Both the position numbers and the translations under genes were made by a program. Below, one piece after another: positions 1-64,000 of a stretch of DNA of 64,000 nt. The notes under the pieces were generated by a model. The model had not been told where the DNA came from, ran no database searches, and saw only the letters and a program-made list of their open reading frames with translations. This DNA comes from Brachybacterium faecium DSM 4810 (GTDB lineage: Bacteria; Actinomycetota; Actinomycetes; Actinomycetales; Dermabacteraceae), in NCBI GenBank assembly GCA_000023405.1, contig CP001643.1, positions 248,001-312,000 of the forward strand. The letters run 5' to 3'. Numbering within the stretch: the stretch's first letter is position 1; every line of letters begins with the position of its first letter.

Positions 1-894
1 CACGCGGAAACCGCCCACCACCAGCACTGCGGCGATGGTGACGTTGGCGAGCACGCGCAGCGCCGGCTGGTAGATGCCGAACACGTTGATCGAGCGCATC
101 GACGCGTCGCGGTAGTCCTGGGCGAGGCCGTCGAACTCCGCCTGGTTGCGGCCCTCCTTGCGGAAGGCCTTGACGGCGCGGATCCCGGCCATCGCCTCGA
201 CGAAGTGGACGATCAGCCGCGCCGAGTGGGTGCGGATCGCGCGGTACTCGATGCGGGAGCGCTTCTGGAACCACACCGTCAGCGCCAGGCAGGGGATCAG
301 CATCAGCAGCATCACCACGCCGGTCACCCAGTCCATGGTCACGATCAGCACGATCGTGAACACCATCGACAGGGAGGCGCCCACCATGACGTTCACGCCC
401 GAGTCCAGCAGCTCGCGCAGCGCCTCCATGTCGGAGGTCTGGCGGGAGACGATCCGGCCCGAGGTGTAGGACTCGTGGAACTCGAGATCCTGCTTCTGGG
501 TGAAGCGGAAGACCTTCCGCCGCAGCGCCAGCAGCATCCGCTGGCCCACGACCACCGACTGGCGCACGTACCCGTAGGTCAGCACGCCGCCGACGATCGC
601 CGCGCCGACGGCGAGCGCGGCCGCCTGGAACGCGGGGCCGGAGTCCCCGGCCAGCAGGGAGGGCAGGCCGTGGTCGATGCCCCAGGCGATGATCGCGGGG
701 CCGGCCACCACGGCCAGCTGGGCGATCACGACCATGATCGCCATGAGCAGGAACTGCTTCTTGACCGGGGCGATCAGCTCACCCAGCAGCGCGAAGGAGC
801 GCTTGCGCGAGGCGCGGTTCTCCTCCTCGCTGTAGGTCTGGTGCTCCGGATCGTTCTGGTCGTCGCGCTGGTTCTTCACTACGGGGGTGCTCAT
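1..894 (-). CDS. ABC exporter subunit 2 (membrane domain, partial)
   Basis: Only the first 298 codons lie in the window; the C-terminal half with the nucleotide-binding domain runs off the left edge. The visible protein starts MSTPVVKNQR and carries an ABC transporter type 1 membrane domain: a soluble N-terminus of about 40 residues, hydrophobic segments, and the intracellular-loop pattern ESYTSGRIVSRQTSDMEAL. The start ATG overlaps the stop of the preceding exporter subunit in an ATGA junction, so the two are translationally coupled and probably form a heterodimeric exporter. The substrate cannot be told from the sequence. Confidence 0.9.
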   Translation of the reverse strand, partial: MSTPVVKNQRDDQNDPEHQTYSEEENRASRKRSFALLGELIAPVKKQFLLMAIMVVIAQLAVVAGPAIIAWGIDHGLPSLLAGDSGPAFQAAALAVGAAIVGGVLTYGYVRQSVVVGQRMLLALRRKVFRFTQKQDLEFHESYTSGRIVSRQTSDMEALRELLDSGVNVMVGASLSMVFTIVLIVTMDWVTGVVMLLMLIPCLALTVWFQKRSRIEYRAIRTHSARLIVHFVEAMAGIRAVKAFRKEGRNQAEFDGLAQDYRDASMRSINVFGIYQPALRVLANVTIAAVLVVGGFRV

Positions 895-2717
895 CGGCCC
901 TCCTCCTGGATCGCGCGGAGCTCGAGCTCACCGGTGAGGGTCTCGATGTCCTGGTCGCGGCGGCGCTCCTCCTCCTGGTTGGCGATCACCCAGCGGTAGC
1001 GGGCGGAGCTCGCCATGAGCTCCGTGTGGGTGCCGACGTCGACCACGCGGCCGTTGTCCAGCAGCGCGACCCGGTCGGCGAGCGCCACGGTGGAGGTGCG
1101 GTGGGCGACGATCAGGGTGGTGGTGCCGTGCAGCACCTCCCGCAGCCGTTCGGTGACGGTCTCCTCCGTCTTGGTGTCCAGGGCGGAGAGCGGATCGTCC
1201 AGCAGCAGCACGGCGGGCCGGGCGGCGATCGCGCGGGCCAGGGCCAGGCGCTGTCGCTGCCCGCCGGAGAGGCTCATGCCCTCCTCGCCGATGCGGGTAT
1301 CCACGCCCTCGGGCAGTTCGAGGGCGAAGGTCGCGTCGGCGGTGCGCAGGGCGAGGTGCAGCAGCTCCTCCGCCTCCTCGTCGCTGAGGGAGCGGTCCGC
1401 GCCCAGCAGCACGTTCTCCCGCACCGAGTCCGAGAACAGGGTGGCGTCCTCGAAGGCGACCGCGGTGAGGGTGCGCAGAGCCATGAGGTCCATGTCGCGG
1501 ATGTCGACCCCGTCGATGGTGATCGCACCCTCGGTGACGTCGTACAGGCGCGGCACCAGCTGCAGCAGCGTCGACTTGCCGCTGCCGGTCACGCCCACCA
1601 GCGCCATCGTCTCACCGGGCCGGATGTCCAGATCCGCGCCGTCGATCACGTCGGGCACATGGGCCGGGGCGTCCGCGTAGCGGAAGTGCACGCCCCGCAG
1701 GCTCACCGCCCCGGTGGAGGAGGCGAGCTCGGGGTGCACGGTGGCGTCGTCGGAGGTGATGGTGTTCTCCGAGTCCATCACCTCGTAGTGGCGGTCCAGG
1801 GCGGTGGTCGCGTTGACCGCCTGCCCCAGCAGCATGCCGAGCATCCGCACCGGGCCCACCACGAGGGTCGCGGTCGCGAAGTAGGAGGCCAGCTGCCCGG
1901 TGCTGATCGTGCCGGCGGCCGTGAGGTGCAGGCCCACCAGCAGCGCCACGCCGAGCGCGAGCTCGGGGAGCATGAACATGAACATGTCGAAGCGCGCGAT
2001 GGCGGTCGCCTTGCGCACCTCGGTGCGGCGCAGCTCCTCGGCCTGCTCGGTGAACCCCTCGAGGGCCGAGGGGCCGCGGCCGAACGCCTTCAGCACACGG
2101 ATGCCCTGCACCGACTGCTCGATGGTGGTGGCCAGGTCGCCGTTCTGATCCTGCGAGAGGCGGGAGAGCACGGAGTAGCTGCGGTTGAAGAGGTAGGCGA
2201 TGATCGTCACCGGCACGGCGGCGGCGAAGAAGATCAGCGCGAGGATCGCGGAGGAGCGCACCAGCAGCGTCATGCCCACCGTGATGGTCACGACGTTGGT
2301 GACGGCCATGATCATGCCGAAGGCGATCCAGCGGCGGATCTGGTTGATGTCGCTCATCATGCGGGAGAGCAGCTGGCCGGAGCCCCAGCCGTCGTGGAAG
2401 GTCACCGGCATGTGCTGGACCTTCGCGTAGAAGCTCACGCGGATCTGCTTCTCGACGGTGGTGGAGGGGGCGACGGCGAAGGTGCGTCGCAGCCAGATCA
2501 GGGAGGCCTCGACGACGCCCAGGCCCAGAACGATCGCACCTCCCGTCCAGATCGTCGCGGCCGTGGCATCGGTGCCCAGCCGGTTGACGATGAATTCGAG
2601 GACCTGCGGGATCATCAGCGCCACGATCGACGCTGTCATGGCGGAGAGAAGGCCCAGGTAGAGGCGGAATCGGATGGGGCGAACGGTCGTCCAGAGGCGG
2701 CGCATGGTGCCGAGCAT
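891..2717 (-). CDS. ABC exporter subunit 1, fused membrane and ATPase domains
   Basis: 608 aa, a full-length half-transporter: six-helix ABC type 1 membrane domain (about residues 15-310) followed by the ATPase domain. Walker A is GVTGSGKST and the signature is LSGGQRQRLALARA. Walker B reads LLLDDPLSALD, so the catalytic Glu after Walker B is Asp. That substitution is typical of the degenerate-site subunit of heterodimeric exporters of the TM287/288 type (family knowledge). It is the first gene of a two-gene unit with the partner at 1-894, overlapping by 4 bp. Drug or lipid export is likely, but the substrate is unknown. Confidence 0.93.
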   Translation of the reverse strand: MLGTMRRLWTTVRPIRFRLYLGLLSAMTASIVALMIPQVLEFIVNRLGTDATAATIWTGGAIVLGLGVVEASLIWLRRTFAVAPSTTVEKQIRVSFYAKVQHMPVTFHDGWGSGQLLSRMMSDINQIRRWIAFGMIMAVTNVVTITVGMTLLVRSSAILALIFFAAAVPVTIIAYLFNRSYSVLSRLSQDQNGDLATTIEQSVQGIRVLKAFGRGPSALEGFTEQAEELRRTEVRKATAIARFDMFMFMLPELALGVALLVGLHLTAAGTISTGQLASYFATATLVVGPVRMLGMLLGQAVNATTALDRHYEVMDSENTITSDDATVHPELASSTGAVSLRGVHFRYADAPAHVPDVIDGADLDIRPGETMALVGVTGSGKSTLLQLVPRLYDVTEGAITIDGVDIRDMDLMALRTLTAVAFEDATLFSDSVRENVLLGADRSLSDEEAEELLHLALRTADATFALELPEGVDTRIGEEGMSLSGGQRQRLALARAIAARPAVLLLDDPLSALDTKTEETVTERLREVLHGTTTLIVAHRTSTVALADRVALLDNGRVVDVGTHTELMASSARYRWVIANQEEERRRDQDIETLTGELELRAIQEEGR

Positions 2718-2785
2718 GGGGAGAGAGAACCTCAGCGGGATTGGGACGGCCCGACGGTCGGGACCGATGGCTTAGCTTAGTCAAC

Positions 2786-2802
2786 TATCGTCCGGACCGA
2801 TA
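2786..2802. promoter_or_regulatory. possible operator upstream of ABC exporter
   Basis: Inverted repeat TATCG-(7)-CGATA around a TCCGGA core, 69 bp upstream of the exporter start codon at 2717. Next to it (2771-2785) an AT-richer stretch reads, on the minus strand, AGTTGACTAAGCTAAG and contains TTGACT, which could be a -35 element. The region 2718-2929 otherwise contains nothing recognisable. A local MarR/TetR-type site is an inference; no regulator gene is adjacent in the window. Confidence 0.35.
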
Positions 2803-2929
2803 CCCGAAAACGCATTCCCGACCGCTCGACCTCCTCCCCGGAGCGCTTTCCGGGACGGCTCCGCGCACCGGCGATGCGCCCGGTCCCTCGCGCCCGGCCC
2901 CTCGGGCGCGGTGCGTGAGGCGCGAGCCG

Positions 2930-3283
2930 TCAGGCGTCGGCGTCGGCGGGGGCCCAGTCGCCGTAGGCGGCGTCCGAGAGGAGGGCGGCGGCGCCGGCGG
3001 CCGCGGCGGTCACGCCGAGCACGGCGGGCCACGGCCCGATCTTCTTCGCCAGCGGGTGGGAGAGGCCGAAGCCGAGCACGTAGGTGGCGCCGAGCGCGGC
3101 TGTGGTGGCGGGACCGCGGCGCGCCAGCCAGGTGCGGCCCGCATAGAGTCCGGCGGCCGCGAGCACCACGCCGCCGAGAGGGCGGATGCCCGTCTCACGG
3201 GCGGTCAGCCATCCGCCCACGAGCCCGAGGGCGACGACGGGAGCGGTGTGCACGGACTCGGCGGGCTTGATCGACATGCTCAT
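2930..3283 (-). CDS. small membrane protein of unknown function
   Basis: 117 aa, starting MSMSIKPAESVHTAPVVALG. It has three to four predicted membrane segments rich in Ala, Gly, Leu and Val (about residues 15-30, 38-52, 62-75 and 84-102) and an acidic tail. No catalytic motif is visible and I cannot assign a family. It lies alone between the ABC exporter promoter region and the amylase gene, on the same strand as both. Typical codon use, with G/C in third positions, supports a real gene. Confidence 0.7.
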   Translation of the reverse strand: MSMSIKPAESVHTAPVVALGLVGGWLTARETGIRPLGGVVLAAAGLYAGRTWLARRGPATTAALGATYVLGFGLSHPLAKKIGPWPAVLGVTAAAAGAAALLSDAAYGDWAPADADA

Positions 3284-3312
3284 GGGGCGAGCCTACGCCG
3301 GAGGGCGGATCC

Positions 3313-4746
3313 TCAGCGCACCACGGCCGCGCCGTGCGCAGGCACCGCACCCGGTGCCGCCGGGCCGACGCCGTCGAGCATGTCGGCGCCGGAGACCGTC
3401 TCGAGCACCTCGCCCGGGGCGGGGCGCTCCTCGTCGCCGAGGTTCAGCACCAGCGTGAGCGGGCCCTCCGCCGCGGCGTCCTCGGCGCGGGGCGTGAGGG
3501 TGATCTGCACCCAGGTGTTCTCGAGCGAGCCCTCGTCCACCTCCACCGTGGCCGCGGCGAGCCAGGGCTCGCGGCGCCGCAGCGAGAACAGCCGCCGATG
3601 CACCTCGAGGATCCGCTCCGCCGCCTCCGCCTTCAGCAGGGTGAGGTGGTCGGGGCCGCCGGGGGCGCTCTGCGCGGAACCAGCCGCGGCGACGACCTCG
3701 TCGGGGCTGCCGGGGAACCAGGGCCGGATCGCGTCGTCCCCGCCGGCCCGCTCCTCCTTCACGCCGGTGGCCCCGAACTCGTCCCCGGCGTAGACGGCCG
3801 GGATGCCGGGCAGCAGGGCCAGCAGCGCGATCGCGGCGGCGAGGTCGCGGCCGTCGGGCAGCTGGGAGGCGATGCGGGTGGTGTCGTGGTTGCCCACGAA
3901 GGTCAGCGGATGCGCCCCGCCCTCGGCCTCGAGGAACTCCTGGTGGCGGCCCAGGGCATGGGCGAGCTCGAAGAGGTTGTGGTCCGCGAGGGAGGACCAG
4001 ATCGCCTTCCACAGCTCGTACTGGGTGATCGAGTGCGCGGTGGAGGCCGCGGCGAAGGCCGGGTAGTCGCCGTGGATGACCTCACCGAGGATCCACGCCT
4101 CGGGATGCGCGGCGCGCACCCGTTCGAGGATCGGCGCCCAGGTCTCCGCGCCCGCCGCGTACATGGCGTCCAGCCGCCACCCGTCGGCCCCGCGCTCGAG
4201 CCAGCGGCTCATGATCTCCACGACGCGGTCCTGGATGACGGCGTCGGCCAGATCGATCTCCACCAGGTCCGCGTTGCCCTCGAAGCCGTACGGGCTGGTG
4301 CCGGCCCAGCGGATGCGTGCGCCGTCCTCGGTGCCGGGGCCGGCCGAGAGCGCCTGCCGCGCCACCGGGTGGAGGTGCGAGATGTGGTTGAACACGCCGT
4401 CGAGCACCACCCGGATGCCGCGCTCATGGCAGGCGGCGATCAGCGCGTCGAAATCCTCTTCGTCCCCGAGCCGCGGATCCAGGCGCCGGTGCTCGAGGGT
4501 GTCGTAGCCGTGGGAGACGGAGTTGAAGATCGGGTTCAGCAGCAGCACGTTCGCGCCGAGGCCCACGAGATGGTCGAGCCAGCCGTGCAGGCGCTGCAGG
4601 CGGTGCACCACGTTCTCCCCGTCGGCCCCGCCGTACCCCTCGCCGCCCAGATCCTCCCGGTGGCGCGGCGCCCCGCAGAAGCCCAGCGGATAGACCTGCC
4701 AGCAGATCGCATCGCGGATCCAGGACGGGGCGGGCACGGTAGTCAT
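3313..4746 (-). CDS. alpha-amylase family glycosyl hydrolase (GH13)
   Basis: 477 aa from the ATG at 4746. All four GH13 regions are visible: I DGVFNHISH, II GWRLDAMYA with the nucleophile Asp, III WILGEVIHGD with the acid/base Glu, and IV TFVGNHDTTRI with the transition-state Asp. The start MTTVPAPSWIRDAICWQVYP puts the (beta/alpha)8 barrel at residue 10, with no signal peptide, so it is a cytoplasmic enzyme acting on maltodextrins or similar alpha-glucosides. An in-frame upstream extension is possible but would run through the promoter and start of the divergent esterase. Exact substrate unknown. Confidence 0.92.
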   Translation of the reverse strand: MTTVPAPSWIRDAICWQVYPLGFCGAPRHREDLGGEGYGGADGENVVHRLQRLHGWLDHLVGLGANVLLLNPIFNSVSHGYDTLEHRRLDPRLGDEEDFDALIAACHERGIRVVLDGVFNHISHLHPVARQALSAGPGTEDGARIRWAGTSPYGFEGNADLVEIDLADAVIQDRVVEIMSRWLERGADGWRLDAMYAAGAETWAPILERVRAAHPEAWILGEVIHGDYPAFAAASTAHSITQYELWKAIWSSLADHNLFELAHALGRHQEFLEAEGGAHPLTFVGNHDTTRIASQLPDGRDLAAAIALLALLPGIPAVYAGDEFGATGVKEERAGGDDAIRPWFPGSPDEVVAAAGSAQSAPGGPDHLTLLKAEAAERILEVHRRLFSLRRREPWLAAATVEVDEGSLENTWVQITLTPRAEDAAAEGPLTLVLNLGDEERPAPGEVLETVSGADMLDGVGPAAPGAVPAHGAAVVR

Positions 4747-4816
4747 GCCGTCATCGTAGGCGCGAGCGTGTTCAATGGGTGCAGCATCCGACGTCCCGAT
4801 CTCCAGGAGCCACCTC

Positions 4817-5656
4817 ATGATCCGCATGCGCACCGACTTCTTCGCCGAGTCCCTCGGGATGGGCACCTCGATGGTGGTGCTGATGCCGCAGGCGGCGGCC
4901 GGCATCGGCATGGAGGGATCCGACGGGGCGAGCGGCGCGGCCGGGGCCGACGGCGCGGGGGCCGACGGCACCGGGCGCGATGGTGCGGGGGCCGACGGAC
5001 GCGGGCGCGGCGTGCCCGTGCTCTACCTGCTGCACGGGCTGAGCGACGACTGCACCATCTGGGAGCGTCGCACCTCGATCGAGCGCTACGCGACCGAGAA
5101 GGGGATCGCCGTGGTGATGCCGGAGGTGCGCCGCTCCTTCTACGCCGACGAGGCGGTGGGGGAGAAGTACTGGACCTTCATCGCCGAGGAGCTGCCGGAG
5201 CTCATCGCGCGCACCTTCCGCATCTCCACCGCCCGGGAGGACACCTTCGTGGCCGGCCTGTCGATGGGCGGCTTCGGCGCGTTCAAGCTCGCGCTGAACC
5301 ATCCCGAGCGCTTCGCCGCCGCGGCCAGCCTCTCCGGCGTGCTCGATGCGACGAGCCTGGACCTGAGTTGGACCGGCACGCTCGGCGAGCGGGTCTGGGC
5401 CGGGAACGAGATCGCCGGCACCGAGGACGACCTGCTCGGCCTGCTCGCCCAGGCCGATCCGGCCGCGCTGCCCTCGCTGTTCCTGGACTGCGGCACCGAG
5501 GACGAGCTGCTCGACCACAACCGCCGCTTCATCACCGCCGCCGAGGCGCGCGGCGTCGAGCTGGCCTCCCGCCTGCGCCCCGGCGCGCACACCTGGGACT
5601 TCTGGGACGAGAGCATCCAGGACGTGCTCGACTGGCTGCCGCTGCAGGATCGCTGA
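4817..5656 (+). CDS. alpha/beta hydrolase of the FrmB/EstA esterase family
   Basis: 279 aa. The ATG at 4817 is preceded by AGGAG at a good distance, and the protein begins MIRMRTDFFAESLGMGTSM. Family marks are YLLHGLSDD, the nucleophile elbow GLSMGGFG (Ser about 149) and the C-terminal catalytic His in GAHTWDFW. The Asp of the triad is likely in LFLDCGTEDEL. The family covers S-formylglutathione hydrolases, tributyrin esterases and mycolyl-transferase-like proteins. An Ala-Asp-Gly-rich insert of about 30 residues sits between the first two core strands (DNA about 4915-5010). It is divergent from the amylase gene. Confidence 0.9.
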   Translation: MIRMRTDFFAESLGMGTSMVVLMPQAAAGIGMEGSDGASGAAGADGAGADGTGRDGAGADGRGRGVPVLYLLHGLSDDCTIWERRTSIERYATEKGIAVVMPEVRRSFYADEAVGEKYWTFIAEELPELIARTFRISTAREDTFVAGLSMGGFGAFKLALNHPERFAAAASLSGVLDATSLDLSWTGTLGERVWAGNEIAGTEDDLLGLLAQADPAALPSLFLDCGTEDELLDHNRRFITAAEARGVELASRLRPGAHTWDFWDESIQDVLDWLPLQDR

Positions 5657-5765
5657 GACCGCTCGTCCATGAACCCCGGCGGCATGGGCGGCGGCCGGTG
5701 CGGCATCCTGGGCGATGGAACATCGGGCCGCGGAAGACGCCGGCCCTCGCGCTCAGGGAGACACC

Positions 5766-6050
5766 ATGGCCACCTTCGCCGTCCAGTACACCTACACCGA
5801 TGACGCCGAGCGCGTCGCGATCCACCGCCCCGAGCACCGCGAACACCTCGCGGAGCTGCACCGCGAGGGCACGCTGCTGCTCTCGGGCCCGCTCGGAGGC
5901 GGCCCGGGCGCGCTGCTGGTGGTCGCGGCGGACTCGGCCGAGGACGCCCTCGCGAAGCTCGACGGCGACCCCTTCAAGCGCGAGCGCGTGATCGTGGACC
6001 GCGTGGCCCGCGAGTGGACCGTCGTGATCGGCGCGATCCCGGGCGCCTGA
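5766..6050 (+). CDS. YciI family protein
   Basis: 94 aa, starting MATFAVQYTYTDDAERVAIH, with a GGGAGA Shine-Dalgarno just upstream of the ATG at 5766. It has the ferredoxin-like YciI fold pattern: a first strand, the conserved RPEHREHL segment holding the family His, LLLSGPLGGGPGALLVVAA, and the DPF element near the end (DGDPFKRERVI). YciI proteins are small, often dimeric, of mostly unknown chemistry. It follows the esterase by 109 bp on the same strand and may be co-transcribed. Confidence 0.88.
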   Translation: MATFAVQYTYTDDAERVAIHRPEHREHLAELHREGTLLLSGPLGGGPGALLVVAADSAEDALAKLDGDPFKRERVIVDRVAREWTVVIGAIPGA

Positions 6051-6065
6051 CGGGCAGGGCCCGCG

Positions 6066-6554
6066 TCACGGTGCCGGCGGCTCCTCGCCGTCCGCCCGGC
6101 GGCGCTCGAGATCCTGCAGATCCAGCAGCTCGGCCGCGGTGGCCCGAGCCTGCACCGACTCGCCCACCAGCACCAGCGGCAGCGCCTCGGCCCCGCCGTG
6201 CTCGGCCAGCAGCTGCTGCGCCTGCACATCGCGGTGCACGTTCACCCAGGCCACGTCCTCGCGCGGGCTGCGGATCGCGACCTGCAGCCGGGAGGAGAGC
6301 GGGTTGCCCGGCGCCCACAGCACCACCGCCGAGCCGGGCGTGCGCTGCGCGAGCGCCGTGGCCAGCGGCACGTGGTCACCCTCTCGCAGCGGACTGGTCC
6401 AGTACGCCATGAACAGGGAGAACACCGCCACCGCGACAGCCGCGATCCACTGCCCGGCGAGCACCAGCAGCGCCGTCAGCAGCACCCCGCCCACCAGCAG
6501 CAGGGCGGGCCGCAGCCACGCCCGGGCAGGGACCTTCGTCGCCGCGGTGCTCAG
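6066..6554 (-). CDS. membrane-anchored glutaredoxin-like protein without CxxC
   Basis: About 162 aa. Two hydrophobic segments (LLLVGGVLLTALLVLAG and IAAVAVAVFSLFMAYW) precede a small soluble domain whose pattern follows mycoredoxins: VVLWAPGNPLSSRLQ where the active-site CPYC is expected, VAWVNVHRD, and ALPLVLVGESVQARATAAELL in the place of the TVP-thioredoxin strand. No Cys is present at the active-site position, so it is probably not a redox enzyme. No ATG or GTG lies near the 5' end; the best start is a CTG at 6554 overlapping the lysR stop, though an internal GTG is possible. Start uncertain. Confidence 0.65.
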   Translation of the reverse strand: MSTAATKVPARAWLRPALLLVGGVLLTALLVLAGQWIAAVAVAVFSLFMAYWTSPLREGDHVPLATALAQRTPGSAVVLWAPGNPLSSRLQVAIRSPREDVAWVNVHRDVQAQQLLAEHGGAEALPLVLVGESVQARATAAELLDLQDLERRRADGEEPPAP

Positions 6555-7465
6555 ATCATCACCGCCGTGGCCAGGCGCTCGGTGGTCTCGGCCACCAGCG
6601 CGTCCCGCAGCGCCCCCACCGCCGGGATCGCGAGCGCTCCGCGGCGGTTGAGCAGGCCGATCATGCGGTTGTCGAGATCCGGGATCGCGCGCACCACGAG
6701 GTCGGCGGCCGGCGCGGCATCGAGAGCGGTCTCCGGCATCAGCGCCACCCCGCCGCCGTGCATGATCAGCTGGAGCACCACGGTCGTGTCGTCGGTCGAA
6801 TGACGCACCCGCGGGGAGAAACCCGCCCGGCGCGCACTGGAGATCAGGTTGGCCCGGCACCGCTCGCAGCCCGCGATCCACGGGTCCTCCGCCAGGTCGC
6901 CGAGCACGAGATCCGGATCCTCCGCCCGGGGATGATCGCGCGGCAGCACCACCATCACGCGGTCCTCCATCAGCGGGGTCCACTCCAGGGTGCCCTCGTC
7001 GCCGATGTCGCTGCAGGGGTAGCGGAACACGAGCGCCAGATCGAGCTCGCCCTCGCGCAGGGCGACGACGGCATCCGGCGGCTCGAGCTCGGAGAAGGTG
7101 ACATCGAGATCCGGAGCGGTCTCGGAGAGCCGGTTCAGCACCGGCGGCAGCAGCATCGCGGCGGCCGACGGGAAGGTCCCGAACTTCACCGTGCCGCGGC
7201 GCAGGGCGGTGATGTCCGCCAGCTCCTCCTCGGCGGCGTGCAGCTGCGCGGCGATCGCCTCGGCATGCGCGGCCAGGCGCGACCCCGCCTCCGTGGGCGT
7301 GATCCCGGAGGAGGAGCGCAGCAGCAGCTGGGTGCCCACCTCCTTCTCGAGCGCGGCGAGGTGCTGGGAGACCGCGGGCTGGGTCCAGCCCAGCTCACGG
7401 GCACCGGCGCCGATCGAGCCGTTGCGCACCACGGTGCGGAAGATGAGCAGCCTGCGAGGATCCAT
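6551..7465 (-). CDS. LysR family transcriptional regulator
   Basis: 304 aa. N-terminal winged helix-turn-helix (about residues 1-60) with LLIFRTVVRNGSIGAGARE and WTQPAVSQHLAALEKE, then a type 2 periplasmic-binding-like effector domain (about 90-295). The length is normal for the family. It is transcribed away from the flavin monooxygenase operon region, with a hexamer array and a palindromic repeat in between. The downstream glutaredoxin-like gene starts within its stop codon, so they form a unit. The target and effector are not evident. Confidence 0.93.
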   Translation of the reverse strand: MDPRRLLIFRTVVRNGSIGAGARELGWTQPAVSQHLAALEKEVGTQLLLRSSSGITPTEAGSRLAAHAEAIAAQLHAAEEELADITALRRGTVKFGTFPSAAAMLLPPVLNRLSETAPDLDVTFSELEPPDAVVALREGELDLALVFRYPCSDIGDEGTLEWTPLMEDRVMVVLPRDHPRAEDPDLVLGDLAEDPWIAGCERCRANLISSARRAGFSPRVRHSTDDTTVVLQLIMHGGGVALMPETALDAAPAADLVVRAIPDLDNRMIGLLNRRGALAIPAVGALRDALVAETTERLATAVMI

Positions 7466-7529
7466 GCCCCCATGGTAAGCGCGGGTGGCAAGCCTGGCTT
7501 ATGGGTTGCGTCGCACTGCTGCGGTGTCG

Positions 7530-7631
7530 CCTGCGCCTGCGCCTGCGCCTGCGGCTGAGGCTCCGCCTCCGCCTCCGCCTGCGGCTACGCCCGCGCCCGC
7601 GGCTACGCCCGCGCCCGCGGCTGCGCCCGCG
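7530..7631. repeat. degenerate hexanucleotide tandem array
   Basis: Seventeen consecutive 6-bp units, in phase, drawn from a few variants: CCTGCG, GCTGAG, GCTCCG, CCTCCG, GCTACG, CCCGCG and GCTGCG. Higher-order structure is visible because GCTACG-CCCGCG-CCCGCG occurs twice in a row. It lies within the 357-bp gene-free stretch 7466-7822 upstream of lysR. No gene is evident there; the rest of the stretch holds a family A palindrome (7644-7702) and GC-rich sequence with nothing further recognisable. Confidence 0.8.
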
Positions 7632-7643
7632 ACGCGGCCGGGT

Positions 7644-7702
7644 GCAGTTGTGCGGTGTGCACCGGTGAGCGTGTTCGTCACCGGTGCACAGCGCACAACT
7701 GC
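7644..7702. repeat. family A palindromic repeat, copy 1
   Basis: Inverted repeat with 25-bp arms and a 9-bp loop; 24 of 25 positions pair. The left arm begins GCAGTTGTGCGGTGTGCAC and the right arm ends GCGCACAACTGC. The same geometry and core (GTGCGCTGTGCACCGGTG) recurs at 24474, 26092 and, truncated, at 31286. It lies beyond the 3' end of the monooxygenase operon, where it could also act as a terminator or transcript-stabilising hairpin. Confidence 0.85.
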
Positions 7703-7822
7703 AAAGCATCGAGCCGGGCAGGGTGGCCGGGGCGGCCGGGAAGGGTGCCGGACAGGGCCGGACAGGGCAGGGCACGGCGGCGGGCCGGGACGAGCGCAGG
7801 GCCGGGCCCGGCCCTGCGCGGG

Positions 7823-9199
7823 TCAGAGCGGGGGCAGGCCCAGGTTCTCGCGCAGGGTCGGGCCGGCGTACTCGGCCGGATACACGCCCCGCTCCTGCAG
7901 GCGCGGGATCAGGTGGTCGACGATGTCGTCCAGGCCCGAGGGGATCAGCCAGGGGGTGATGTTCAGACCGTCGATCGCGCCCAGCCGTGCGAACTCCACG
8001 AGGCGCTCCGCGACCGCGTCGTAGCTGCCGGTGAAGGTGCCGCGACGGGCCCCGGCCCGTGCCCGGGCGAACTCGAGGATCGACTGGCCCTTCTCCGCGG
8101 CCTCCTCGCGCCAGGCGCGGGTGAGCTCCTCCGCCTTCGCGAACTGGAAGCCGGCGCCGCGGGTGACCCCGGATTCCACCACCTCCGGCGGCACGTCCGG
8201 CAGCGGGCCGTCCGGGTCGAAGTCGGAGAGGTCCCGGCCCCAGTACTGCTCGAGCAGGGCGATCGCCTGCTCGGGTCCGATCTGCAGGTCTCGCACCCAG
8301 TGCACCTTCTCCTCGGCCTCCGCCTCGGTGGGGGCGAGGATGATCTCCGCGCCGGGCAGGATCTTCACGCTTCCCGGGTCGCGGCCCGCGGCGACGGTGC
8401 GCTCGACGATGGAGCGGCGGAACTCGGCCGCGGTCTCGAGGGTGCCGTGCGGGGAGAAGACGACGTCCGCGCTGCGGGCGGCGAAGTCCTGCCCAGCGGG
8501 GGAGGCCCCGGCCTGGAACAGCACGGGCCGGCCCTGCGCGGAGCGGGGCAGATCGCCCTGGGCGCGCACCGAGTAGTGGGCGCCCTCGTGCGCGATCCGC
8601 TCCCCGCGCCAGTACTGCTCGGCCACCCGCACGAAGGCCCCGGCGTGGGTGTAGCGGTCGGCGTGGTCGAGATAGCCGCCGCGGCGGAAGTTCTCCCCGG
8701 TCCAGGCGTTGTCCGTGGTGACGATGTTCCAGCCGGCGCGGCCCCCGGAGAGCAGGTCCAGGGTCTGCAGCCGCCGCGCGAGGTCCACCGGGTCGTTGTA
8801 GGTGGTGTTCTGCGTGGCGACCAGGCCGATGTTCTCGGTGACGCCGGCGAGCGCGGCGAGCAGGGTCTGCGCGTCCGGCCGACCGGCCACGTCGAGCTCG
8901 AAGGGCACGCCGCGGTGCTCACGCAGCCGCAGCCCCTCGCCGAGGAAGAACGCGGCGAAGCGTCCCCGCTCCGCGGCGCGGGCCAGCGATGCGAAGGACT
9001 CCCACGCCACCTGGTCGCCGCTGGAGGGCAGGCGCCAGATCGTCGAGGAGTTCACACCCTGGAAGAACACGCCGAAGGCGAGCTGCCCGGTGGGGGTGTG
9101 CGCGGGATGGAGCGGATGCTCGGCCGGGCCGGTGGCGAGCGCCGCGGCCTCGGGCGAGAGCGGCGCGTCGTTGCGGAGGATGGAGGGGGCGGTGGTCAT
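7823..9199 (-). CDS. NtaA/SnaA/DszA-type flavin-dependent monooxygenase
   Basis: 458 aa, luciferase-like (LLM) flavin monooxygenase. The long form with LAFGVFFQGVNSSTIWRLP, TLDLLSGGRAGWNIVTT and YTHAGAFVRVAEQYW is characteristic of the NtaA/SnaA/SoxA/DszA group, which uses reduced FMN made by a partner reductase to oxygenate N- or S-containing compounds. Last gene of a five-gene operon starting at 13329 and overlapping the preceding monooxygenase by 4 bp. Together with a PAAT importer this resembles the Bacillus ytmI-type S-alkyl-cysteine/cystine utilisation arrangement (inference). Confidence 0.9.
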   Translation of the reverse strand: MTTAPSILRNDAPLSPEAAALATGPAEHPLHPAHTPTGQLAFGVFFQGVNSSTIWRLPSSGDQVAWESFASLARAAERGRFAAFFLGEGLRLREHRGVPFELDVAGRPDAQTLLAALAGVTENIGLVATQNTTYNDPVDLARRLQTLDLLSGGRAGWNIVTTDNAWTGENFRRGGYLDHADRYTHAGAFVRVAEQYWRGERIAHEGAHYSVRAQGDLPRSAQGRPVLFQAGASPAGQDFAARSADVVFSPHGTLETAAEFRRSIVERTVAAGRDPGSVKILPGAEIILAPTEAEAEEKVHWVRDLQIGPEQAIALLEQYWGRDLSDFDPDGPLPDVPPEVVESGVTRGAGFQFAKAEELTRAWREEAAEKGQSILEFARARAGARRGTFTGSYDAVAERLVEFARLGAIDGLNITPWLIPSGLDDIVDHLIPRLQERGVYPAEYAGPTLRENLGLPPL

Positions 9200-10284
9200 G
9201 CGGACTCCTCAGGGGCGAGGCGGGCGCGGTCGCTGCGCCGCGCGGGATCGAGGCGGAAGGGCACGGGCGGCAGGCCCAGCTGGGAGCGCAGCGATGCGTG
9301 CTGTCGCGGCAGGGGCGCGATGAGGCCGCGGGCCCGCAGATCGGCCGCGAGCTGCGCGACCGTGCCGAGCGGATCCGCCTCCAGGTCCAGGCCCACCAGG
9401 CGCACGAGCCGGACCGTGCCGGCCGTGCCGGTCGCCGCCCCATCGGCCCCGACGGCCGCTGCGCCGTCGGCACGGTCGGCGCCATCGGCTCCGTCGGCCG
9501 CGTCAGTCGTCGCTCCGTCGGCCGCGGCCCTGCCGACCCCGTCGGCGCGGGCGGCCTCGATCCGGGCCGCGAGCTGCTTCGCGCGGGCACCGCCGGAGAC
9601 GTCCAGGTCCAGCACCCGCCCATCGGCCAGCTCGCCGCGCACGCGCTCGCCGACGGCGGCGCGGTCGGTGTCCGCCACCAGCGCGGGCAGCAGCCCCTGC
9701 GGGGAGCGGGGCGTGATCGCGGGGCCGCGCACGGAGAAGGTCTCCGTCTCGATGTCCGTGTACTGCAGGCGCGCGGCGTCCACGTACACGCCGCGCTCGG
9801 TGTCCCGCACCACCGCATCGGGCGCCCAGGAGTCCCACACGCGGCGCGCGGCGACGAGCACGTCGGCCGCCTCCCGCGCCGTGGCCTCCAGCCCCAGCAC
9901 GGTGCGACCCACCGCCGCGGCGACGGCCGGGTCCGTCTCCGCCTGGAGCAGCCAGCCGGCGCGGCCGTGGCTGATGTGGTCGAGGCTCATCAGCTGCGTG
10001 GCCAGGTGGAACGGCTCCACGTAGATCGCGTCGGTGCGCGGCAGCAGACCGATCGTGCTGGTCAGCGGGGCGAGATGGGCGGCGACATGGATCGGGTGCA
10101 GGCCGCCGTCGCTCAGCGTCAGCGCGCCGGCGCCGGCCTCCTCGAGCCCGCGGGCGAGCTCCGCGAGGCCGCCGGGCAGGGAGGGGTCGGTGACCAGGTC
10201 GACGGCGAGGACGGGCAGCGGCCCGGCGGGGTCGGCGCCCCGGGGGCGGGCCGCGGGGACGGGGTTCACGACGGTGGTGCTCAC
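9196..10284 (-). CDS. second LLM flavin-dependent oxidoreductase
   Basis: 362 aa from a GTG start that overlaps the stop of the binding-protein gene (GTGA). LLM-type features: LPVLAVDLVTDPSLPGGLAEL at the N-terminus, HPIHVAAHLAPLTSTIGLLP, EPFHLATQLMSLDHISHGRA and GWLLQAE. An Ala-Asp-Gly-rich insertion of about 45 residues (DNA about 9421-9560) interrupts the C-terminal part and is unlike normal family members. It probably works with the adjacent NtaA-type enzyme on a compound brought in by the operon's transporter. Confidence 0.85.
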   Translation of the reverse strand: MSTTVVNPVPAARPRGADPAGPLPVLAVDLVTDPSLPGGLAELARGLEEAGAGALTLSDGGLHPIHVAAHLAPLTSTIGLLPRTDAIYVEPFHLATQLMSLDHISHGRAGWLLQAETDPAVAAAVGRTVLGLEATAREAADVLVAARRVWDSWAPDAVVRDTERGVYVDAARLQYTDIETETFSVRGPAITPRSPQGLLPALVADTDRAAVGERVRGELADGRVLDLDVSGGARAKQLAARIEAARADGVGRAAADGATTDAADGADGADRADGAAAVGADGAATGTAGTVRLVRLVGLDLEADPLGTVAQLAADLRARGLIAPLPRQHASLRSQLGLPPVPFRLDPARRSDRARLAPEESA

Positions 10285-11327
10285 GGGGTCTCCTCGGTGT
10301 GGACGCGGGACTCGGTCAGGGCCTCTTCGCTCAGCTGCCAGCGTTCGAGCACCTGCGCGTAGGTGCCGTCGGCGATCAGGGCGTTCAGGGCCGCCGCGTA
10401 CGGCTCGGCGAGGCCGCTGCCGCGCGCGAAGGTCCCGGCGACGAGGGTCTCGTCGGGCCAGCCGGCGTTGATCCGGCCCTGCAGCTCGAAGTCGTCGCGG
10501 CGGGCGGCGATGAAGCTCAGGGAGGCGAAGGGGGAGAGGTAGCCGTCGATCCGGCCGGAGCCCAGGGCGAGCAGGGTGTCCGCGTCGGTCGAGTAGTTCT
10601 TCAGCTGGGCCGGCTCCTTGCCCTCGGCCTCCAGCTCCGCGTTCCAGTCCAGCAGGATCCGCTCCTGGTTGGTGGCGTTGCCGACGGCGATGAGGCGTCC
10701 GCTGAGGGAGTCGGGGTCCTCCAGCCAGAACTCCGCCCCCTCCTTCACCAGGAAGCTCATGTAGGCGGCACGGTAGGAGGCGAAGTCGAACTTCTCCAGA
10801 CGCTCGGCGTTGACGCCGATGTTCGCGTGGACCGCGTCGAACTCCCCGGCCTCGAGCTTCAGCGGCCAGTTCTCCCAGGTGGTGAGCTTCAGCTCGAACT
10901 CGAGACCGAGCTTGTCCGCCACGATCCGGGCGATGTCGATCTCGGAGCCGATGTAGGTCTGGTTGTCGTCGGCGAGGAAGGACAGCGGCGCGCTGCTGGT
11001 GCCGTTGATGCCCACCCGCAGCACGCCGGAGTCGGCGATCTCGGGCGGCAGCAGCGCGGCGATCTCCTCGTCGGCGGTGGCGCGGATCAGCTCCTGCGTG
11101 CCGGAGGTGTCGATGCCGCTGTCGCTCTCGCCGCCCCCGTCGGAGGCTCCGGAGCCGCCGCTGCCGGAGGCGGCGGGCGCCGGGTCGGAGCAGGCCGCGA
11201 GCAGGGCGGCGGGCAGCAGCAGGCCGGAGGCGGCCAGGGCGCGGCGGGTCAGGCGGGGCCCGGTGGGCCGACGGGTCGCGGGCGCGGCGGCGGAGGCCGG
11301 GCGCGAGGGCGGGGGAAGGGCGGTCAT
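10281..11327 (-). CDS. amino-acid-type ABC transporter substrate-binding lipoprotein
   Basis: 348 aa. The N-terminus has RLTRRALAASG followed by a hydrophobic stretch and a lipobox LLAAC, so it is a lipoprotein, with twin Arg suggestive of Tat export. After a Ser/Gly-rich tether comes the family 3 solute-binding domain: SGVLRVGINGTSSAPLSF, YIGSEIDIARIVADKLGLE, FDAVHANIGVNAERLEKFDF. It binds the extracellular substrate and delivers it to the permease at 12220-13329. It overlaps both neighbours by 4 bp. Confidence 0.93.
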   Translation of the reverse strand: MTALPPPSRPASAAAPATRRPTGPRLTRRALAASGLLLPAALLAACSDPAPAASGSGGSGASDGGGESDSGIDTSGTQELIRATADEEIAALLPPEIADSGVLRVGINGTSSAPLSFLADDNQTYIGSEIDIARIVADKLGLEFELKLTTWENWPLKLEAGEFDAVHANIGVNAERLEKFDFASYRAAYMSFLVKEGAEFWLEDPDSLSGRLIAVGNATNQERILLDWNAELEAEGKEPAQLKNYSTDADTLLALGSGRIDGYLSPFASLSFIAARRDDFELQGRINAGWPDETLVAGTFARGSGLAEPYAAALNALIADGTYAQVLERWQLSEEALTESRVHTEETP

Positions 11328-12223
11328 GAAGGATCCTCGGGGTGATGGAGAGGCAGGTCAGGCGTGGTGGTGGAGAGGTCCGACGGCGGCCCGGCGTCGG
11401 TGCGGACCCGTTGCAGGAAGGCGCGGGTGCGGTCGTGGCGCGGGCGGTCCAGGACCTCTGCGGGCGGGCCCTGCTCGACGATCCGGCCGCGGTCCATGAA
11501 CACCACGGTGTCGGCGACGTCGCGCGCGAAGGGGATCTCGTGGGTGACGATCACGAGCGTGGTGCCGGCGCGGGCGAGCGAGCGGATCACCTCGAGCACC
11601 TCCTCGACCAGCTCGGGGTCCAGGGCGCTCGTGGGCTCGTCGAACAGCAGCACCTTCGGGTCGAGGGCGAGGGCCCGGGCGATCGCGACCCGCTGCTGCT
11701 GCCCGCCGGAGAGCTGGCGCGGATAGGCCTCGGTCTTGTCCGACAGGCCCACCAGCGCGAGCAGCTCACGAGCTCGGGCCTCCGCCCGCCGGCGCGGGAT
11801 GCCGAGGGCGCGCCGCGGCGCCTCGACGACGTTCGCCAGCGCCGTCATGTGGGCGAAGAGGTTGAAGCTCTGGAACACCATGCCGATGGCGGTGCGCTGG
11901 CGCAGCACCTCCCGCTCGTGCAGCTCGTGCAGCAGGTCCCCGTCGCGGCGGTACCCGATCACCTCGCCGTCCACGCTGATCAGACCCTGCGTGACGGGTT
12001 CGAGGTGGTTGATCGAGCGCAGCAGCGTGGACTTGCCCGAGCCGGAGGGGCCCAGGATCACGGTGACCGAGCCGGGCTCGATCCGCAGGTCGATGCCGCG
12101 CAGCACCTCGAGGTCGCCGAAGGACTTGTGGACGCCGCGGATCTCGACCAGGCCGCCGGTCGGTGCCGCGGCAGGGGCGGGACGGGGTGCGCGCTCGCGG
12201 CGCAGCAGGGTGGACAGGCTCAT
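11324..12223 (-). CDS. polar amino acid ABC transporter ATP-binding protein
   Basis: 299 aa from the ATG at 12223, which overlaps the permease stop (ATGA). Walker A GPSGSGKST, Q-loop MVFQSFNLFAHMT, signature LSGGQQQRVAIARAL, Walker B VLLFDEPTSALDPE and switch His in VIVTHEI are all intact. The FNLF and AHMT pattern is typical of GlnQ/HisP-type ATPases. It has a 25-residue basic N-terminal extension and a His/Pro-rich tail. It energises import with the permease and binding lipoprotein. Confidence 0.95.
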   Translation of the reverse strand: MSLSTLLRRERAPRPAPAAAPTGGLVEIRGVHKSFGDLEVLRGIDLRIEPGSVTVILGPSGSGKSTLLRSINHLEPVTQGLISVDGEVIGYRRDGDLLHELHEREVLRQRTAIGMVFQSFNLFAHMTALANVVEAPRRALGIPRRRAEARARELLALVGLSDKTEAYPRQLSGGQQQRVAIARALALDPKVLLFDEPTSALDPELVEEVLEVIRSLARAGTTLVIVTHEIPFARDVADTVVFMDRGRIVEQGPPAEVLDRPRHDRTRAFLQRVRTDAGPPSDLSTTTPDLPLHHPEDPS

Positions 12224-13329
12224 GCGGGGGCTCCCGTCGGGGTGGGGCGCCGGCGGCCCAGGCGGGCGCGCAGCGACTGCAGCGGGGTGGGAGGCAGGGT
12301 GCGCAGGGCTCCCTTGGAGAAGTGGCGCTCGATGTAGTACTGGCCGACGGACAGCGCCGAGGTGATCACCACGTACCAGAGCGTCGCGACCAGCAGCATC
12401 GGCAGCACCTGCTGGGTGCGGCCGTAGATCAGCTGGACGGTGAAGAACAGCTCGGCATGGGCGAGGACGTACACGATCGAGGTGCCCTTGACCAGGCCGA
12501 TGATCTCGTTGAACGCGGGAGGCAGGATCGCCCGCATCGCCTGCGGCAGCACGATCCGCAGCGAGCGGTCGCGGGCGGGGATGCCCAGCGCGCTGGCGGC
12601 CTCCAGCTGCCCCTGGTCCACGGAGAGGATGCCGCCGCGGATCAGCTCGGCGGCGTAGGCGGCCTGGTGCAGCCCGAGCCCGAGGATCGCCGCGAGCATC
12701 GGGGTCATCAGATCGCTCGTGCGGGCCTCGAAGAAGGTCGCGCCGGTGAACGGGATCCCGAGGCTCACCTGCTCGTACAGGTAGCCGAGGTTGTACCAGA
12801 GCAGCAGCTGCACCAGCAGCGGCGTGGAACGGAAGACCCAGGAGAAGGTCCAGCTCACGCCGGAGATCAGCGAGGACTTCGACAGCCGCATGAGGGCGAG
12901 CACGAGGCCCAGGCCGAAGCCGATCGCACCGGCCGCGGCGGTGAGCCGCAGCGTCTCCAGCAGGCCGCGGATGATCGATTCCGCGAAGAACCACTGCGCC
13001 ACCACGCCCCACTCCCAGCGCGGGTTGGTGACGAAGGAATACAGCACCACGAGCACCGCGAGGCCGACGAGGAGCGCGAGCACCAGCCGGCCCGGGTGCT
13101 TGGCCGGGACCACGCGCAGGTGGGAGAGGTCCTCGGCGGGCGGCTCAGGGGCGTGCGCGGCGGGCGCCGACCCGTCGGCGGCGGAGGCGTCAGCGGTCGG
13201 CCCGTCGGCCGATGCGTCCGGGCGGGGGCACGACATCTCCTGCCGTCCCGTCGCCGGGGCGCGGTCGAGGGCCGCAGCGGCCTCCGGGGGGCGGCGGTCG
13301 GTCTCGGGGGAGACGACGGAGGAGGTCAT
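12220..13329 (-). CDS. polar amino acid ABC transporter permease
   Basis: 369 aa, first gene of the operon. An N-terminal low-complexity tail of about 95 residues rich in Ala, Asp, Ser and Pro precedes a membrane segment (LVLALLVGLAVLVVLYSF) and the HisM/GlnP-type permease domain (GLLETLRLTAAAGAIGFGLG; EAA-type loop near YAAELIRGGILSVDQGQLEAA). The tail is unusual for the family. A sigma-70-like promoter lies upstream (13389-13416). The three transporter genes and two monooxygenases downstream all overlap by 4 bp. Confidence 0.92.
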   Translation of the reverse strand: MTSSVVSPETDRRPPEAAAALDRAPATGRQEMSCPRPDASADGPTADASAADGSAPAAHAPEPPAEDLSHLRVVPAKHPGRLVLALLVGLAVLVVLYSFVTNPRWEWGVVAQWFFAESIIRGLLETLRLTAAAGAIGFGLGLVLALMRLSKSSLISGVSWTFSWVFRSTPLLVQLLLWYNLGYLYEQVSLGIPFTGATFFEARTSDLMTPMLAAILGLGLHQAAYAAELIRGGILSVDQGQLEAASALGIPARDRSLRIVLPQAMRAILPPAFNEIIGLVKGTSIVYVLAHAELFFTVQLIYGRTQQVLPMLLVATLWYVVITSALSVGQYYIERHFSKGALRTLPPTPLQSLRARLGRRRPTPTGAPA

Positions 13330-13388
13330 GAGGTGCCTTCCGTGACGGGACGTGAACCGGCGAGCGGTCCTGGCTTGCAGGAGCCGAC

Positions 13389-13416
13389 GCTATAAGCGAA
13401 TCTAATGGACATGCAA
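13389..13416 (-). promoter_or_regulatory. sigma-70-type promoter of the importer-monooxygenase operon
   Basis: Minus strand: TTGCAT (13416-13411), 16-bp spacer, TATAGC (13394-13389). It would start transcription about 50 nt before the permease ATG at 13329. The divergent gene's start codon lies at 13477, so the 147-bp intergenic region carries both promoters. The sequence is AT-richer than its surroundings. Confidence 0.55.
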
Positions 13417-13476
13417 GGTGGCGGCTATGACCCGTCATGGAGCGACACAGAAGCACCTCAGAAGGGACCCCGACGG

Positions 13477-16080
13477 ATGACCTCTCGGATCAGCCCGGCG
13501 CGCACACGCCTCGTCCTCGTCGGCGGCGGACCCCGTGCGATCGGCGTCCTCGAGCGCCTCGGCGCGAGCGCCGCCCAGCCCGCCGCGGCCGAACGCCTCG
13601 CGCGCACCCCGCTGCACGTGGACATCGTCGACCCGCACATGCCCGGCGCCGGCCGGATCTGGCGGGCCCACGAGAGCCCGCTGCTGCTGATGAACTCCCG
13701 GGCGGCGGACGTCTCCATCCACCCCGACGAGACCGTGGACTGCGAGGGCCCCGTCCGCACCGGACCCTCGCTCGCCGAATGGGCCGAGGGGATCCGGCGC
13801 GGCACCATCGCCGCCCCCACCGCCGGCACCGAGCGGCTCGCCGAGATCGAAGCGCTGCAGCCCACCGACTTCGCGAGCCGCCGCGTGCAGGCGCTCTACC
13901 TCGAGTGGTTCTTCGGGCAGGTCCTCGCGGCGCTGCCCAGCACCGTCTCGGTCGCCGTGCACCGCACCACCGCCACCGCCGTGCGCTCCGCCGACGGCGT
14001 GCGCCCCGCTGCCGCCGTGGGCCCCGCCGACGGCACCGCCTGGACGGTCGAGCTCGAGGACCGGGCGCCGCTGCACGCGGATCTGCTGCTGCTCGCCGCC
14101 GGGCACACCGACTCCCGACCCTCGGCCGAGCGCCATCAGCTGGCCGTCTTCGCCCGCCGCCACGGCGGCACCTACCTCGCGCCGTCACAGGCCTCCGACG
14201 CGCAGCTGGACCTCCTCGCCCCGGGGCAGGACGTCATCGTGCGCGGCATGGGGCTGGCCTTCATCGACCTCATGGCCCTGCTCTCCGAGGGGCGCGGCGG
14301 CGTGTTCGAGCCCGCACCGCTGCCGGGAGACCCCGACCGGCTGAGCTACCGGCCCTCCGGGCGCGAGCCGCGGCTCTGGGTGGGCTCCCGCCGCGGCGTG
14401 CCGTACCACTCCAAGGTGCGCGACGAGGGCGCCCCGGCCGGCCCGGGCGACCTCGTGCACGTCACGGCCGAGAACCTGCGCGCCCGCGAGGACGCGCAGG
14501 GGCGCCTCGACTTCCGGGCCGACGTGGTGCCGCTGATCGCCGCCGAGATCCGCCGCTGGGTGCCGGGCGCCCCCTCCGCCGCCCCGGGGGAGGACCCGCT
14601 GGCATGGCTCGACGACCCGCTGTCCTGGCTCGAGGGGGAGGCGCATCCACAGGTCACCCGCGATGCGGTGGTGCGCCACATCGAGACCGATCTCCACGCC
14701 CGCACCCGCGGCGACGCCTCCTCCGCCCGGGCCCTGTTCCAGCTGCTGCTGCGCCTGCACGGGGTGCTCGTGGACCAGCTGCCCGCCACGCGCCTGCGCC
14801 CGGGAGCGCAGGGCGACTATCCGCGCTGGTGGCACTCGCTGTTCAGCTTCGTCGACTCCGGCCCGCCCCCGCACCGCCTCCACCAGCTGCTCGCGCTCGA
14901 GCGCGCCGGCGTGGTGCGCTTCCTGGGCCCGCGGGTGCAGGTGCGGGCCGAGGAGTCCACGGGCCGGTTCACCGCCCGCGGCGCCGCCGGCGCCCACGTC
15001 ACGGCCGACGCGCTGCTGGACGCCTTCCTGCCCGAGGCATCCCTGGTCGAGTCCACGAACCCGCTCCTGCGGGACCTCGTCACCGGCGGGTCCGCCGCCG
15101 TGGGCCGGGAATCCGCCGCCACGCCCGGGAGCCTCGAGGTCGATGCCCGCCACAGCGTGATCGGCCCCGACGGCACCGCCCGGCCGCGGCTCTGGGCCGT
15201 CGGCCCCTGGACCTCCGAGCTGCCCATCGGCGCCTTCGCCCGGCCCCACACCAACGCCCCCTGCCACCGCCGCAACGACGCCCTCGGGCGGGAGCTGCTG
15301 GAGGCGGCGCTGCGCCACGGCGAGGCGGCGGCGAGCCAGGGGGAGCGGGCCCCGAGCCAGGGCGCGGGAGCGCTGCGCCACGGCGAGACGGTGCTGCGCC
15401 ATGGCGAGACGGTGCGCCGCACCGGGCAGCCGGCGCGCCTGGGCGTGATGGGGCCGGGGAAGATCGGCCGCGCCCTGGCCCGCACCGCGCTGCGTCGCGG
15501 TCTCGAGGTGCGGGTCTCGGGCCGTGCCCCGGCCGCCGCGCTCGCCGCCGCCCTGCCCGGCGCACATCCCGTGGAGGTCGCGGAGCTCGCCTCCACCTGC
15601 GAGGTCGTCGCGATCACCGTGCCCCTGCACGTGGCGCTCACCCTCGACCCGGCCACCCTCCACGGCGCCGTGGTGATCGACGCGACCAACCCCTGGGGTG
15701 AGGCGGATGCCGCCGCCGTCGCGGCCGCTCGGCGCACGCTCGGCGACGCGGAGGGCCTGCTCTCCACCAGCGAGCTGCTCGCTGCGCACCTGCCGGGCGC
15801 ACGGGTGGTGAAGACCCTCAACCACATCGGGTATCACGACGTCGAGGATCAGGGCCGCGAGGGCGGTGACCCGCACCGCCGTGCCATCGCGCTGGCGGCG
15901 GACGATCCGCAGGCGGCCGACGCGGTCGCGGCGCTGCTGCACCGGATCGGCTTCGAGCCCGTGAGGGTGGGGACCCTCGCCGCGGGCCGTCAGCTCGAGC
16001 CGGGCGCCGGGCTGTTCGCAGGCTGGAGCACCTCCGAGGAGCTCAGCGAGCGCCGCCGCGAACTGGTGCGCGTGGCCTGA
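13477..16080 (+). CDS. FAD/NAD(P)-binding protein fused to an F420-reductase-like domain
   Basis: 867 aa with two domains. Residues 1-610 form a PF13454-type FAD/NAD(P)-binding protein: dinucleotide motif LVLVGGGPRAIGVLERL, then RIWRAHESPLLLMNSRA and VIVRGMGLAFIDLMALL. A repetitive linker (LRHGE units, 615-648) leads to residues 650-867, a Rossmann domain like NADP:F420 oxidoreductases (RLGVMGPGKIGRALARTALR; VVIDATNPWG; VVKTLNHIGYHD). The ATG at 13477 was chosen because upstream ATGs lie in the promoter region. It is divergent from the monooxygenase operon, so a redox partner role is plausible but unproven. Confidence 0.82.
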   Translation: MTSRISPARTRLVLVGGGPRAIGVLERLGASAAQPAAAERLARTPLHVDIVDPHMPGAGRIWRAHESPLLLMNSRAADVSIHPDETVDCEGPVRTGPSLAEWAEGIRRGTIAAPTAGTERLAEIEALQPTDFASRRVQALYLEWFFGQVLAALPSTVSVAVHRTTATAVRSADGVRPAAAVGPADGTAWTVELEDRAPLHADLLLLAAGHTDSRPSAERHQLAVFARRHGGTYLAPSQASDAQLDLLAPGQDVIVRGMGLAFIDLMALLSEGRGGVFEPAPLPGDPDRLSYRPSGREPRLWVGSRRGVPYHSKVRDEGAPAGPGDLVHVTAENLRAREDAQGRLDFRADVVPLIAAEIRRWVPGAPSAAPGEDPLAWLDDPLSWLEGEAHPQVTRDAVVRHIETDLHARTRGDASSARALFQLLLRLHGVLVDQLPATRLRPGAQGDYPRWWHSLFSFVDSGPPPHRLHQLLALERAGVVRFLGPRVQVRAEESTGRFTARGAAGAHVTADALLDAFLPEASLVESTNPLLRDLVTGGSAAVGRESAATPGSLEVDARHSVIGPDGTARPRLWAVGPWTSELPIGAFARPHTNAPCHRRNDALGRELLEAALRHGEAAASQGERAPSQGAGALRHGETVLRHGETVRRTGQPARLGVMGPGKIGRALARTALRRGLEVRVSGRAPAAALAAALPGAHPVEVAELASTCEVVAITVPLHVALTLDPATLHGAVVIDATNPWGEADAAAVAAARRTLGDAEGLLSTSELLAAHLPGARVVKTLNHIGYHDVEDQGREGGDPHRRAIALAADDPQAADAVAALLHRIGFEPVRVGTLAAGRQLEPGAGLFAGWSTSEELSERRRELVRVA

Positions 16081-16194
16081 ACCGGGCCACGGCGCATCGG
16101 CGCCGGGGTGCCGTCACCGTGCGGGGCCGGGCGAGCTGGTGCCCCGCAGCGGCCCTGGTCCCCGGGCCCCGGCGCATCGGCGTCGTGGCATCCA

Positions 16195-16252
16195 GTGGCG
16201 CTCTGCGAGCAGATCCCCGCCTATTCGGGGGCGTGTGCTGGCTGAGAGCCAC
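16195..16252. repeat. family B palindromic repeat, copy 1
   Basis: Imperfect palindrome centred near 16224 between two convergent genes. Its right half, GTGTGCTGGCTGAGAGCCAC, matches the right half of the element at 36494-36552, and its left half (GTGGCGCTCTGCGAGCAG) is the partial complement. The sulP stop codon (16221) lies at the centre, so the last residues of SulP are encoded by the repeat. It may serve as a bidirectional terminator. Confidence 0.6.
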
Positions 16253-18035
16253 CGGATGACCGTGGCGTCGTGGAGGGCGGGAGGCCGGCCGCGGGCCGCT
16301 GCTCGCTCGCCCGCTCCAGCTCCTCGGCCGCCCGCTCCCGCTCCACGTGCGAGCGGGCGTGCTCGAGGGCGCTGGCGAAGTCCACGAACAGATGCTTGTG
16401 GTGACGCAGGGCCGCGAGCACCCCGACCTGCCGGAACAGGACGCTGTGGCTGTCCTGCACCCCCTTAATCAGCACGGTGATGCCGCGCCGCTCCAGGCCC
16501 CGCACGATCTGCGCGAGCACCTGCGCGCCGGTGGCGTCGACCCGCTCGAGCCGGGCCAGGCGCAGGATCACCACCGAGACCGAGCCCACCTCCATCACCG
16601 TCTCGAACACCCGCTCGGAGGAGACGAAGAACAGCGGGCCCTGGAAGCGCACCGCCACGATCGAGGTGTCCAGCGGGCTGGGCTCCTCGGCGCGGATCGG
16701 CTCGAGGGCCACGCCCGTGGTGCGGGCCGCGCCGCGCAGGGCCACGACCGCCGCGAGCGCCACCCCGATGAGCACCGCGATGATGAGGTCGAAGGAGACC
16801 GTCACCAGCGCCGTGATCGTGAAGATCCACGCGTCGGAGCGGGTCGAGGTGAGGATCGAGCGCACCGTGGCCAGGCGCACCATCCGCACGGCCGTCATGA
16901 ACAGCACACCGGCCAGCGCGGCGAGCGGGATCATCCCCACCGGCCCCGAGGCGACGTACACCACCGCCAGCAGCACCAGCGCGTGCACGATCGAGGCGGC
17001 ACGGGTGCGCGCCCCGGCGCGCAGGGAGACGGAGGTGCGGGCGATCGCGCCGGTGGCCGGCATGCCGCCGAACAGGGAGGCGCCGACCGAGGCGACGCCC
17101 TGGCCCACCAGCTCGCGGTCGGGATCGAAGGCACCCGTCTCCGCCATCGAACCTGCCACGCGGGCCGAGAGCAGGGACTCGATCGCCGCCAGCGCCGCGA
17201 CGGTCGCCGCGGCCGGCAGCAGCACGCCCAGCAGCTCCGGGTCGATGCTCGGCACCGAGGGGGCGGGCAGCGAGGCGGGGATCGCGCCGATCGTGGCCAG
17301 CGGTCCCGGCAGCAGCGCGGCGAGGACGGCCACCACGGCGATGCCGATCAGGGAGCCGGGGATCGAGGGATGGATCCGCGGGGCGATGACCATGCAGGCG
17401 GCCACGATCGCGACCGCGCCGAGTGCCCACAGCAGGTAGGTCGCATCGGCGGTCGTGAGCGACTGCACCGCCGCGACCAGCGCGTTCGAGCTCAGCTCCC
17501 CGGGTACGGCCGGATCCGAGGAGGTGATCAGCGGGATCTGCTGCATGAAGATGATGCATGCGATGCCGAGCGTGAACCCCTCGATCACCGGCCAGGGGAT
17601 GATCGAGACCACCTTGCCCAGGCGCAGCAGGCCGGTCGCCATCACGAGCAGACCCGCCAGCAGGGTCACGGCCGCGATCGCGCCGGCGCCGTAGTTGGCG
17701 ACGATCGGGACCAGCACCACCACCATGGCGCCCGTCGGCCCCGAGACCTGCACGTTCGAGCCGCCGAACACGGCGGCGAGCAGACCGGCGACGATCGCGG
17801 TGATCAGGCCCTGCTCGGCGGTCAGCCCGGAGCTCACACCGAACCCGAGCGCGAGGGGCAGGGCGACGATGCCGACGGTCACGCCGGCGATGAGGTCCTT
17901 CCGCCAGGTCTTCGGCAGCAGGCGGTAGTCCTCGCGGGCGGGCCACAGATCGCGGGAGCGCACGAGCGCGGCGCGCATGCGCTGGGGGATGGTCGGGGCC
18001 GCGGCCTCGCGCTGCGATGCGGGCGGGACGTTCAC
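16221..18035 (-). CDS. SulP family anion transporter with STAS domain
   Basis: 604 aa from a GTG start. Residues about 35-430 form the SulP membrane domain (LIAGVTVGIVALPLALGFG; VFGGSNVQVSGPTGAMVVVL; LFGGMPATGAIARTSVSLRAG), and residues about 445-555 form a C-terminal STAS domain (VILRLARLERVDATGAQVL). SulP proteins import sulfate, bicarbonate or other anions; the specificity is not readable. The start codon overlaps the arsR stop in GTGA, so regulator and transporter form one operon. The C-terminal tail is low-complexity and ends in the family B palindrome. Confidence 0.95.
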   Translation of the reverse strand: MNVPPASQREAAAPTIPQRMRAALVRSRDLWPAREDYRLLPKTWRKDLIAGVTVGIVALPLALGFGVSSGLTAEQGLITAIVAGLLAAVFGGSNVQVSGPTGAMVVVLVPIVANYGAGAIAAVTLLAGLLVMATGLLRLGKVVSIIPWPVIEGFTLGIACIIFMQQIPLITSSDPAVPGELSSNALVAAVQSLTTADATYLLWALGAVAIVAACMVIAPRIHPSIPGSLIGIAVVAVLAALLPGPLATIGAIPASLPAPSVPSIDPELLGVLLPAAATVAALAAIESLLSARVAGSMAETGAFDPDRELVGQGVASVGASLFGGMPATGAIARTSVSLRAGARTRAASIVHALVLLAVVYVASGPVGMIPLAALAGVLFMTAVRMVRLATVRSILTSTRSDAWIFTITALVTVSFDLIIAVLIGVALAAVVALRGAARTTGVALEPIRAEEPSPLDTSIVAVRFQGPLFFVSSERVFETVMEVGSVSVVILRLARLERVDATGAQVLAQIVRGLERRGITVLIKGVQDSHSVLFRQVGVLAALRHHKHLFVDFASALEHARSHVERERAAEELERASEQRPAAGLPPSTTPRSSGGSQPAHAPE

Positions 18036-18400
18036 AGCTGCACCCCCCGGATCTCCGGCAGGCTCTGCGCGGCGCTGAGCCGATCGCGGTCCTCGCTGAG
18101 CATGGTGAGCAGCAGCGCGCGGGCCACGGCCAGCAGCTCGCCGATGCGCGGATCGGCCAGGCGGTAGTACACGTGGCTGGCCCGGCGCTCGGAGCTCACC
18201 AGGCGGTGGCGGCGCAGCACGGCCAGGTGCTGGGAGAGGTGCGAGGCCTCGAGCTCGGTATCGGCCTGGAGCGCGGCGACGCTGACCTCCTCGGCATCGA
18301 CGAGGAGCTCGAGGATGCGGATGCGGTACGGGTGGGCGAGACCCTTGAAGAGGTTCGCCTTCACCTCGTAGAGGGGACGCTGATGCTGGGATAGTGGCAT
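18032..18400 (-). CDS. ArsR family transcriptional regulator
   Basis: 122 aa, winged helix protein: KGLAHPYRIRILELLVDAEE, recognition helix ELEASHLSQHLAVLRRHRLV, wing SERRASHVYYRLADP. The protein contains no Cys at all, and the alpha-3 metal motif ELCVC of SmtB/ArsR is replaced by EEVSVAAL, so it is not a classical thiolate metal sensor. It is co-transcribed with and translationally coupled to the SulP transporter, presumably as a repressor of this operon. A palindrome covering its own start codon is the likely operator. Confidence 0.93.
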   Translation of the reverse strand: MPLSQHQRPLYEVKANLFKGLAHPYRIRILELLVDAEEVSVAALQADTELEASHLSQHLAVLRRHRLVSSERRASHVYYRLADPRIGELLAVARALLLTMLSEDRDRLSAAQSLPEIRGVQL

Positions 18401-18414
18401 GATGAAAACATCAT
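18399..18414. promoter_or_regulatory. likely ArsR operator at the arsR start codon
   Basis: ATGATGAAAACATCAT: 6-bp arms around AAAA, overlapping the first bases of arsR (start codon 18400-18398). The position would block transcription initiation or elongation of the arsR-sulP operon. Autoregulation through this site is an inference from its position and from the habits of the family. Confidence 0.5.
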
Positions 18415-18520
18415 ATCGCGGATCTGCGCAGGTCGCACGTGATGGTGACCAGGATGATGAACTCCTGGGAGGTGGGCATCGCCCGGTGCGGCGACCCGCG
18501 CGGTGTTCCGCGTTCGACGG

Positions 18521-19006
18521 TCAGGAGTGCCGGTCAGCCTTCCGGGTGGGCGTGACGTCGCCGGACAGGAACGACAGGCCGATCATCACGAGCGCGATCG
18601 CGAAGTACGCCCACTCGTCCGCGGTGTTCAGCGGCAGGAAGTTCGAGTACGAGCCCCGGTCGACGAGCAGGCCGAAGAGCCACAGCACCGCGGCGAGTCC
18701 GCCGCCGAGCCGCAGGTACCGCCGCGCCGAGTACGAGAATCTCGACTGCGCGATGCCGACCACGCCGTACAGCAGGTGGACGACGTTGTGCAGCACGGAC
18801 ACCTGGAAGATGCCCAGCACCATCGCCCCGGAGCCGTAGCCCATCTCGATGGTGTTCAGGTGCGCCGTCACGGTGGGCACGAATCCGGCGAAGCCGATCG
18901 CGAGGAAGAATATCCCGCACACGATCGCCGCCCATCTCACGGGTGCGCGTGCGGGGTCGTCGTATGCCCGGGTCAGGGGTGGGTCGACGGGGCCGTCGAT
19001 GAACAT
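18521..19006 (-). CDS. DUF4383 domain membrane protein
   Basis: 161 aa from the ATG at 19006, preceded by AAGGGAACGAC. Four membrane segments are visible: WAAIVCGIFFLAIGFAGFVP, VSVLHNVVHLLYGVVGIAQ, LRLGGGLAAVLWLFGLLVD and WAYFAIALVMIGLSFLSG. The HNVVHLLYGVVGI segment is the hallmark of DUF4383, an actinobacterial membrane family of unknown function. It stands alone. The 295-bp region 19007-19301 upstream contains no recognisable gene or site. Confidence 0.85.
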   Translation of the reverse strand: MFIDGPVDPPLTRAYDDPARAPVRWAAIVCGIFFLAIGFAGFVPTVTAHLNTIEMGYGSGAMVLGIFQVSVLHNVVHLLYGVVGIAQSRFSYSARRYLRLGGGLAAVLWLFGLLVDRGSYSNFLPLNTADEWAYFAIALVMIGLSFLSGDVTPTRKADRHS

Positions 19007-19301
19007 GTCGTTCCCTTCCTTCGTCTGCTCCGTGCAGGAGCTCCGACGGGTCGGCCGGCGTGGTGATCGCACCGACCGCACGGCTGGGAAGCGGGTTTCC
19101 CGCTCGACGCTGTGGATTTCAGAATACGCCTGTGTCGAACCGCGGGGAAGGGGCCGACGGGGCGGAGGCGCGGCCCCATCCCGTGCCTCGGGAACAGCGG
19201 GCGGGCCGACGCGTGAAAGCGGTCGCGCCCCTGGTCACCGCGCCGTTGGAACCCTGGGCGATGGTGTCGTGTCCGCGACGGGCAGTGCCTACGATGGGCG
19301 C

Positions 19302-19796
19302 ATGACGAAAAGATGGGGGAATGACGATCACGGCCCGGGCGGGGACCCGTCCTGGCTGGGTGGGAAGGACCGCGGCCTCGGGGGACCGACCGGTGCGGCC
19401 GACGGGGGTGGCTGGTCCAGTGATTTCTCGGCCGGCACCACCTCCGGCTCTCCGCGGCCGGATCCCGACTTCTCGGTGCCGCAGGAGCCGCGGGACGCCG
19501 AGACGATGGCGCCGCGCTTCGGCAGGATCACCGGGGACGAGGCCATCCCCGCCGAGCACGAGGAACAGCCTCAGTGGAGGTCGGAGTTCGAATCGGCGAC
19601 CGGGATCAGCGGGAAGCGGGGCAGATCGCTGCTCTCCCAGCTGCTCGGGGTGCTCGGCTCGGGCGTCGGCCTCCTCATCTTCGCGGTGATCTTCTTCCGC
19701 TTCCTCGACGTCACCTTCTGGTGGGCGTTCCTGCTCATCGGATACCCGCTGCTCAGCCGCGGGGCCCGGGCCCTCCGCAAGCACCTGGACGAGTGA
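19302..19796 (+). CDS. hypothetical protein with C-terminal membrane region
   Basis: 164 aa. The first 110 residues are hydrophilic, Gly/Asp/Pro-rich and probably disordered (MTKRWGNDDHGPGGDPSWLG). The end holds two membrane segments (LLGVLGSGVGLLIFAVIFFR and VTFWWAFLLIGYPLLSRG). I recognise no family. It is convergent with the DUF2087 gene, 40 bp apart. It is probably a real gene given codon bias and the clean ATG, but its function is unknown. Confidence 0.7.
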   Translation: MTKRWGNDDHGPGGDPSWLGGKDRGLGGPTGAADGGGWSSDFSAGTTSGSPRPDPDFSVPQEPRDAETMAPRFGRITGDEAIPAEHEEQPQWRSEFESATGISGKRGRSLLSQLLGVLGSGVGLLIFAVIFFRFLDVTFWWAFLLIGYPLLSRGARALRKHLDE

Positions 19797-19836
19797 CAGC
19801 CCGCAGTCATCGGGCCCGCTGCACCGCCCCGGCCCG

Positions 19837-20328
19837 TCAGGCGGGCGGGGCGAGACGGTAGGAGGCGCCGTCGGCGGAGCGGGTCAGCACCCTGGCATCC
19901 ACGGCGTCCCGCCGCACCAGCGCGACATCGGCGGCGAACATCGCGATCGCGGCGTTCAGCTCCCCCTCGGTGAGCACCCGGTCGGCACCCACCCGCTCGA
20001 AGACGATCCGCACGATGCGAGCGCTGACCTCTCGGGAGTCCTCGGTCTTCACCGGGATCCCGTCCAGCCGCCCCACCTCGAGAATCGCCTCCGAGGAGCG
20101 CATCACCCCGAGCACCTCGGTGATCTCCCGCAGCGCCGCGGCGTCCACCTCGCCGTCGGGTCCCAACCAGTCGATCCGCGACAGCGGCTCGTGCACGTCC
20201 GGACGCTCGGGCGCACCGTCGCCGGCCAGAATGCGGCCGAGCGGTGCCCGCAGCTTCGAGGCGGAGAGCATCGCGAAGAACATCCGGGCGCGGCCCAGCG
20301 GGCTCGCCAGATCACGCGGGGAGGGCAT
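19837..20328 (-). CDS. DUF2087 domain protein
   Basis: 163 aa from the ATG at 20328. The C-terminal half matches the DUF2087 pattern, a small winged-helix-like region: VLTEGELNAAIAMFAADVALVRRD followed by VDARVLTRSADGASYRLAPP. The N-terminal part (residues 1-75) looks like a helical DNA-binding-type region (MFFAMLSASKLRAPLGRIL; AALREITEVLGV). A transcriptional role is common for DUF2087 proteins, but no target is apparent here. It is divergent from the aldo/keto reductase gene. Confidence 0.78.
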   Translation of the reverse strand: MPSPRDLASPLGRARMFFAMLSASKLRAPLGRILAGDGAPERPDVHEPLSRIDWLGPDGEVDAAALREITEVLGVMRSSEAILEVGRLDGIPVKTEDSREVSARIVRIVFERVGADRVLTEGELNAAIAMFAADVALVRRDAVDARVLTRSADGASYRLAPPA

Positions 20329-20483
20329 GGTCGTGCCTGCTTTCGTGGTCGGGGTCGACGACCAGGATGGCACGGGCCGCAGCACGAGGGGTGGACTGGC
20401 AGGCCCTCCCTGCGCGTGAGCGGCGGTGCGAGCATGGGGCCGTCCGGGCGGATCGGCCCGGGAACCCGGTGAAGGAGAATGCG

Positions 20484-21494
20484 ATGGAGTACGTGAAGCT
20501 GGGCAGCAGCGGACTGGACGTCTCGCGCCTGTGCCTGGGCGCCATGGGGTTCGGGGACCGCGAGAGGTGGATCCACCAGTGGGTGCTGGACGAGGACGCC
20601 TCGCGGCCCGTCATCAAGCACGCCCTGGACTCGGGCATCACCTTCTTCGACACCGCGAACGTGTACTCCCTGGGCCGCAGCGAGGAGATCCTCGGCAAGG
20701 CGCTGGTCGACTACGCGCGGCGCGACGAGATCGTGCTGGCCACCAAGGTGCACGGCCGCATGCACGACGGCCCCAACGGCCAGGGCCTGTCCCGCAAGGC
20801 GATCCTCAGCGAGGTCGAGAACAGCCTGCGCCGCCTCGGCACCGACTACATCGACCTCTACATCATCCACCGCTGGGACTACTCCGTCCCGATCGAGGAG
20901 ACGATGCGGGCGCTGGATGACCTGGTCCGCTCGGGCAAGGTCCGCTACATCGGGGCCTCGGCGATGTTCTCCTGGCAGTTCCTGCAGGCCCAGCACGTGG
21001 CCGAGGTGAACGGGTGGACGAAGTTCATCTCGATGCAGAACCACTACAACCTCCTGTACCGCGAGGAGGAGCGCGAGATGATGCCGCTGCTGCGCGAGCT
21101 CGGCGTCGCCTCGACCCCGTACAGCCCGCTCGCCGCCGGGCGGCTCACCCGCGACTGGGATGCGCAGACCGAACGGGCCCGCACCGACGAGACCGCGAAG
21201 TCGAAGTACGACACCACCGAGGCCACCGACCGGCAGATCGTCGAACAGGTGGCGCGCATCGCCGAGCAGCGCGGTGTGGAGCGGGTGCACGTGGCGCTGG
21301 CCTGGCTGCTCGCGAAGCAGCCGGTCGCCGCCCCGATCATCGGCGCGACGAAGACGGGCCACCTCGATGCCGCGCTCGGCGCCCTGGATCTCGCGCTGAG
21401 CGACGAGGAGCTCGCGGCGCTCGAGGCCCCCTACGTGCCGCACCGGGTGGTCGGCGCGCTCGGCCCGGGGGAGTCCACCGTGCCGCGTCGCTGA
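20484..21494 (+). CDS. aldo/keto reductase
   Basis: 336 aa with GAAGGAG upstream of the ATG. (beta/alpha)8 AKR fold: MEYVKLGSSGLDVSRLCLG, the catalytic Asp and Tyr in FFDTANVYSLGRSEEILGK, Lys in VLATKVHG, and His in DLYIIHRWD. NADPH-site residues near the end are in PIIGATKTGHLD. It belongs to the YajO/PhdR-like AKR subgroup; the physiological substrate is unknown. The long distance to downstream genes on the other strand makes it monocistronic. Confidence 0.93.
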   Translation: MEYVKLGSSGLDVSRLCLGAMGFGDRERWIHQWVLDEDASRPVIKHALDSGITFFDTANVYSLGRSEEILGKALVDYARRDEIVLATKVHGRMHDGPNGQGLSRKAILSEVENSLRRLGTDYIDLYIIHRWDYSVPIEETMRALDDLVRSGKVRYIGASAMFSWQFLQAQHVAEVNGWTKFISMQNHYNLLYREEEREMMPLLRELGVASTPYSPLAAGRLTRDWDAQTERARTDETAKSKYDTTEATDRQIVEQVARIAEQRGVERVHVALAWLLAKQPVAAPIIGATKTGHLDAALGALDLALSDEELAALEAPYVPHRVVGALGPGESTVPRR

Positions 21495-21498
21495 CCGC

Positions 21499-22020
21499 TC
21501 AGCCGGCACCGCCGTCCCGTCGGCGCCACAGCAGTGCGGCGCCGACGGCCCCGACCATTCCCGCCAGCAGGTCCGTCACGGTGTCCAGCGCCGCGACGTG
21601 CACCGTCGGGTCCACCCAGTGATGGTCTGCGAGCTCCAGCAGCTCCCAGGTCGCCGCGAGCAGCAGGCCGGCGATGATGATCCGGGGCATCGTCGGCGCG
21701 GAGGCGGAGAGCACGTGGACCGCGAGCACGGCCAGCAGACCGGTGAGCACCGCGTGCACCGGCTTGTCCCAGCCGGGGAGCCTCTCGTACAGCAGCAGGA
21801 ACGAGCTGACGGCGGCGACCAGGCACGCCAGCGAGGTCGCGATCTCCCACCCCCAGGGCAGGCGGGACCGCCACGCCACCACCCGCGCGAGCGCGTCCAG
21901 CATCGACACCGCCACCTCCACCCACATGCCCGCGAGGGCGAAGCCGGCCGCCATCGCCAGGCCGGACCAGCGCACCAGCAGCCGGGCGAGGCCGGGGAGG
22001 ACCCCTCCGGTGCGACTCAT
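21499..22020 (-). CDS. integral membrane protein, possibly DUF2238/YjdF-like
   Basis: 173 aa with about five membrane segments. Conserved-looking polar positions are ERLPGWDKPVHAVL, ATWELLELADHH and HVAALDTVTDLLAG, an arrangement that recalls the YjdF/DUF2238 membrane proteins. The assignment is tentative. The chosen ATG at 22020 lies 14 bp after the stop of the glycosyltransferase gene on the same strand; an in-frame ATG at 22062 would overlap it. They are likely co-transcribed. Confidence 0.75.
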   Translation of the reverse strand: MSRTGGVLPGLARLLVRWSGLAMAAGFALAGMWVEVAVSMLDALARVVAWRSRLPWGWEIATSLACLVAAVSSFLLLYERLPGWDKPVHAVLTGLLAVLAVHVLSASAPTMPRIIIAGLLLAATWELLELADHHWVDPTVHVAALDTVTDLLAGMVGAVGAALLWRRRDGGAG

Positions 22021-22033
22021 CGCTCGCGCCCCG

Positions 22034-22819
22034 TCATCCGTCGTGCTCCCGGTGCCCTGCACCGAGCCCGGAGGCGGCCGCGCACCGCGCCCGCCAGCGC
22101 TCCCACGGCCGTTCCCGCCGCCAGTTCCGCCGGAGGGTGTATGCCGCGCGGCGCCAGCGCAGCAGCTGGCCGCGGTCCAGGCGCAGGGCGCGCGGGGACA
22201 TGCTCACGCCCACCGCGCGGCGCACCCGCACCCGCTCGCCGGGACGCACCTGGAACGAGAGATCCATGTCGTCGTGCACGTCCGGGCTGCGTGAGGCCGT
22301 CGTGCGGGCCTCGCGCCACCACCTGCGCGGCATCGACATCGTGGTGCCGAAGGTGGGCGCGTGCGCGAGGGCGGCAGCGGTCAGCAGCAGGTATCCGCCG
22401 ACGTACACGGCGGAGACGAGTCCCGACCACGGCCGGGGGAGGCGGAACCAGCCCGGGCCGGTGACGAGCACCGTGCCTGCCGCGCCGTGGGCGTGCGCGT
22501 GCTGATGCGCCGCGAGCCATCCGGGCGACGGCCGGCTGTCCGCATCGCAGCGCACGATGAGGTCCCCTCGCGCGGCGTCGTACCCCGCTGCGGCCGCGCC
22601 GGCGATGCCGGGGACGGGATGCTCGAGCACGGTGCAGCCGGCGGCGCGGGCCAGCTCCGCGCTCCCATCGCTCGAGCCGTTGTCCACGACGATCACCTCG
22701 AGCGCCGGTCGCGTCTGCTGCGCGAGGGCCTGGAGGAGGCCGCGCAGCTCCGGCGCGTCATCGCGCACGGGCACCACGACCGAACAGGTCAGGGGAGGGC
22801 GCGCCGGGGTGGTCTCCAC
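22034..22819 (-). CDS. glycosyltransferase family 2 protein
   Basis: 261 aa. GT-A fold family 2 motifs: CSVVVPVRDDAPELRGLLQA, VIVVDNGSSDGSAELARAA, and the metal-binding DAD in IVRCDADSRPSPGWLAAH. An acceptor-side ED-like motif appears as DVHDDMDLSFQVRPGERV. A single hydrophobic stretch (VYVGGYLLLTAAALAH) may associate with the membrane. It probably transfers a sugar from a nucleotide donor to an envelope glycan or lipid; the specificity is not evident. Upstream of the small membrane protein gene. Confidence 0.88.
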   Translation of the reverse strand: METTPARPPLTCSVVVPVRDDAPELRGLLQALAQQTRPALEVIVVDNGSSDGSAELARAAGCTVLEHPVPGIAGAAAAGYDAARGDLIVRCDADSRPSPGWLAAHQHAHAHGAAGTVLVTGPGWFRLPRPWSGLVSAVYVGGYLLLTAAALAHAPTFGTTMSMPRRWWREARTTASRSPDVHDDMDLSFQVRPGERVRVRRAVGVSMSPRALRLDRGQLLRWRRAAYTLRRNWRRERPWERWRARCAAASGLGAGHREHDG

Positions 22820-22867
22820 ACCCGCTGACGCTACCCAACCCGGCGCCCGGACGAGACCGGCACCGGG

Positions 22868-24358
22868 TCAGCGACGCCGGGCGCGCAGCAGGTGCCGGGT
22901 CGAATGGGCGAGGAAGGAGCCGTCGCGGCGGATGATCCGGTCCATCGCCAGCAGCTCGTCCCGGTAGCGGTCCACGTCGAAATCCGGCACCCACCACACG
23001 CACTTGCGCAGGATCCACACCACAGCGCCCACGTCGAAGAACTCCATCCGCAGCCGCGCGGTGCGCAGCTCCGTGATCTCGAGCCCCGCGGCACGGGCCG
23101 CGGCGGTCTCGTCCTCGGGGTGGCGGCTGCGGCGCTGCGCCGCCGTGGTGGGGCCGACGAAATGCTCGATCAGCGCGAAGGCCGAGGACGGGCCGACGTG
23201 CTGGCCCAGGTACTGCCCGCCCGGGGCCAGCACGCGGGCGATCTCCGGCCAGTCCGGCGCCACCGGGTGGCGGGAGGTGACCAGGTCCGCGGCACCGTCC
23301 GGCAGGGGGATCGGGTCTCCGGGCGCCGTCTCGTGGACGCGCACCCCGCGCGGCCCCAGCAGCTCGCGCGCCCGGTCCGCATTCGGCGCCCACGCCTCGG
23401 TGACATGCTGCTGCACCGCCAGGCGCGGGCACTGCCCGAGCACCTCCCCGCCGCCGGTGCCGAGATCGACCGCGACCTCCGCCTGCGCCACCGCCTCGGC
23501 GAGCAGGGCCGAGTATCCCCACGGCGGACGCTCCTCGGTGGCACGGCCGTCGAGGTGTGCGAAGCCCCAGCCGTCCACGCTCGCCGCGGCGGCCTCGGCG
23601 ATGAGCTCCTCGGCGGCGCGGGCGTCGGCCGCAGGCTCGTCGGCGATGGGCCGCCGCCCATCCCGTCGCGGGCTCGTCGAGGCCTGTCGGGCGTCGGCCT
23701 CGCGCACGGCCCGCGCCATCGCCTCGCGTTCTGCGACGGGCCAGGGGCCGGAGTCGGCCAGCGGGATCTCGGTGAGGTGGCGCCGCGCCTCGGCGGGGAT
23801 GGTGGTGACGAAGCGCGCCGGCTCCTGCGCGGCCAGGGCGTACAGGTGCGGGCCGTCCGCGTAGTACGGGTCGATCAGCACCAGGTGCCCGTCGGCCGCG
23901 CGCATGATGTTCGACGGGTTCGTGTCCAGCGGACCGCACCACGCCAGCTCGCGCAGAGCCACGTCATGCACCCGACGCACCACGGCCGCGAGCGCGGAGA
24001 GCGCGGGGACGGGCCGCGCGAGCCGCTCCAGGAACTCGGCCGCAGCCGCCTCCGGGACCTCCTCCAGACGCTCCATGACCTGCAGGTCCGCGCCGCCTGC
24101 GAGCCGGTGGTGGGCCAGCAGGCGGGGGACGAGCTCGGTGCCGGCGGCCTCGCGGTACAGCCGCGCGGTGTACGGGCCGACGGGGTCGAAGGGGCTGATC
24201 CGCGCCACCACGTCACCGCCGGGCGAGGCGAGCGCGAACGCCCAGTCCCCGGCGCCGCAGGGCGTCCACCCGGCAGCGCGCAGGTGCGCCTCGACCTCGC
24301 GGTACGTGGTGGACGGGCCGACGCTCGCCAGGGCGTCGGGAAGCGAGGGAACCGGCAT
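22868..24358 (-). CDS. kinase-like domain fused to SAM-dependent methyltransferase
   Basis: 496 aa. Residues 1-220 resemble the aminoglycoside phosphotransferase/kinase-like fold: catalytic-loop-like CGPLDTNPSNIM (Asp145, Asn150) and LVLIDPYYADG (Asp163), with the usual HGD replaced by GPLD. Residues 245-496 form a class I methyltransferase: WGFAHLDGRATEERPPWGYS, motif I VAVDLGTGGGEVLG (about 296-308) and LPDGAADLVTSRHPVAPDW. The frame is continuous across a basic linker (222-245). The start at 24358 was chosen because extension upstream would run into repeat sequence. Both domains look intact; joint function unknown. Confidence 0.82.
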   Translation of the reverse strand: MPVPSLPDALASVGPSTTYREVEAHLRAAGWTPCGAGDWAFALASPGGDVVARISPFDPVGPYTARLYREAAGTELVPRLLAHHRLAGGADLQVMERLEEVPEAAAAEFLERLARPVPALSALAAVVRRVHDVALRELAWCGPLDTNPSNIMRAADGHLVLIDPYYADGPHLYALAAQEPARFVTTIPAEARRHLTEIPLADSGPWPVAEREAMARAVREADARQASTSPRRDGRRPIADEPAADARAAEELIAEAAAASVDGWGFAHLDGRATEERPPWGYSALLAEAVAQAEVAVDLGTGGGEVLGQCPRLAVQQHVTEAWAPNADRARELLGPRGVRVHETAPGDPIPLPDGAADLVTSRHPVAPDWPEIARVLAPGGQYLGQHVGPSSAFALIEHFVGPTTAAQRRSRHPEDETAAARAAGLEITELRTARLRMEFFDVGAVVWILRKCVWWVPDFDVDRYRDELLAMDRIIRRDGSFLAHSTRHLLRARRR

Positions 24359-24361
24359 GAC

Positions 24362-24473
24362 CGGGACCCTACGCGGGCACCCCCGCCCCCGCCACGCGAT
24401 ATCCGCCCGCCCCGCACCCCGCCCCTGGCGCTCGGGATCCGCCGGCCCGCCCGCACCCCTGGCGCTCGGGATC
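24362..24473. repeat. flank of family A repeat, shared with 31211-31285
   Basis: GC-rich stretch whose order of words (CCTACGCGGGCACCC, CCCCCGCCACGC, CCCCGCCC, TGGCGCTCGGG) reappears at 31211-31285 beside copy 4. An 18-bp word CCCCTGGCGCTCGGGATC occurs twice, at 24422 and 24456, a 34-bp tandem unit. The gene-free region 24359-24784 otherwise contains copy 2 of the palindrome and the nuclease promoter region, which is AT-richer. Confidence 0.6.
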
Positions 24474-24532
24474 GCAATTGTGCGCTGTGCACCGGTGAAG
24501 GCGCCGGTTACCGGATCCAGGCGCACAACTGC
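24474..24532. repeat. family A palindromic repeat, copy 2
   Basis: Same 25-9-25 geometry as copy 1, with 18 of 25 arm positions pairing. The left arm begins GCAATTGTGCGCTGTGCACC and the right arm ends GGCGCACAACTGC. It lies between the kinase-methyltransferase gene and the nuclease gene, which are divergent. Confidence 0.8.
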
Positions 24533-24784
24533 GGGGAGCAGTCGAGTCGATGGGCGCCAGCGCCCGCGTCTCAGACCGCACTCGCGCTCGGAAAGCCGGA
24601 AAGTCGCTGCTGGCCATGACGAGAAGCATCGGGCGGCCCCCGCGCCGCATCACCTGTGGGCGGTGTTTCGCGAGATCCGAGTATGAGGTCGGATACATGG
24701 GACGAAACGTGTCTCGAAGCGAGAGGTCATGGGTGATGATTCGAGCATCTGAGGTGAGCTATCGAGTCGAGGTGCACAGTGGTC

Positions 24785-26065
24785 ATGAGCGTGAGCAGCA
24801 GTTCTGCGCTGCGTCGAGGACGGAATGTTCGGCGCTTCATGGGCCGGCTGGCCGCTGTCACCGCCGCGGTGGTGGTCGGTGGCACGACACTGGCAGCGTG
24901 CGATAACGACGACGGCAAGGGCGTCGTCGTGCGTGTCATCGACGGGGACACGCTCATCGCTCAGGTCGCGGGCGAGGAGACCACTCTCCGCCTGCTGAAC
25001 GTGGACACCCCGGAGACCAAGCACCCGGACATGCCGGTGCAGTGCCTCGGTCCCGAGGCCACCGAGTTCCTCACCGAGAGGCTTCCTGCCGGTACCGAGA
25101 TCGAGCTCGAGTACGACCAGGAGCGGCTCGACCCCTACGACCGCACCCTGGCAGCCGTGTACGAATCGGATTCGCTGATCAACGCGGAGATCGCGAGAGA
25201 AGGTCTCGGGGCCCCGGTGTACTTCGCCCCGAACGACCGCTTCCTGCCGGAGGTGGAGAAGGCCTGGAACGAAGCGCAGGAAGAGGGCCTTGGTCTCTTC
25301 GCAGCGGAGACCGGATGCACGTTGCCCGGGCAGCTGCAGGCTCTCAGCTCTGCAGTGGACGAAGTGCCGGCAACGGTCGAGGGTGACCCGGCGAACGCGC
25401 TTGCCGGTGCAGCCAGCACGGTCGAGGAGCTTGATGTCTTCATCGAGGAGTTGGACGTGGACGGGCTGCCCGGGCTCGGCAACGCCGTGTTCGCCGGCGA
25501 GCTGGTCGAGTCGTCCCTCGAGGCGCTGCGTGAGGACGCGGAGGATGTCCAGCAACGGGCGGCGTCCGCGCACGCCGCGCTCGAGGAGCTGAAGACCTCC
25601 TACGACGAGGAGCAAGAACGCCTGGAGCAGGAGCGGATCGAGCGAGAGCGCCGAGAGCGTGAAGAGCAGGAGCGGCAGGAGCAGGAGGAGAAGGAGCGGC
25701 AGGAGCGCGAGGAACGGGAACGCGAGGAGCGAGAACGCGCAGAGAAGGCCGAAAGCGTGCCCGTCGCAGACACGCCGTCGTCGCCGGCGCCGGCCACCGG
25801 GACGTCGGGTGGCGAGAAGTCAGGAGCTTCCGGAGGATCATCTGGCAGCTCTGGCAGCTCTGGCAGCTCTGGCAGCTCGGGCGGCTCAGGCGGCTCGGGC
25901 AGTGCGAGTGGTTCCGGTGGTTCTTCCTCGGGTGGCGGAACATCGAGCGGCGGGGGCTCGAGCTGCGTGCCTTACGGGCCGGAGATCCCCTATGCCGATG
26001 ACGGTGGATACACCGGGAAGCGCTATGGGATGCCCGGAGGCAAGACCTTCCGGAAGTGCAGCTGA
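24785..26065 (+). CDS. thermonuclease-like lipoprotein with coiled coil and C-terminal module
   Basis: 426 aa. The ATG at 24785 has GAGGTG 10 nt upstream; a GTG two codons earlier is less well placed. Signal with lipobox TTLAAC (Cys39), then a staphylococcal-nuclease domain (about 44-170) with VIDGDTL, LRLLNVDTPET (Arg69, Asp74, Glu77) and DPYDRTLAAV (Arg120). Next come an alpha-helical region, a highly charged Glu/Arg/Gln coiled coil (about 275-325), a Gly/Ser-repeat linker, and a C-terminal piece with two Cys (CVPYGPEIPYADDGG to KTFRKCS). Probably anchored outside the cell; a DNA-degrading role is likely. Flanked by palindrome copies 2 and 3. Confidence 0.88.
   Translation: MSVSSSSALRRGRNVRRFMGRLAAVTAAVVVGGTTLAACDNDDGKGVVVRVIDGDTLIAQVAGEETTLRLLNVDTPETKHPDMPVQCLGPEATEFLTERLPAGTEIELEYDQERLDPYDRTLAAVYESDSLINAEIAREGLGAPVYFAPNDRFLPEVEKAWNEAQEEGLGLFAAETGCTLPGQLQALSSAVDEVPATVEGDPANALAGAASTVEELDVFIEELDVDGLPGLGNAVFAGELVESSLEALREDAEDVQQRAASAHAALEELKTSYDEEQERLEQERIERERREREEQERQEQEEKERQEREEREREERERAEKAESVPVADTPSSPAPATGTSGGEKSGASGGSSGSSGSSGSSGSSGGSGGSGSASGSGGSSSGGGTSSGGGSSCVPYGPEIPYADDGGYTGKRYGMPGGKTFRKCS
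25841..25905 (+). repeat. Gly/Ser-encoding 9-bp tandem repeat in the nuclease gene
   Basis: The word CTGGCAGCT repeats every 9 bp several times and decays into GGCGGCTCA-type units. It encodes a Gly-Ser-Ser linker between the coiled coil and the C-terminal module. Copy number is likely variable between strains. Confidence 0.7.
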
Positions 26066-26091
26066 CCGCAACGAGCGGCCGGAGGAGCGTC

Positions 26092-26150
26092 GCAATTGTG
26101 CGCTGTGCACCGGTGTGGGGCGGGAACACCGGTGCTGGACGCAGAATTGC
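26092..26150. repeat. family A palindromic repeat, copy 3
   Basis: 25-bp arms, 9-bp loop. The left arm GCAATTGTGCGCTGTGCACC is identical over its first 24 bases to copy 2; the right arm ends GGACGCAGAATTGC. It starts 27 bp after the nuclease stop codon, so it may also terminate that transcript. Copies 2 and 3 have the same orientation and bracket the nuclease gene. The rest of 26151-26345 contains nothing recognisable. Confidence 0.85.
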
Positions 26151-26345
26151 ATGCAGCCGCGCGGGCGCGTGCGGGGCAGACCTGGCGAGTCGCGCCGCCG
26201 GCGGGGTGGGGGCGTGGTGGAGCGGCCGACCGATCGCGATGCCGGGGCATGCATCTGGGTCGCTTATGCTCGCGGGCAAATGTGCTGGTGAGCAGAGAGG
26301 TGGGCTCGGGATGGGGCTGGGAATTCTGAGAACAGGGGCCGTGTC

Positions 26346-26522
26346 ATGAGCGTTCTGACCACCGTCCTGGCCATCATCGCCGGAGCGCTGCTCTTCGCGT
26401 CGATCGCCGGCATCTACATCACGAACGTCACGGCGAAGCCCGGAGGCATCCCGCGATGGGTGATGGCGCTGTGGGCGGCCACCCTTCTGGTGGCGGTGAT
26501 CACCGTGCTCACGATGGTGTGA
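26346..26522 (+). CDS. 58-aa small membrane protein
   Basis: Short gene MSVLTTVLAIIAGALLFASI, with two membrane segments (residues 2-24 and 38-58) joined by a short basic loop TNVTAKPGGIPRW. No family recognised. Support comes from the clean ATG and stop, the hydrophobic pattern, and a decayed duplicate of the same sequence at 31341-31445, whose differences include a frameshift. It lies downstream of palindrome copy 3. Confidence 0.65.
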   Translation: MSVLTTVLAIIAGALLFASIAGIYITNVTAKPGGIPRWVMALWAATLLVAVITVLTMV

Positions 26523-26645
26523 ATCGTGCGGATGGAGCGGGCTGCGCTGCTGAACGTGCGACGGCCTGACGCGGAGCCGCCGCGCGCCGCGCCGGGGACG
26601 GCAGCCTCCGCGCGCAGACCTTGAGGGTGACAGTCCCGGGTGCGC

Positions 26646-27413
26646 TCAGCCGCCCAGCTCGAGCACCCGGATCGCGAGCTGGACCCGGTTCGTGACCTGC
26701 AGCTTGTGATAGAGCCTGCCCAGATGCGTCTTCACGGTCGCGACCGACATGAACAGCTGCTCGCCGATCTGCTGATTGGCCAGGCCCCGGGCCACCAGGC
26801 GCGCCACGTCCCACTCCCGCTCGGTGATGCCCTCCGGGGCGGACGGAGGCTCGTCGGCCCCTCCGCGGGAAACGCCCGCCGTCCCGCCCTCGGCCGCCTC
26901 GCCGTGATGGCCGCTCTCGCCGGGCCCGCTCGCGTCGGCCTCGCCATCGGTCCCGCCGCCGGCCGCGGCGAGGCGCACCAGGCGCGCGAGCACATCGGGG
27001 GAGAAGCGGGAGCGGTCCGCGGCCGCGTCGAGCACCGCGCGGACCACCTCCTCGGGAGGGGAGTCCTTGAGCAGGAAGCCGACGGCGCCCGCCCGCAGCG
27101 CCTGCAGCAGGAACTCGTCGGTGTCGAAGGCGGTCAGCATCACCACCCGCACCGCGTCGCCGCGGGCGGTGAGCGCGCGCAGCGCCTCCAGGCCCGTCAT
27201 GCGAGGCATGCGGATGTCCATCAGCACCACGTCGGGGCAGAGCGCCGCGATCTGGTCGAGGGCGGTCTGCCCGTCGGCCGCCTCTCCCACCACCTCGATG
27301 CCGTGCGCGCCGTCGATCATCAGGCGCAGACCCGAGCGCATCAGGGCCTCGTCATCGACCAGCAGCACACGGACCCGCTGGTCACCCGTCGCGTCGTTCA
27401 CCATGGCATCCAT
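26646..27413 (-). CDS. NarL/LuxR-type response regulator
   Basis: 255 aa. Receiver domain with VRVLLVDDEALMRSGLRLMI and phospho-acceptor Asp66 in PDVVLMDIRMPRMTG. A long acidic Gly/Glu-rich linker (about 150-190) leads to a LuxR-type helix-turn-helix: ITEREWDVARLVARGLANQQ and VATVKTHLGRLYHKLQVTNR. The start overlaps the end of the upstream sensor kinase gene; an ATG at 27404 is an equally good start. It pairs with the kinase at 27398-28684. The target may include the adjacent CPBP protease gene. Confidence 0.95.
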   Translation of the reverse strand: MDAMVNDATGDQRVRVLLVDDEALMRSGLRLMIDGAHGIEVVGEAADGQTALDQIAALCPDVVLMDIRMPRMTGLEALRALTARGDAVRVVMLTAFDTDEFLLQALRAGAVGFLLKDSPPEEVVRAVLDAAADRSRFSPDVLARLVRLAAAGGGTDGEADASGPGESGHHGEAAEGGTAGVSRGGADEPPSAPEGITEREWDVARLVARGLANQQIGEQLFMSVATVKTHLGRLYHKLQVTNRVQLAIRVLELGG

Positions 27414-28684
27414 GCTTCCATCTCGAAGGTCTGCGCGGCGGAGCTCCAGCGGGCACCGCCCCCGAGCAGCCGTGCCCGCTCCTCGACACCGATGAGGCCG
27501 TGCCCCGTGGACGGCGCCTGCCCGGCCTCGGCGGTGGCGCCGTCCTCGGTGGCGCCCGGGGACAGCGGGTTCGCGACGGTGAGCACCACCAGGTCCTCGC
27601 GGCGGGAGAGGACCGCGCGCACCGGAGTGCCGGGAGCGTGCTTGGCCGCATTGGTCAGAGCCTCGGAGAGGATGCGCGTCAGCGCCACCACGGTGCCGCG
27701 GCCCAGCTGCTCGAGCGCATCGGGTGCGAGGCCCTGCAGCTCGAGCGTCGCCTCCTGTCCGGCGGCGTGGGCACGGTCCACCGTCTCCTGCAGGGTCGGG
27801 ATGGTGGCCAGCGGCGAGTCGTCCGAGCCGGTGCGCAGGGCCACCAGCACCTCCCGCAGCTCCCGGTTGGCCTGCTGGGCGGCATCGCGCACGGTTCCGG
27901 CGGTGCGACGCAGCGTCTCGGGCGGCAGGTCCTCCCGGTAGGCGATCGCGCCTGCGTGCATCGCGATGGCCGCCAGATGATGGGAGACGCTGTCGTGCAT
28001 GTCCCGCGCCAGCGCCGCCCGCTCCTCGGCGCGCACTCGGGCGACCTCCGCATCGTGGCCGCGCCGCAGGGCGGTCGCCTCGCGCTGGGCCGTCTCCCGT
28101 TCCCGGTCGGCCGAGGCGGCCCGCTCGCGCAGGGAGCGGATCAGCTCATGGCGGGTGCCCACCACCCGGCCGAGCAGGAGCGGCACGAGCGCGCCGAGCA
28201 GCATGACCCCGAGGGTCACGAGGTGGAGCGTGGTGAGCTCCTCATGACGCAGCCGCATCGACAGGTTCTCCCACGCCGTGGTCGTGAGGGTGATCAGCGC
28301 GAGCGCCGTCCCGTCCAGCAGCAGGCGTCGGCGCAGGCCGAGACGGTACAGAGCGATCGCCGAGGCCGGCAGCGCGAAGGAGCTGATCCCCCCGGCCGCG
28401 GCGATCACCAGGTGCAGCACCGCCTGCGCCCGACCCGCGGGCACGAACCGCAGCGGGCCGATCGCGAGGGAGAGCACCAGGCCCACCACCAGGTCGAGCC
28501 CGTGCATCGCCACCAGCGCATCGGGCGGATCGTCCGCGAACTCGACCAGCAGCTCGCCGAAGACGATCAGGAGCAGGAACAGGCCCACGACGAGGCTGAG
28601 GAGCGTCTGCGCGCCGGCGGTCGCCCAGGCACGCGGGGCCCGCACCGACGGGGTGACGGGAGCAGAGGGGGCGGGCGCGGTCAT
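27398..28684 (-). CDS. NarL-type sensor histidine kinase
   Basis: 428 aa from the ATG at 28684. About six N-terminal membrane segments (residues 20-190) with short loops form the input domain, followed by a HisKA_3 dimerisation domain with the phospho-His in ARDMHDSVSHHLAAIAMHAG and an HATPase domain (ALTRILSEALTNAAKHAPG; GHGLIGVEERARLLGGG). It belongs to the LiaS/DesK class that usually senses envelope stress (family knowledge). Divergent from the CPBP protease gene. A remnant of a paralogous kinase lies at 35066-35133. Confidence 0.94.
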   Translation of the reverse strand: MTAPAPSAPVTPSVRAPRAWATAGAQTLLSLVVGLFLLLIVFGELLVEFADDPPDALVAMHGLDLVVGLVLSLAIGPLRFVPAGRAQAVLHLVIAAAGGISSFALPASAIALYRLGLRRRLLLDGTALALITLTTTAWENLSMRLRHEELTTLHLVTLGVMLLGALVPLLLGRVVGTRHELIRSLRERAASADRERETAQREATALRRGHDAEVARVRAEERAALARDMHDSVSHHLAAIAMHAGAIAYREDLPPETLRRTAGTVRDAAQQANRELREVLVALRTGSDDSPLATIPTLQETVDRAHAAGQEATLELQGLAPDALEQLGRGTVVALTRILSEALTNAAKHAPGTPVRAVLSRREDLVVLTVANPLSPGATEDGATAEAGQAPSTGHGLIGVEERARLLGGGARWSSAAQTFEMEAWMPW

Positions 28685-28838
28685 GGGAACAGCGTAGGGA
28701 GCGCTGCGGGGCGGGCGGATCCTCCGAATGGCCGATGCCGCGCGGAGGAGGCAGGAGCGGTGGGGTCCGCCGTCCGGTCCGGCAGCGCGCGCCCCTCGGC
28801 GGATGCGCGGGGCCCGGCATGTGCCCGAGGATCGTGCC

Positions 28839-29801
28839 ATGACCTGGACCTCCACCCTCTCCCACCCGCCCGCACCCGCCCCGGAGATGCTGCCCCGGCC
28901 GGTCGAGACCGATGCCGTCGCCTTCCACCGGCTGCCGCGGGCTCTGCCGCACCGCAGCTACTGGTGGCGGCCGCTGGTCACCCTCGCCGTGTCCGCGGCG
29001 GTGTACGTGGTGATGCTGCTGCAGATGTTCGGGCTGGTGCTGGTGCTGTCCCTGGCGCTGCCGGGGGCGGAGCCCAGCGCCGAGCTGCTCGACCCGCTGA
29101 ACCCGATCGACCAGCTGCTCATGCTCGGCATGCTCGCGCTGATGCTGCCCGCGGTGCTGGTGGGCACGCTCGCCGGTTACGGCCGGGCCGGGATCGCCCA
29201 CTCGGTGGCCGGCCGCTTCCGCTGGGGTCTGATGGGCCGGGTCGCGCTGGTGGTGCTGCCGCTGTATCTGGTGGTGAACGTGGGCGTGAACCTGGTGCTG
29301 GCGCGCGAGGAGATCGTGGTGCCGCCGCTGACCCTCCCCGTGGTGCTCGCCTGGGGGATCGCGCTCGTGCTCGGCCCGCTGCAGGCGGCCGGGGAGGAGT
29401 ACGTGTTCCGGGTGCTGCCGATGCAGGCCGTGGGCACCTGGCTGCGCCTGCCGCTGCTGGGCATCGTGCTGCCCGTGCCGCTGTTCGTGCTGGGGCACGG
29501 CTACGAACCGCTGGGCCAGGTCGAGATCGCGCTCTTCGCCCTGCTCATGGGTCTGCTCGCCTGGAAGACGGGCGGCATCGAGATCCCGGTGCTGCTGCAC
29601 GTGGCGAACAACTGGACCCTCTTCGCGATCGCGCCGCTGGTGCCCGGAGCTCTCGAGCAGGGCGAGGTGACCGTCTCCGGGTTCCTGCTCGCCGCCGTTC
29701 CCACCCTGCTGTGCACCGCCGGCATCTGGTGGTGGTTCTCCCGCCGTGAGAACCTGCGGCTGTGGGAGCCGCGGCGCGGCGACGGCCGACGGGGCGCATG
29801 A
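28839..29801 (+). CDS. CPBP family intramembrane metalloprotease
   Basis: 320 aa, ATG at 28839. Eight or so membrane segments. CPBP (CAAX protease/bacteriocin-processing) motifs are complete: Glu186-Glu187 with Arg191 in AGEEYVFRVLP, His220 in LFVLGHGY, and His254 with Asn in LLHVANNWT. The enzyme would cleave within the membrane; substrates are unknown. It is divergent from the two-component system and probably controlled by it. A paralogue at 35386-36417 lacks these residues. Confidence 0.9.
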   Translation: MTWTSTLSHPPAPAPEMLPRPVETDAVAFHRLPRALPHRSYWWRPLVTLAVSAAVYVVMLLQMFGLVLVLSLALPGAEPSAELLDPLNPIDQLLMLGMLALMLPAVLVGTLAGYGRAGIAHSVAGRFRWGLMGRVALVVLPLYLVVNVGVNLVLAREEIVVPPLTLPVVLAWGIALVLGPLQAAGEEYVFRVLPMQAVGTWLRLPLLGIVLPVPLFVLGHGYEPLGQVEIALFALLMGLLAWKTGGIEIPVLLHVANNWTLFAIAPLVPGALEQGEVTVSGFLLAAVPTLLCTAGIWWWFSRRENLRLWEPRRGDGRRGA

Positions 29802-29912
29802 CCTGCGCCCGGGAGGTATCCCGCACCGTGTCACGTCCGTGGCCCCGCAGGCGTCGACGGGGCAGGAGCCGCCGGCCGACCGGGCCGCCGGCGCACCGGG
29901 AAGGACCACGCC

Positions 29913-30803
29913 ATGGAGGCACCCGCTCCGCACCCGCCGCACTCGCCGACGCCCCCGCGGCACGACCCCGACGAGCTCGCCCGCGACCTCGAGCGGGAGC
30001 GTCCGCGCCTGGTCGCCCTCGCGACCCGGGTGCTCGGCGACCCGGACGAGGCACAGGACATCGTCCAGCAGGCCTGGCTGCGGCTGGCCGCGGCCGACCG
30101 TGACATCGAGAACCTCCCGGCCTGGCTCACCACGGTCACCACCCGGCTGTGCCTGGACCGGCTGCGCCGCCGCACCGCCGTCCCCGAGGCGGAGATCGCC
30201 CTCGAGGCGGCCGCCCCCGACCCGGCGGAGGATGTCGCCCTCGCCGACACCGTGGGCGCGGCCCTGCAGCTGGTGCTGGAGCGGCTGAGCCCCAACGAGC
30301 GCGTCGCCTTCGTGATGCACGACAGCTTCGGCGTCGAGTTCTCCACCATCGCCGCGGCGCTGGGCACCACCGCGCAGAACGCCCGGAAGCTCGCCTCCCG
30401 CGCCCGGGCCAAGGTCGCCCAGCCCCGTCCGGAGGACGCGCTGGCCGACTGGGAGGTGGTCGACGCGTTCATGGCCGCCGCCCGCGGCGGGGACTTCACC
30501 CGCCTGGTGCAGCTGCTCGCTCCCGACGCGGTGGTGCGCGCCGACGCCGACGCCATCGCGACCGGCACCCCGGAGGCGATCGAGGGCCGCGAGGACATCG
30601 CGAGCTTCTTCAACGGCGCGGCGCATGCCGCTCTGCCGGTCAGCGTCGACGGCCGCCCCGGCTCGGCCTGGTACCACCGCGGCCAGGCCAGGGTGCTGTT
30701 CGACTTCATGGTCACCGGCGGGTGCGTCGCCCGCATCGACTTCCGTGCCGCTCCCGAGGTGATCGCCCAGGTGGTGCGCCGCGACGGCGCCGCCCCGCGA
30801 TGA
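29913..30803 (+). CDS. ECF sigma factor with SnoaL-like C-terminal domain (SigJ type)
   Basis: 296 aa. Region 2 (DEAQDIVQQAWLRLAAADRD; PAWLTTVTTRLCLDRLRR) and region 4 (ERLSPNERVAFVMHDSFGVE; TIAAALGTTAQNARKLASRA) are complete. They are followed by a C-terminal extension of about 115 residues with the SnoaL-like fold (EVVDAFMAAARGGDFTRLVQ). Such sigma factors regulate themselves through the extension and lack a classical anti-sigma factor (family knowledge). The small DUF1059-like gene 90 bp downstream is a likely co-transcribed partner. Confidence 0.9.
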   Translation: MEAPAPHPPHSPTPPRHDPDELARDLERERPRLVALATRVLGDPDEAQDIVQQAWLRLAAADRDIENLPAWLTTVTTRLCLDRLRRRTAVPEAEIALEAAAPDPAEDVALADTVGAALQLVLERLSPNERVAFVMHDSFGVEFSTIAAALGTTAQNARKLASRARAKVAQPRPEDALADWEVVDAFMAAARGGDFTRLVQLLAPDAVVRADADAIATGTPEAIEGREDIASFFNGAAHAALPVSVDGRPGSAWYHRGQARVLFDFMVTGGCVARIDFRAAPEVIAQVVRRDGAAPR

Positions 30804-30893
30804 CTTCCAGCACCGGTGTCACATTCGCGGACCCGCGTGCGTCGACACAGTGACAGCAGTTCCCCACCGATTCCGTCACGGAAGGACGAGACG

Positions 30894-31130
30894 ATGAAGA
30901 CCATGACCTGCCAGCAGCTGGGCGGACCCTGCGACCTCGGCCACCGCGGCCAGAGCGCCGACGAGGTCATCAAGGCCCAGGACAAGCACCTCCGAGCAGC
31001 CGTCAAGGCCGGCGACGAGACCCACCGCCCGGCCCGCCAGGAGATGAGGTCCCGCTGGATGCACCCCAAGCAGTCGCTGGGCTGGTACAACGACGTGAAG
31101 TCCGCCTTCGCGGAGCTGCCCGAGGACTGA
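30894..31130 (+). CDS. DUF1059-like small protein
   Basis: 78 aa. The start MKTMTCQQLGGPCDLGHRGQ matches the typical beginning of a widespread small family (MKTMTCxQLGGxCD...) with two N-terminal Cys, followed by EMRSRWMHPKQSLGWYNDVK near the end. AAGGACGAG sits upstream of the ATG. Function unknown; the two Cys could bind metal. It follows the SigJ-type sigma factor gene. Confidence 0.8.
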   Translation: MKTMTCQQLGGPCDLGHRGQSADEVIKAQDKHLRAAVKAGDETHRPARQEMRSRWMHPKQSLGWYNDVKSAFAELPED

Positions 31131-31156
31131 CCCGGGCCGTCGGACGGCGCAGGATC

Positions 31157-31187
31157 GAGCGGGGCGGCCGACGCGGGCGCCCCGCTC
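31157..31187 (+). terminator. hairpin after the sigma factor unit
   Basis: 9-bp perfect stem GAGCGGGGC/GCCCCGCTC with a 13-nt GC-rich loop, starting 27 bp after the stop of the small gene. No T-run follows, as usual in high-GC genomes. The remaining gene-free stretch 31188-31639 contains repeat sequence, a pseudogene fragment and the promoter of the secreted-protein cassette. Confidence 0.5.
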
Positions 31188-31210
31188 CCGCGTGGGAGCC
31201 GGCACGACCG

Positions 31211-31325
31211 GGGCCCTACGTGGGTGCCCCGCCCCCGCCACGCAAGCGCTGCCCGGCCCATACCCCGCCCGTGGCGCTCGGGGGCGCGATCGTGCGCTGT
31301 GGACCGGTGCGGGACGCAGAATTGC
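31211..31325. repeat. family A repeat, truncated copy 4, with flank
   Basis: 31211-31285 repeats the flank seen at 24362-24473. The palindrome's left arm (31286-31310, GTGCGCTGTGGACCGGTGC) is joined directly to the last 15 bases of a right arm (GGGACGCAGAATTGC). Compared with copy 3, 19 bp are missing, exactly between two ACCGGTG words, as expected for a slippage or recombination deletion. Confidence 0.7.
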
Positions 31326-31340
31326 ATGCGCCCGAGTAGG

Positions 31341-31445
31341 CGGCGGGAGCGCTGCTCCTCGCGTCGATCGCCGGTATCTGCATCACCAACGTCACGGGAA
31401 GCCGGAAGCATCCCGCGGTAGTCGATGGCGCTGTGGGTGGCAGCG
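31341..31445 (+). pseudogene. decayed duplicate of the 58-aa membrane protein gene
   Basis: About 100 bp matches 26378-26478 with scattered changes (for example GAGCGCTGCTC, GCGTCGATCGCCGG and GATGGCGCTGTGGG are shared). A one-base deletion after GTCACGG breaks the frame, and no start codon remains. It lies 15 bp beyond palindrome copy 4, so palindrome and gene were duplicated together. Confidence 0.7.
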
Positions 31446-31488
31446 CGACAGGTGGTCTGCTGGTCCAGACGCGTCAACGCCGGGCGAT

Positions 31489-31517
31489 TTGAGACTTCGG
31501 ACACCAATAGGTAGAGT
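31489..31517 (+). promoter_or_regulatory. sigma-70-like promoter of the secreted-protein/ABC cassette
   Basis: TTGAGA (31489-31494), 17-bp spacer, TAGAGT (31512-31517). Transcription would start near 31524, directly before four 11-bp repeats, giving a leader of about 115 nt before the first gene at 31640. The stretch is clearly AT-richer than the flanking DNA. Confidence 0.6.
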
Positions 31518-31527
31518 GTCAGCGCGC

Positions 31528-31571
31528 ACCCAGTCTTTACCCAGCCTTCACCCAGTCTTCACCCAGTCAAT
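31528..31571 (+). repeat. four 11-bp direct repeats (iterons) in the leader
   Basis: Units ACCCAGTCTTT, ACCCAGCCTTC, ACCCAGTCTTC and ACCCAGTCAAT are contiguous and in exact 11-bp phase, so all lie on one face of the helix. They sit at about +5 to +48 of the predicted transcript. Cooperative binding of a regulator, or an RNA-level role, is possible. No regulator gene is in the cassette. Confidence 0.8.
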
Positions 31572-31639
31572 CGATCGCTGATTGCTCGGCGTGGCTGGCA
31601 GTGGGTCGCAACGATCGATGCTGGCACGAAAGGGCTGAC

Positions 31640-32038
31640 ATGACGAACTCCCTGGTTCGGCGATGCGCGCTCGCGTTTGCGGGTGCGGCGCTGGTGCTCT
31701 CGGGAGCGGGTGCTTACGCGGGTACCAGCTACGAGAGCTACAGCACGACGGTGGGGAAGCTGAATGGCAATGGATACACCTCGTATCAGAAGAAGAGCGC
31801 GACTGGTGCTGAGGGGACGCTGAAGAGCTCGAGCGTCGGGGGTAGCCACGTCGTTGATGCGAGGATGCAGGCGCAGTCCGGAGGGGGCACCGGCGCGTGG
31901 ACGCGTGGTGTGAACGACGGCGAGACCAGGACGCTGAAGAATTCTGTCGGTAAGGCAGGCAATGCTCGGGTCCAGTTCAGCACGAACTGGAACACGCGTG
32001 TCGACGTTCAAGTCACCGGTTCTTGGAGGAGCAACTGA
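31640..32038 (+). CDS. secreted protein of unknown function, cassette gene 1
   Basis: 132 aa. Signal peptide MTNSLVRRCALAFAGAALVL with likely cleavage after AGAYA, leaving about 104 residues. The mature part has no Cys, is rich in Ser, Gly, Thr and Asn, and has alternating patterns typical of beta structure (NGYTSYQKKSATGAEGTLKS; ARVQFSTNWNTRVDVQVTGS). AAGGGCTGAC precedes the ATG. It is the first gene of an operon with two membrane proteins and an ABC ATPase. It might be a toxin, bacteriocin or surface protein; no family recognised. Codon use is less GC-biased than that of the neighbours. Confidence 0.8.
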   Translation: MTNSLVRRCALAFAGAALVLSGAGAYAGTSYESYSTTVGKLNGNGYTSYQKKSATGAEGTLKSSSVGGSHVVDARMQAQSGGGTGAWTRGVNDGETRTLKNSVGKAGNARVQFSTNWNTRVDVQVTGSWRSN

Positions 32039-32046
32039 ACTGGGCG

Positions 32047-32865
32047 ATGAGGGCTCCTTCTCGCACTTTACGGACCGATCCGGCGCGGGGAGGACCCCTC
32101 GCAGTCCTCAGCACTCGCGCGCTGCCTTCTCTGGTAGTAGCGCTGCTGGTCGTGGCGATTCCGCCGGTGTTCGGTATATGGGCCGCACCCTCGTACGTGA
32201 TCTTCGATCCTGAGGATCATTTCGCGTTCTCGCTGAGCAACCTGCTCCCGCTGGTGTTCAGCTTCCTCGCCGCACTCCTCTACGTGCCGGTGATCCTCCA
32301 GGAGACTCGACGCTCCGGGTGGATGCCCATCGTGGCCAGGCGGGGCATGCGCGGCTATCTGCGCACTCATCTGGTCCGTTCCACGTCCGTCGGTGCGGTG
32401 ACCTTCGGCGGGGCCATCGCGGTGGCCGCATGCTTGTCCCTGGTGATCCTTCCCGGCACGGGCATGGTGACCTACTATCCGGAGGACCGGGTGGTCCCCT
32501 TCTCCGAACAGATGACCTTCACCCAGCTCGCCCACTACGGGACTGCGGTGTACGTGGCCTTCATGGTTCTCTGGGTCGCCGTGCACGGTGCCCTGATCAC
32601 GTCGCTCTGTGCGGTCGTCGCCCTGCATCTGCCCAATCCGTTCCTCGCGCTCCTCGCGGTCCCGGGATCGCTCTTCCTCCTCGACACCGTGCTCGCGCTG
32701 GTGGGGCTCGAGGAGTTCGCGACCGACAACGCCGCGCTGCCGACCGCGCTGGCACAGGGGAGCGCGCTCCCACCCGTGGTGACCACCGTGATGCTTGCGG
32801 GTCTGCTCGTCGCGGTCGAGGGGCGAGCGCTGCGTGCGCCCGTGCCGCCAGCAGCAATGCGATGA
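32047..32865 (+). CDS. polytopic membrane protein, cassette gene 2
   Basis: 272 aa from the ATG at 32047 (MRAPSRTLRTDPARGGPLAV), with GGAGGAG about 14 nt upstream; a TTG at 32023 overlapping gene 1 is an alternative. Six predicted membrane segments, for example LPSLVVALLVVAIPPVFGIW, LPLVFSFLAALLYVPVI, FGGAIAVAACLSLVILPG and YVAFMVLWVAVHGALI. No family recognised; the arrangement fits an ABC-2-like permease half. Its stop overlaps the start of gene 3 (ATGA). Confidence 0.82.
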   Translation: MRAPSRTLRTDPARGGPLAVLSTRALPSLVVALLVVAIPPVFGIWAAPSYVIFDPEDHFAFSLSNLLPLVFSFLAALLYVPVILQETRRSGWMPIVARRGMRGYLRTHLVRSTSVGAVTFGGAIAVAACLSLVILPGTGMVTYYPEDRVVPFSEQMTFTQLAHYGTAVYVAFMVLWVAVHGALITSLCAVVALHLPNPFLALLAVPGSLFLLDTVLALVGLEEFATDNAALPTALAQGSALPPVVTTVMLAGLLVAVEGRALRAPVPPAAMR

Positions 32866-34367
32866 GCCGTCGTGAGCCTTCAGTGTCATCCCCGACGACA
32901 CGCAACGTGCGGCGAGCCGACCTTCTGACGCGCTGCCTCCCTCCCGCGGGACTGCTGCGACTGACGGTGCCGACTGCGCTTGCAGGTTTCCTGGTGTGCG
33001 GTGCCTGGAGCATTCTCGATCGGCGAGTGCCGGACGACGCCTCCTTCTGGGAAGCGGTGATCGTGAGGTCCCAGGACCCTTACCTGATGATCTACCTCAT
33101 GTGGCCAGCACTCGTGGTCATCGCACTGTCCTCGCAGCGCACGGCGCTATCCGATGCGCACCTCGTCCGCCGTGGATCCCTCGCATGCGCGGCGATCGCA
33201 GAGGCCGTGCGCGGCGGCATGGTGGGAGTCGCGGCGGCAGCTGGCATGGTTCTCGCCGGAGCGCTCGTCTCCTTGTCGGCTCTCGGCTCCGGGGGAGGCT
33301 GGGGTGCGTTCACCATAAGGTCCGTGCGCGGGGAGGGGTCACCTGTCCTAGCGGCATATGCCACCGAGAACGTGCACCCCGTCACCGCGTCGCTCAGCCC
33401 TGTGCTCGCCATCGGACTGGTCGTAGCCACCCTCACCACCTGGAGCTCGCTGCTCAGCCGGCGGCTCGCCGGAGCGGTCCGCGTGGCTGGGGCGCTCAGC
33501 GTCATCCTCCCTCCGATCCTCTTCCGCGCACCGGTGCAAGAGGGACGCCTCGAGGCGATAGCTCTTCTGCTCCCGTTCCGGACGGCGGCCGCCGGGCTCT
33601 CCGTGTGGTCGATGCTCCTCGCCGCGGGCGTCGTCGTGATCGTGGGGCTATGCGCCGCCCGTGGCGTCGGGAGCCCGCAGCTGCTGCGCGAGCTGTGGCG
33701 CGCACCCCTCGTCCGCTGGTTCACTCTCGCGCTGGTGCTCATCGCGTTGGCGACCCTCGGCTCGTCTCCCGGATCGTCAGTCGCGGACTCCGCGTTCCAC
33801 GGTGCGACTCCCGACGGTTTCTCCGCGATTCCTTGGGCGATCACCGTGATCTGCTGGCAGGGCCTCGCGCTTGTCGTGCTGTTGCGCTGGTCGGGATGGG
33901 TGCTGCCGCGCATCCCGATTCTCGCCCTGCGGCACGGCTCGGCCGCAGCGGTGCTGGTGCGCGAGCTCCGCCGCGACGTGCTGACGGTTCTCCTGGCTGT
34001 ACCCGCGCTCCTGGCGTCCGGGGCGCTGATCTCACTCCTGCTCGGTGGGTCACCTCCGGGGTGGGGCATGCTGGGAACGCTCTGGGGCGGGGGAGCCGCC
34101 AGTACCCTCTCGACAGTGCTGATCGCGCTGTGCGCCACGTGGATCACCCGGCGCGACACGGCAGCAGCGACTGTCCTGGTGATCCTGACCGTCTCGACGC
34201 TTCCGCTGGTCAACCCTGTATGGCCTGCACCGGTCGCGAGCGGCGGACTGGGAGCGTGGCAGCAGCCCACGACCGCTGCGCTCACGGCGAGCACAGTCGT
34301 CGTCTTCGGGATGCTGCTGCTCCTCCTCGCACGTCTTTTCCCGCGGTTCGAGATCGTCGCCCGATGA
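32862..34367 (+). CDS. polytopic membrane protein, cassette gene 3
   Basis: 501 aa with about twelve membrane segments. The start codon at 32862 overlaps the stop of gene 2 and its stop overlaps the start of the ATPase gene, so the three are translationally coupled. The sequence reads as two similar halves of about six segments each, compatible with an ABC-2-type permease duplicated within one chain. No known family recognised. Visible motifs are only hydrophobic; no enzymatic residues stand out. Confidence 0.82.
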   Translation: MSRREPSVSSPTTRNVRRADLLTRCLPPAGLLRLTVPTALAGFLVCGAWSILDRRVPDDASFWEAVIVRSQDPYLMIYLMWPALVVIALSSQRTALSDAHLVRRGSLACAAIAEAVRGGMVGVAAAAGMVLAGALVSLSALGSGGGWGAFTIRSVRGEGSPVLAAYATENVHPVTASLSPVLAIGLVVATLTTWSSLLSRRLAGAVRVAGALSVILPPILFRAPVQEGRLEAIALLLPFRTAAAGLSVWSMLLAAGVVVIVGLCAARGVGSPQLLRELWRAPLVRWFTLALVLIALATLGSSPGSSVADSAFHGATPDGFSAIPWAITVICWQGLALVVLLRWSGWVLPRIPILALRHGSAAAVLVRELRRDVLTVLLAVPALLASGALISLLLGGSPPGWGMLGTLWGGGAASTLSTVLIALCATWITRRDTAAATVLVILTVSTLPLVNPVWPAPVASGGLGAWQQPTTAALTASTVVVFGMLLLLLARLFPRFEIVAR

Positions 34368-35053
34368 ACCCTTCCGAACCGAGATCGTCCCCATCCAGAA
34401 AGCAGTCGATGAACACTCCCGCGATCGTCCTCCGCGACGTCTCCAAGAAGTTCCGCGAGCTCACCCTGTTCGAGAACGCCTCGATGCAGATCAGGTCCGG
34501 GTCGATAACGGGGCTACAGGGCCCCAACGGCTCCGGGAAGTCTGTCCTCTTCAAGATGATCGTCGGGTTGAACAGACCCGATCAGGGGGTCATCGAGCTG
34601 GAACCGTCGCTGCAGGGCGACGGGCGGGACTTTCCGACCGACGTGGGGATCGTCATCGACCGGCCCGCCTATATCGGCGGAATGACAGGGCTTGGGAATC
34701 TCGTCGATCTGGCCCGCATCCGCCGCCTGATCACCGAGGGCGAGGCCGCGGCCGCGATGGAGAGAGTCGGTCTGGATCCAGAAGCCCCGCAGAAGGTCCG
34801 CGACTACTCGCTGGGCATGAAGCAGAAGCTCTCCATCGCCCAGGCCTTCATGGAAGGACAGCGCCTGCTCCTGCTGGACGAAGCGTTCAACGGCCTTGAT
34901 GAACCCAGCGTCCATCGGATCCGTGTCCTGTTGGCGGAGCTGCGGGAGGAGGGGCGGACCATCCTGCTGACCAGTCACAACCAGGGCGATATCGATGCGG
35001 TCTGTGATGACGTCTGGCGCGTCGAGCAGCAGGGCCTCGTGCCCGTCAGCTGA
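34364..35053 (+). CDS. ABC transporter ATP-binding protein, cassette gene 4
   Basis: 229 aa; an internal ATG at 34409 is an alternative start. Walker A GPNGSGKSV, signature-region YSLGMKQKLSIAQAF, Walker B LLLLDEAFNGLDEPS and switch His ILLTSHNQGD are present. SLGMKQK replacing LSGGQ is typical of ATPases with ABC-2-type permeases in lantibiotic immunity and bacitracin export systems. The Q-loop region IVIDRPAYIGGMTGLGNLVD also fits that group. It powers the two membrane proteins upstream, probably exporting or expelling the secreted protein or a related compound. Confidence 0.92.
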   Translation: MNPSEPRSSPSRKQSMNTPAIVLRDVSKKFRELTLFENASMQIRSGSITGLQGPNGSGKSVLFKMIVGLNRPDQGVIELEPSLQGDGRDFPTDVGIVIDRPAYIGGMTGLGNLVDLARIRRLITEGEAAAAMERVGLDPEAPQKVRDYSLGMKQKLSIAQAFMEGQRLLLLDEAFNGLDEPSVHRIRVLLAELREEGRTILLTSHNQGDIDAVCDDVWRVEQQGLVPVS

Positions 35054-35065
35054 CGGGCGAAATCG

Positions 35066-35133
35066 GTCCGTTCCCGCAGCGAGGAGAGCAGCTCGTGGCG
35101 AGTGCCCACCACGTGCCCCATCAGCAGCGGATC
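35066..35133 (-). pseudogene. remnant of a histidine kinase gene
   Basis: Minus strand encodes PLLMGHVVGTRHELLSSLRE, matching PLLLGRVVGTRHELIRSLRE of the sensor kinase at 27398-28684 over about 24 residues, in the segment just before the dimerisation helix. Nothing else of the kinase remains. It begins right after the end of the cassette ATPase gene. The following stretch to 35385 contains two short minus-strand reading frames without recognisable similarity and the promoter region of the CPBP-like gene. Confidence 0.75.
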
Positions 35134-35385
35134 TGGGTGAGCGCCACCATTGGCCCGGGGCCCGCGATCGCGGCTCGCCGGACGGCCCGGTGGGCGAGCT
35201 CCTCGAGATCGTGGTACCCCATGTGAGTGAATGCCTCCACCACGGTTGCCCTCGGGCAGCTGCTCCTGCACGAACTCGCTCGTGGAGGCACCGAGGTGAG
35301 AGAACTGCTCGAGCACCCCGTCGGTCTCCGACCAGTAGCTCATCGCATCGATACTCCCGAACGCGCGCTCTACAGTGGGGGCGCC

Positions 35386-36417
35386 ATGACACCAGACCCG
35401 CCCCTCCCCGCCGCCCCCTTCCACCGCATGGCGACGCTGCGCCCCGCCTGGGCCGGCCGGCTCCGGCCGCCGCTGACCCTCCTCGCCTCGTTCATCGCCT
35501 ACGTGGTGCTGATCTCGGTGGTGCTGGTGCTGACGATCCTCGCGCTCGCGCTCGCGCCCGGCGTGAACGTCGCCATCGGTGTGACCAGCGGTGATCCCAC
35601 CAGCGCGTTGGACGTCACGCTCGCCCTCGCGATGGGCGCGATGTGGCTGCCCGCCGGGATCATCGGGGTGCGCTTCGGAGGCTGGCGCCCGCTCGGCACC
35701 GCCTGGTCGGTCACGGCTCGGTGGCGCCGCCCGCTGCTGAGGTCGCTGGGGCCCTGGGGCGTCGCGATGGGCGCCGTGGTGGTCGCCGCCGCCGCGCTCG
35801 CCGGTGCGGTCACCGGGGCCGACGGCGTCGCGGCCGCGGATTCCGGCGCGTCGGTGCCGCGGCTGCTGCTGGTGGGCGTCGTCGTGCTGGTCCTGGGCCC
35901 GCTGCAGGCGGCCGGGCTGGAGCTGACGCTGCGCGGCGCGGTGATGCAGGCGCTCGGCAGCTGGCTGCGCAGTCCGCTGCCGGCGATGCTCGCCGCGAGC
36001 GCCGTGATGCTGATCGGCCGCGAGCTCAGCGTCGCGGTGACGCTGCCGGCACTGACCCTGGGCCTGGCCTCGGCCGTGCTGGCCTGGAAGAGCGGGGGCT
36101 TGGAGCTGTCGATCCTGCTGGTCACGACCGTCACCGTCGCCTCCGGCCTGGTCTCCGCTCTCGGCGCGGGCACCGGGGCCGGATCCGGTGCCGCCGCGCT
36201 GAACGCCGCAGCCGCCGCACCGGGCACCTCCTCGGCCGCTCTCGCGACCGCTGCCTCGGAGCAGGCGGCGCTGACCGGGGGAATCACCGCGACGGCGGCG
36301 CTGCTGGTGGTCACCGTGGTGCTGGTGATGCGGATCAGCTCCCGGGAGGGGGTGCGCCTGCTCGAGCCGGTCACCCGCCCCGCCGGCGAGCCCGCCCCCG
36401 CCCCGGTGCCCTACTGA
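35386..36417 (+). CDS. CPBP-like membrane protein lacking catalytic residues
   Basis: 343 aa, clearly a paralogue of the protease at 28839-29801: GPLQAAGLELTLRGAVMQAL against GPLQAAGEEYVFRVLPMQAV, and LAWKSGGLELSILL against LAWKTGGIEIPVLL. The EExxxR motif is Leu178-Glu179..Arg183, the second-motif His is Arg212 (LIGREL), and the HVANN motif is VTTVT. It is therefore unlikely to be a protease. An Ala-rich insertion (about 265-300) is present near the C-terminus. It may be a regulatory pseudoenzyme or a gene on the way to loss. Confidence 0.83.
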   Translation: MTPDPPLPAAPFHRMATLRPAWAGRLRPPLTLLASFIAYVVLISVVLVLTILALALAPGVNVAIGVTSGDPTSALDVTLALAMGAMWLPAGIIGVRFGGWRPLGTAWSVTARWRRPLLRSLGPWGVAMGAVVVAAAALAGAVTGADGVAAADSGASVPRLLLVGVVVLVLGPLQAAGLELTLRGAVMQALGSWLRSPLPAMLAASAVMLIGRELSVAVTLPALTLGLASAVLAWKSGGLELSILLVTTVTVASGLVSALGAGTGAGSGAAALNAAAAAPGTSSAALATAASEQAALTGGITATAALLVVTVVLVMRISSREGVRLLEPVTRPAGEPAPAPVPY

Positions 36418-36493
36418 CCCCGCACCGGGCATTGCCGGCCCCGCCGGCCCTGGGCCGATGCTGACCCTGCGCCCGGCCCTGCCGTTGCACGAG

Positions 36494-36552
36494 GTGGTGC
36501 TCAGCCAGCACATGACCCCCGTATACGGGGTCGTATGCTGGCTGAGCACCAC
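36494..36552. repeat. family B palindromic repeat, copy 2
   Basis: 26-bp arms, 7-bp centre, 24 of 26 positions pair. The left arm starts GTGGTGCTCAGCCAGCAC, the centre contains GTATAC, and the right arm ends GCTGGCTGAGCACCAC. It lies between the CPBP-like gene and the serine hydrolase gene on the same strand, so it may terminate the former. Related to 16195-16252. Confidence 0.85.
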
Positions 36553-36626
36553 TCCTCGCAGGCCGACCGAGGCCGGGGCCGGACCGCACTCGGCCGGGCC
36601 GGGGCTCGGCGGGTACGGTCGTGCCC

Positions 36627-37553
36627 ATGCCCTCAGACATCGCCGTGCCCGATCCGCTCCTGCTGCTGCCGCTGCGCCAGCGGATCCTCGAGCGCGACCT
36701 CGGGGTGCGGGCGATCCACCTGCACCGCGCCGGGCACGAGGAGCTCAGCCATCGCTTCGTCGAGGACACCGCCGAGAACGTCTACTCGGTCTCCAAGACG
36801 GTCACGGCCCTCGCCGTCGGCATCGCTGCCGAGGAGGGCCTGCTGCAGCCCGATGATCTGCTGGTCGATCACCTGCCCGCCCCGCAGGGCGGCTATGGCC
36901 GGGGCGTCGGGCGGGTGACGCTGCGGCACCTGCTCACCATGACCTCCGGCTCCCCGGTGCTCGGCTTCCTCGACGAGGAGCGGGAGCACGAGGACCTCAC
37001 CTCCCTGGCCCTGTCCACCGATCTCGTCGCCGCGCCGGGCGAGCACTGGGAGTACTCCAATGGCTCGATCTTCCTGCTCTCCCGCGTGCTCACCGAGCGC
37101 ACCGGCCGGACGATGCGGGACTGGCTGATGCCGCGCCTGTTCGAACCGCTGGGGATCCTCAACCCGCAGTGGCACACCACCCGCGACGGCCACTCCTGGG
37201 GCGCGACGGGGCTGCACCTGAAGAGCGGGCAGCTGGCCCGGATCGGCCGCCTGCTGCTCCAGCGCGGTGCGCATGAGGGCGCCCAGCTGGTGCCCGCCGC
37301 ATGGGTCGACGCCCTGCACGCCGAGAGCAGCTGGGTCGCGACGGGCGACCCGGAGCCGGAGAGCACCCGGTACGGGCTCGGGGTGTGGCGGTGCACGCCC
37401 GACGGGGCGTGGCGGGCGGACGGCGCCTACGGCCAGTTCCTGCTGGTGCTGCCCGCCCAGGAGGCGGTGCTCACCCTCACCTCGCATCTCGAGGGCCGTC
37501 CCGGCGCGGAGATCCTCCGCGCCGTGTGGGAGGAGCTGCTGCCGCTGCTCTGA
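36627..37553 (+). CDS. serine hydrolase, beta-lactamase/penicillin-binding class C type
   Basis: 308 aa from the ATG at 36627; a GTG two codons earlier is possible. Active-site SVSK (SxxK) in ENVYSVSKTVTALAVG, YSN in WEYSNGSIFLLSRVL, and family landmarks LRHLLTMTSGSP and LFEPLGI. No signal peptide, so it is probably a cytoplasmic esterase or peptidase-like enzyme. The third motif (usually HxG/KTG) could be within ADGAYGQF. Substrate unknown. Confidence 0.88.
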   Translation: MPSDIAVPDPLLLLPLRQRILERDLGVRAIHLHRAGHEELSHRFVEDTAENVYSVSKTVTALAVGIAAEEGLLQPDDLLVDHLPAPQGGYGRGVGRVTLRHLLTMTSGSPVLGFLDEEREHEDLTSLALSTDLVAAPGEHWEYSNGSIFLLSRVLTERTGRTMRDWLMPRLFEPLGILNPQWHTTRDGHSWGATGLHLKSGQLARIGRLLLQRGAHEGAQLVPAAWVDALHAESSWVATGDPEPESTRYGLGVWRCTPDGAWRADGAYGQFLLVLPAQEAVLTLTSHLEGRPGAEILRAVWEELLPLL

Positions 37554-37585
37554 GAGGGGGTCCGCGCGGCGGGTAGCGTTGCCCC

Positions 37586-38998
37586 ATGGACTGGACAGCG
37601 CTCCTGAACCTCGGCCTCGTGCTCCTCTTCGTGCTCATCGGAGGGCTGTTCGCCGGCACGGAGATGGCGATCGTCAACCTCCGCGAGTCGCAGATCAGGC
37701 AGCTCGAGGAGAGCGGGCCGGCCGGGGAGCGCACCGCCACGATGGTGCGGGACCCGAACCTGTTCCTCTCCGCGGTGCAGATCGGCGTGACCGTCGCCGG
37801 GTTCTTCTCCTCCGCCTACGGCGCCTCGACCATCGCGCCCTCGCTGGTGCCGGTGCTCGAGGATCTCGGCGTGCCGCAGGCGACGGCCGGCACCGTCGCC
37901 CTGATCGGGATGACGCTCGCGATCGCCTACCTCTCGCTCGTGCTCGGCGAGCTGGTGCCCAAGCGCCTCGCGATGCAGAACGCACTGGCCATGACGAGGA
38001 TCGTCGGCCCGCCGCTGAGCGTCTTCGGGCGGCTGATGCGCCCGGTGATCTGGCTGCTGTCCACCTCCACGAACATCGTGGTGCGCCTGCTGGGCGGGGA
38101 CCCGGGCGCGGACAGGGAGGCGGTCTCCGCCGAGGAGATCAAGTCGATGGTCCGCAACTCGGATGCGCTGGACCAGGCGGAGTCCCGGGTGCTCGCGGAC
38201 GTCTTCGACGCCTCCGAGCGCACTGTGGTGGAGGTGATGCAGCCCCGCCACCAGGTGCACTTCCTCGACGGCCGGCAGAGCGTCGCGCAGACCCGCACGG
38301 AGATCCGCGACTCGGGCTTCTCCCGCTATCCGGTGATCGGGGACGACGTCGATGACGTGCTCGGCTTCGTGCACGTGCGGGACATGCTGCTGGTGGATGA
38401 TCCGTCGGCCGCGCGGATGTCCGAGCTGGTGCGCCCCATCGAGCACATCCCCGGCACCGTCGAGGTGCTCCGGGCGCTGAACCGGATGCGCGCCCACGCG
38501 GACCAGATCGCGGTGGTGGTCGACGAGTACGGCGGCACCGACGGGATCGTCACCCTCGAGGACCTGCTCGAGGAGCTCGTGGGCGAGATCTACGACGAGT
38601 TCGACCGGGACTCGTGGCCCGTGCCCGGCGGGCTGGACACGATCCTCGCGGCCGACGGCACCTTCGACGGCGGGCTGATCCTGCAGGAGTTCGAGGCCGC
38701 CACCGACATCGCCCTGCCGGACACCGGCGGCTACGAGACCGTGGGCGGTTTCCTCATGGCGCAGCTGGGCCGCATCCCCGAGGCGGGGGACCGCGTGGCC
38801 GTCGACGGCGGGGTGCTCGAGGTGGTCGAGGTCGACGAGCGCCGGGTCACGACGGTGCGGTTCACCCCCGTGCCGCCGGGCGGCACCGTCGAACAGGCCG
38901 AGGCACGAGCGGACGCCCAGCTCGCAGCGCGGGCCGAGGGGAGGGCCGGCGCGCGGGCGGAGCCGACAGCCGACGGGCACGACGGTCCGGCGCGCTGA
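37586..38998 (+). CDS. CNNM/CorC-HlyC family transporter
   Basis: 470 aa. N-terminal DUF21 membrane domain (residues 1-185) with GGLFAGTEMAIVNLRESQIR and LVLGELVPKRLAMQ, then a CBS domain pair (about 200-330; VMQPRHQVHFLD, YGGTDGIVTLEDLLEELVGE) and a C-terminal CorC_HlyC domain (about 345-430; GGYETVGGFLMAQLGRIPEA). Family members export or exchange magnesium and cobalt. Complete length, monocistronic. Confidence 0.94.
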   Translation: MDWTALLNLGLVLLFVLIGGLFAGTEMAIVNLRESQIRQLEESGPAGERTATMVRDPNLFLSAVQIGVTVAGFFSSAYGASTIAPSLVPVLEDLGVPQATAGTVALIGMTLAIAYLSLVLGELVPKRLAMQNALAMTRIVGPPLSVFGRLMRPVIWLLSTSTNIVVRLLGGDPGADREAVSAEEIKSMVRNSDALDQAESRVLADVFDASERTVVEVMQPRHQVHFLDGRQSVAQTRTEIRDSGFSRYPVIGDDVDDVLGFVHVRDMLLVDDPSAARMSELVRPIEHIPGTVEVLRALNRMRAHADQIAVVVDEYGGTDGIVTLEDLLEELVGEIYDEFDRDSWPVPGGLDTILAADGTFDGGLILQEFEAATDIALPDTGGYETVGGFLMAQLGRIPEAGDRVAVDGGVLEVVEVDERRVTTVRFTPVPPGGTVEQAEARADAQLAARAEGRAGARAEPTADGHDGPAR

Positions 38999-39070
38999 GC
39001 GTCGCAGGCGCTGACCGATCGGCCGAGGTCCTGCCGGGTCCGCGCCGGGCGGGTCTAAGGTGGCCGGGAC

Positions 39071-39097
39071 GGGCACCGTGCCCCCGGGACGGTGCCC
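39071..39097. terminator. hairpin between the CNNM gene and poxB
   Basis: Perfect 9-bp stem GGGCACCGT/ACGGTGCCC with loop GCCCCCGGG, 73 bp after the CNNM stop and 33 bp before the poxB ATG. It is either the terminator of the first gene or a hairpin in the poxB leader. Confidence 0.5.
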
Positions 39098-39129
39098 CCC
39101 TGTCGACGCATCGCCTCAGGAGGCACCGC

Positions 39130-40881
39130 ATGGCACGCATGTCCTTCGCCCAGCTCCTCGTCACCCAGCTCCGCGACCTCGGCGTGGAACGCATCTACGG
39201 GGTGGTCGGCGACTCGCTGAACCCCGTGGTCGACGCAGTGCGCACCACCGAGGGCATCGAGTGGGTGCATGTGCGCAACGAGGAGGCCGGGGCCTTCGCC
39301 GCCGGCGCCGAGGCCCGGCTGACCGGCAAGCTCGCCGTGTGCGCGGGCTCGTGCGGGCCGGGCAATACCCACATGATCCAGGGCCTGTACGACGCGCACC
39401 GCGACGGCGCCCCCGTGCTCGCGATCGCCTCCCACGTCCCCTCGGGCAAGATCGGCACCGGCTTCTTCCAGGAGACCCACCCCGAGAACCTCTTCCAGGA
39501 GTGCTCCCACTTCTGCGAGATGGTCAACTCCGGCACCCACGGCGCGACGATGCTCCACATCGCCGTGCAGACGGCGCTCGCGAAGCAGGGCGTCTCCGTG
39601 ATGGTGCTGCCCGGCGACGTGGCCGACGAGGAGGTCGACGGCCCCCTGACCCGCGACCTCGCCACGGACTTCGGCCGCGTCCAGCCCGCCGCCGGGCCCG
39701 TCGGCCGCCTGGCCGAGCTGATCGATGAGGCGGACACCGTGATGCTCTTCGCCGGTGCCGGGGTGCGCGACGCCCGCGAGGAGGTGCTCGAGCTCGCCGA
39801 ACGGGTCAAGGCCCCGATCGGCCACGCCTTCGGCGGCAAGGAGTTCGTCCAGTACGACAACCCCTACGACGTGGGCATGAGCGGGCTGCTCGGCTACGGC
39901 GCCTGCTACGACGCGATGCACGAGGCGGATCTCGTGATCCTGCTGGGCACCGACTTCCCCTACAGCGAGTTCCTGCCCGGCTCCGAGGAGAAGCGCCGCC
40001 CGAAGATCGTGCAGATCGACGCCGAGGCCGCCCGGCTGGGACGCCGCGTGCCGCTGGACCTCGCCCTCCACGGCGATGTGGCTCTCACCCTGCAGGCCGT
40101 GCTGCCGCTGCTGAGCAGCGCGAAGAGCGCCCGCTTCCTGCACCGCCAGCTCAAGGCGCACCACAAGGCGCTCAGCGGGGTGGTCTCCGCGTACACGAAG
40201 AACGTCGAGCGGATGCGGCCGATCCATCCCGAGTACGTCGCCGCCACGCTCGACGACCTCGCCGATGACGACGCCGTGTTCACGGTCGACACCGGCATGT
40301 GCAACGTGTGGGGCGCCCGCTACATCACCCCCAACGGCCGGCGCCGCCTGTTCGGCTCCTGGCACCACGGCACCATGGCCAACGCGCTCCCGCAGGCGAT
40401 CGGCGCCTCCCTGGCCTTCCCCGACCGCCAGGTGATCTCGATGAGCGGCGACGGCGGCCTCGGCATGCTGATGGGCGAGCTGCTCACCGTGAAGCTCCAC
40501 CAGCTGAACACCAAGATCGTGGTGTTCAACAACTCCAGCCTCGGCATGGTCAAGCTCGAGATGCTGGTGGAGGGCCTGCCCGATCACGGCACCGACCACG
40601 CGGACGTCGACTTCGCGGCGATCGCGCAGGCCGTGGGCATCGGCGCCGTGCGCATCACCGACCCGAAGAAGCTCAAGAAGCAGCTCGCCGGGGCGCTGGC
40701 CACCCCCGGCCCGATGCTCATCGACGTGGTCACCGATCCGGACGCCCTGTCGATGCCGCCGAAGATCTCCGCCCAGCAGATCCGCGGCTTCGCCACCGCG
40801 TCGACGAAGATCGTGCTCGGCGGCGGTGTGGGCAAGATGCTCGACATGGCCGCCGCCAACCTGCGCAACATGCCCCGCTGA
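39130..40881 (+). CDS. poxB: pyruvate dehydrogenase (quinone) / pyruvate oxidase
   Basis: 583 aa, ATG with AGGAGG upstream. Thiamine-diphosphate enzyme of the PoxB type: N-terminal PYR domain with the catalytic Glu in WVHVRNEEAGAFAAGAEA, central FAD-binding domain, C-terminal PP domain with SMSGDGGLGMLMGELLT and VVFNNSSLGMVKLE. It oxidises pyruvate to acetate and CO2 and passes electrons to quinone at the membrane. The terminal segment TKIVLGGGVGKMLDMAAANL looks like the lipid-binding amphipathic helix. The gene name is given on overall similarity. Confidence 0.93.
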   Translation: MARMSFAQLLVTQLRDLGVERIYGVVGDSLNPVVDAVRTTEGIEWVHVRNEEAGAFAAGAEARLTGKLAVCAGSCGPGNTHMIQGLYDAHRDGAPVLAIASHVPSGKIGTGFFQETHPENLFQECSHFCEMVNSGTHGATMLHIAVQTALAKQGVSVMVLPGDVADEEVDGPLTRDLATDFGRVQPAAGPVGRLAELIDEADTVMLFAGAGVRDAREEVLELAERVKAPIGHAFGGKEFVQYDNPYDVGMSGLLGYGACYDAMHEADLVILLGTDFPYSEFLPGSEEKRRPKIVQIDAEAARLGRRVPLDLALHGDVALTLQAVLPLLSSAKSARFLHRQLKAHHKALSGVVSAYTKNVERMRPIHPEYVAATLDDLADDDAVFTVDTGMCNVWGARYITPNGRRRLFGSWHHGTMANALPQAIGASLAFPDRQVISMSGDGGLGMLMGELLTVKLHQLNTKIVVFNNSSLGMVKLEMLVEGLPDHGTDHADVDFAAIAQAVGIGAVRITDPKKLKKQLAGALATPGPMLIDVVTDPDALSMPPKISAQQIRGFATASTKIVLGGGVGKMLDMAAANLRNMPR

Positions 40882-40888
40882 CGCCGCG

Positions 40889-40910
40889 GAGAGGCGCGAA
40901 GGTGCCTCTC
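40889..40910 (+). terminator. hairpin after poxB
   Basis: 7-bp stem GAGAGGC/GCCTCTC with loop GCGAAGGT, starting 7 bp after the poxB stop codon. It probably separates poxB from the next operon. Confidence 0.5.
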
Positions 40911-40976
40911 ACCGGGGCGTCCGTGTGGAATGCTGGACCGTCGGGAGCGAACGCCAGTCGAAGGAGGGTGCCGTCC

Positions 40977-42014
40977 ATGGCCCTGATCCATCCGCGCAGC
41001 CTCGAGCGCTGGCAGGAATGGCGCAGCTCCCGCCGGCGGGTGCCCGGCATCCACCGCGCGCTGCCCACCCGCACCGCGCCGCCGGCGGGGTACGTGCTGC
41101 ACAGCCGCGAGGGCGAAGGTCCTGCTCGCACCCTGCTCGGCATCGACACGGCCGAGGGCGCCGCCCACGGCGGGGTCCCCGCCGTCCTGCCCTACCTCCA
41201 CGGCAGCGCCCACGTGGTCACCCCGGCCGGTCTCGTGCTCGAGGAGCTCAGCGGACCGCAGTGGCAGCACCGGCGCTTGGACGGGCCCGCCGCCGGGCTC
41301 GACGAGCTGGGCATCACCTCGGTGCTCACCCTCGGCTGGCACCACGAGGTGGGCCGGGAGCTGCACGCCTGGGCGCGTGAGACCGGGATCCCCGGCGCCG
41401 TCGTGCAGCACGACGTGCTCACCCCCTTCGCCCCGCCGCTGCCGCCCGAGATCACCCTGCTGGCCTGGACCGAGGCAGACGGCCGCTTCCACCGCGCCGG
41501 CCGCGACGACGTCGAGGTGCGGGTGGTCGGCTCGCAGCGGCTGTGGCAGGCCGGCCACGACGCCTCCGGGACGGCGCCCGAGCTCGACGAGCGCCCCGTG
41601 TTCCTCGGCCAGCTCGCCCAGCTCGAGCTGCCGCGCCGCGTGGCCCTGCGCGCCGCGCACTCGTACTGCCGCGAGACCGGCGCGCTCTACCGGCCCGGCC
41701 CCGGGGAGGCGGATCGCACCTCCCGAGCGGCCCACGCGCTGCTGCGCCGCCGCGGCATCGAGCTGCAGGACCCATCGACCCCGCTCGAGGGCCAGGAGCG
41801 GCCCGTCGTCGCCGTGTTCTCCGCCGACCTCCTCGAGGCGGCGGTGCGCGGGCGGCCGGCCTGGGTGCACGCCCCGCGCGCCCCGGCCTGGGTCGCCGAG
41901 CAGTGGGAGCGCTACGGGATGCGCCGCACCGGCGGGGAGCCGACCCCCGCACCGGCGGTGGGGGCCGACGAGCCCGCGCGCTTGATCGCCCAGATCCTCG
42001 AGGGCAGCGCGTGA
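40977..42014 (+). CDS. protein of unknown function upstream of manA
   Basis: 345 aa, AAGGAGGG ahead of the ATG. It starts MALIHPRSLERWQEWRSSRR. No transmembrane segment or known motif. Regular pattern of Arg/Leu-rich helices and strands, for example GGVPAVLPYLHGSAHVVTPA, SVLTLGWHHEVGRELHAWA and RPVFLGQLAQLELPRRVALR. A cytoplasmic enzyme or regulator tied to mannose metabolism is suggested only by its 4-bp overlap (GTGA) with the mannose-6-phosphate isomerase gene. Not recognised. Confidence 0.8.
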   Translation: MALIHPRSLERWQEWRSSRRRVPGIHRALPTRTAPPAGYVLHSREGEGPARTLLGIDTAEGAAHGGVPAVLPYLHGSAHVVTPAGLVLEELSGPQWQHRRLDGPAAGLDELGITSVLTLGWHHEVGRELHAWARETGIPGAVVQHDVLTPFAPPLPPEITLLAWTEADGRFHRAGRDDVEVRVVGSQRLWQAGHDASGTAPELDERPVFLGQLAQLELPRRVALRAAHSYCRETGALYRPGPGEADRTSRAAHALLRRRGIELQDPSTPLEGQERPVVAVFSADLLEAAVRGRPAWVHAPRAPAWVAEQWERYGMRRTGGEPTPAPAVGADEPARLIAQILEGSA

Positions 42015-43219
42015 GCATGCTCGACCTGGGCGGGCACCGGCAGAGCTATGCGTGGGGCTCGCGGACCGCGATCCCCGCCTTCCTCGGAGCGGAGGCCGAC
42101 GGCGCCCCGTGGGCCGAGCACTGGTTCGGCGCGCATCCGCTGGCCCCGGCCACCGTGCCCGGAGGCGGCACCCTCGAGCAGCTCATCGCCGAGGACCCCG
42201 CCGGGATGCTCGGAGAGGACGTCGCCCGGGCCTTCGAGGGGCGGCTGCCGTACCTCATGAAGGTGATCGCGGCGGAGCGGCCGCTGTCGCTCCAGGTGCA
42301 CCCCACCAAGGAGCACGCCGCCGAGTCCTTCGCCGCCGAGACCGCGGCGGGCCTGCCGCTGGAGTCCCCGCTGCGCACCTACCGCGACTCCAACCACAAA
42401 CCGGAGATGCTCGTGGCGCTGACCCGCTTCACGGCGCTGTGCGGCTTCCGCACCCCACGCCGCGCCGCGGCGATCCTGGACGGCCTGGGCACGGAGCTCA
42501 CCGACCGGCTGCACGGCCTGCTGGTCACCCACCCCACCGCGCACGGCATGCGGGCCGCCTTCCGCACCCTGGTCTCGGCGTCGATGCGGCCCACTCCCGA
42601 GGCGGTGGACGAGGTGGTCGCCGCCTGCCGGGCCCGGGCCGAGGCCGGCACCTCGCCGTCGCCGCGCATCGACCGCTTCGTGACCCTGCTGGCCGCCCAC
42701 CATCGCGGGGACCCGGGGGTGGTGGCGGCGCTGCTGCTGAACCCCGTGACGCTGCAGCCGGGGGAGGCGATGTTCGTCCCCGCGGGAGCGCTGCACGCGT
42801 ACATCCACGGGGTCGGCATCGAGATCATGGCCGCGAGCGACAACGTGCTGCGCGCCGGGCTGACCCCGAAGAAGGTCGACGCCGACGAGGTGCTGCAGTG
42901 CGTGAGCGTCACCGCTGCGCCCCCGCTGCGCGTGGCGCCGGAGCGGCAGAACCCCACCTCGGTCGCCTACTACGCCCCGGTGGACGACTTCGAGCTGGCC
43001 GTCACCGAGCTCACGGATCCCGCGCTCCCGCATGCCCCACCGCGGCCGGTGCCGGGCTCCGGCCCGCGGATCGTGCTGGGCCTGGAGGGGGAGACGGTCC
43101 TGTCCACGGCGGCGGGCACCCACAGGCTGCGCGCCGGGCAGGCGGTGTTCGTCCCCGCCGCCGAGGGCCCGCTGCAGGCCCACGGCGACGGCCGCTTCGC
43201 CCAGGCCAGCGTGCCCTGA
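42011..43219 (+). CDS. manA: mannose-6-phosphate isomerase, class I
   Basis: 402 aa from a GTG overlapping the preceding stop; an ATG two codons on is an alternative. Zinc and active-site elements of type I phosphomannose isomerase: RPLSLQVHPTKEHAAESF, SNHKPEMLVALTRFTALCGF, GEAMFVPAGALHAYIHGVGI and DNVLRAGLTPKKVD. It interconverts fructose-6-phosphate and mannose-6-phosphate, feeding GDP-mannose for envelope glycans or taking mannose into glycolysis. Confidence 0.94.
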   Translation: MSMLDLGGHRQSYAWGSRTAIPAFLGAEADGAPWAEHWFGAHPLAPATVPGGGTLEQLIAEDPAGMLGEDVARAFEGRLPYLMKVIAAERPLSLQVHPTKEHAAESFAAETAAGLPLESPLRTYRDSNHKPEMLVALTRFTALCGFRTPRRAAAILDGLGTELTDRLHGLLVTHPTAHGMRAAFRTLVSASMRPTPEAVDEVVAACRARAEAGTSPSPRIDRFVTLLAAHHRGDPGVVAALLLNPVTLQPGEAMFVPAGALHAYIHGVGIEIMAASDNVLRAGLTPKKVDADEVLQCVSVTAAPPLRVAPERQNPTSVAYYAPVDDFELAVTELTDPALPHAPPRPVPGSGPRIVLGLEGETVLSTAAGTHRLRAGQAVFVPAAEGPLQAHGDGRFAQASVP

Positions 43220-43235
43220 GCGCAGCGGCGACCCC

Positions 43236-44318
43236 TCAGGCGCTCGGGTGGGGGAGCTGACCCTCCTCCTGCGCGAGCGCGAGCTCCTCCTGGATCTCCT
43301 CGACGAAGCCGATCACCCGGCTGCCGCCGTCGACCGGGCCGCCGGCCAGCAGCCCGTCGGCCCCCAGCAGCACGGCGGAGGGGGCGGTCTTGCCGCCCAG
43401 CACCGAGCGGGCGGAGAACTGCAGGTCGTGCAGGGCCCGGTCGCCGACCCGGCCGAGGGTGCGCTCGCGCAGCTGCTCCAGCGGGCGCGAGAGCGCCACT
43501 CTCACATCCATGAAGGGGGAGAGCCGCTCGACCCATCCGGGCACCTGGTCCAGCACCCGTTCGCACGGTCCGCAGCCCTCGGAGACGAAGATCAGCAGCA
43601 CCGCACGCTCCGCGGCGAGCTGGCGGAGGGTGATCAGGCGGGAGTCCTGCTGCTGCAGCACGGCCGGCGGGATCGTGACGCGCTCGTAGTCCAGCAGCTC
43701 GTCCTCGTCCTCCGCGGCGTGCTGCTCCGGGGCCGGGGTGCGGTCCTCCGCCCTGCGCTCCTCTGCGCCGTCCTCCGCCGCTGCGGCGGGGTCCCTCTGC
43801 GGCGTGGTCCCGCCGAGGGCCAGCACCACGAGCGCGATCGCGGCCAGCAGCGCCGCCCCGGAGCCCACCACGCTGAGCGGCTGCTGCACCAGTGCATGCT
43901 CCATCAGGCCCGAGGACGCGGAGACCACCGTGAGCAGCCCCAGCGCGCTGAGCAGCGCGTTCCGTCCCAGCGTGGCGGTCGAGACGGTCGGGGAGGCGAG
44001 CGTGCCGAAGCAGGCGCACTCCACCACCTCGTCCTGCCGCAGCGCCCGCGCGATGATCACCAGGTAGGTGAGCATGAGCAGCGCGATGAGCACCGCCACC
44101 ATCGTCTGCAGCGGGGCGGAGGGCACCCACAGCACCAGCGCCAGCACGATCTCCGCGACCGGCAGGAGCGTCGCGACCGAGCGGTGGAAGGGGCGCAGCG
44201 GCAGGCGCAGCGAGGTCATCGCGTCCTCGGTGACCTGGCGTGCCCCGAGCTTCGCCAGCCCGGAGACGAGCAGCGTCAGGGTGAGCAGGATCGGCGCGGC
44301 GATCAGCAGGCTCGTCAT
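43236..44318 (-). CDS. MauE-type membrane protein with C-terminal thioredoxin domain
   Basis: 360 aa. Residues 1-165 form a four- to five-helix MauE/DoxX-like membrane domain with Cys101 and Cys103 in VVECACFGTL. A charged linker (170-210) leads to a thioredoxin-fold domain with the CGPC active site (Cys249, Cys252 in VSEGCGPCERVL). The pairing suggests electron relay across the membrane for disulfide formation or reduction outside the cell, similar to methylamine-utilisation helper proteins. It is convergent with manA, 16 bp apart. Confidence 0.88.
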   Translation of the reverse strand: MTSLLIAAPILLTLTLLVSGLAKLGARQVTEDAMTSLRLPLRPFHRSVATLLPVAEIVLALVLWVPSAPLQTMVAVLIALLMLTYLVIIARALRQDEVVECACFGTLASPTVSTATLGRNALLSALGLLTVVSASSGLMEHALVQQPLSVVGSGAALLAAIALVVLALGGTTPQRDPAAAAEDGAEERRAEDRTPAPEQHAAEDEDELLDYERVTIPPAVLQQQDSRLITLRQLAAERAVLLIFVSEGCGPCERVLDQVPGWVERLSPFMDVRVALSRPLEQLRERTLGRVGDRALHDLQFSARSVLGGKTAPSAVLLGADGLLAGGPVDGGSRVIGFVEEIQEELALAQEEGQLPHPSA

Positions 44319-44424
44319 GCGTTCTCTCCTTCGACCCGTCCATTGTCATCGATCGGGGCCGACGGTGCGATCGCCGGTCGGGCCCCGCCCCGCGCGGCGC
44401 CGGCGCACCCCCTACGCTGAGTCC

Positions 44425-45870
44425 ATGTCGACCCCCGCGAAGGACACCACCGCCCGCACCGGGACGCCGCCGGAGGATCCCGCCCTGCGCGACCGCATCA
44501 TCGCCGACGTCACCGCCCTGCGCGACTCCTTCGACGCCGGCACCACCCGCGACGTCGCGGCCCGTCTCGCGCAGCTCGAGGCGCTGCGCCGCGGCCTGCG
44601 ACGCGAGGAGCCGCGGCTGGCCCGCGCGCTCGCCGAGGACCTCGGCAAGTCCCGCACCGAGAGCGCGCTCACCGAGATCGGCGTGGTCATCCAGGAGGTC
44701 GCCCACGTCAGCACGCACCTGCGCCGCTGGCTGCGGCCCGAGCGGCTCTCCCTCGGCGCGATGCTGGCCCCCGCGAGCGGGGAGCTCCGCCGCGAACCGC
44801 TGGGCACCACGCTGATCATCGCCCCGTGGAACTACCCGGTGAACCTCACGCTCGGCCCGCTGGTCGCCGCGATCGCGGGCGGCAACACCGCCGTCGTCAA
44901 GCCCAGCGAGGTGGCGCCGGCGACCTCCGCCGCGCTCACGCACCTGCTGCGCACCCACCTCGACCCCGGCTGGGTGCGGGTGGTGGAGGGCGCGGTCGAG
45001 GAGACCACGATCCTGCTCGAGCAGCGCTTCGACCTCATCTTCTACACCGGCAACGGGGCCGTGGGCCGGATCGTGGCGCGCGCGGCCGCGGAGCACCTCA
45101 CCCCCACGGTGCTCGAGCTGGGCGGGAAGTCGCCCGTCTTCGTGGACGAGGGCACCGACCTCTCCGTCGCCGCGCGCCGCATCGTCTGGGGCAAGTTCAC
45201 CAACGCCGGGCAGACGTGCATCGCGCCCGACTACGTCATGGCCACCCCGCGCACCCTCGAGCAGCTGCGCCCCCACCTGCGCACGGCGGTGCGCGCGCTG
45301 TACAGCGGCCGGCCCGGACGCAGCCTCGACTACGGCCGCATGGTCAACCATCGGCACTTCGACCGCGTGCTCGCCCTCGTCGACGACGCGAAGACGATCA
45401 TCGGCGGCACCGCCGAGGCCGACCGCGAGGCCCGCTACCTGCCGCCCACCATCATGGCCGGCGTGGACTGGGACGACCCGGTGATGCAGGAGGAGATCTT
45501 CGGCCCCGTCCTGCCGCTGCTGGCCGTCTCCGGCCCCGAGGAGGCGATCGCCCGGATCCGCGGCGGGGACGCGCCGCTGACCGCCTACGTGTTCTCGCCC
45601 CGCCGCGAGGTGGAGGAGCGTTTCGCGACCGAGACCTCCTCGGGCTCCCTGGCCCTGGGCTTCACGCTCGCGCACGTGGGCACCCCCGGAATGCCCTTCG
45701 GCGGCGTGGGGGAGTCCGGCATGGGCGCGTACCACGGCCGTGCGGGCCTCGAGGTGTTCACCCATGCCAAGCCCGTCGTGCGCAAGCCGCTGCGCCCCGA
45801 TACGTTGAGGCTCGTCTACCCGCCGTACACCGGGATCAAGCGCCGCGTCCTGCGGCGCCTGTTCCGCTGA
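44425..45870 (+). CDS. aldehyde dehydrogenase (class 3 type)
   Basis: 481 aa from the ATG at 44425. Catalytic Cys in AGQTCIAPDYVM, general base Glu in LELGGKSPVF, cofactor region IIAPWNYPVNLTLGPLVAAI and FYTGNGAVGRIV. The short length and C-terminal hydrophobic/basic tail (KPLRPDTLRLVYPPYTGIKR) resemble ALDH3-type fatty aldehyde dehydrogenases, which often attach to membranes. It oxidises aldehydes to acids with NAD(P). Substrate unknown. Confidence 0.93.
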   Translation: MSTPAKDTTARTGTPPEDPALRDRIIADVTALRDSFDAGTTRDVAARLAQLEALRRGLRREEPRLARALAEDLGKSRTESALTEIGVVIQEVAHVSTHLRRWLRPERLSLGAMLAPASGELRREPLGTTLIIAPWNYPVNLTLGPLVAAIAGGNTAVVKPSEVAPATSAALTHLLRTHLDPGWVRVVEGAVEETTILLEQRFDLIFYTGNGAVGRIVARAAAEHLTPTVLELGGKSPVFVDEGTDLSVAARRIVWGKFTNAGQTCIAPDYVMATPRTLEQLRPHLRTAVRALYSGRPGRSLDYGRMVNHRHFDRVLALVDDAKTIIGGTAEADREARYLPPTIMAGVDWDDPVMQEEIFGPVLPLLAVSGPEEAIARIRGGDAPLTAYVFSPRREVEERFATETSSGSLALGFTLAHVGTPGMPFGGVGESGMGAYHGRAGLEVFTHAKPVVRKPLRPDTLRLVYPPYTGIKRRVLRRLFR

Positions 45871-45933
45871 CAATGCATCCGTCCCGCTGACGATGCGCCC
45901 CATCCGGCCGCCGGACCGAAGGAGAGCACGACC

Positions 45934-47259
45934 GTGACGCAGCCGCCCACCGGACCACCGCCGCACCCCGGCTCGCCGCACCCCGGCCCCGCTCCGCACT
46001 CCGGTGCACCTCCGCAGCCGGCCGCCCGTCCCGGCGACCCGACCCTCGTCAACGGTGCCACCACCCACGGCATCCTGGGCCGCAGGGCGATCCGGCACCC
46101 CTGGGAGCTGCCGCTGCTGTGGGTCGGGGTGGTGCTGACGGTGGTCGCCTACATCGGGTGGTGGACGCTGATCGTCTCCACGATCGTCCTCCAGGTCACG
46201 CAGGGGGAGGAGACGGTCACCTCCCTCTGGCAGTACGTCGGGGTCCTGCCGTTCCTGATCCAGCTCGCCGTGACGCTGCCGCTGTTCCCCGTGCTGGCCT
46301 GGTGGGTCAGAGCGATCATGTATGCGCAGATCCGCGCCTCCGCGGTGCGGATGAGCCCCACCCAGTTCCCGGAGGGGTACCGGATGGTGGTCGAGGCGGC
46401 GCAGCAGTTCGGGATGCGCCGCGTCCCCGATGCGTACGTGCTGATGGGCAACGGCGTGGTCAACGCCTTCGCCTCGGGGCACGGGTTCCGGCGCTTCGTG
46501 GTCGTCCACTCGGACCTCTTCGAGGTGGGCGGGCAGAATCGCGACCCGGAGGCGCTGCGCTTCGTCATCGCGCACGAGGTGGGGCACCTGGCGGCCGGTC
46601 ACGTCTCCTACTTCCGTCTGGTGTTCGCGAACGTGATCCGCATGCTCCCCGTCCTCGGCCCGGCGTTCTCCAGGTCCCAGGAGTACACCGCGGACAACTA
46701 CGGCTACCTCCACGCCCCGGGCGGTGCACCCGGCGTGATGGGCGTGCTCTCCGGCGGGAAGTACCTCAACGCCGAAGTCAACGTCAACGAGCTGGCCGAT
46801 CGCGCCGCCACGGACCCGAGCCTCTTCGTGCACTGGGTGAACTGGGGCTCCTCCCACCCGGTGACCACCTGGCGCGCCCACGCCCTGCGCGATCGCACCA
46901 GGCCCGGTTCCCTGTGGATCCGCCCGCGCGGGGCGCTGTACCGCTCGCCGCTGCCGCCCGGGCACGTCTGGTCCTCGCGCTTCCCGACACCGGGCGACGC
47001 GATGGCGATGCTCACCGCGGCCGATGCGCGCCGGCCCGGAGGGGCCTCCGGACAGTTCGGGCGCTTCCCCGGCGCGGACTATTCCGCGCGCCCGTCGATC
47101 CGCGCGCTGCAGACCTCGGCCCCGCTGCTGTCGGACCGCACCACCTATGTGATCCCCCCGGGCCCCTACCGGGACGACGCCCGCGGCCCCCTCGTCAGCG
47201 CGGCGCAGAATCCGTTCGGTCCTCCGCCCGGCGCGCCCTCGCCGCCGATGCCCTCGTGA
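45934..47259 (+). CDS. M48 family metallopeptidase
   Basis: 441 aa, GTG start after GAAGGAGAG. A Pro-rich N-terminus (1-45), two membrane segments (about 55-85 and 105-130), then the peptidase domain with zinc motif HEVGH in RFVIAHEVGHLAAGHVSYF and the third ligand Glu in RSQEYTADNYGYL. The Pro-rich C-terminal tail is probably disordered. HtpX-like topology suggests a membrane protease with a cytoplasmic active site, involved in protein quality control. Confidence 0.92.
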   Translation: MTQPPTGPPPHPGSPHPGPAPHSGAPPQPAARPGDPTLVNGATTHGILGRRAIRHPWELPLLWVGVVLTVVAYIGWWTLIVSTIVLQVTQGEETVTSLWQYVGVLPFLIQLAVTLPLFPVLAWWVRAIMYAQIRASAVRMSPTQFPEGYRMVVEAAQQFGMRRVPDAYVLMGNGVVNAFASGHGFRRFVVVHSDLFEVGGQNRDPEALRFVIAHEVGHLAAGHVSYFRLVFANVIRMLPVLGPAFSRSQEYTADNYGYLHAPGGAPGVMGVLSGGKYLNAEVNVNELADRAATDPSLFVHWVNWGSSHPVTTWRAHALRDRTRPGSLWIRPRGALYRSPLPPGHVWSSRFPTPGDAMAMLTAADARRPGGASGQFGRFPGADYSARPSIRALQTSAPLLSDRTTYVIPPGPYRDDARGPLVSAAQNPFGPPPGAPSPPMPS

Positions 47260-47320
47260 GCGGTGTCCCGCCTGTCACCTGCCCCTCCTCAAACCTGCAG
47301 TGAATGCATAAGGTGAACGC

Positions 47321-48751
47321 GTGATCCCCGACCCCAGCGCACTGAACCCACCGGTGCGTCGCAAGCCCCTGCTCGCCGTCCTGCTCGCTCCGCTGTTCAT
47401 GGCACTGATCGCCGTGAGCGTCATCAACGTCGCCCTCACCGCGATCGGGGAGGGCCTCGACGCCGATACCGGTGACCTGCAGTGGGTGATCTCGGGCTAC
47501 GCACTGGCCTTCGGGATGCTGCTGGTCCCCGCCGGGCGCGCGGGAGACGCCACGGGGCGGCGCCGCATGTTCATCGTCGGCGTCGGGGTGTTCACCCTCG
47601 GCTCGCTGCTGTCCGGCATCGCCCCCAATGCGGAGATGCTCAACGTCGCCCGCATCCTGCAGGGGCTCGGCTCGGGGCTGCTGAACCCGCAGACCGTCGC
47701 CCTCATCCAGCAGCACTTCCGCGGCCAGGACCGGGCGCGGGCGTTCGCGCTGCTGGCCACCACCGTCGCGGTCGCCACCGCGATCGGCCCCGTGGTGGGC
47801 GGTGCGCTGATCCAGATCCTCGGCCCCGAATGGGGCTGGCGGTGGATGTTCCTGATGAACATCCCGATCGGCGTGATCGCGATCATCGGCGCGTTCCGGT
47901 ACATCCCGGATGACAAGGCGCGCGGGAAGGGTCGCCCCGATCTGGACCCGGTGGGCGCGGTGCTGCTGTGCCTGGCGATCCTGGGGATCATGCTGCCCTT
48001 CCTCGAGCGGGGCGTGAGCTCGCTGGTGTGGATGTCCTTCCCGGGCGGGCTGCTGATCCTCGGCGTGTGGTGGGTGTGGGAGCGGCGCTACAAGCGCCGC
48101 GGGCGCAGCCCGATGGTCGACACCGCGATCTTCCTCAACAAGGCGTTCCGCAACGGCATCCTCATCGTCTCGGTGTACTTCCTCGGCGCCACCAGCGTGT
48201 GGATCATCGTGCCGCTGTACCTGCAGATGCACCTGGGCCACACCGCCTTCGAGGCCTCCCTGATGGGTGTGCCCTCCTCGATCGCGGCCGCGGTCAGCTC
48301 GCAGATCTCGGGCCGCTACGTGCTCACCTTCGGGCGGCGCATGGTGATCGTCGGCTTCGGCGTCGCCTTCGTGGGCCTGGCCGGCACGGCGCTGGTCTCC
48401 GGCTTCGTGGAGAACGGCGTGGTCCCCTTCTGGTGGCTGGCGCTGCCGCTGACCCTCATGGGGCTCAGCCAGGGCATGACCATCTCCCCGAACCAGACCC
48501 TCACCCTGAACTCGGTGGATCCGCGGTTCGGCGGCGTCGCCGGGGGCATCCTGCAGCTCGGCCAGCGCACCGGCGCCGCGATCGGCACCGCGATGATCCC
48601 GGGCATCATCTTCTCCCTCACCGTGGCGGGCACCGCCTGGCACGAGGCGTTCATCATCGCGCTGACGATTATCATGGCCCTCACCCTGGCCGCGATGGGC
48701 GTGAGCTTCGCCGACCGTGCGCGGGAGAAGGCGGGCAAGGGAGCGCTGTAA
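47321..48751 (+). CDS. MFS transporter, DHA2 (EmrB/QacA) type
   Basis: 476 aa from a GTG start. Fourteen-helix drug:H+ antiporter pattern: motif A-like GRAGDATGRRRMFIVG, motif C GPVVGGALIQI, motif D near LQWVISGYALAFGMLLVPAG. Probably exports hydrophobic toxic compounds. No regulator is adjacent. The following gene starts 33 bp downstream on the same strand. Confidence 0.93.
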   Translation: MIPDPSALNPPVRRKPLLAVLLAPLFMALIAVSVINVALTAIGEGLDADTGDLQWVISGYALAFGMLLVPAGRAGDATGRRRMFIVGVGVFTLGSLLSGIAPNAEMLNVARILQGLGSGLLNPQTVALIQQHFRGQDRARAFALLATTVAVATAIGPVVGGALIQILGPEWGWRWMFLMNIPIGVIAIIGAFRYIPDDKARGKGRPDLDPVGAVLLCLAILGIMLPFLERGVSSLVWMSFPGGLLILGVWWVWERRYKRRGRSPMVDTAIFLNKAFRNGILIVSVYFLGATSVWIIVPLYLQMHLGHTAFEASLMGVPSSIAAAVSSQISGRYVLTFGRRMVIVGFGVAFVGLAGTALVSGFVENGVVPFWWLALPLTLMGLSQGMTISPNQTLTLNSVDPRFGGVAGGILQLGQRTGAAIGTAMIPGIIFSLTVAGTAWHEAFIIALTIIMALTLAAMGVSFADRAREKAGKGAL

Positions 48752-48783
48752 CGGCGTCCCGCGAGGACAGCACGGGGAGCGGC

Positions 48784-50013
48784 ATGGCATTGCGCAGGGC
48801 GGGACCGGCACCGGGCCGCGCCCTGCCCCTGGGCTGGGAGGACGGGCCGGAGCCCGCGACCTCCGCGCCCCGGGCGGGAGAGGCCGAGCCCGCCGCCGCG
48901 CGTCCCGGCCTCTCCCGGCGCCGTCTGCTCGCCCTCGGCGCGGCGGTGCTGCTGGTGCTGGCCCTCGCCCTGGCCGTGCCCCGGCTGCTCACGGATCCCG
49001 CCGGGCCCGAACAGGCGGTCAGCGAGTTCCTGCAGGCCGTGATCGACGGGGACCTCGAGAGCGTGCGCGAGCAGGTGGAGGACGCCCCGGACGCCAGCGG
49101 CGCCGCGCTCACCCCCGAGATCCTCGCCGGCGCCGAGGACACGCTGCGCTCCTTCATGATCGAGGACGTCGAGATCGCCGCCGGCACCGCGACCGTCACC
49201 GCGGCCCTCGAGACCGGGGCGACCGCAGAGACCTCGACCTTCACCCTCACCGCCACCCCGGGCGGCGCCTTCTCCCCGCCGGACTGGCAGCTCGACCCGG
49301 TGCCGCTGCCCGAGATCTCGATCGTGCTGCCGCTGGGCGTGCAGGACGTGCAGATCAACGGGACGCTCCTGCCGCAGGAGGAGCTCGAGATCGGCGGATT
49401 CATGCACGTGCCGCAGGTCGCGCTGCAGGTGTTGCCCGGCACCTACGAGCTCTCCGTCGGCGGGGAGGGGCGCTGGGTGGATGCCGCGGAGATCTCCCTG
49501 ACGGCTCCGCCCACCTTCGGGACCTGGCGCAAGCCCGTCCCCGACATGGTGCCGGCGCTCAACGAGGCCGGACGGCAGGAGGTGCGGGACCAGCTCGAGG
49601 GGATGCTCGCGGACTGCGTCGAGAGCACCTCCCCGGCCCCGGAGGGCTGCCCCCTCGCGGCGCCCGGCACGGAGCCGGCCGAGGGCGGCGGCGCCCCGGA
49701 GGGGACATGGACCCTCACCGACCCGCTCGAGCTCGACATCGACCACCTCGGCGGGCTGCCCTGGACGGTGCACGGCACCGGGAGGGCACAGTTCCTGCCC
49801 GAGGACGCCGACGAGGACGCGGAGCCGGTGGAGGCCGAGGTCGAGCTCGATGCGCTCGTCTTCCTCGACGTCGACGACGCGCTGCAGGTGCAGCGCATCG
49901 ACGACCACCTCTCCTACACCTACTGCATCGACGTCGAGACCGGCGAGGTCACCGGCATGACGGTCATCGACGGGGCCGAGGAGGCCGAGGACTCCGACGG
50001 CTGCGAGTGGTGA
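48784..50013 (+). CDS. membrane-anchored extracellular protein of unknown function
   Basis: 409 aa. A cytoplasmic Pro/Ala-rich tail (1-45) with RRRLLALGAAVLLVLALALA as a signal anchor (about 45-65), then a large acidic extracellular part of beta pattern (QAVSEFLQAVIDGDLESVRE; TATVTAALETGATAE; ALQVLPGTYELSVGGEGRWV). Four Cys lie in the second half, possibly two disulfides. No family recognised. Its last 50 bp overlap the tail of the convergent MFS gene. Confidence 0.82.
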   Translation: MALRRAGPAPGRALPLGWEDGPEPATSAPRAGEAEPAAARPGLSRRRLLALGAAVLLVLALALAVPRLLTDPAGPEQAVSEFLQAVIDGDLESVREQVEDAPDASGAALTPEILAGAEDTLRSFMIEDVEIAAGTATVTAALETGATAETSTFTLTATPGGAFSPPDWQLDPVPLPEISIVLPLGVQDVQINGTLLPQEELEIGGFMHVPQVALQVLPGTYELSVGGEGRWVDAAEISLTAPPTFGTWRKPVPDMVPALNEAGRQEVRDQLEGMLADCVESTSPAPEGCPLAAPGTEPAEGGGAPEGTWTLTDPLELDIDHLGGLPWTVHGTGRAQFLPEDADEDAEPVEAEVELDALVFLDVDDALQVQRIDDHLSYTYCIDVETGEVTGMTVIDGAEEAEDSDGCEW

Positions 50014-51481
50014 GCGGGGCGCAGCCCTGCTCGGGGTCCCGGCGCATGAACAGCGCGATCACCACGGTGACGACGCCCAGGGCCGCCGAGAGCGTGAACG
50101 CCGCGGAGGTGCCGCGCGCGATCCCGGCGAGCTCGTCGCCGCCGCCCGCGACGGTGCCCGCCGCGACCCGGGCCATCACCGAGACCATCAGCGCGGCACC
50201 GGCCGCGCCCGCCACCTGCTGCACGGTGCCCACGATCGCGGAGCCGTGCGGGTACAGGGCGCGCGGCAGCGCCCCCAGCGCGGTGGTCATCAGCGGCGTG
50301 AACACGAAGGCGAGTCCGAGCGACATCACCACATGGCCCAGCACGATCAGCCATGGCTGCTCCGGCACGCGGGACATGATCCCGATGCCGACGACGACGG
50401 CGCTCAGCCCCGGCACCAGCAGCGGGCGCGGACCGACCCGGTCGAACAGCCGCCCGACGAGCGGGGCGAGCAGTCCCATCGCGAGACCGCCCGGCAGCAT
50501 CATCAGGCCGACGGACAGCGTGGACAGCGCCTGCACCTTCTGCAGGTAGATCGGCAGCAGCACCACCACCCCGAACATCGCGCCCATCATCACCACCATC
50601 AGCGCGACCGCGAGGGTGAAGCCCCGGGAGGCGAAGGTGCGCAGGTCCAGCAGCGCCCGCTCCTGTCTCTGCAGCCGCAGCTGCCGCCAGACGAACAGCG
50701 CGAGGGAGACCACCCCGACCGCGAGGCAGATCAGCGCGGCGGTCGGCGCCCCGCCGGAGGCGGCGTCGGCGGCTCCCGCGCCGCCCTGACCTCCGCCGGA
50801 GACGCCCGTCAGCCCGTACACCAGCGGACCGAACCCGGTCCCGGCCAGCAGCACCGACAGCGGATCGGCCCCCTGGGCGCTCGCCTCGTTGACGTTCTCG
50901 ATCCGGCGCAGCCCCACCACCAGGGCGATCACCGCGATCGGCAGCACGAGGAGGAACAGCGCCCGCCACGGCGCGACGGCGAGGACCATCCCGGAGAGGG
51001 TGGGGCCGAGCGCCGGCGCCACCGAGATCACGATCGAGATGTTGCCCATCACCTGGCCGCGCCGCGTGGCCGGCACCAGGTTCATCACCGTGGTCATCAG
51101 CAGCGGCATCATCACCGCCGTGCCGGAGGCCTGCACGATGCGGCCCAGCAGCAGCGGGAGGAAGGTGGGCGCGGCCGCGCAGATCACCGTGCCCACCGTG
51201 AACGTGGTCATCGCCAGCGTGAACACCTGGCGGGTGGAGAAACGACCCATCAGGTAGCCGGTGGTGGGGATGACCACCGCCATGGTGAGCATGAACCCGG
51301 TGGTGAGCCATTGCGCGGTGGTCTCGGCCAGGTCGAGGTCGTCCATGATCGGCGGCAGCGCGACCGAGAGGATCGTCTCGTTGAGGATCACCACGAACGC
51401 GCTGATCAGCAGCAGGATGATGACGCTGCGATCGCGCGCGGGGAGGGCATCGGCGGCGGGCACGGGAGCGGGGCGGGGCAC
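49964..51481 (-). CDS. MFS transporter, DHA2 type
   Basis: 505 aa, GTG start. Fourteen-helix drug exporter with FVVILNETILSVALPPIMDD, TTGYLMGRFSTRQVF (motif A) and GPTLSGMVLAVAPWRALFLL (motif C region). The C-terminus is basic (SRRSPRPPRPRR). The 3' end overlaps antiparallel with the preceding gene by 50 bp. A drug or metabolite exporter; substrate unknown. Confidence 0.93.
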   Translation of the reverse strand: MPRPAPVPAADALPARDRSVIILLLISAFVVILNETILSVALPPIMDDLDLAETTAQWLTTGFMLTMAVVIPTTGYLMGRFSTRQVFTLAMTTFTVGTVICAAAPTFLPLLLGRIVQASGTAVMMPLLMTTVMNLVPATRRGQVMGNISIVISVAPALGPTLSGMVLAVAPWRALFLLVLPIAVIALVVGLRRIENVNEASAQGADPLSVLLAGTGFGPLVYGLTGVSGGGQGGAGAADAASGGAPTAALICLAVGVVSLALFVWRQLRLQRQERALLDLRTFASRGFTLAVALMVVMMGAMFGVVVLLPIYLQKVQALSTLSVGLMMLPGGLAMGLLAPLVGRLFDRVGPRPLLVPGLSAVVVGIGIMSRVPEQPWLIVLGHVVMSLGLAFVFTPLMTTALGALPRALYPHGSAIVGTVQQVAGAAGAALMVSVMARVAAGTVAGGGDELAGIARGTSAAFTLSAALGVVTVVIALFMRRDPEQGCAPLTTRSRRSPRPPRPRR

Positions 51482-51524
51482 GCGGGAAGTGTAGGGAGCC
51501 GGGCGCGCCGCGGACCAGAGGTTT

Positions 51525-52454
51525 TCAGCCGCGACGGACCCTGCGGCGCAGCGCGGGCCGCACGCGTTCGAGCGGCAGGAACGCCGCCCAGCAGATCGCG
51601 GTGGGCAGGAAGTGGATGCCCAGCAGCACCAGCGTGCTCAGGTGGAATGCCAGGTACAGCGCGATCGCGAGGTGCAGCGCGCGCCCGCGCAGGAACAGCA
51701 CGAGGGGGGAGAGCGCCTCGAGGGCCAGGCCGGCCCACTGCGCCGGGACGAACACCCACGGCGTGTGCTCCACCAGCCAGTGCGCGAGCGGGCTGCCCCG
51801 GCGGATCGAGGCCCAGGTGAGGATCGCGCTGTTGCCCCAGTTCGCGAGCGAGCCGGAGTACAGGATCTTCGGGATCACCGAGAAGGCGTAGGTGGCGACC
51901 ACCGCGATCTGCACGCAGCGCAGCGCCCAGCCGGCCGCCTCGCTCGTCACCGACGCAGCCCCCGCGGCCTCGTCCCGGCCGGTCGGGCGCGGGGGGTGGG
52001 CCACGGTGGGCAGCACCGCGACCGCGACCATGAGCGCCATGTGGTCGTGGGCGATGTAGCCGTAGGAGTTGCTGTAGAGCATCCACAGCCAGTACGCGAT
52101 CGCGACCACCGTCCCGGCCAGGCGCGGCCGCCAGCCGAGGATCGCCGCGACGCAGCCGGTGAGGAGGAGGCCCAGCAGCGTGTACGCGAGCGGCGCGGTG
52201 ACCGGCGGCAGGTGCAGCAGCCGCGCCAGGGCGAGGGGCGTGTAGAACCCGGTGTTGCCGGCGTGGGCGGGCACATCGTCGGAGAAGGTGAGCACGTCGA
52301 GGATGACGAAGGCGTGCACGAGCACCTGCAGCGCCCGCACCCGGGCCAGCGGCAGGGCCGGGAACAGCGCGGACCGCAGCGCGGCGCGGGCACCGGCGGG
52401 GCCCGCGGGGCGCGCGGGGTGTGCGGCGCGGTGGGGGTCGGTGTCCGGGCTCAC
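51525..52454 (-). CDS. HTTM domain membrane protein
   Basis: 309 aa from a GTG overlapping the upstream stop (GTGA). Several membrane segments with the horizontally transferred transmembrane (HTTM) pattern related to vitamin K-dependent gamma-carboxylase: LYSNSYGYIAHDHMALMVAV, YAFSVIPKILYSGSLANWGN, GLALEALSPLVLFLRG. Catalytic activity in bacterial HTTM proteins is unproven. It is coupled to the membrane-anchored protein before it, a common pairing for this family. Confidence 0.88.
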   Translation of the reverse strand: MSPDTDPHRAAHPARPAGPAGARAALRSALFPALPLARVRALQVLVHAFVILDVLTFSDDVPAHAGNTGFYTPLALARLLHLPPVTAPLAYTLLGLLLTGCVAAILGWRPRLAGTVVAIAYWLWMLYSNSYGYIAHDHMALMVAVAVLPTVAHPPRPTGRDEAAGAASVTSEAAGWALRCVQIAVVATYAFSVIPKILYSGSLANWGNSAILTWASIRRGSPLAHWLVEHTPWVFVPAQWAGLALEALSPLVLFLRGRALHLAIALYLAFHLSTLVLLGIHFLPTAICWAAFLPLERVRPALRRRVRRG

Positions 52455-52903
52455 GGCACCTCCCACCGGGTGACCTCGACGAACTCGTCCTCCCCGTGGG
52501 CGGTGCCGTCCCGCAGGGAGGTGATCCGCTGGCACAGCACGAGCGCGTCGAGCGGTGCCTCGTCGGGGTGGCGGCGGTCGTACTGCGCGGCGAGCGGGGC
52601 CAGCAGCGCGGGATCCGCCTCGATCGCGGCGAGGTTGTTCTCCACGTCGGCCCGCTCGATGCCGACGCTGCGCGACCCGAAGCGGATGTCGAAGGGCTCC
52701 CCGTCGCCTCGGATGCCCTGCAGGCAGGTGTTGACCACCTCGCCGTTCGGATCGGTGCCGGAGGAGAACTGGTCCAGCACCCCGAAGGGGAACAGATCGT
52801 TCGACCGCGTCAGCCCGCCGAGGGTCAGCACCGCCAGGCAGGCCAGCACCACGAGGGTCCGCCAGGCCAGGGAGACGGGGGCGAGACGGGACGGGGAGGG
52901 CAC
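52451..52903 (-). CDS. membrane-anchored partner of the HTTM protein
   Basis: 150 aa from a GTG at 52903. One N-terminal membrane segment (SLAWRTLVVLACLAVLTLGG) and an exported domain of about 115 residues with DLFPFGVLDQFSSGTDPNGE and CQRITSLRDGTAHGEDEF; two Cys. Short membrane-anchored partners upstream of HTTM genes are common in actinobacteria (family knowledge), but I cannot name this one's domain with certainty. Its stop overlaps the HTTM start. Confidence 0.78.
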   Translation of the reverse strand: MPSPSRLAPVSLAWRTLVVLACLAVLTLGGLTRSNDLFPFGVLDQFSSGTDPNGEVVNTCLQGIRGDGEPFDIRFGSRSVGIERADVENNLAAIEADPALLAPLAAQYDRRHPDEAPLDALVLCQRITSLRDGTAHGEDEFVEVTRWEVP

Positions 52904-52932
52904 GCATCGAGCGTAGCGGGTCCCCGCCGAGG

Positions 52933-54264
52933 TCAGCGCAGCAGCGCCGCGAGCTCGTGCAGCATCGTCGGCTGCCACCACGCCCAGTCGTGGCCCCCGC
53001 TGTGCAGCGCGAGCGAGACCTCCGGGGCGGCGCCGCCGTCGCCCGCGCCGCCCACGGCGTCGGCCCCCGTGCGGAGCTCCGCATCGGCCGCGGAGCCGTT
53101 CGCGGCCCCCGGCCCCGTCCCGGCGACGAGCGCGTCGTGCAGGGCGCGGGAGCGGGCGGGCATGTCCCCCTCGAAGCGGCCCACGTGCAGCCGCAGCCGC
53201 AGCGGTGCCGCGCTCCGCGCCGCAGCGCGTCGCAGCGGCTCGACGAGTGCACCGTCCGGGTAGCGCCACAGCGAGACCGACTGGGCGATCACGGCCCCGA
53301 TCAGCTGCGGTGCGCGGGCCGCCGCGAAGAGCGCCGTGAGCCCGCCGAAGCTCGATCCGGCGACGATCGTGTGCGAGGCCTCCGCGGTGATGCGCACTCG
53401 GCCCGGCCCCGTCCCGAGGCCCTGCGCACGCAGGCCGGGCACGAGCTGCTCCGCGATCCACCGGGCATGACCGCCGGGCACCCCGAGCACCTCCCCGCGG
53501 CGCGGCCCGGAGTCGAGGAACACCGCGGCCAGCGGCGGCAGGACCCCGGCGGCGACGCCCCGCGCGAGCAGCGCCGGGGTGTGCAGATGCTCCACGTGCT
53601 GTGCGCCGTCGGTGAGGATCAGCAGCGGCAGCGGGGTCTCGGCGGCGAGCTCCTCGCAGCCCGGGTCCCCCGGGCGGGAGGCCCACCATCGGGTGCGCGG
53701 CCCGTGCGCCGGTGCGGCGAGCGTGCGCACCTCGGGGCCGGGGCCGTCGACGCCCGTCGCGCCCGGGGTGAAGGGGCCGTCGTCCGGGAGGGTCACCAGG
53801 GAGCGCAGCGCGCCGCCGCGCCCGGCCCGGTGCCCGCGCGGGTTCGACGGATCGGGCACCACAGGGGCGCCGGGGGCTCTCATCCCGGCGCTGCGCCACG
53901 GCGGCTCGCCGGTCCCGTGATGCTCGACGACGCCGTAGCTCGCGCGCCAGTCCGCCGGGACATCGACCACACCCTCCCAGCGCCCGTCGCCGAGCGGGCG
54001 CAGCTCGCAGGCGTCCGACGGAGCGGGTCGCCACCAGCCGTTCACCTGCAGCGCCACCGCGTTCGCCGCCTTCGCGGTGTGTCGGAAGCGCACCAGCGCG
54101 CGCTCGCCCTCATGGCGGAGCAGCTGCGGGCCGTCGGCGCCGTCGGCATCGTGGCGGGCGTCGTCGCGCCGGAGGATCGGCGTGGGCGCCACCCCGCCCG
54201 CGGGGCGGGGGAGCGGCTGCCACAGATGCGCGGGGAAGAGCGGATCATCGAGGGCCGGGGGCAC
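52933..54264 (-). CDS. enterochelin esterase-like hydrolase
   Basis: 443 aa from the GTG at 54264, chosen because AGGAG lies 7 bp upstream. N-terminal immunoglobulin-like region (about 45-130; VALQVNGWWRPAPSDACELR) and a C-terminal alpha/beta hydrolase: nucleophile Ser in VAGSSFGGLTALFAAARA, His in LHSGGHDWAWWQPTMLHELA, LPLLILTDGAQHVEHLHTP as the first strand. This is the Fes/IroE layout. The protein has no signal, so it would hydrolyse imported ferric siderophore esters in the cytoplasm; no siderophore genes are nearby. Confidence 0.88.
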   Translation of the reverse strand: MPPALDDPLFPAHLWQPLPRPAGGVAPTPILRRDDARHDADGADGPQLLRHEGERALVRFRHTAKAANAVALQVNGWWRPAPSDACELRPLGDGRWEGVVDVPADWRASYGVVEHHGTGEPPWRSAGMRAPGAPVVPDPSNPRGHRAGRGGALRSLVTLPDDGPFTPGATGVDGPGPEVRTLAAPAHGPRTRWWASRPGDPGCEELAAETPLPLLILTDGAQHVEHLHTPALLARGVAAGVLPPLAAVFLDSGPRRGEVLGVPGGHARWIAEQLVPGLRAQGLGTGPGRVRITAEASHTIVAGSSFGGLTALFAAARAPQLIGAVIAQSVSLWRYPDGALVEPLRRAAARSAAPLRLRLHVGRFEGDMPARSRALHDALVAGTGPGAANGSAADAELRTGADAVGGAGDGGAAPEVSLALHSGGHDWAWWQPTMLHELAALLR

Positions 54265-54430
54265 GGGCGGCTCCTGGAACGGTGCGGAGGGGGAGTGGTG
54301 CGGAGGGCGGCAGGGGCGGAAGGCGCGGAAAAGGACGCGCCGCTTTGTACTCCGTAATTCCCTCACTGTCATTCATGCGGAGCTCCTCCACGGCAAAAGT
54401 TTCCTAAAACATTGGCTCGGACTTGGCATC

Positions 54431-55622
<1,192 letters not shown>

Positions 55623-55638
55623 GCAGTCGGCGATGAGC

Positions 55639-55663
55639 GACCCCGCGCCCGAGGGGCGGGGTC
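55639..55663. terminator. hairpin between the Rpf-like gene and tetR
   Basis: GACCCCGC...GCGGGGTC stem with an inner CCC/GGG pair and a one-base bulge, between convergent genes; it overlaps the tetR stop codon. It can serve both transcripts. Confidence 0.6.
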
Positions 55664-56201
55664 ACTCGCGCGCGGCGCGCAGCAGACGGTCCACGATCGG
55701 CATCAGCTGCTCGGGGGAGAACCTCCCCGGCTCCGCCGGATCCGTGCCGCCGCCCAGGGCGGCATCGAAGTAGAGGCCGTCCCCGAGCAGCAGGATCGCG
55801 TGCGCGGTCGCCTCCTCGTCCACCTCGGTGCCGATCAGCTCGAGCCACTGCTCCCGCGCCCTGCGCATCGCCCGCTGCGCCTCGACGTGGGACTCCTGGG
55901 CCAGCTGGGCGACCGCGATGAGGGCGTTGTCGAGCGCGCCGCCGGTCCACACCGAGGTGCGCACGTAGTAGCGCGAGGGGCCGTCGGCCGCTGCGCGCAT
56001 CTGCGCGAGGTCCTCCTCGACGAGCGCGTCGAGCCGTGCGATCAGCCCCGCGGCCAACGCCTCCTTCGAGGCGAAGTGGTAGAGCAGGCCCCCTTTGGAG
56101 ACCCCGGCCCGCGCCGCCACGGCGGTGAGGGTGGTGGCGCGCTCACCGGCCTCCTGGAGGAGTGACTGGTAGGCGTCGAGCAGGGCGTCGCGGGCAGACA
56201 T
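55662..56201 (-). CDS. TetR family repressor of the adjacent MFS gene
   Basis: 179 aa from the ATG at 56201. N-terminal helix-turn-helix (ERATTLTAVAARAGVSKGG, LLYHFASKEALAAGLIARLD) and a C-terminal ligand-binding domain (about 75-175, TetR_C_6-like). It is divergent from the MFS gene with a perfect 14-bp palindrome between them. It presumably represses the exporter until a substrate binds; the substrate is unknown. Confidence 0.92.
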   Translation of the reverse strand: MSARDALLDAYQSLLQEAGERATTLTAVAARAGVSKGGLLYHFASKEALAAGLIARLDALVEEDLAQMRAAADGPSRYYVRTSVWTGGALDNALIAVAQLAQESHVEAQRAMRRAREQWLELIGTEVDEEATAHAILLLGDGLYFDAALGGGTDPAEPGRFSPEQLMPIVDRLLRAARE

Positions 56202-56246
56202 GAGACCGACCTTACTGGTGGCGCCGCTCGCCACCCCTTGAACTGT

Positions 56247-56260
56247 ACCGTCCGGACGGT
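56247..56260. promoter_or_regulatory. TetR operator palindrome
   Basis: ACCGTCCGGACGGT, a perfect 14-bp palindrome in the 118-bp intergenic region between tetR and the MFS gene. The position is typical for a TetR operator controlling both directions. Confidence 0.65.
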
Positions 56261-56319
56261 TTAGCTTGAGCGGGTGTCGCGCACCGGCGCGGCGCATCCG
56301 ACGCTTCCGGAGGTGGCCC

Positions 56320-57837
56320 ATGCACAGCGCCCTCGAGTCCTCGCCGACCCGGCGCGCCGCGCGCAGCCCCTGGGCCGCGCTCGCGGTGCTGATGCTGCCC
56401 GTGCTGCTGGTCTCGGTGGACAACACCGTGCTCTCCTTCGCCCTGCCCGCCATCTCCGAGGCGCTCGCGCCCACCGGCCAGCAGCTGCTGTGGATCGTGG
56501 ACGTCTACCCGCTCGTGCTCGCCGGGCTGCTGGTGCCCATGGGCTCGCTCAGCGACCGCCTCGGTCGGCGCCGCCTGCTGCTGATCGGCGGCACCGGCTT
56601 CACCCTCGTCTCCGCCCTCGCCGCCTTCTCCCCGGACCCGGCCGCGCTGATCGCCGCCCGCGCCCTGATGGCCGTGTTCGGCGCGATGCTCATGCCCTCC
56701 ACGCTGTCGCTGATCCGCAACCTCTTCACCGACCCCACCCAGCGCCGCACCGCGATCGCGATCTGGGCGGCCGGCTTCTCCGCCGGGGCGGCGCTGGGCC
56801 CCGTCGTCGGCGGGTTCCTCCTCGAGCACTTCGCCTGGGGCTCGGTGTTCCTGCTCGCGGTGCCCGTCATGCTGCCGTTGCTCGTGCTCGGCCCCGTGCT
56901 CATCCCCGAGTCGAAGGACCCCGCACCGGGGCCCGTGGACCCGCTCTCCGTGCTGCTCGCCCTCGCCACGATGACCCCGCTGGTGTTCGCGATCAAGACC
57001 CTCGCCGCCACCGGGCTCGACGCCCTCGTCGCCACCTGCCTCCTGGTCTCCGTCGCCTCGGGTGTCGCCTTCGTGCGCCGCCAGCTGTCCCGGCCCTCCC
57101 CGATGCTCGACGTCACCCTGTTCACCCGGCCCGTGTTCACCGGAGCGGTCCTCGCCAACCTGCTCAGCGTGTTCTCGCTGGTGGGTTTCCTGTACTTCGT
57201 GTCCCAGCACCTGCAGCTGGTCAGCGGGCGCTCACCGATGGAGGCCGGGCTGGTGCTGGTGCCCGGCCTGGTGGTGACGATCATCGCCGGCCTGCTGGCC
57301 GTGCGACTCGTGCGCCGCATCGCCCCGGCCACCGTGATCACCGTGGCGCTCGGCCTGAACTCCGTCGCCTTCGCGCTGGTCGCGCTCGCCGGGAGCTCCG
57401 GCTCCGACCTCCTGCTGCTGAGTGCGTTCGTGCTGCTCGGCGCGGGCGTGGGCGCCGCCGAGACCCTCAGCAACGACCTCATCCTCTCCGCCGTTCCCGC
57501 GCCGAAGGCGGGGGCCGCCTCGGCGATCTCCGAGACCGCCTACGAGACCGGGGCCGTGCTCGGCACCGCGGTGCTCGGCAGCCTCCTGAACCTCGCCTAC
57601 CGCACCCACCTGCAGCTGCCGACCGGACTCACCGACGCGCAGAACGCCACCGCCTCCGAGACCCTCGGCGGCGCCACCGCCGTCGCCGGAGAGCTCCCCG
57701 AGGCGGTCGCCGCGCCCCTGCTGGACTCGGCCCGCCAGGCCTTCGATTCGGGGGTGCTGCTCACCAGCGGCATCGGGGCGGTGCTCATGGTGATCGCGGC
57801 GGTCATCGCCCATCGCACGCTGCGCGCGGCGGCCTGA
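56320..57837 (+). CDS. MFS transporter, DHA2 (QacA-like) type
   Basis: 505 aa, CGGAGG before the ATG. Fourteen segments with VSVDNTVLSFALPAISEALA, motif A GSLSDRLGRRRLLLIG and motif C GAALGPVVGGFLLEHFAWG. QacA-like antiporters expel cationic dyes and disinfectants. Divergent from the TetR gene, which probably represses it. Transcription ends at a strong hairpin at 57907-57942. Confidence 0.94.
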   Translation: MHSALESSPTRRAARSPWAALAVLMLPVLLVSVDNTVLSFALPAISEALAPTGQQLLWIVDVYPLVLAGLLVPMGSLSDRLGRRRLLLIGGTGFTLVSALAAFSPDPAALIAARALMAVFGAMLMPSTLSLIRNLFTDPTQRRTAIAIWAAGFSAGAALGPVVGGFLLEHFAWGSVFLLAVPVMLPLLVLGPVLIPESKDPAPGPVDPLSVLLALATMTPLVFAIKTLAATGLDALVATCLLVSVASGVAFVRRQLSRPSPMLDVTLFTRPVFTGAVLANLLSVFSLVGFLYFVSQHLQLVSGRSPMEAGLVLVPGLVVTIIAGLLAVRLVRRIAPATVITVALGLNSVAFALVALAGSSGSDLLLLSAFVLLGAGVGAAETLSNDLILSAVPAPKAGAASAISETAYETGAVLGTAVLGSLLNLAYRTHLQLPTGLTDAQNATASETLGGATAVAGELPEAVAAPLLDSARQAFDSGVLLTSGIGAVLMVIAAVIAHRTLRAAA

Positions 57838-57906
57838 GCGGCCGCTCGCCTCAGCGCCTCCCCATCTCGTCCACGCGGGCGCCCCAGCGCCCGCTCGCAC
57901 GATCAC

Positions 57907-57942
57907 CGACGCGCCGACCCCTGACGAAGGGTCGGCGCGTCG
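57907..57942 (+). terminator. strong hairpin after the MFS gene
   Basis: Perfect 14-bp stem CGACGCGCCGACCC/GGGTCGGCGCGTCG with loop CTGACGAA, 70 bp after the MFS stop. No T-run. The rest of the gene-free stretch 57838-58155 holds the promoter and repeated motif of the next gene. Confidence 0.75.
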
Positions 57943-58011
57943 TGCTGTGTGCGCGGACACATCGGTCACCGCCGCGCAGGCACACCGACCACAACTCGAC
58001 GTCACGAGAAC

Positions 58012-58039
58012 TTCACAAAACGGACATACCGCGTATAGA
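58012..58039 (+). promoter_or_regulatory. promoter of the glycosylphosphotransferase gene
   Basis: TTCACA (58012-58017), 16-bp spacer, TATAGA (58034-58039), giving a leader of about 110 nt. The first CAAAACGGACAT word (58016-58027) overlaps the -35 element. Confidence 0.5.
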
Positions 58040-58069
58040 GTCAGGTGCCTAGACGGGCAAAACGGACAT
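58016..58069 (+). repeat. paired CAAAACGGACAT motif
   Basis: The 12-bp word CAAAACGGACAT occurs exactly at 58016-58027 and again at 58058-58069, 42 bp apart (four helical turns). A third partial copy, AAAACGGACA, lies at 60408-60417 upstream of the cytidylyltransferase gene. A binding site for a shared regulator of glycan genes is suggested by the context only. Confidence 0.6.
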
Positions 58070-58155
58070 TACGGCGCGGCGTGGGGCCGCGTGCCGCGCG
58101 GAATGCGACGTGCGGCTCCCCTCCGTCGGTCGGTTCCAGGTTCTGAGAGGTACTC

Positions 58156-59676
58156 GTGGCGCTACAGCAGGCAGTGAAGGTCAGTGGGGTCCAGTCCCCT
58201 CCGCGTGGGAGGCGTCGACCGCTCGCCACCCGGATGCTGTCACTGCCTGCGCGCCGAGCGCGGCGCGACGACCGGGTGGTCGTCGCTGCCCTCGTCGCTG
58301 CGGACGTCGCGGTGCTCGCCGCCGCGTGCGTGCTCGCGATCATGATCCGCGGAAGCCTCTCGTTCCTCGGGGTCTCGCAGGCCCTGCCCGACTCCCTCGT
58401 GGCCAGTTCCGTCGTGATCGCCGGCGTGTGGCTGGCCTCCATGCTCGTCTTCGGGGCCAGCAATCCGCGCGTGATCGGATCGGGTGCCGAGATCTACCGC
58501 GGCGTGCTGCTGGGCACCGTGGCCACCGTCGGTGTCGTCGGTGCGGTCCTCTTCCTCGCCGACATCCCGCTGTCGCGCCCCTACTTCATCGTCCTGTTCT
58601 TGGTGGGGCCGCTGCTGCTCCTGCTGGTGCGGGCCATCGCCCGCCGCTGCGTGAACCTCGCCCGCGCTCGCGGCCGCCTGCGCGCCCAGGTGCTCGCGGT
58701 CGGCTCGACCGGGCATGTGCGAGGCATCGTGCGCACCCTGGGCCGTGAGGTGTGGCTGGGGTACGACGTGGTCGGCGCCGTGGCCCCGGTCAGCGATCGG
58801 CACGATGACGAGAGCGCCGGGGTGCCCATCCTCGGCGACGAGTCCCGCCTGCTGGACCTCGTGCGGGAGGTGCAGCCCGACGTCGTGCTGTTCACCGCCG
58901 GCTCCTCGGCGAGTGCCGAGGAGTTCCGTCGCGTCGCCTGGGAGCTCGAGGAGCTCGAGGTGGACGTCATCGTGGTCCCCGGCGTCAGCGAGATCTCCGG
59001 CGACCGGATCCGGATGCGCCCCGTCGCCGGCCTGCCACTGGTGCACATGGACCTGCCGCGCTCGCGCAAGGCGCTGAAGAAGGGCAAGCGGATCTTCGAC
59101 GTGGTCGCCAGCGCCGCCCTCCTGCTGCTGCTCTCGCCCGTCTTCGCGGTCATCGCCCTGTGCATCCGCCTCGGCGACGGCGGCGCCGTGATCTTCCGTC
59201 AGGAGCGGGTGGGCAGGAGCGGGGAGCCGATCGAGTTCCTCAAGTTCCGCTCCATGGTGCTGGACGCCGAGGCGCGTCTCGCCGAGCTCGAGCAGCTCGA
59301 GCGCGACCGCGGCAACGTTGTGCTGTTCAAGATGTCCGACGACCCTCGCATCACGAAGGTGGGCAAGGTGCTGCGTCGCTACTCCCTCGACGAGCTGCCC
59401 CAGCTGTGGAACGTGCTGCGCGGCGACATGAGCCTCGTCGGGCCGCGCCCCGCGCTCCCGCGCGAGGTCGAGGGGTACGACACGGACGCCCACCGCCGCC
59501 TCGCGGTGCGGCCCGGCATCACCGGGTTGTGGCAGGTCTCGGGCCGCAGCGACCTCTCCTGGGATGACACGGTCCGGCTGGACCTGTTCTACGTCGACAA
59601 CTGGTCCTTCATGCAGGACCTCCTGATCCTGGTGCGCACCGTGCGCGCCGTGCTGGCCTCTCGCGGGGCGTACTGA
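58156..59676 (+). CDS. exopolysaccharide polyprenyl glycosylphosphotransferase
   Basis: 506 aa, GTG start. Four N-terminal membrane segments, a CoA-binding-like middle domain, a further membrane segment, then the bacterial sugar transferase domain (about 310-506): KKGKRIFDVVASAALLLLLS, FRQERVGRSGEPIEFLKFRS, YSLDELPQLWNVLRGDMSLV, GPRPALPREVEGY, WQVSGRSDLSWDD. It transfers a sugar-1-phosphate to undecaprenyl phosphate at the membrane, starting glycan or teichoic-like polymer synthesis. Confidence 0.94.
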   Translation: MALQQAVKVSGVQSPPRGRRRPLATRMLSLPARRARRDDRVVVAALVAADVAVLAAACVLAIMIRGSLSFLGVSQALPDSLVASSVVIAGVWLASMLVFGASNPRVIGSGAEIYRGVLLGTVATVGVVGAVLFLADIPLSRPYFIVLFLVGPLLLLLVRAIARRCVNLARARGRLRAQVLAVGSTGHVRGIVRTLGREVWLGYDVVGAVAPVSDRHDDESAGVPILGDESRLLDLVREVQPDVVLFTAGSSASAEEFRRVAWELEELEVDVIVVPGVSEISGDRIRMRPVAGLPLVHMDLPRSRKALKKGKRIFDVVASAALLLLLSPVFAVIALCIRLGDGGAVIFRQERVGRSGEPIEFLKFRSMVLDAEARLAELEQLERDRGNVVLFKMSDDPRITKVGKVLRRYSLDELPQLWNVLRGDMSLVGPRPALPREVEGYDTDAHRRLAVRPGITGLWQVSGRSDLSWDDTVRLDLFYVDNWSFMQDLLILVRTVRAVLASRGAY

Positions 59677-59696
59677 GGGACCTCTGCGGGAAGGGG

Positions 59697-59743
59697 CGTG
59701 CCCCCGGGTGGCGGACGTGCTGAGCCGTCACCCCCGGGGCACG
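59697..59743 (+). terminator. long hairpin after the glycosylphosphotransferase gene
   Basis: Imperfect stem of about 18 bp, CGTGCCCC..GGGTGGCGG with CCGTCACCC..GGGGCACG, loop ACGTGCTGAG, 20 bp after the stop codon. Confidence 0.65.
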
Positions 59744-59807
59744 CTCGTGTGCGCACTCATGCGCGCCCGGGGGAGTGCAGCGAGGCTGGTCAGTCATGGC
59801 CGCGACG

Positions 59808-59843
59808 CGCAGAAGGCCCCCGGGGTCCCGGGGGCCTTCTGCG
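59808..59843 (-). terminator. long hairpin after the cytidylyltransferase gene
   Basis: Perfect 17-bp complementary arms, CGCAGAAGGCCCCCGGG and CCCGGGGGCCTTCTGCG, separated by only GT, 37 bp past the end of the minus-strand cytidylyltransferase gene. It probably works in both directions with the hairpin at 59697. Confidence 0.7.
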
Positions 59844-59879
59844 TGAGGGGGCGTCGAGCCGCGGGGTCGACGGGCCGGA

Positions 59880-60326
59880 TCAGGAGTTGCCGACGGTCTG
59901 CAGCGAGGTGGAGGAGGAGATCGCCGTCAGGGCGCGCCGCAACGCGGTGCTCGAGGTGTGCATGGTGTACGGCAGATACACGATCTCGACGCCCACCTCG
60001 CCGAACTGCTCCTCGAGCAGGAGCCCCTTGGGGGTGCCGCGCCAGTCGTCGCCCTTGAAGAAGTGGGTGAAGCCCACGTCGCGCCAGGTATCGAGCTTCG
60101 AAGGGGTCGTCTCGATGTGGACCTGGTCCACGCACCGCAGGTTGCCGACGATCTCGGCGCGCTCCGCGGTGGGGATGACGGGTTCGATGCGCTTGACCTC
60201 GCGCAGCATCTCATCGCTGACGACGCCGGCGATCAGCACGTCGCAGCTTTGCTTCGCCCGGCGGAGCAGGTTCAGGTGCCCGATGTGGAACAGGTCGAAT
60301 GCCCCTGCCGCGTAGCCGATGCGCAT
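59880..60326 (-). CDS. glycerol-3-phosphate cytidylyltransferase-like protein
   Basis: 148 aa from the ATG at 60326 (AGGAG 6 bp upstream; an earlier ATG is directly abutted to it). Nucleotidyltransferase fold with HxGH motif HIGH (14-17) in GAFDLFHIGHLNLLRRAKQ, the RTxGxST-like TSSTALRR near the C-terminus, and the DWRGTPKG loop. TagD-like enzymes activate glycerol phosphate or a related alcohol as the CDP derivative for teichoic acid-type polymers. The adjacent polyprenyl sugar-phosphotransferase supports an envelope polymer role. Confidence 0.88.
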   Translation of the reverse strand: MRIGYAAGAFDLFHIGHLNLLRRAKQSCDVLIAGVVSDEMLREVKRIEPVIPTAERAEIVGNLRCVDQVHIETTPSKLDTWRDVGFTHFFKGDDWRGTPKGLLLEEQFGEVGVEIVYLPYTMHTSSTALRRALTAISSSTSLQTVGNS

Positions 60327-60478
60327 GCTCATCTCCTGGTCGTCCTGTCGGCAGCGTTGGCTGTCGATCACCTTGAAATCCTACCCGACAAAGACGGCAA
60401 ACAGTAGAAAACGGACACCGGGTGGTGCGTGGTGTGCGCCGCATCGGTCTGCCTGGCACCCCGCACCGTGACCCCGCG

Positions 60479-60524
60479 TGAACCTCTGCGTCGGCGCGCG
60501 GCACCCTCCCGCCGCACAGGTTCA
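60479..60524 (+). promoter_or_regulatory. nested stem in the metF leader
   Basis: Outer stem TGAACCT (60479-60485) with AGGTTCA (60518-60524); inner stem GCGGC (60498-60502) with GCCGC (60511-60515). It ends 53 bp before the metF ATG. It is not a match to the SAM, SAH or cobalamin riboswitch consensus as I know them; possible regulatory leader of the metF-metE operon. Confidence 0.35.
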
Positions 60525-60577
60525 TACGCGAACACGATCCTTCCCCCGCGCTGTGCCGCCCCCGTAGCTTTCCGGCC

Positions 60578-61519
60578 ATGTCCGCCACTACGACGCTGCC
60601 CGAGCTCGAGCGCACCGCTCCGGTGCGCCATCGCCCTGCGCTCAGCTATGAGCTGTTCCCGGCACGCTCCGACGTGTCCTTCGAACGGCTGCAGGAGACG
60701 ATCGCCCATCTGGAGGCCACCGGCCCCGACTACGTCTCGGTGACCAGCCGCGCCCGCCACGGCAACCTCGCGCGGGTCATCGAGGTCACCGAGCACGTGC
60801 TCGCCGAGACCAGCCTGCGCCCCCTGGTGCACCTCACCTCGATCGGCTCCACCCGCGCGCAGCTCACCACGATCATCCACGCGCTGCTGGACCGCGGCGT
60901 GCGCGGGATCCTCGCCCTGCGCGGCGACCAGCCCGAGGGGCACCGCCTCGAGGATGACGAGGTGCCGTTCGCACGCCCGCTGATCGAGCTGATCCGCGAC
61001 ATCGAACGGGAGCGCACCGCCACCCTCGCGGGCGGGCGCGTGAGCATCGGCGTGGCCGCCTACCCGCTGCGCCACCCCGAATCGCCCACCACCAGCCATG
61101 ACACCGAGGTGCTGGTCGCCAAGGAGAAGGCCGGCGCGGATTTCGCCATCACACAGGTCTTCTTCGAGCCCTCCGTCTACTGCGGCCTGCTCGCGCGGGC
61201 CGAGGAGGCCGGGATCCGGATGCCGATCGTGCCGGGCCTCGTGCCCGCCACCAACCCGCGCCGCCTCGAGCGCCTCGCCGCGATCAGCGGTGTCGAGGCA
61301 CCCCGCGAACTCCTCCACCAGCTGGAGATCGCCTCCGACGAGGTGGAGCGCCGCCGCATCGGGGTGCGCTTCACCGTGGACCTCGCCCGCCGCGTGCTCG
61401 ACGCCGGCGCCCCCGGACTGCACCTGTACACCTTCAACTCGCACGCCGACGCCCTCGACGTGCTCGACCACCTCGACCTGGACCGCTGGTCCGCCACCCC
61501 GCAAGGAGACGCCCGATGA
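60578..61519 (+). CDS. metF: methylenetetrahydrofolate reductase
   Basis: 313 aa, (beta/alpha)8 flavoprotein. LSYELFPARSDVSFERLQET holds the catalytic Glu, followed by DYVSVTSRARHGN, RGILALRGDQPEG, FAITQVFFEPSVY and the C-terminal HLYTFNSHADALDVLDHL. It reduces 5,10-methylene-THF to 5-methyl-THF, the methyl donor for homocysteine methylation by MetE. Its stop codon overlaps the metE start (ATGA), so the two steps are made together. Confidence 0.95.
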   Translation: MSATTTLPELERTAPVRHRPALSYELFPARSDVSFERLQETIAHLEATGPDYVSVTSRARHGNLARVIEVTEHVLAETSLRPLVHLTSIGSTRAQLTTIIHALLDRGVRGILALRGDQPEGHRLEDDEVPFARPLIELIRDIERERTATLAGGRVSIGVAAYPLRHPESPTTSHDTEVLVAKEKAGADFAITQVFFEPSVYCGLLARAEEAGIRMPIVPGLVPATNPRRLERLAAISGVEAPRELLHQLEIASDEVERRRIGVRFTVDLARRVLDAGAPGLHLYTFNSHADALDVLDHLDLDRWSATPQGDAR

Positions 61520-63849
61520 CCACGCAGACCACCCCGCTCCCCGCCGCGACCCCCGTCGGCTACCCCCGCATCGGCCCCGATCGTGAGCTGAAGAAGGCCG
61601 AGGAGGCCTACTGGGCCGGCCGCATCGACCACGCCGAGTTCGCGCGCCGCACCCGCGAGCTGCGCCGCGCCACCCGCGGCCGCCTCGCCGCGCTCGGACT
61701 CTCCGCGGCGGCCGCCGCGCCGGAGTCGTTCTCCCTCTACGACCAGGTGCTCGACGCCGCGCTCGCGGTCGGCATCGTCCCGGACCGCTTCGCCTCGGTC
61801 CTCGACGCCGACGGCGCGGTCGACGACGACGGCCTCTTCGCTCTCGCACGCGGCACCGCCGAGAAGTCCCCGCTCGAGATGACCAAGTGGTTCGACACGA
61901 ACTACCACTACCTGGTGCCCGAGATCGGCCCGGAGACCGAGCTCCACCTCGCCTCCACCCGCGCGGTCGAGCTGTTCACCGAGTCGCTCGAGGACGGCGC
62001 CGGCACCCGCCCCGTGCTCGTCGGCCCCCTCACCCTGCTGCTGCTGGCCAAGGCGCAGGACGGCGCCCCCGAGGGCTTCGACCCGCTGGACCGCCTGGAC
62101 GACGTGGTCGAGGTCTACGCACAGCTGCTCGCCCGGTTCGCCGCGGCCGGCGCCCCGTGGGTGCAGCTCGACGAGCCCGCGCTCGCCGCCGATCAGCGGG
62201 TCTCCGCGACCGAGCTCGCCGAGCTCCTGCAGCGCTCCCTCGGCCGTCTCGCTGCCGGCACCGACCGGCCGCAGCTGCTGGTCACCACCCCCTACGGCGG
62301 CATCGGCGACCTGCTGCCGGCGCTGCTGGCCACCGGTGCGGACGCCGTGCACCTGGACCTCACCCGCGGTGAGCTGCCCACCGTGGAGCAGCTGGCCGGC
62401 GTCGACACCGTGCAGCTGGTCGCGGGCCTCGTCGAGGGCCGCTCCGTGTGGCGCACCGAGCTGCCCACCGCCGCCGCCCGCCTCGCGGAGCTGCGCCGCC
62501 GCGTCACCGCCGCCGGGGGAGCGCCGGAGGAGGTCGCCGTCTCCACCTCCGTGTCCCTCCAGCACGTCCCGCACACCCTCGAGGCCGAGACCTCTCTGCC
62601 CGCCGAGCTCACCGCCACCCTCGCCTTCGCCGACGAGAAGATCACCGAGCTGGTCACCCTCGCCGGGGACGAGGTCGCGCCGGGCTCCGTGGACGGTCCC
62701 CGCTCCGTGCCCCGCACCTTCGAGGGCGTCAGCGTGCCCGCGGTGCGTGAGCGGGCCGCCGCCGTCACCGCGGCCGACGCCGAGCGCGCCGACTACACGG
62801 TGCGCGCCGAGGCGCAGCGCCGGGCGCTCGGGCTGCCGGACCTGCCCACCACCACCATCGGCTCGTTCCCGCAGATCCCGGAGGTGCGCCGCGCCCGCGC
62901 CGCCCACCGCCGCGGCACGCTCGACGACGCCGGCTACGAGAAGGCGATGAAGGACGAGATCGCCCGCGTGATCTCCCTGCAGGAGGAGCTGGGGCTGGAC
63001 GTCCTGGTGCACGGCGAGCCCGAGCGCAACGACATGGTCCAGTACTTCGCCGAGCACCTCGAGGGCTTCGCCACCACCGAGCACGGCTGGGTGCAGTCCT
63101 ACGGCTCGCGCTGCACGCGCCCGTCGATCCTCTTCGGCGACGTGCACCGCCCCGCGCCGATCACGGTGGACTGGGCGACCTACGCGCAGTCCCTCACACC
63201 GCACCCCGTCAAGGGCATGCTCACCGGGCCGGTGACCATCCTGGCCTGGTCCTTCGTGCGCGACGACCAGCCGCTCGGCGACACCGCCGCCCAGGTGGGA
63301 CTCGCCCTGCGCGACGAGGTGCGCGACCTCGAGGCCGCCGGGATCCGCATCGTGCAGGTCGACGAGCCCGCCCTGCGCGAGCTGCTGCCGCTGCGGCAGG
63401 CCGCGCACGAGGACTACCTCGACTGGTCGGTGCGCTCCTTCCGCCTCGCCACCTCCGGGGTGCAGGACGCCACCCAGATCCACACCCACCTCTGCTACAG
63501 CGAGTTCAACGTGGTGGTGGGCGCGATCGACGCCCTGGACGCGGACGTCACCTCGATCGAGTCCGCCCGCTCCCGCGGCGAGATCCTCGAGGCGGTCGAC
63601 CCCGACTCCTTCCCGCGCGGCATCGGCCCGGGCGTGTGGGACATCCACTCCCCGCGCGTTCCCGGCGCCGAGGAGATCACCGAGCAGCTGCGCCGCGCCC
63701 GCGCGGTGGTGGGCCCGGAGCGGCTGTGGGTCAACCCCGACTGCGGCCTGAAGACCCGCGGCTACGCCGAGACCGAGGCCAGCCTGCGCCACCTCGTGCA
63801 GGCAGCGCGCGAGGTGCGCGCCGAGGCAGGGGCGCCTGCCGCGGTTTGA
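61516..63849 (+). CDS. metE: cobalamin-independent methionine synthase
   Basis: 777 aa, full length. N-terminal barrel (GYPRIGPDRELKKAEEAYWA; FDTNYHYLVPEI) and C-terminal catalytic barrel with LPTTTIGSFPQIPEVRRARA, GEPERNDMVQYFAEHLEGFA and the zinc ligands in IHTHLCYSEFN (His, Cys) and WVNPDCGLKTR (Cys). It transfers the methyl group of 5-methyl-THF (triglutamate) to homocysteine. Coupled to metF. Followed by a strong hairpin at 63891-63929. Confidence 0.96.
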   Translation: MTTQTTPLPAATPVGYPRIGPDRELKKAEEAYWAGRIDHAEFARRTRELRRATRGRLAALGLSAAAAAPESFSLYDQVLDAALAVGIVPDRFASVLDADGAVDDDGLFALARGTAEKSPLEMTKWFDTNYHYLVPEIGPETELHLASTRAVELFTESLEDGAGTRPVLVGPLTLLLLAKAQDGAPEGFDPLDRLDDVVEVYAQLLARFAAAGAPWVQLDEPALAADQRVSATELAELLQRSLGRLAAGTDRPQLLVTTPYGGIGDLLPALLATGADAVHLDLTRGELPTVEQLAGVDTVQLVAGLVEGRSVWRTELPTAAARLAELRRRVTAAGGAPEEVAVSTSVSLQHVPHTLEAETSLPAELTATLAFADEKITELVTLAGDEVAPGSVDGPRSVPRTFEGVSVPAVRERAAAVTAADAERADYTVRAEAQRRALGLPDLPTTTIGSFPQIPEVRRARAAHRRGTLDDAGYEKAMKDEIARVISLQEELGLDVLVHGEPERNDMVQYFAEHLEGFATTEHGWVQSYGSRCTRPSILFGDVHRPAPITVDWATYAQSLTPHPVKGMLTGPVTILAWSFVRDDQPLGDTAAQVGLALRDEVRDLEAAGIRIVQVDEPALRELLPLRQAAHEDYLDWSVRSFRLATSGVQDATQIHTHLCYSEFNVVVGAIDALDADVTSIESARSRGEILEAVDPDSFPRGIGPGVWDIHSPRVPGAEEITEQLRRARAVVGPERLWVNPDCGLKTRGYAETEASLRHLVQAAREVRAEAGAPAAV

Positions 63850-63890
63850 GCGAAGCATGGCTTGCTCGGTGCTGCTCAGCGCTCGGGTGG

Positions 63891-63929
63891 GGCAGGGTTG
63901 GCGGCTGGTCTTCCACCGCCGACCCTGCC
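63891..63929 (+). terminator. terminator of the metF-metE operon
   Basis: 14-bp stem GGCAGGGTTGGCGG with CCGCCGACCCTGCC (one G-T pair), loop of 11 nt, 41 bp after the metE stop, followed by TTCCC. The remaining bases to the window end contain nothing recognisable. Confidence 0.7.
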
Positions 63930-64000
63930 TTCCCAGCGGTGAGAGGCGCAAGTACTGTGAGGGCGTCCTTCAGGCCGTGATGTGGCGCGCCTGAGGGCTG

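Follow-up and report, generated by a model that had tools for sequence, protein, structure and literature searches.

What is the function of a four-gene operon of low GC content in Brachybacterium faecium DSM 4810? The operon occupies positions 31640-35053 on the forward strand of the window, i.e. the whole stretch of 64,000 nucleotides that was analysed. It encodes a secreted protein of 132 aa (31640-32038), the membrane proteins permease 1 (32047-32865, 272 aa, with a possible alternative start at an in-frame TTG at 32023) and permease 2 (32862-34367, 501 aa), and an ABC ATPase (34364-35053, 229 aa). The last three genes are coupled by two ATGA overlaps at 32862-32865 (permease 1/permease 2) and 34364-34367 (permease 2/ATPase), which confirms the operon described in the initial annotation, and the SLGMKQK signature named there is present in the ATPase. 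Sequence and analogy with known systems make it rather likely that this operon pairs a Sec-secreted bacteriocin-like protein with its ABC immunity transporter.

The promoter noticed earlier was recovered at 31489-31517 (+) as a single sigma-70-like TTGAGA-17-TAGAGT, matching 9 of 12 consensus positions, where shuffled sequences would give 0.3. Between this promoter and the first gene stand about four head-to-tail 11-bp repeats (31528-31570, +; ACCCAGYCTTY-like). They were recognised by eye and by a repeat comparison, the latter yielding three overlapping 22-nt copies with 11-bp spacing that are 68-100% alike. The repeats are a possible regulator site.

The GC contents of the genes for the secreted protein, permease 1, permease 2 and the ATPase are 0.624, 0.668, 0.692 and 0.633, respectively, compared with 0.731 (sd 0.027) over 43 window genes called by a crude method. 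A GC plot showed that the lowest 3.5-kb stretch of the entire window starts at 31501 (0.664 vs a mean of 0.728, sd 0.019), in agreement with the earlier observation that GC drops below that of the flanks. GC3 of the cassette genes is also low, with 0.75-0.835 vs 0.914 (sd 0.065) in the window. Low GC3 is not peculiar to the cassette, as two other ORFs lie below all four genes and three more fall within their range. The region 31438-35063 found no match when compared with the corresponding flanks in six relatives from the genus, one of which (G021) carries an almost empty site at the cassette position. As proposed initially, the cassette was probably acquired horizontally; this is well supported because the lowest GC of the window, the lack of a match in those flanks of genus relatives, the patchy distribution of related cassettes and their plasmid copies all point to it.

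The secreted proteins of the cassette family carry a Sec-type signal peptide, as judged by eye from the sequences. In the window it is predicted, also by eye, to end at AYA-G (residue 27/28), leaving a mature part of 105 aa. The earlier description of the protein as Cys-free holds for this mature part and fails for the signal peptide, which contains the sole cysteine, C9. Conservation among relatives spans the whole mature protein, and neither a lipobox nor a wall anchor is seen by eye in the sequence. No match was found in Pfam, NCBIfam, PHROG or PADLOC families, and a sequence search against solved structures returned nothing meaningful (best E 0.13). The empty profile searches bear out the initial view that the protein belongs to no well-described family; by sequence, it is a family unnamed in the libraries searched. 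A viral origin was rejected, with none of 225 pattern-matching stretches in viral contigs confirmed and only weak partial matches in phage records (E 0.2), to Citrobacter tail fibres.

The AlphaFold2 model of the secreted protein, of modest confidence (mean pLDDT 64; 57 for the mature part alone), has eight strands and agrees with the beta pattern noticed before. Fold searches with this model returned generic beta sandwiches at noise level, with a best Foldseek E of 8e-3 at a TM of 0.30 and a best VIA Z of 8.8, to GOLD domains. The lactococcin 972 structure is absent among the matches listed, which excludes nothing. Carbohydrate-binding modules and spore-appendage subunits appear among many other folds with weak similarity to the beta-rich model, and they would suit a protein with a structural or adhesive role at the surface or outside the cell (biofilm, appendage, carbohydrate binding), whose biogenesis the transporter would serve unless it has an unrelated function. 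We regard this explanation as quite unlikely: such matches are at noise level, a Sec substrate requires no ABC exporter, and neither the gene remnants beside intact transporters nor the plasmid carriage described below would be explained.

Permease 1 has about seven hydrophobic segments (six to seven in the family) and has homologues in the first permeases encoded by related cassettes; in Pfam it gives only a sub-threshold match to cytochrome b561 (20.7 bits, cut-off 30.1). Permease 2 has about 11 segments (eight to 12 in the family) and may have arisen by fusion of two permease units in tandem. The PADLOC defence models match none of the three non-ATPase proteins. The ATPase matches 17 of them at E up to 0.1, the best being mad3 (90 bits); these matches were taken as shared P-loop motifs, and an anti-phage defence system was rejected. 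The nearest curated NCBIfam model of the ATPase is that for lantibiotic protection (TIGR03740), which it matches below the cut-off (132.3 vs 309.75 bits). The cassette thus resembles LanFEG in this best curated match (132 bits) and in combining an ATPase with two permease genes, but differs in the sub-threshold score and in its partner, a Sec-type secreted beta-rich protein. Among ORFs of at least 70 aa at 28-39 kb, inspection by eye revealed no lanthipeptide-modification enzyme. A processing enzyme was likewise not seen by eye in the part of the listed neighbourhoods that was looked through, as the initial annotation had stated for the window.

The proximity of the ATPase to lantibiotic-protection ATPases would also suit a defensive module, in which a secreted decoy or binding protein would trap an antimicrobial of foreign origin extracellularly, with the ABC transporter pumping out that compound as well. 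LanI/LanFEG and Bce-type protection are the model for such a defence. We consider it unlikely here, in part on the grounds that a secreted protein with no lipobox or wall anchor seen by eye would diffuse away. The genomic neighbourhoods bear on this question further.

Relatives of the secreted protein occur in scattered Actinomycetota, in Bacillota_A, and on plasmids of Priestia and Planococcus, in each case next to a transporter that is homologous or similar. Linkage was assessed in 16 loci that searches with the secreted protein had identified, leaving out the short G114 remnant; two of them, both in G989, share 99.8% identity across 13 kb and are perhaps a single locus. An adjacent multi-TM gene is present in all 16 loci, and an ATPase match in 15, although that of L044 is a 98-aa fragment; the locus lacking one, L060, stops at a contig end. 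The possibility raised initially that the genes never co-occur elsewhere therefore falls, because every locus has an adjacent membrane-protein gene. That no secreted-protein locus lacks a neighbouring permease (0/16) also argues against the decoy explanation.

One of these plasmids, of 10 kb, keeps the same gene order. The linkage also holds where the order has changed, as on plasmids of Priestia and Planococcus that have the secreted gene running divergently from the transporter genes. Related cassettes are carried by Priestia pHJT3_2 (9971 bp, MOBQ) and by Planococcus pPS15-2 (9775 bp). In the record of the latter, the secreted gene is intact and the ATPase frame is interrupted, either through sequencing error or through real loss of the supposed immunity. 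On such small plasmids, the cassette genes are the sole recognisable accessory genes, which fits a bacteriocin better than a defensive module.

The initial annotation noted the lack of any regulator. This holds for the cassette of the window and, by eye, for the surroundings of most relatives, but not for the family as a whole: in G820 a two-component system lies directly upstream, and in G844 an upstream gene encodes a Spo0B-type sensor-kinase domain, with an adjacent membrane protein. Upstream two-component systems are typical of antibiotic-sensing modules, and the G820 arrangement counts in favour of defence. Both arrangements would also be compatible with a signalling module, in which the secreted protein, whole or in part, would serve as a cue and its processed fragment would be taken up or released by the transporter. 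This is very improbable, as the whole mature protein is conserved instead of a short peptide, and no such regulator lies in the cassette of the window or, by eye, beside most relatives.

A close ATPase occurs in 10 of 396 genomes of the order, and in four of these the secreted gene is intact. Broken remains of it persist in three of the other six, where both permease genes and the ATPase stay open: a 3' remnant in G114, a deletion and frameshift in G038, and a TGA in the signal peptide in G196. In G040, G141 and G310 the secreted gene was not found in the stretch examined around the close ATPase; homologues of both permeases are present in G141, G310 and L014. Transporters free of any remnant have ATPase identities of 38-49% and may be other cassette types instead of losses. 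A transporter whose task is defence against antimicrobials from other organisms would also be expected to occur without the secreted protein. Sequence divergence gives an inconsistent picture across two close pairs. In L009/L010, dN/dS is about 1.0 for the secreted gene vs 0.05-0.15 for the transporter (Fisher p 3e-5), and L030/L032 shows the opposite trend (0.09 vs 0.18-0.39, p 0.12). No co-divergence of the secreted protein and the ATPase was seen over 45 non-independent pairs (Spearman 0.21, p 0.16).

Lactococcin 972 and streptococcin B offer the nearest parallel for the bacteriocin reading, with the gene of a Sec-type secreted beta-rich protein (signal peptide judged by eye) standing first, followed by membrane protein and ABC ATPase genes. 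The mature part of lactococcin 972 comprises 66 aa, compared with 105 aa in the cassette. Its locus L063 has one large membrane protein (671-aa ORF) instead of two permeases, and the cassette ATPase scores well under the cut-off of the Lcn972-type model TIGR03608 (76.7 vs 254.85 bits). Published work places lactococcin 972 on the 11-kb plasmid pBL1 with the putative ABC immunity genes orf2-orf3 (PMC4055356), and describes strains that retain the immunity genes without a functional lactococcin 972-type bacteriocin peptide (PMC4055356, PMC11796350). The cassette resembles this system in layout, in small-plasmid carriage and in a presumed pattern of weapon lost and immunity kept. Membership of the family was rejected for want of a detectable sequence match. 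PF09683 matched none of nine secreted-protein members at E up to 5, a range in which HMMER filters drop most matches above 0.1, and it had no match in the organism's own genome, while it does match three of the 46 genomes from the organism's family. A profile comparison, built on just three Lcn972 sequences, aligned the signal peptide alone (probability 12.6%).

The transporter is common to a wider set of cassettes with other secreted proteins. In the DUF2712-DUF2705-WxPxxD-DUF2705-ATPase cassettes of Bacilli, represented by the yybN operon of B. subtilis with YybN, which we take to be a DUF2712 protein, permeases accompany a secreted protein of similar size. Their ATPases belong to the same group (37% identical), and permease 1 shows homology to its counterpart in L072, the first permease there (hhalign probability 94.4%). 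The two permeases of our cassette differ from the three separate ones there, and the halves of permease 2 gave no hhalign match to the other permeases of L072. A resemblance in the C-terminal pattern had hinted that the secreted protein might be related to DUF2712, but profiles gave this no support: the profile score against three DUF2712 proteins (11.1) is no better than that of 40 column shuffles (mean 10.0, max 16.1), and PF10916 (DUF2712) matched none of nine secreted-protein members. A full-length comparison with a Priestia DUF2712 protein, including the signal peptide, reached 26%. DUF2712 was found in none of 149 Bacillota_A genomes, and B. subtilis alone matched among 14 controls. Two papers describe the yybN operon as bound by Rok, with a low GC content and a presumed horizontal origin (PMC2978689, PMC11841835). 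Lipoprotein cassettes of Lachnoclostridium (L015), Adlercreutzia (L017) and Niallia (L070) share a small secreted protein, two permeases and the same ATPase group (39-45% identity). They differ in an extra protein of about 380-430 aa, a lipoprotein by eye, with DUF6034 shown only for L017. Permease 1 similarity is weak for L015 and L017 (probability 22-60%), and profile comparison did not support homology to the secreted protein of any of the three.

Open-licence PMC literature held nothing on DUF2712, on DUF2705 with bacteriocin, or on yybNMLKJ; in titles and abstract starts on Brachybacterium bacteriocin/ABC transporter and Priestia, nothing concerned this cassette.

The competition role first suggested for the cassette thus draws its support from genomics, namely linkage, remnants, small plasmids and the lactococcin 972 parallel. 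Linkage, asymmetric loss, small plasmids, the lantibiotic-protection ATPase match and the L009/L010 dN/dS were counted for the bacteriocin reading; the L030/L032 dN/dS, the interrupted pPS15-2 ATPase, the generic fold matches and the missing lactococcin 972 match were counted against it. Killing activity, immunity and target are what we infer, and the mechanism is borrowed by analogy because the sequence of the secreted protein does not identify it as lactococcin 972. Sec would export the first product, and signal peptidase would cleave it after AYA. The mature 105-aa protein, Cys-free and possibly a beta sandwich, would then act extracellularly on the envelope of competing Gram-positive bacteria, where lipid II or another cell-wall precursor may be its target, as guessed from lactococcin 972. 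Permeases 1 and 2 would join with the ATPase in an ABC transporter resembling lantibiotic-protection transporters, which may protect the producer by clearing the membrane of the bacteriocin or of its complex.

More tentatively, and with considerable doubt, the cassette could be a single lineage within a large class of antagonism modules, for the most part undescribed, that spans Actinomycetota and Bacillota. Such modules would combine a constant ABC immunity part (ATPase and first permease) with a variable Sec-secreted beta-rich weapon that was replaced or diverged beyond recognition. The orphan, Rok-silenced yybN operon of B. subtilis would be another lineage.

The cassette represents a probable Sec-dependent bacteriocin family, unnamed in the libraries searched, that occurs in two or more phyla and moves on small plasmids. 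The common transporter ties it to other secreted-protein cassettes of Gram-positive bacteria, possibly including the orphan B. subtilis operon, and makes the function of those cassettes testable. If confirmed, the family would supply candidate antimicrobials that contain no cysteines and involve no modification enzymes, as well as a simple pair of toxin and transporter with which to study ABC immunity against folded proteins.

The cassette consists of four forward-strand genes, which encode a secreted protein of 132 aa (31640-32038), permease 1 (272 aa, 32047-32865), permease 2 (501 aa, 32862-34367) and an ABC ATPase (229 aa, 34364-35053). The genes lie where the initial annotation had placed them. 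The genes form an operon: ATGA overlaps join permease 1 to permease 2 (32862) and permease 2 to the ATPase (34364), and a consensus pattern search located a predicted forward-strand promoter, TTGAGA-17-TAGAGT, at 31489-31517. Just 3' of the promoter, about four copies of an 11-bp direct repeat resembling ACCCAGYCTTY are present (31528-31570); inspection of the upstream regions of 11 relatives by eye revealed no similar repeats. The lowest G+C in the window is found in the 3.5 kb starting at 31501.

The secreted protein has a secretion-type N-terminus, as judged by eye. It has no match in Pfam and NCBIfam (E up to 1) or in PHROGs and PADLOC (E up to 0.1). Ten relatives are alignable over their length, with nine positions invariant in all ten. 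The signal peptide is followed by the blocks STTV, NGxGYTxYQxK, VGGxYxVDAR, RVQFSND and VQVSGxWRSN. An AlphaFold2 model built from five sequences contains eight strands at a mean pLDDT of 64, and modelling the mature part alone gave a worse result (57). Foldseek returned nothing for the model at E <= 0.001, the best match being nodavirus P-domains (8e-3), while VIA-align placed GOLD domains on top (Z 8.8) and numerous beta folds unrelated to one another below them. Because these matches are generic and the models modest, the fold assignment stops at a beta-rich protein, probably a sandwich.

The secreted gene and the transporter genes are linked. A survey of 23 loci found the secreted gene in 20, open in 19 and carrying a TGA in L061. 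A multi-TM gene is adjacent in all 20 and an ATPase match is present in 19; L060 ends at a contig end, and the ATPase of L044 is fragmentary. The fair sample for linkage comprises the 16 loci found via the secreted protein, as L008, L009, L010 and L012 came from the ATPase search, and near-identical copies (L030-L032, L009/L010, L041-L043, L058/L059) reduce the 20 loci to about 14 lineages. L058 and L059 lie near the two ends of a single contig (C1) of genome G989; they share 99.8% identity across 13 kb, which may reflect redundant contig ends, an assembly artefact, or a recent duplication. For the distant members (L058-L060), the signal for permease 1 is only weak (E 2e-8 to 3e-15), and permease 2 escapes profile detection altogether.

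The gene order of the actinobacterial loci is also found on Priestia plasmid pHJT3_2 and in genome G820. The secreted gene is oriented divergently from the transporter genes, though still next to them, on Planococcus pPS15-2 and on three large plasmids of Priestia, and the order in G989 is secreted gene, permease, ATPase, permease. Directly upstream of the cassette in the Bacillota_A locus L057, from G820, are a response regulator and a histidine kinase (3215-5374). In L060, from G844, the stretch upstream of the cassette (1288-2420) encodes a membrane protein without Pfam match and a protein containing a Spo0B-type kinase domain, an arrangement of agr-like appearance. In L041, the secreted gene is followed by a gene for a 345-aa protein (8635-9672), which looks secreted by eye and has no Pfam hit. 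The other two large plasmids of Priestia have genes annotated at the corresponding place.

The cassette is mobile. When window 27.0-38.5 kb was compared with 11-18-kb stretches of six genus relatives (blastn, E <= 1e-8), 31438-35063 had no match in any of the six. In relative G021, matches to 29829-31131 and 35411-36418 are separated by 638 bp, compared with 4279 bp in the window. This is the only clean empty site, because the neighbouring genes of the other five are arranged differently. The secreted gene is rare. The family sample has it in 6 of 47 genomes and the order sample in 6 of 396 (own genome included in both; one of the latter six is a remnant and one has a stop). It further occurs in the own genome only among 396 of the phylum sample, in 3 of 199 Bacillota_A genomes and in 5 of 72,556 plasmid records (four Priestia, one Planococcus).

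Right after the ATPase stop, 35064-35150 is likely a remnant of a histidine-kinase gene. It aligns with the kinase gene of the window (28117-28183) at 78% identity across 67 bp, and with the corresponding kinase region in five relatives at 80-84%. A second copy of the kinase gene may have been destroyed when the cassette inserted. Two genes for Rce1-like CPBP membrane proteases flank the region (28728-29801 and 35386-36417, the second under the Pfam cut-off); they adjoin each other in G003, G030 and G037.

The nearest model of the ATPase is TIGR03740 (lantibiotic protection), at a score far below its cut-off. Permease 1 resembles the first permeases of L068 (Melissococcus plasmid, 96% probability) and L072 (Priestia p-LAD3, 94%), and the transporter is therefore part of a wider group. 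The two halves of permease 2 are alike at 89-91% probability over 65-75 columns, which is consistent with, but no proof of, a fused pair of permease units. Within the wider group, p-LAD3 carries DUF2712-DUF2705-WxPxxD-DUF2705-ATPase, Priestia sp. J2 has a comparable gene set, and cassettes of Adlercreutzia, Lachnoclostridium and Niallia include an additional lipoprotein-like protein (DUF6034 in L017). The secreted proteins of these cassettes have no detectable homology to the present one. Bacillus subtilis carries a DUF2712 match, presumably YybN. The yybN operon is described as a Rok target whose function is not known, and horizontal acquisition has been proposed for it (PMC2978689, PMC11841835).

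Broken copies of the secreted gene lie beside intact transporters. The ATPase was found at E <= 1e-40 in 10 of 396 genomes of the order, four of which have an intact secreted gene (G000, G012, G037, G041). In G114 (L007) the match is limited to the last 38 residues, in G038 (L011) there are an internal deletion and a frameshift relative to the intact L033 from another genome of the same genus, and in G196 (L061) the TGA lies in the signal peptide. No secreted gene was found within the fetched 11-14 kb of G040, G141 and G310; a homologue of permease 1 is present in all three, and one of permease 2 in G141 and G310. L014, a locus from outside the order, combines the ATPase with the two permeases, and no secreted gene was found near it or in the rest of that genome. 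The three broken cases show the pattern expected of immunity genes that outlive their bacteriocin. Likewise, pneumococcal strains are described that lack a functional streptococcin B peptide and keep the immunity genes (PMC11796350). A counter-example is Planococcus pPS15-2, where the secreted gene is open and the ATPase reading frame interrupted. Small Cys-containing proteins with the look of a signal peptide were seen near such transporters in L009 (6937-7332), L061 (11759-12268) and L125 (3437-3859); the first two have no similarity to the present secreted family.

The pairs compared give no general rate rule for the secreted gene against the transporter. Between L009 and L010 the secreted gene has a dN/dS of 1.03 (about 14 nonsynonymous and 4 synonymous changes) versus 0.05-0.15 in the transporter genes (Fisher p 3e-5), with its start in L009 uncertain because the ATG of L010 is missing there. 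Between L030 and L032 the values are 0.09 versus 0.18-0.39 (p 0.12), and L041/L043 have too few changes for dN/dS.

The secreted protein would be exported by Sec and cleaved at AYA-G, the mature protein would inhibit related Gram-positives extracellularly, and the ABC transporter would protect the producer. Among systems that have been worked out, the nearest parallel is lactococcin 972, carried on pBL1 together with orf2-orf3, as described in PMC4055356. By analogy, it is plausible that the cassette works like lactococcin 972. Sequence comparison did not place the secreted protein in that family (PF09683). Genes for PF09683 proteins occur in 3 of the 46 genomes from the window's own taxonomic family (L050, L051, L052) and not in the window's genome. 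With moderate confidence, the cassette is regarded as a real, horizontally spread two-part system, unnamed in the libraries and most likely made up of a bacteriocin and its ABC immunity transporter. It represents a new family within an already known kind of system.
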